Part shown: piece after piece, positions 1 through 10,578 of the stretch
How the letters are laid out: each line of letters starts with the position of its first letter
How positions within the stretch are numbered: the stretch's first letter is position 1
Assembly (NCBI GenBank): GCA_024640925.1
Contig: JAHEEB010000064.1
Span: 1-10,578 of the forward strand
Origin: Bacteroidota bacterium
GTDB taxonomy: Bacteria; Bacteroidota; Bacteroidia; Bacteroidales; UBA10428
Direction: 5' to 3'
Length of the DNA: 10,578 nt
Notes under the pieces: model-generated
Seen by the model: the letters and a program-made list of their open reading frames with translations, nothing else
Told to the model about the DNA's origin: nothing
Database searches by the model: none
Made by a program: the position numbers and the translations under genes

Positions 1-88
1 AGCGTGGCTATATCAAAGTCTAGTCTTCTACTGCCTCTTTTTTTGGCTCAACTGTGCCTTAAATCCTATATTGTTAGCCCCCGTAGTT
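1..88 (-). repeat. partial attC-like spacer after the HigBA cassette
   Basis: This stretch runs from the window edge to 2 bp before the higA stop codon. In plus-strand reading its right end, CCTATATTGTTAGCCC (65-80), resembles the outer ends of the other spacers (CCTATTTATTGGC and similar), and GTTAGCC is close to the GTTRRRY core of attC sites. A 14-bp imperfect palindrome, GGCTCAACTGTGCC, lies at 45-58. The distal half of the site is outside the window, so pairing between the two ends cannot be checked. No ORF is present. Confidence 0.5.
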
Positions 89-89
89 T

Positions 90-395
90 TTATATCTCTA
101 TTTGAATTTTAATCTTTCCGCCTAGTCCTTTTTCAACAATATCATAAAGGGTCTTTAAAGTCATATTGCTGGCATCATTTTCAATCCTGGAAATATAGCT
201 TCTCTTTTTTTCAACCTTTTGACCAAGTTGGTCTTGAGTCATCTTTTTCTGTTCTCTTGCTTCACGAAGCATTAATCCTATTTTAAATGATTTGAATTCC
301 CTATCAAGTTGGTCCCTCCGCTGAGTCCCTTTTTCTCCATATACTTGATCTTTTAAATCAGTCCATGTTGTTGTATTCCTCTTCTTCATAATCAT
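90..395 (-). CDS. higA: HigA-type XRE-family antitoxin
   Basis: A 101-residue helix-turn-helix protein. The XRE/Cro HTH spans about residues 38-85, with MTQDQLGQKV forming helices 1-2 and KRSYISRIEND the recognition helix region. It ends in LGGKIKIQIEI, typical of short HigA antitoxins. In this family the antitoxin binds the RelE-fold toxin encoded just upstream and represses its own promoter. The start overlaps the toxin stop codon as ATGA (392-395). A second ATG two codons in (position 389, giving MKKRNTTTW) fits the usual family N-terminus equally well. HTH residues and length look complete, so the antitoxin seems functional although its partner is broken. A perfect 16-bp palindrome over the promoter (712-727) is the likely operator. 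Confidence 0.88.
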   Translation of the reverse strand: MIMKKRNTTTWTDLKDQVYGEKGTQRRDQLDREFKSFKIGLMLREAREQKKMTQDQLGQKVEKKRSYISRIENDASNMTLKTLYDIVEKGLGGKIKIQIEI

Positions 396-686
396 TTATT
401 TTTGTCGTTAAAATACTCTTGCATTAATAAAATCGCTTTATCAATCTCTGATTTGGGAGTCTTTTGCGTCTTTTTCTGAAATCCATTTAATAGAATCACT
501 AACTGTCCTTGGTCGAAAAAACAAAATACCCGCCAAATATTAGATCCTAATGTAATCCGAGCTTCATAAAGCCCTTTTTGTCCTTCGATATGTTTTAGAT
601 ATTTTATCTTGTACTTTTTGAGGTTGTTCAAGTAAAAAATCCTTAAAATAATCTTTATAAGCAATAACAGTCCGAACACGCTCCAT
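392..686 (-). pseudogene. higB: HigB/RelE-fold toxin, frameshifted by an internal deletion
   Basis: The natural start is the ATG at 686, which opens MERVRTVIAYKDYFKDFLLE, the usual N-terminus of phage Gp49-like/HigB toxins. That frame reads 29 family-like residues to about position 600, then goes out of register and stops at TGA 564-566. The rest of the toxin (YLKHIEGQKGLYEARITLGS, then the FCFFDQG and LLNGFQKKTQKTP motifs) continues in another frame from about 601 to the stop at 392. From memory of family members about 110-115 residues long, some 16 residues between DKI and YLKHIEG are missing, so a deletion not divisible by three is the simplest explanation. A GTG at 679 opens the downstream frame but gives an unrelated N-terminus. 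The toxin is probably inactive. Its stop overlaps the higA start. Confidence 0.82.
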
Positions 687-706
687 TTAAATTAAATCAT
701 TCTGGA

Positions 707-740
707 CAAAGGTAACTTATAAGTTACAATTACGCAATAA
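707..740 (-). promoter_or_regulatory. Bacteroidota-type promoter of the higBA cassette
   Basis: Read on the minus strand, TACCTTTG (714 to 707) matches the Bacteroidota -7 consensus TAnnTTTG. A TTATTG (740 to 735) lies 20 nt upstream in the place of the -33 TTG element. The ATG at 686 follows 20 bp downstream of the -7 box. The -7 box overlaps the palindrome at 712-727, which suits autorepression by HigA. This cassette carries its own promoter, a known habit of toxin-antitoxin cassettes in integrons. Confidence 0.6.
712..727. promoter_or_regulatory. palindromic operator, likely HigA-binding
   Basis: GTAACTTATAAGTTAC is a perfect 16-bp palindrome that overlaps the -7 box upstream of higB. HTH antitoxins of this class bind as dimers to such palindromes. 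The link to HigA is inferred from position. Confidence 0.6.
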
Positions 741-762
741 TGTCTCTGTTTTTTTACTATGG

Positions 763-900
763 GTGTTTGCCCTTTATCCCTGAAGAGAAGTCCATTGCCG
801 CCAGGCTGGGTTTAGTTCAATCGGGAGTTCATGTTTACCTGCCGCTGAGCCCTTCGGGGTTGGGCTGTTAGCCCACATGGACTCCTATTTATTAGCAGCT
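763..900 (-). repeat. attC-like spacer, short form
   Basis: About 138 bp shared with the right-hand part of the two long identical spacers (1634-1764 and 5108-5238). Its arms GGAGTTCATGT (824-834) and ACATGGACTCC (875-885) pair with one wobble. They enclose a smaller GGGCT-GTT-AGCCC hairpin (862-874) and an AGCCC/GGGCT stem. The right edge, CCTATTTATTAGCAGCT, is the R''-like end and lies 8 bp beyond the stop of the gene at 909. No clear R' core is visible at the left edge (GTGTTTGCCC), so the site may be truncated there. It does not encode a protein. Confidence 0.6.
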
Positions 901-908
901 GTTGTTTT

Positions 909-1190
909 TTACTTTTTCAATTTATCAAGTTGTTCAAATATTTTATTCCCTAAATCCATTCCATCCAATCCAACAAAATCATCCCACCGACAAGTCGGAG
1001 CAAACCATATCCATAAATCGTTAATAACATTAAGATCATTTGATTTTAGTCTATTAATTCTATCACAAAGAGCAGCATGAAACTCTTCAGCTGTAATGAA
1101 TTCACCAGAATATCCTCCGGAAAACTCTGACAATAGTTTTTCAGCAGACTCCAAATCATTAATCAGTCTATTTATTTGGATATTATTCAT
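909..1190 (-). CDS. small acidic cassette protein, unknown function
   Basis: A 93-residue protein starting MNNIQINRLINDLESAEKLL. It has a helical first half and a distinctive aromatic C-terminal half, LWIWFAPTCRWDDFVGLDG followed by MDLGNKIFEQLDKL. I do not recognise a named family with confidence. Small acidic soluble proteins of this kind are common in integron cassettes, and some are immunity-like, but nothing here proves that. The ATG at 1190 is preferred over an in-frame GTG at 1202. It overlaps the end of the upstream gene by 8 bp and has AAAAGG about 11 nt upstream. The overlap implies translational coupling with 1183-1410. It is the last gene of its cassette, and an attC-like spacer follows. 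Confidence 0.75.
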   Translation of the reverse strand: MNNIQINRLINDLESAEKLLSEFSGGYSGEFITAEEFHAALCDRINRLKSNDLNVINDLWIWFAPTCRWDDFVGLDGMDLGNKIFEQLDKLKK

Positions 1191-1410
1191 AAATTGAAGC
1201 ACCTTTTAGAATATCAGCGAATACTTTCCAATCTGGTTTATCTGCGTCAATTTTCTGCCCAGTATTATCATAATATCCTTGGATATCTTCAGTATATCTT
1301 ATCAATGCTTCTAGGTAATCATCGATATTTTTATTCTCCCAATTATCAGGATGATTTATAAATTCTGTCCTAAGTTCATTTAAGAAATCAATAAATTGTA
1401 ATCTATCCAT
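1183..1410 (-). CDS. small acidic protein, resembles DUF7660-type proteins
   Basis: A 75-residue acidic protein. Its recognisable pattern is NPD/HPDNWENKNIDDYLEAL near residues 20-36, then YTEDIQGYYDNTGQ (39-52) and a C-terminal PDWKVFADILKGASIYE. From memory this layout matches the DUF7660 family of short bacterial proteins, whose function is unknown; a profile search would be needed to confirm. The ATG at 1410 sits about 25 bp after the R'-like core of the preceding spacer (AGCTGCCAAT, 1435-1444), too close for a separate promoter, so it is probably read through from upstream. Its stop overlaps the start of the 909-1190 gene. Confidence 0.75.
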   Translation of the reverse strand: MDRLQFIDFLNELRTEFINHPDNWENKNIDDYLEALIRYTEDIQGYYDNTGQKIDADKPDWKVFADILKGASIYE

Positions 1411-1421
1411 TTGTCAGTGTC

Positions 1422-1769
1422 TTTTTTTTACAATAGCTGCCAATTGAGTAGGAAAAGATACGAAATATTTTGCATCTCCGCCCTCTCACACCACAGTAAG
1501 TAGCGGAATACGACGGTTCGTTAGGCATGGCTAAATCTGACGAATAGTTCACTCGCTTTTTTTTAATAGCAAAACTTGAAAAAACATGTTTTATCTACCT
1601 CTTTGTTTTTTAATTTACCTCTCCGGTTTTAACGTGTTTGCCCTTTATCCCTGTTGAGAAGTCCATAGCCGCCAGGCCGGGCTTTCGTTCAACCGGGAGT
1701 TCATGTTTAGCTGCGCTGAGCCCTTCGGGGTTGGGCTGTTAGCCCACATGAACTCCTATTTATTGGCGG
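1422..1769 (-). repeat. long attC-like spacer A1 (343 bp identical to A2)
   Basis: Positions 1422-1764 are identical by eye to 4896-5238. The attC-like ends are GCCAATTGAGTAGG (1439-1452) and CCTATTTATTGGC (1755-1767), which are imperfectly complementary. Inside, from left to right, are a motif around 1453-1526 containing the hairpin GATACGAAAT/ATTTTGCATC and CCGCCCTCTCACACCAC, a GTTAGGC core at 1520-1526, an AT-rich stretch including the palindrome AAAACATGTTTT, and from 1634 the same module as 763-894 with perfect 11-bp arms GGAGTTCATGT (1696-1706) and ACATGAACTCC (1746-1756). The identity begins 17 bp outside the left core, in the leader of the 1183-1410 gene. No credible ORF lies within. 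Confidence 0.75.
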
Positions 1770-1778
1770 CTGGCATTT

Positions 1779-2267
1779 TTATATTTGTTTATTCATAAAG
1801 CACACTCGAAATGGTAAATGCTCAAAATCTTTTGTCCTGGTTTCTTTAAATCCTTGTGAGCAATACCAGTTTTTGAGTTTTGTATTTGAATCAATTAATG
1901 CGATGGATATACTCTTTCCGCCTAATCCTTTTATTTTAGATGTTGCGAAATCCATTAATTTAACTCCAAATCCATGATTTCTAAATTCTGGAACAACCGA
2001 TACTTTCTCAATGTAAAATGTATTAATTTCTTTTGCAGATTTTTCAATCGCAATGCAACCTATCAATTTATTATCAAGTGACATTGCATACAAATCAATC
2101 CCTTTGTTTAATTGAGTCCTTAAAGTTGATTCGTTTATAAAAGCGTTATTGGTTGGATTATTATCCTTTGTAAATCCAAAATCCTTTGCCACTGTATCAT
2201 GAGATACATTAAGCACATGTACTATTGCTGATAAATCGTTACTTGAATTGACTAAAGTAAAGTCCAT
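1779..2267 (-). CDS. GNAT-family N-acetyltransferase
   Basis: A 162-residue protein of normal GNAT length. Acetyl-CoA-binding motif A is EKVSVVPEFRNHGFGVKLMD (about residues 87-106), where R-N-H-G-F-G is the Q/R-x-x-G-x-G/A pyrophosphate-binding loop. Motif B follows as NTKLKNWYCSQGFKETRT (128-145), including the usual Tyr and G-F pair. Residues 60-75 form the beta strand pair DLYAMSLDNKLIGCIAI. The substrate cannot be read from sequence. Members of this group modify small amines, antibiotics or protein N-termini. The ATG at 2267 lies 5 bp after the tautomerase stop, so the two genes form one two-gene cassette. The spacer core follows 10 bp after its own stop. Confidence 0.92.
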   Translation of the reverse strand: MDFTLVNSSNDLSAIVHVLNVSHDTVAKDFGFTKDNNPTNNAFINESTLRTQLNKGIDLYAMSLDNKLIGCIAIEKSAKEINTFYIEKVSVVPEFRNHGFGVKLMDFATSKIKGLGGKSISIALIDSNTKLKNWYCSQGFKETRTKDFEHLPFRVCFMNKQI

Positions 2268-2272
2268 TGAAA

Positions 2273-2680
2273 TTATTTATTTTGTTCCTTTTTATTACGA
2301 ATCGTCATTGAAATACCATCAAATCCCCAACTATCAGGGTTAAGCTCATTTATTATAAAATAGTTTGTTATATCATTCGAACCAAGCGTGTGCTTTACCA
2401 ATTCTTTACCTGCTCTAATTACCTCCGACATTTGTTCAGCGGAGCTTGTTCCTTTTGAAATTCTTATCTCAATGCAACAAACCTTATCATGCTTAGATTT
2501 ATCAATTGGTTTACCTCCTATAATCCAATTTGATTGGTCAATTTCATCAATTGTTATCACTGTCAAATCAGGATTACGACCCATAATTTTTACAATTATA
2601 TCCATTAATCCAGTTATCAATGAGTCTTTTTGCTCCTGATTAACCTGTTGCTTAACAAACTTTACATTTACATATGGCAT
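2273..2680 (-). CDS. tandem 4-oxalocrotonate tautomerase-like protein
   Basis: A 135-residue protein built from two 4-OT-like repeats. The first (residues 2-60) begins MPYVNVKF, which would expose Pro-1, the catalytic base of the tautomerase superfamily once Met is removed, and ends VITIDEIDQSNWIIGG. The second (about 67-127) is CCIEIRISKGTSSAEQM through FIINELNPDSWGFDG. It has the same strand-helix-strand layout and a matching (D/E)-E/L-x-x-x-x-W-x-x-x-G turn, but no N-terminal proline. So only the first half can supply Pro-1, as in known fused 4-OT-type enzymes. The substrate is unknown. It is the first gene of the cassette, and its ATG lies about 70 bp from the left edge of the upstream spacer. 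The initiator ATG is fixed by the Met-Pro start. Confidence 0.88.
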   Translation of the reverse strand: MPYVNVKFVKQQVNQEQKDSLITGLMDIIVKIMGRNPDLTVITIDEIDQSNWIIGGKPIDKSKHDKVCCIEIRISKGTSSAEQMSEVIRAGKELVKHTLGSNDITNYFIINELNPDSWGFDGISMTIRNKKEQNK

Positions 2681-2739
2681 AATTCTATTTTTTAATTAAT
2701 ATTTCCCAATCAAGTAACTGCTGAAAGGGTCGCAGCTGT

Positions 2740-3031
2740 GCTTGCCGGTAATCGAGTAGGGAAAGATACGAAATATTTCGCATCGCCGCCCTCTCACACC
2801 AAAATGCGTAAGGCGGTTACTAAAATAAAGAAATTTTTGTTTAATCTAAGCTTTTTTCCTTAACCACAAAGATTAACACAAAGGACAAAGTTTGCTCTGA
2901 ACAATGTGCTACCAGATCTTTTAAATTTATTCCTTGTTCCTTTTAAAATTCGTTCAATACCATTGTAACCGAATTTAAAACATTAACCCTTTCTTGTTTG
3001 TTTTTTAACCAACCCCAACCCCTCAGTAAGG
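2740..3031 (-). repeat. long spacer B1, left part
   Basis: The outer core-like end is GCTTGCCGGTAAT (2740-2752), followed by CGAGTAGGGAAAGATACG, the hairpin GATACGAAAT/ATTTCGCATC and CCGCCCTCTCACACC. Then comes a module shared with 3568-3810 and 6769-6991. Its 104-bp core (2920-3023) is identical by eye in all three copies. The module ends in the left arm of the G/C palindrome (3014-3031), where the DUF559 element interrupts it. No ORF. Confidence 0.65.
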
Positions 3032-3520
3032 CCTTAGTAAGGGGCAATAACAAGGCGGTGGAACTTAATACCAACTAGCTGGTTTTAAACTGTTCTTTTA
3101 TTTTTTTAAGTACCTATGTCAGATTATTGAGTACTTCCTTATTTTCAAAACGAAGTACTTTAATATTCATCATTTCCAGATTATTGTCTCTTTCCAGATC
3201 ATTTGTTTTACCTTCAGTAGTATAATGATGTTTTCCATCAAGTTATATAATCAATCTTTCTGACATACAATAGAAATCTGCTATATAATTTCCAATACTA
3301 TGTTGTCGTCTGAATTTGCGTTTGCATAGTTTTTTATCTTTTAAAACCTTCCACAGCACCAACTCGGCTTCAGTCATATTCTTTCGAAGATGCTCCCGGT
3401 TGTCTTTCAGATAACTCAGATTATTTAATTGGGTTGGCATAGGTTATAATATAAAACCAAATCTTTCTTTTATGTAAAAACTCTATGTATGAACAAATCT
3501 GTTATTGCCCCTTACTAAGG
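3032..3520. mobile_element. DUF559-carrying element with 20-bp terminal inverted repeats
   Basis: The left end, CCTTAGTAAGGGGCAATAAC (3032-3051), and the right end, 3501-3520, are perfect reverse complements. The 489-bp unit sits at the centre of the spacer's 38-bp palindrome, which is uninterrupted at 6954-6991 and 3773-3810. Its only gene is a DUF559 endonuclease pseudogene (3075-3440). The right-hand 64 bp (3457-3520) recur at 7948-8010 without the rest, which supports a unit that has moved or decayed independently. An alternative reading takes GGCAATAAC as the terminus and the flanking CCTTASTAAGG as an 11-bp target duplication. Confidence 0.6.
3075..3440 (-). pseudogene. DUF559 (Vsr-like fold) endonuclease, nonsense-mutated
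   Basis: The reading frame begins MPTQLNNLSYLKDNREHLRK and carries the family signature: NMTEAELVLWKVL, then RKFRRQHSIGNYIADFYC with the metal-binding Asp, which would normally be followed by IELDGxxHH. A TAA at 3243-3245 stands where the Glu of IELDG is expected. Reading on gives LDGKHHYTTEGKTNDLERDN and KVLRFENKEVLNNL, which completes the domain. A second stop (TAG, 3114-3116) and a terminal TAG (3075-3077) follow in the same frame, giving 121 codons in all, the normal length. Thus no frameshift is seen, only two in-frame stops, one removing a catalytic residue. DUF559 proteins share the PD-(D/E)XK/very-short-patch-repair fold. Their role in mobility is inferred here from the flanking inverted repeats. 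Confidence 0.85.
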
Positions 3521-3900
3521 GGTTGGGGTTTTCAATAAAAAATTTCCATGTTTACCTGCCTGAAGAAGGTTACTAAAATAATGAAACTTTTGTTTAATCT
3601 AAGCTTTTTCTTTAACCACAAAGCACACAAAGGTTTACACAAAGAACACAAAGTTTGCTTTGAACAAGTTGCTAGCGATTTCTTTAAATTTATTCCTTGT
3701 TCCTTTTAAAATTCGTTCAATACCATTGTAACCGAATTTAAAACATTAACCCTTTCTTGTTTGTTTTTTAACCAACCCCAACCCCTTAGTAAGGCCTTAC
3801 TAAGGGGTTGGAGTTTTCAATTCAAATTTATTTATGTCTACCTGCCGCTGAGCCCATCGGGTTTGGGCTGTTAGCCCACATGAACTCCTATTTATTGGCG
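3521..3900 (-). repeat. long spacer B1 end fused to B2
   Basis: The piece 3521-3560 (GGTTGGGGTTTTCAAT to TTTACCTGCC) continues the palindrome arm and tail of B1, then breaks off. At 3568 a second copy of the middle module begins, including the identical 104-bp core (3683-3786), followed by the 38-bp palindrome CCCCAACCCCTTAGTAAGG plus its near-complement (3773-3810), and the outer hairpin module GCTGAGCCCATCGGGTTTGGGCTG with end CCTATTTATTGGC (3887-3899). The whole spacer 2740-3900 is therefore two B-type spacers merged, the second lacking its left motif. The R''-like end lies 7 bp from the stop of the lipoprotein gene. Confidence 0.65.
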
Positions 3901-3906
3901 TGTCGT

Positions 3907-4887
3907 TTATTTTTTATTAATCAGAAAATTTAATTCTTGCTCTGTCATTTGTGATAGATTTATCCGTATTTTATCATTTTCTTGAATTTTGAAATCCTTA
4001 TAAAATCCATATATCTTATTATCGATTAAACTAACAGCAACAACTCTAACATTGGCATTAACTGGGATATCAGAAAATCCATTGTTAATTATATTTGCTT
4101 TTGATTTAATGAATATTGAAGACGTTATGCTATTAATATCCTTAAAAATAAGGTATACCTTTGCTATTAAGGTATCTTGTTTTGTATTGATACTAAAATC
4201 TAGTTTTGTTTTATCTTTTATCTCATAAAATCTATCACAATTTATCCAATCTAAAGATGTAATTTTTACAGGCACATAATAAACTACGTTATTAACAGCA
4301 GAATCATACTCAATTCTATCAAGTAAGCTGCCAGGAACTACTGCTGGAGAAGCAACTGTAACAGGCGTTTCAAATTTTAAATTTGTATTTAACCATTGGA
4401 TATTACTTAAGCTATCCTTTTGCCCATAAAATAAGCTCATCTCTTCATCAGAAAATCTTGGTAAATAAACAGTCAAAGAATCATTATGCTTTAATTTTAA
4501 CTGTTTTCCATTCGATAGCATTGAAATTTTATAAGCTCCGCCTGAGACTATAAGCTTTCCTTGGGAAATAGTCTGGATATTCGATTGAATAAAATCAATC
4601 TGATTCAAACACTCAATAACTTCAATAATAATTGAATCTGTCAAAGGAGAACCATCTTCAGTTTCTAATTGATTGGCGTCAAAAAGAAATTTTAATCCAT
4701 TTTTTGCTATTACAGTCTGCTTATCTTTCGTAGAAAATTTAAAAACTTGTTTATTCTTATCAACTTTGGTAATTAAGTCCGTCAATTTATTAATCTGAAT
4801 AGCATAATCATTAATCTGAATCTTTGTTGATTTCTGACAGCTAATTAAAAGTGAAGCGAAAATTAAAATAATCGTAATTCTTTTCAT
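3907..4887 (-). CDS. putative lipoprotein, paralogue of the next upstream gene
   Basis: A 326-residue protein with a lipoprotein signal peptide: MKR, a hydrophobic stretch, then lipobox LLISC with Cys17, so it is probably anchored in a membrane facing the periplasm or outside. The ATG at 4887 is chosen over an upstream in-frame start because it begins the signal peptide directly. An N-terminal beta-rich domain (about 50-170) contains GLKFLFDANQLETEDGSPL and GGAYKISMLSNGKQLKL. A C-terminal domain holds DWINCDRFYEI (213-223) and LIFKDINSI (246-254). Both domains align with the 476-residue lipoprotein at 5253-6683, which has an extra middle region missing here. Function is unknown. It is a single-gene cassette. 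Its leader matches that of the 1183-1410 gene because the identical spacer repeat extends into it. Confidence 0.85.
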   Translation of the reverse strand: MKRITIILIFASLLISCQKSTKIQINDYAIQINKLTDLITKVDKNKQVFKFSTKDKQTVIAKNGLKFLFDANQLETEDGSPLTDSIIIEVIECLNQIDFIQSNIQTISQGKLIVSGGAYKISMLSNGKQLKLKHNDSLTVYLPRFSDEEMSLFYGQKDSLSNIQWLNTNLKFETPVTVASPAVVPGSLLDRIEYDSAVNNVVYYVPVKITSLDWINCDRFYEIKDKTKLDFSINTKQDTLIAKVYLIFKDINSITSSIFIKSKANIINNGFSDIPVNANVRVVAVSLIDNKIYGFYKDFKIQENDKIRINLSQMTEQELNFLINKK

Positions 4888-4895
4888 GGTTCGTA

Positions 4896-5238
4896 TTTTT
4901 TTTACAATAGCTGCCAATTGAGTAGGAAAAGATACGAAATATTTTGCATCTCCGCCCTCTCACACCACAGTAAGTAGCGGAATACGACGGTTCGTTAGGC
5001 ATGGCTAAATCTGACGAATAGTTCACTCGCTTTTTTTTAATAGCAAAACTTGAAAAAACATGTTTTATCTACCTCTTTGTTTTTTAATTTACCTCTCCGG
5101 TTTTAACGTGTTTGCCCTTTATCCCTGTTGAGAAGTCCATAGCCGCCAGGCCGGGCTTTCGTTCAACCGGGAGTTCATGTTTAGCTGCGCTGAGCCCTTC
5201 GGGGTTGGGCTGTTAGCCCACATGAACTCCTATTTATT
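4896..5238 (-). repeat. long attC-like spacer A2, identical to A1
   Basis: A 343-bp perfect direct repeat of 1422-1764, by reading both copies side by side. The contents are the same: core end GCCAATTGAGTAGG (4913-4926), the group II intron-like motif, a GTTAGGC core (4994-5000), and outer arms at 5170-5180 and 5220-5230. The right edge then diverges into TTAGGCACA (5238 onward), the cassette-specific R'' of the next gene. A spurious 61-codon ORF covers the left motif and is not a gene. Confidence 0.75.
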
Positions 5239-5252
5239 AGGCACAGTAATTA

Positions 5253-6683
5253 TTATTTTTCCCCATTCAATTCTTTTTCCAAATCGTCAAGGGAAAACTC
5301 GTTAAAAGCTGTCAACTCGAAACCGTCTTTGTCAATGGCCGTCTCTGCTACTCCCATTGTTGGCTTTCCATTTGCATAACTAATGCCTATCACTTTTATT
5401 AGTCTTCCAAGTGGTACGTTTTTGAAGACAAGTTTTCCGTCCATAAATGTGCTGGTCATAATACTATTTATGTCCTTAAAGACGATTTGAACTTTAGTAT
5501 TTTTTGGATTCTGAGTTGTTACAATGAAGTCAGTTTTATCTTCATCATCTATTTCCCAAAACCTATCACAATTTATCCAGCCCATTTTGGTTGCAGAAAA
5601 CATGTAATAATCTAGAGCCGTTTTGTCCAAATTCTGAATAGCCTTGTCCTTGTATTCAGAAAACTGCTCTCTGAACTTTGTTTTAAACCTTTCCCAGTTT
5701 AATGTCCGACTGCCCATTATGCCCAAGGAATAGTCCCAATTGTGTTTTATTTCTTCTTTTTTATAAGAAGCTATATCGAAAGGTGGAATAGCTTTGAAAT
5801 AGTCAAGTGCAAGAGTTATTGCTCTTTTATTGTAATTTGAATACTCATTATTAATCGGTCTGAAATTATACATTTTTCCGTTCTTATCAATGTTAAGGTC
5901 AAATTCTACTCTCCAATTATTATCCAGAAACTCATGAGCAATGTTTTGGTCAACAGTCTCAGGGTCGTTAATGTAATCCAATACAGTCCTACTTTGACCA
6001 ACTAAAAACAAGTCATAAAAAGTTGCGGTTTGAAGAGAAGTACTGAAACCATAGTCGTAAAGGTCATCGGTCATTCCAATTGGGTAGTTGAGATTTAGTG
6101 CAACATCTCCCTCACTTGGTGTCGTGTCTGCTTGTGCTTGTTGCATTGCTTCTGCCTCAAACATTTTGTAATCAGATACCCAGGTTGAAGAAGTATCATT
6201 TATCGCAAAGTCATAAAACAAGTCCATTTCTTCTGCTTGGATGCCTTTTGGGAACCCTATTACAAAGGCTTTTCCGTCTTTGATAGATAGCTGTTTGCCG
6301 TCAGCGGTGGCATTGAAGTAAATCATTCCTCCTGTCTCTAAGATTCGGTGTCCTGATGTTGTGTTCATGTTCTCCGCAATCATGTCAGTTAGCGAGTAAC
6401 ACTCCTTAAGTTCTATGCTTACTTTTCCTGTCGGTGTTGTGCCGTCTGCGAATTGGAAAACGTCTGCGGGAATGTATACCGCCGTTCCTTTGTCGCCATT
6501 CAACATTGTTTCCTCTGTCGGATTGATTTCAAAAGTCTTTGGCATAGGTGCAAGATTTATTAGCACGTCCTTTAATGAGTTGACGGGAATGTATTTCTTG
6601 CCCTCTTTTGTGTCATTCGAACAGCCTGCAAATAGAAGTGTCAGAATTGCTAGTGTCGAAAGTGTTTTGTCAAGTATCATCAT
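5253..6683 (-). CDS. large putative lipoprotein with WINCDRF domain
   Basis: A 476-residue protein with signal peptide and lipobox LFAGC (Cys21). The start is the ATG at 6683. A TTG 24 bp further upstream falls inside the attC-like core and is rejected. The N-terminal beta domain (about 50-165) shows AVYIPADVFQFADGTTPTG, a conserved ELKECYSLTDMI and LETGGMIYFNATADGKQL. A middle region (about 180-365) is unique to this protein; its part RVEFDLNIDKNGKMYNF with a following ALDYFKAIPPF helix looks like a TonB C-terminal-type fold, a tentative reading. The C-terminal domain has GWINCDRFWEI (368-378) and IVFKDINSIMTSTF (400-413), shared with the 3907-4887 lipoprotein. It appears more GC-rich than its neighbours, perhaps a different source. 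Single-gene cassette; the ATG lies 19 bp from the core TGTGCCCAAT. Function unknown. Confidence 0.88.
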   Translation of the reverse strand: MMILDKTLSTLAILTLLFAGCSNDTKEGKKYIPVNSLKDVLINLAPMPKTFEINPTEETMLNGDKGTAVYIPADVFQFADGTTPTGKVSIELKECYSLTDMIAENMNTTSGHRILETGGMIYFNATADGKQLSIKDGKAFVIGFPKGIQAEEMDLFYDFAINDTSSTWVSDYKMFEAEAMQQAQADTTPSEGDVALNLNYPIGMTDDLYDYGFSTSLQTATFYDLFLVGQSRTVLDYINDPETVDQNIAHEFLDNNWRVEFDLNIDKNGKMYNFRPINNEYSNYNKRAITLALDYFKAIPPFDIASYKKEEIKHNWDYSLGIMGSRTLNWERFKTKFREQFSEYKDKAIQNLDKTALDYYMFSATKMGWINCDRFWEIDDEDKTDFIVTTQNPKNTKVQIVFKDINSIMTSTFMDGKLVFKNVPLGRLIKVIGISYANGKPTMGVAETAIDKDGFELTAFNEFSLDDLEKELNGEK

Positions 6684-6698
6684 TGTCTGTTTTTTTAT

Positions 6699-7078
6699 TG
6701 TGCCCAATTGAGTAGGGAAAGATATAAAATATTTCGCATCTCCGCCCTCACACCAAAATGTGTAAGGCGGTTACTAAAATAAAGAAAGTTTTGTTTAATC
6801 CAAGCATTTTTCCTTAACCATAACGAAGGAAGTAAAGTTCACTAAGGTTCTACCTGATCTTTTAAATTTATTCCTTGTTCCTTTTAAAATTCGTTCAATA
6901 CCATTGTAACCGAATTTAAAACATTAACCCTTTCTTGTTTGTTTTTTAACCAACCCCAACCCCTTAGTAAGGCCTTAGTAAGGGGTTGGGGTTTTCAATT
7001 CAAATTTATTTATATCTACCTGCCGGTGAGCCCTTCGGGGTTGGCTACTAGCCCACATGAACTCCTATTTATTGACGC
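6699..7078 (-). repeat. long attC-like spacer B3, uninterrupted
   Basis: The best intact B-type spacer. The left core is TGTGCCCAATTGAGTAGGG (6699-6717). Then follow the hairpin motif around 6718-6745, the middle module from 6769 with the 104-bp identical core (6861-6964), the 38-bp palindrome (6954-6991, one mismatched pair), TTTTCAATTCAAATTTATTT, and the outer module GAGCCCTTCGGGGTTGGC with end CCTATTTATTGACGCC (7064-7079). The right end lies a few bases from the stop of the membrane protein gene at 7083. It carries no ORF. At about 380 bp it is far longer than ordinary attC sites. Confidence 0.7.
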
Positions 7079-7082
7079 CAGT

Positions 7083-7736
7083 TTATATCATCCTCACAAA
7101 TCCTCCTTTTAAATTTGAAGTAGATATTAATCGATCAATCTCATCAATATTATCAATTTTCCTAAATATATACTTGTCGCCTTTTTTAAACTTAATCCTA
7201 TTTGTATTTTGAGATGAAATTATCCCAAAATCCTCATCTTCATTTATTTGTTTTATAAGAAACCATTGTTTTTCTTCTATAATTATTTCCTTTAATATTT
7301 TATATTTTACAGGCATTATTCGAGCTTGCATTTCTCCCCATTGAATTGGTGATAGTTTTATTTCTTTATCTATAATTGAAAACTTGTACAAGAAATAAAA
7401 TAATCCCGTATAGAAAATCCCTAAAAAATTGATACCAAGCTGTAGTCTAAATCCACTGTGCAATGTAAAAGCCATATAAACACTCGTATTAAAAACTTGC
7501 CAAGCCTCCCAAAATGGTGCTACAATAATTATTTGCGAATATGCCCAGAATTGCAAGAGGGGAAGTGCTATTTTCTTTTTTATAAAAAATAGAGCTATCC
7601 CAGTTAGTCCAATTACTGAATTTAATAAACTTGAAACATTTATTCCAAAAAAAATATTATGGAAATTTATAATGCTAAGAGCTAGCACCAAAATCAAATA
7701 AATTAAGGCTCTCTTATTTATATCTTTTAATTTCAT
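7083..7736 (-). CDS. hypothetical four-helix membrane protein
   Basis: A 217-residue protein with four predicted membrane helices, at about residues 10-30, 34-53, 57-77 and 98-119, followed by a roughly 95-residue charged C-terminal domain that is probably cytoplasmic (SPIQWGEMQARI through GGFVRMI). I recognise no family. The third helix region contains APFWEAWQVFNTSVY, and the tail contains EEKQWFLIKQINEDEDFG, neither diagnostic. The ATG at 7736 (MKLKDINKR) is preferred over a TTG at 7793, which would add 19 residues not resembling a signal and which lies on a spacer-core-like sequence. Single-gene cassette. Its leader to the presumed core at 7785-7794 is about 50 bp, with a possible weak promoter box further up at 7841-7848. 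Confidence 0.78.
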   Translation of the reverse strand: MKLKDINKRALIYLILVLALSIINFHNIFFGINVSSLLNSVIGLTGIALFFIKKKIALPLLQFWAYSQIIIVAPFWEAWQVFNTSVYMAFTLHSGFRLQLGINFLGIFYTGLFYFLYKFSIIDKEIKLSPIQWGEMQARIMPVKYKILKEIIIEEKQWFLIKQINEDEDFGIISSQNTNRIKFKKGDKYIFRKIDNIDEIDRLISTSNLKGGFVRMI

Positions 7737-7784
7737 GTTTTTTTCAATTTGTATCGTTGTAATCAGTAAATAAAACTGCAGAGT

Positions 7785-8119
7785 TTTTGGCAATTAAGAA
7801 TGCAGAGAAAATGGCAACAATAATGCAGAACTTTTCATTTCAAAAATAAATAAAAATTATTCATTAGTAAATATAGTTTTCCGGTTTTTCATCCTGTAGC
7901 TTTTTTCCGTCAAGGTTAATAACCTCGCAACGATAAAGTAATATTCTCCAAATCTTCTTTTATGTAAAAACTCTATGTATGCACAAATCTGTTATTGCCC
8001 CTTACTAAGGCCTTACTAAGGGGTTGGGGTTTTAAATTCAAATTTATTTATGTCTACCTGCCGCTGAGCCCTTCGGGGTTGGGCTGTTAGCCCACATGAA
8101 CTCCTATTTATTGGGCATA
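7785..8119 (-). repeat. degenerate long attC-like spacer with element remnant
   Basis: This 335-bp gene-free stretch separates two cassettes. Its right part is a standard outer module (8054-8112) with end CCTATTTATTGGGCATA. Before it lies one palindrome arm, GGGGTTGGGGTTTT (8020-8033), preceded by two tandem CCTTACTAAGG 11-mers (8000-8010 and 8011-8021 region) and the DUF559-element remnant. The left 160 bp (7790-7947) share nothing recognisable with other spacers. They hold a small palindrome, AGGTTAATAACCT (7913-7925), and on the minus strand TATTTTTG (7848 to 7841), which fits the -7 consensus but has no good -33 partner. The expected left motif is absent, and only TTTTGGCAAT (7785-7794) hints at a core. 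Confidence 0.55.
7948..8010. mobile_element. solo right end of the DUF559 element
   Basis: These 63 bp match 3457-3520, the right end of the DUF559 element including its 20-bp terminal repeat, with one base deleted and one substitution (GCAC versus GAAC). No DUF559 coding sequence remains to the left. The remnant abuts an intact right half of the host palindrome, which argues that the element inserts at the palindrome's centre. Confidence 0.65.
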
Positions 8120-8124
8120 GTTTT

Positions 8125-8463
8125 TTATTCAATTAATCCGTATTCTTTTAATGCATCTTGCCAAATATGCTCCTTGTTGATTTCGATTGTACTTGTGATC
8201 AACTTATTCATGATTTCCTGGTCTAAGTTGTGTTTTTTATAAGTATCAATGAAAATTTGAGATTCTTCTTTAGTCATTGGGATAATTTTCTCATTAAGGT
8301 CACAGCAACCATAGCCATCGAATGATATTCTTTTTAGAAAAATGCATCTGTCTTTCGAAAGGTTAAAATCAATGAAAACGCAGCCTTCCAAACATCCTAA
8401 ATAGTAATCTGCAATCCTTGTACTTGGCATACTTGTCTTAAAAAATTCAAAGTCTTTGTCCAT
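8125..8463 (-). CDS. small cassette protein, unknown function
   Basis: A 112-residue soluble protein with no signal peptide or membrane segment. It has four cysteines in two pairs, GCLEGC (residues 23-28) and GYGCCDL (51-57), plus Cys40. This could suggest metal binding, but no known zinc-finger spacing is evident. The C-terminus is helical (DQEIMNKLITSTIEINKEHI). I do not recognise the family. The ATG at 8463 lies 7 bp after the stop of the membrane-anchored coiled-coil gene, so the two are probably co-transcribed and may work together. It is the second gene of its cassette, and the R''-like end TATGCCCAAT (minus strand, 8119 to 8110) follows 6 bp after the stop. Confidence 0.75.
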   Translation of the reverse strand: MDKDFEFFKTSMPSTRIADYYLGCLEGCVFIDFNLSKDRCIFLKRISFDGYGCCDLNEKIIPMTKEESQIFIDTYKKHNLDQEIMNKLITSTIEINKEHIWQDALKEYGLIE

Positions 8464-8470
8464 TATTGTG

Positions 8471-9208
8471 TTATTCGTTTGTTAAATAACCTTTTACATT
8501 TTCTGTGAAAGCATTATCAGTAGATAATATTTTAGAATATTCAGAATTTCTGTTATCGTAAAAGTCCTTTTTTAACAATTCATATTGAGAAATAATTGTT
8601 TTTTCTTTTTCTGCCAATTCATTTGCCGCTTCCTGATTCTTTTCGAAATCCTTTATTAATTCCAAAAATCTATACGTTAAAGAATCATGAGATTCTAGAT
8701 TCTGTTGTAGCTTTAATAATTTTAAATCCATCCAGTTTTTAAATTCTAATATCTTAATAATTAATTCATTTGACAATTTAATAATTTCGCCATCTTTAAC
8801 TAAAAGTTTAACCATTGATTGAGCAACATTTGTTATCCTATAATGCTTATCTATAAGATGTCTTGTCTCAATCAAATTAGTAATGTTTCCACGATTAAAA
8901 GCACCATAATTAATTTCAATTAAGGAATACAGCCAATCATTATACTTCCTGTAAAAATCAATAATAGCATTTCTTTCTTCGGTACGATGGCTTTGCTGCA
9001 ATGTCAATAAATGTTGAACTTTTGCCTTAATATCATCATTTTCTCGTTGGAAATCTGATTTTATTTTTTCTACTTTATCAGTAATCTCTTCGATATCTTC
9101 TTTTATCGCAAGTTGTTTACCTTTTTCAGAAAAGTAACTTTTTAAAAATGCAAGATATAATCCAATACACAGGATTAAAATCTGCAATATTATCGATAAT
9201 GTTACCAT
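8471..9208 (-). CDS. membrane-anchored coiled-coil protein
   Basis: A 245-residue protein. An N-terminal membrane helix (about residues 3-23) is followed by SYFSEKGKQLAIKEDIEEIT, a motif I know from many uncharacterised bacterial membrane proteins with the same helix-then-coiled-coil layout. Residues about 30-75 are a strong coiled coil (EITDKVEKIKSDFQREND). The remainder is almost wholly alpha-helical and charged, with a predicted cytoplasmic location. Function is unknown. The ATG at 9208 lies only 20 bp from the GTTGGGC core of the attC-like site, so no promoter fits in the leader. It is the first gene of a two-gene cassette with 8125-8463. Confidence 0.82.
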   Translation of the reverse strand: MVTLSIILQILILCIGLYLAFLKSYFSEKGKQLAIKEDIEEITDKVEKIKSDFQRENDDIKAKVQHLLTLQQSHRTEERNAIIDFYRKYNDWLYSLIEINYGAFNRGNITNLIETRHLIDKHYRITNVAQSMVKLLVKDGEIIKLSNELIIKILEFKNWMDLKLLKLQQNLESHDSLTYRFLELIKDFEKNQEAANELAEKEKTIISQYELLKKDFYDNRNSEYSKILSTDNAFTENVKGYLTNE

Positions 9209-9227
9209 GACGTTTTTTTTTTAATAT

Positions 9228-9358
9228 GCCCAACGTTGATAGTATGGTGTCGTGCGGGAGTACGAGGCGATTTCTTATCAAGCTACACTGGACTTTTTAC
9301 GAGCCACAAACATTTGTAACCCACTGAACCCCGCATGCACTATACCATTTATTGTGCC
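9228..9358 (-). repeat. attC-like recombination site of ordinary length
   Basis: A 131-bp site. On the minus strand it starts GGCACAAT (9358 to 9351), an RYYYAAC-like R'', and ends GTTGGGC (9234 to 9228), a perfect GTTRRRY R'. Inner arms pair imperfectly: ATGGTATAGTGCATGCGGGG (minus strand, from 9348) against ATGGTGTCGTGCGGGAG (plus strand, 9243-9259), with an extrahelical-type bulge as in known attC sites. It begins 7 bp after the stop of the GldM-like gene and ends 19 bp before the next ATG. No integrase gene is in view to confirm activity. Confidence 0.75.
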
Positions 9359-9365
9359 ACGTATT

Positions 9366-10007
9366 TTAATCAACTATTAGAGATATATCATTCAGTTTCA
9401 TTGTTTTCTCATTATCTTCTATACTCTGAACAAAAATATCAAGGAAGTATATTTTATCTCCAGATATAGTCAGTTTAAAAGCATCTTTTATTTCATCCCC
9501 AAACTTGAAGGAATCAAATTCTCTTGTGAATATTAGTGAATCACCTCTCAAAATAATTAACCGGTAACTTGAGATATTATATCTCAATGAGATATCTTGA
9601 TTTATTAATTGAGCATCAAGTCCAATTTGTGATATTAATGATTTCTTTGAAATCAAACTACCATTTGCCCCTGGAAGATAGACTTCAGAATATTTAATCA
9701 AAGGATGAACTTCTAAAAGTTTTGACCCAATAAATATTGTATCAGCACTATTTATAGAATATACATTAAGTGAAGTATTACCTGGTTTCTTAGGTTGAAT
9801 AATAAATCCCGATTCTGTCTTACGAATAGTCCCATTCGAATTAGTCACATAAAGAGATTCAAAAGAGTACCCATTTGTGCATATTTCAATGTAGTTTTCT
9901 AGTGATTGCAGCAATCTCTGTTTTGGTGTAGATATTACAATTTCTTGTCCAAATACAGATATTAGTATAAGATTAATTAAAATAGTTGAAATTACTCTTT
10001 TATTCAT
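9366..10007 (-). CDS. secreted protein resembling GldM C-terminal domains
   Basis: A 213-residue protein with a Sec signal peptide (about residues 1-20, ending SVFGQE) and no lipobox, so it is probably periplasmic or exported. Two beta domains follow. Residues about 22-102 show an NGTI (58-61) and PKKPGNTSLNVYS (72-84) pattern. Residues about 105-213 show GANGSLISKKSLISQIGL, YRLIILRGDS, GDKIYFLDIFVQS (183-195) and a terminal KLNDISLIV. From memory this order matches the last two domains of GldM, the periplasmic shaft subunit of the type IX secretion and gliding motor, but the GldM membrane helix and first two domains are absent. It is therefore a stand-alone GldM-tail homologue, whose role in T9SS is only a possibility. 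Single-gene cassette; ATG at 10007. Confidence 0.78.
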   Translation of the reverse strand: MNKRVISTILINLILISVFGQEIVISTPKQRLLQSLENYIEICTNGYSFESLYVTNSNGTIRKTESGFIIQPKKPGNTSLNVYSINSADTIFIGSKLLEVHPLIKYSEVYLPGANGSLISKKSLISQIGLDAQLINQDISLRYNISSYRLIILRGDSLIFTREFDSFKFGDEIKDAFKLTISGDKIYFLDIFVQSIEDNEKTMKLNDISLIVD

Positions 10008-10070
10008 GTAGCATAAGCTTTTAGTTTCATAATTATATAAGCTGCAATTAAGAAGTTTTTGTCAGAATAT

Positions 10071-10110
10071 GTCGCACAACTACTTATAGGTGCATAAAAA
10101 CTGCACCTAT
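10071..10110. repeat. possible attC-like core plus perfect hairpin
   Basis: GTCGCACAAC (10071-10080) is 8/10 identical to the expected partner of the GldM-like cassette's R'' (GTGGCACAAT), so it may mark that cassette's upstream boundary. Next to it, ATAGGTGCA (10086-10094) and TGCACCTAT (10102-10110) form a perfect 9-bp stem with a 7-nt loop, followed by TTT on the plus strand. The stem could be the L'/L'' arms of a short, decayed attC or a weak plus-strand terminator. No matching R'' end is seen to its right. Confidence 0.4.
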
Positions 10111-10343
10111 TTTCCATATTTCGTAATATAGGTTCACTCCTTTCTTCTCCATCTGTTTTCCATTTTAAGTAAAAGAATCTTCCCCAATATACAACCTCCC
10201 CCGTTATCTTCCAATACCTTCCTGTATATAATAATCAATAAGTTTTCAACTGGTAAGTTATTAACAGACAGGGAGCAGGAATAAAAAAACGCTGTAAACA
10301 TTAATCTTCGTTTAAACAAACTACTCTACCCTTCCCGAGGATC
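10111..10343. other. gene-free stretch before the tandem repeat
   Basis: I see no supportable gene here. A 61-codon minus-strand frame exists but has no family features, no signal and unusual composition. The segment is no longer recognisably part of the cassette spacers. Thus the array may end near 10110, or the next cassette has lost its gene. Confidence 0.4.
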
Positions 10344-10578
10344 GTTGCAGATTCGATAAAGATCATTGCAGATTCGATAAAAGTTACTGCAGATTTGAAA
10401 AAAGATGTTGCAGATTCAATAAAAGTTGTTGCAGATTCGATAAAGATCGTTGCAGATTCGATAAAAGTTACTGCAGATTCGATAAAAGTTACTGCAGATT
10501 TGAAAAAAGATGTTGCAGATTCAATAAAAGTTACTGCAGATTCAATAAAGATCATTGCAGATTCGATAAAAGTTATTG
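10344..10578. repeat. 21-bp tandem repeat array, continues past the window
   Basis: Eleven complete units of exactly 21 bp (10344-10574) plus 4 bp of a twelfth. The consensus is GTTGCAGATTCGATAAAAGT(T). Variation is confined to base changes, with no length changes. Units 3 and 8 are the same variant (ACTGCAGATTTGAAAAAAGA plus T), as are units 4 and 9, suggesting a five-unit higher-order period. The plus strand reads a heptad (V/I/T)ADSIK(V/I), open from 10305 without an obvious ATG. The minus strand reads FIESAVT repeats from an internal ATG at 10555. Neither frame can be proved coding from this window. Confidence 0.85.

Follow-up and report, generated by a model that had tools for sequence, protein, structure and literature searches.

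A Bacteroidota contig as a probable segment of a chromosomal integron with variant attC sites, seen as a cassette array

Introduction

Can a row of genes that lie on one strand between structured spacers, and beside which no integrase is seen, be part of an integron? This question is raised by the DNA analyzed here, a stretch of 10,578 nucleotides (the window), which is contig C329 of a Bacteroidota genome (G000; 5.67 Mb, 1131 contigs, 81.9% complete). A first-pass annotation had taken it for a chromosomal integron-like cassette array. Bacteroidota are listed among the integron-bearing phyla in passages of two reviews (PMC8618304, PMC9668308), and the sections of a survey of complete RefSeq genomes that treat this group name one complete Bacteroidetes integron, that of Salinibacter ruber M1 (PMC9024848).

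Results

The main open reading frames of the window were all found on the minus strand, as had been annotated, and they form cassettes of one orientation with one or two genes each, whose ends pair with each other (Table 1). The complementary boundary pairs quoted in the first-pass annotation are present in the sequence, as re-reading of the arms confirmed. It gave 19–30 bp between a spacer and the following unit for most units; the distance from crossover to start codon was measured as 25–34 nt in four of six cassettes and as 72–73 nt in the other two. Its insertion point G/TT holds for some sites only, as the crossover reads [A/G]^TT. Recognized start arms are missing for units 7083–7736 and 90–679. 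The spacers at 680–890, 2753–3893 and 7737–8109 contain other repeats and no recognized type A start (site types are described below). In unit 3907–4887 the agreement with its own end stops beyond ATTGGC. As the upstream spacer and the start of this unit are those of 909–1410, identical over 346 nt, its start has probably been overwritten. No Rfam family matched the window at gathering thresholds.

Table 1. Features of the window (positions in nucleotides; all on the minus strand).
Feature	Position	Strand	Remarks
Head element ahead of cassette 1; terminates with a hairpin plus the first start arm	10076–10251	−	78% identity (BLAST) to C909 head
Promoter-like motif TTG-N20-TATATTG within the head	10185–10214	−	letters re-read
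Cassette 1, start arm (GTTGTGCGACATATT)	10066–10080	−	pairs with 9351–9365
Cassette 1, gene, 213 aa; GldM-like by a weak match (below cut-off)	9366–10007	−
Cassette 1, end arm	9351–9365	−
Site laid out like a classical attC (R″ GGCACAAT, R′ GTTGGGC)	9228–9360	−	layout and stem
Cassette 2, two genes (8471–9208, 8125–8463)	8125–9208	−	start arm 9220–9234, end arm 8110–8124
Cassette 3, gene, 217 aa	7083–7736	−	end arm 7071–7085, start arm not found
Type A attC enlarged by palindromic repeat	6708–7071	−
Cassette 4, gene, 476 aa	5253–6683	−	start arm 6694–6708, end arm 5236–5250
Long type A attC with IS91-like part	4918–5236	−
Cassette 5, gene related to cassette 4	3907–4887	−	start arm 4904–4918, end arm 3894–3908, mutually unmatched
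Tautomerase and GNAT cassette	1779–2680	−	start arm 2738–2752, end arm 1762–1776
Long type A attC with IS91-like part	1444–1762	−	346 nt at 100% in common with 4893–5238
Two-gene cassette, one gene for a DUF7660 protein	909–1410	−	start arm 1430–1444, end arm 891–905
Toxin-antitoxin-like pair (Gp49 family, HTH_3)	90–679	−
Start of a type B attC downstream of the toxin-antitoxin-like pair	1–87	−	cut by contig end

The cargo of the window comprises a Gp49/HTH_3 pair, a DUF7660 protein, a GNAT acetyltransferase, a tautomerase, a partial DUF559 protein and two related proteins without Pfam match; other arrays of the genome carry UPF0175/DUF3368, DUF6364/PIN and DUF433/DUF5615 pairs. The protein encoded at 5253–6683 has relatives of up to 86% identity in metagenome sets and of 52–56% in named genera (e.g., Kordia and Olleya). 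It was the one cassette protein compared with the 59 other relatives, 15 of which matched it in part, with identities not exceeding 41%.

A spacer from the window had at least 53 matches on at least 21 contigs of its own genome (40 of 81 candidates scored). Together with three contigs from searches with the head element, 24 contigs were worked on. With mismatches allowed, they contain by motif 29 type A and five type B ends, about 34 in total, as well as 24 type A starts; this type A/B motif count spans 19 contigs, and a few of the motifs may be false. As the ordinary genes differ among the array contigs (C793, for example, encodes an AcrB-type pump, and C314 a glycosidase of family 31), the genome appears to hold several arrays. 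The features described in the first-pass annotation were confirmed, and its array appears to be one among several. Some array contigs also have open reading frames in the opposite direction, which counts against the integron reading.

The main evidence comes from the pairing of cassette ends. A fixed rule, which joins each start motif to the end motif that follows it on its strand at no more than 3.5 kb, yielded 19 pairs genome-wide. Starts agreed with their own ends at 5.16 of 9 letters on average and with other ends at 3.13 of 9, a sum that none of 100,000 permutations reached; the own end was the best match, ties counted, in 10 of the 19. Within the window alone, the own pairing of six cassettes gives 47 agreeing letters out of 60. 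The 720 possible pairings average 26.5, and two of them, the true one included, were as good. Cassettes with cassette-specific R″/R′ pairing, a feature to be expected of an integron, are present.

For a description of the arms a set of 15 pairs was used, which was chosen with the outcome known, so that the 19-pair test remains the fair one. This set keeps 11 of the rule-based pairs and replaces two in which a classical-type site is passed over (C329 498, C909 2548) by four pairs around these sites. The six pairs left out (C793 2337, C793 6399, C140 6492, C226 259, C271 2147, C313 1162) score only 1–3 of 9; one of them, on C793, is a plausible one-gene cassette, and this counts against the integron reading. 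In the 15 pairs the arms measure 14–15 nt, with own-pair agreement above that of other pairings at positions 5–10 and 12–14, slightly so at 15, and at background from 16 onwards. At positions 4–10 and 12–14, 128 of 150 letters agree, where permutation gives 63 and none of 200,000 permutations did as well. Position 11 is different: the start has A and the end C in 12 of the 15 pairs, and since 81% of mismatched pairs show this combination too, both ends carry it as a fixed feature. This pair is C·A on the coding strand and G·T on the bottom strand. Of the arm mismatches in the 15 pairs, 17 become G·T on the bottom strand, five on the top strand, and 13 are of other kinds. Integrases act on the bottom strand of attC, whose R boxes are heptanucleotides, according to the portion of PMC2727003 relevant here. 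The excess of bottom-strand G·T points to recombination of that strand in folded form. We infer that the fixed G·T pair at position 11 may help in the choice of the strand.

Upstream of the first cassette lies the head element, which was found at 13 places of the genome by BLAST and at 13 by motif, together 15 different places. In 10 of the 13 motif-found heads a promoter-like motif, TTG-N20-TA[T/C]ATTG, is located 131–143 nt before the end of the head hairpin; it is missing from the heads of C140, C271 (where the contig end cuts it) and C633. An exact head pattern had no match in the genome_contigs set. The heads of C329 and C234 have 21-nt repeats upstream that, by eye, are common to both. 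By its place in the array, the window head would be attI-like in position. The chance is nearly even, leaning slightly against it, that the heads are instead the 3′ halves of a promoter-bearing attC type, type B, in which case the arrays would have no special start. An R″-L″ arm of type B indeed stands upstream of the head on C226 and C875, the TATAGG of type B can pair with the CCTATA of the head, and a head on C522 is continuous with half of a type A site. The head on C909, however, separates the array from a divergent gene for a LytTR regulator, and no cassette lies between head and gene. Promoters are known both in attI2 and in cassettes, as the respective part of PMC8876359 states.

The spacers themselves appear to belong to more than one type of attC. 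A site on C909 (2846–2985) has R and L stems and folds like a textbook attC (z −4.7 and −4.6; 0 of 200 shuffles as good). The window site 9228–9360 is laid out likewise, with R arms that pair with its own cassette. Its fold energy is ordinary (z 0.38 and 0.03), with 122 and 101 of 200 shuffles being as good. The ordinary fold was counted against the integron reading. A first scan by R and L score gave many chance-like matches and recovered the C909 site, with 9228–9360 not among the best 14 of the window; a second scan, to which the cassette's own start was added, did not have it among the best 45.

The longer spacers follow another layout, type A, which reads R″-AAT-AAATAGGAGTTCATG...CATGAACTCC-CGGTTGAAC...CTTTCCCTACTC[A/G]-ATT-R′. 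A GTTGAAC behind the first type A hairpin had been considered as the true R′ and was dropped, since the cassette-specific arm comes after CTACTC[A/G]. The predicted fold is branched (z −4.0 for one short site), which leaves the L box uncertain and counts against the integron reading. Three short sites, all on C793, measure 166–200 nt, and 12 long ones measure 332–478 nt (24 nt of flank included in both cases); one of the latter, on C875 (455 nt), probably relies on a false start. In most long sites about 170 nt are added, the first stretch of which adjoins an IS91-family transposase on C909; others carry palindromic repeats. The structured spacers that were annotated as closing each unit can be retained as putative attC sites, with the modification that most long ones are taken as attC enlarged by other elements. 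The longer spacers represent a second type of site.

It was also considered whether IS91-derived and palindromic repeats were simply inserted between genes, without any cassette system. This is very improbable. Besides the adjoining transposase and the palindromes, it would fit that a start is recognized within 700 nt for only 15 of the 29 type A ends, the lack of one for the other 14 counting against the integron reading. However, the arms vary among cassettes and yet pair within each, which insertion of repeats does not yield. Moreover, the cassette arms lie outside of the truncated IS91-like part, and the three C793 sites keep their arms without having this part at all. Unit boundaries at the ends of an IS91-family element or a derived MITE were not found.

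An integron would also be expected to have an integrase. A TIGR02249 search of the 81.9% complete assembly found no IntI above the cut-off, and the IntI of a genome of the same genus (G006) matched only other tyrosine recombinases there. The missing IntI of the own genome was counted against the integron reading. The IntI of G006 is full-length and intact (422 bits, cut-off 265). It is the only one in 23 genomes of the family, the own genome included, and the only intact one among eight other genomes of the genus; in the order, 5 of 393 sampled genomes have an IntI. In a tree of 20 rows, with 14 of 76 non-Bacteroidota loci used and G350, G207 and L131 left out, the last of them as too short, the sequences of G006, G029, G222 and two named Bacteroidetes MAG loci (L129, L145) form one clade (100/100), while that of G289 groups with Pseudomonadota. 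The intI genes look broken in G029, L131 and L145 and intact in G006, L129 and G222. In G006 the gene starts 635 nt from the contig end, and no array was recognized beside it, which counts against the integron reading. The regions before intI of G006, G029, L145, L129 and G222 had only 31–34 nt matches to the own array contigs, and an alignment of four such regions exhibited no clear attI. That another tyrosine recombinase moves the cassettes instead, for instance a recombinase encoded next to the IS91-like transposase of C909/C444 (contigs overlapping by 22 bases), is highly improbable: in the own genome nothing matches the G006 IntI better than the C-terminal piece of this protein (44% identity, residues 251–318), and it adjoins an array, but the integron patch is missing by eye from the visible part, the XerA and XerD models score above IntI, and most sites have no such gene.

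Heads and type A spacers gave nothing beyond short motif matches in 59 other relatives, and a gene order conserved among close relatives was not observed. A short motif in common with G059, G012 and G039 was considered as attC and rejected, as it lies in other repeats. A short type A query had partial matches in at least six other genomes out of 393 of the order (at most two candidates scored in each), five on the R″ side and one on the R′ side; sites of this type are thus also present in other families of the order. The first hairpin of type A has C-G instead of G-C as its fourth pair in 3 of 12 distinct arm pairs (G086, G216, G409); this compensatory change in other genera counts for the integron reading. 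In G173 a gene that by eye resembles carboxymuconolactone decarboxylases has a start and end agreeing at 13 of 15 letters (1% of 300 shuffled controls as good, uncorrected for eight sites tested); at six other loci in genomes of the order, arm agreement was not above chance. Two type A patterns had no match in the viral_contigs set, nor did type A in plasmids.

Discussion

Taken together, the window very likely belongs to a chromosomal system of integron cassettes in a species whose phylum, Bacteroidota, follows from its relatives. This reading is drawn from sequence comparison. It is based on the cassette-specific pairing beyond chance, the bottom-strand G·T at position 11, the strong fold of the C909 site, the short type A sites that lack the IS91-like part, the presence of IntI in the same genus and a clade of five sequences from the order and from named Bacteroidetes loci, the further cassette in G173, and the toxin-antitoxin-like pairs among the cargo. 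The first-pass interpretation as a cassette array is thereby supported: of the two findings it had named as speaking against a cassette array, a conserved gene order was not seen, and a lack of IntI in the genome and its relatives was seen for the own genome only. As an integrase was tested for and not found in the assembly, we do not call this a complete integron. It can be filed as a putative large integrase-less cassette array (CALIN) with variant attC, its ends being counted by motif. CALIN are defined as attC clusters without integrase in the pertinent lines of PMC9024848.

Judging from the structure of its cassettes, the array should work as an integron cassette array. An IntI, whose gene might have been lost, not assembled or encoded elsewhere, would fold the bottom strand of the sites, cut before TT in [A/G]TTRRRY and presumably insert or excise cassettes. 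The head promoter would transcribe the first cassettes, and other cassettes, such as toxin-antitoxin pairs, would have their own promoters. A more far-reaching and rather doubtful idea is that of a multi-head integron, whose several dispersed arrays, each begun by a copy of a promoter plus recombination site, would be served in trans by a single unseen IntI of Bacteroidota type using arms of 14–15 nt and the fixed bottom-strand G·T. If it were true, the heads would be capture platforms spreading apart from the integrase gene. With repeated promoter-bearing heads, multiplication of capture sites apart from the integrase becomes testable. With dozens of cassette-like units, a site type occurring across families of the order and a separate IntI clade, a genome of this kind would widen the known working range of integrons. 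The paired arms provide a simple rule for locating further such arrays, and sites of 330–480 nt may escape tools with a length limit.

No Bacteroidota system of this form was found in searches of the open literature. With regard to Bacteroidota integrons, an IntI clade exists in the order, whereas here a large set of arrays comes without integrase. The sites of 330–480 nt differ from the attC of 57–141 bp given in PMC5371416. Sedentary chromosomal integrons, as in Vibrio and Xanthomonas, and CALIN elements likewise have cassettes of a single orientation, attC-like sites that are similar within a genome, and toxin-antitoxin cargo. Unlike in these systems, the arms paired here have 14–15 nt with a fixed bottom-strand G·T, and there are many heads and no integrase was found. 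Group IIC introns and IS1111-attC elements are insertion elements that enter attC. They resemble the present case in that a mobile element is located inside attC, but here it is an IS91-like part, and it is carried in many sites.

Repeats and recurrent genes associated with the cassette arrays

Two spacers of the window, each taken together with the start arm that follows it, are 100% identical to one another, which points to a recent copying event inside the array. Tandem copies of a shorter unit, close to CCGACTAAAAGGAGCTCAGCGCAGCTAA, occur inside some of the longer attC-like spacers (type A sites) in the window's genome, and the same unit breaks into the 3′ end of the intI gene of genome G029. 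Repeats in three other genomes (G059, G012 and G039), which are not attC sites, contain a motif similar to this unit. Possibly, the unit is a small mobile repeat belonging to this bacterial order.

Tandem repeats of 21 bp lie upstream of the head, the conserved stretch before the first cassette, and a similar repeat is also located upstream of a head on C234, another array-bearing contig of this genome. TTCTACTGCC is found upstream of three related intI genes. In G006 and G029 it opens a conserved block, past which the DNA of the two genomes differs. TTCTACTGCC may mark an attI or the edge of an array.

DUF559 gene pieces flanked by a palindromic repeat recur in array contigs, including the window and C875, and one gene pair, compared by eye, is the same in two arrays.

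Positions of the repeats and recurrent genes
Feature	Location	Position
Spacer with start arm, first copy	window	1419-1718
Spacer with start arm, second copy	window	4893-5192
Near-CCGACTAAAAGGAGCTCAGCGCAGCTAA unit in G029 intI	L062	9270-9310
21-bp tandem repeats	window	10319-10570
TTCTACTGCC	L061	near 75-84
TTCTACTGCC	L062	near 10970
TTCTACTGCC	L145	near 4710
DUF559 gene piece	window	3243-3440
DUF559 gene piece	C875	
UPF0175-like and PIN-like pair	L069	3473-4154
UPF0175-like and PIN-like pair	L090	221-836
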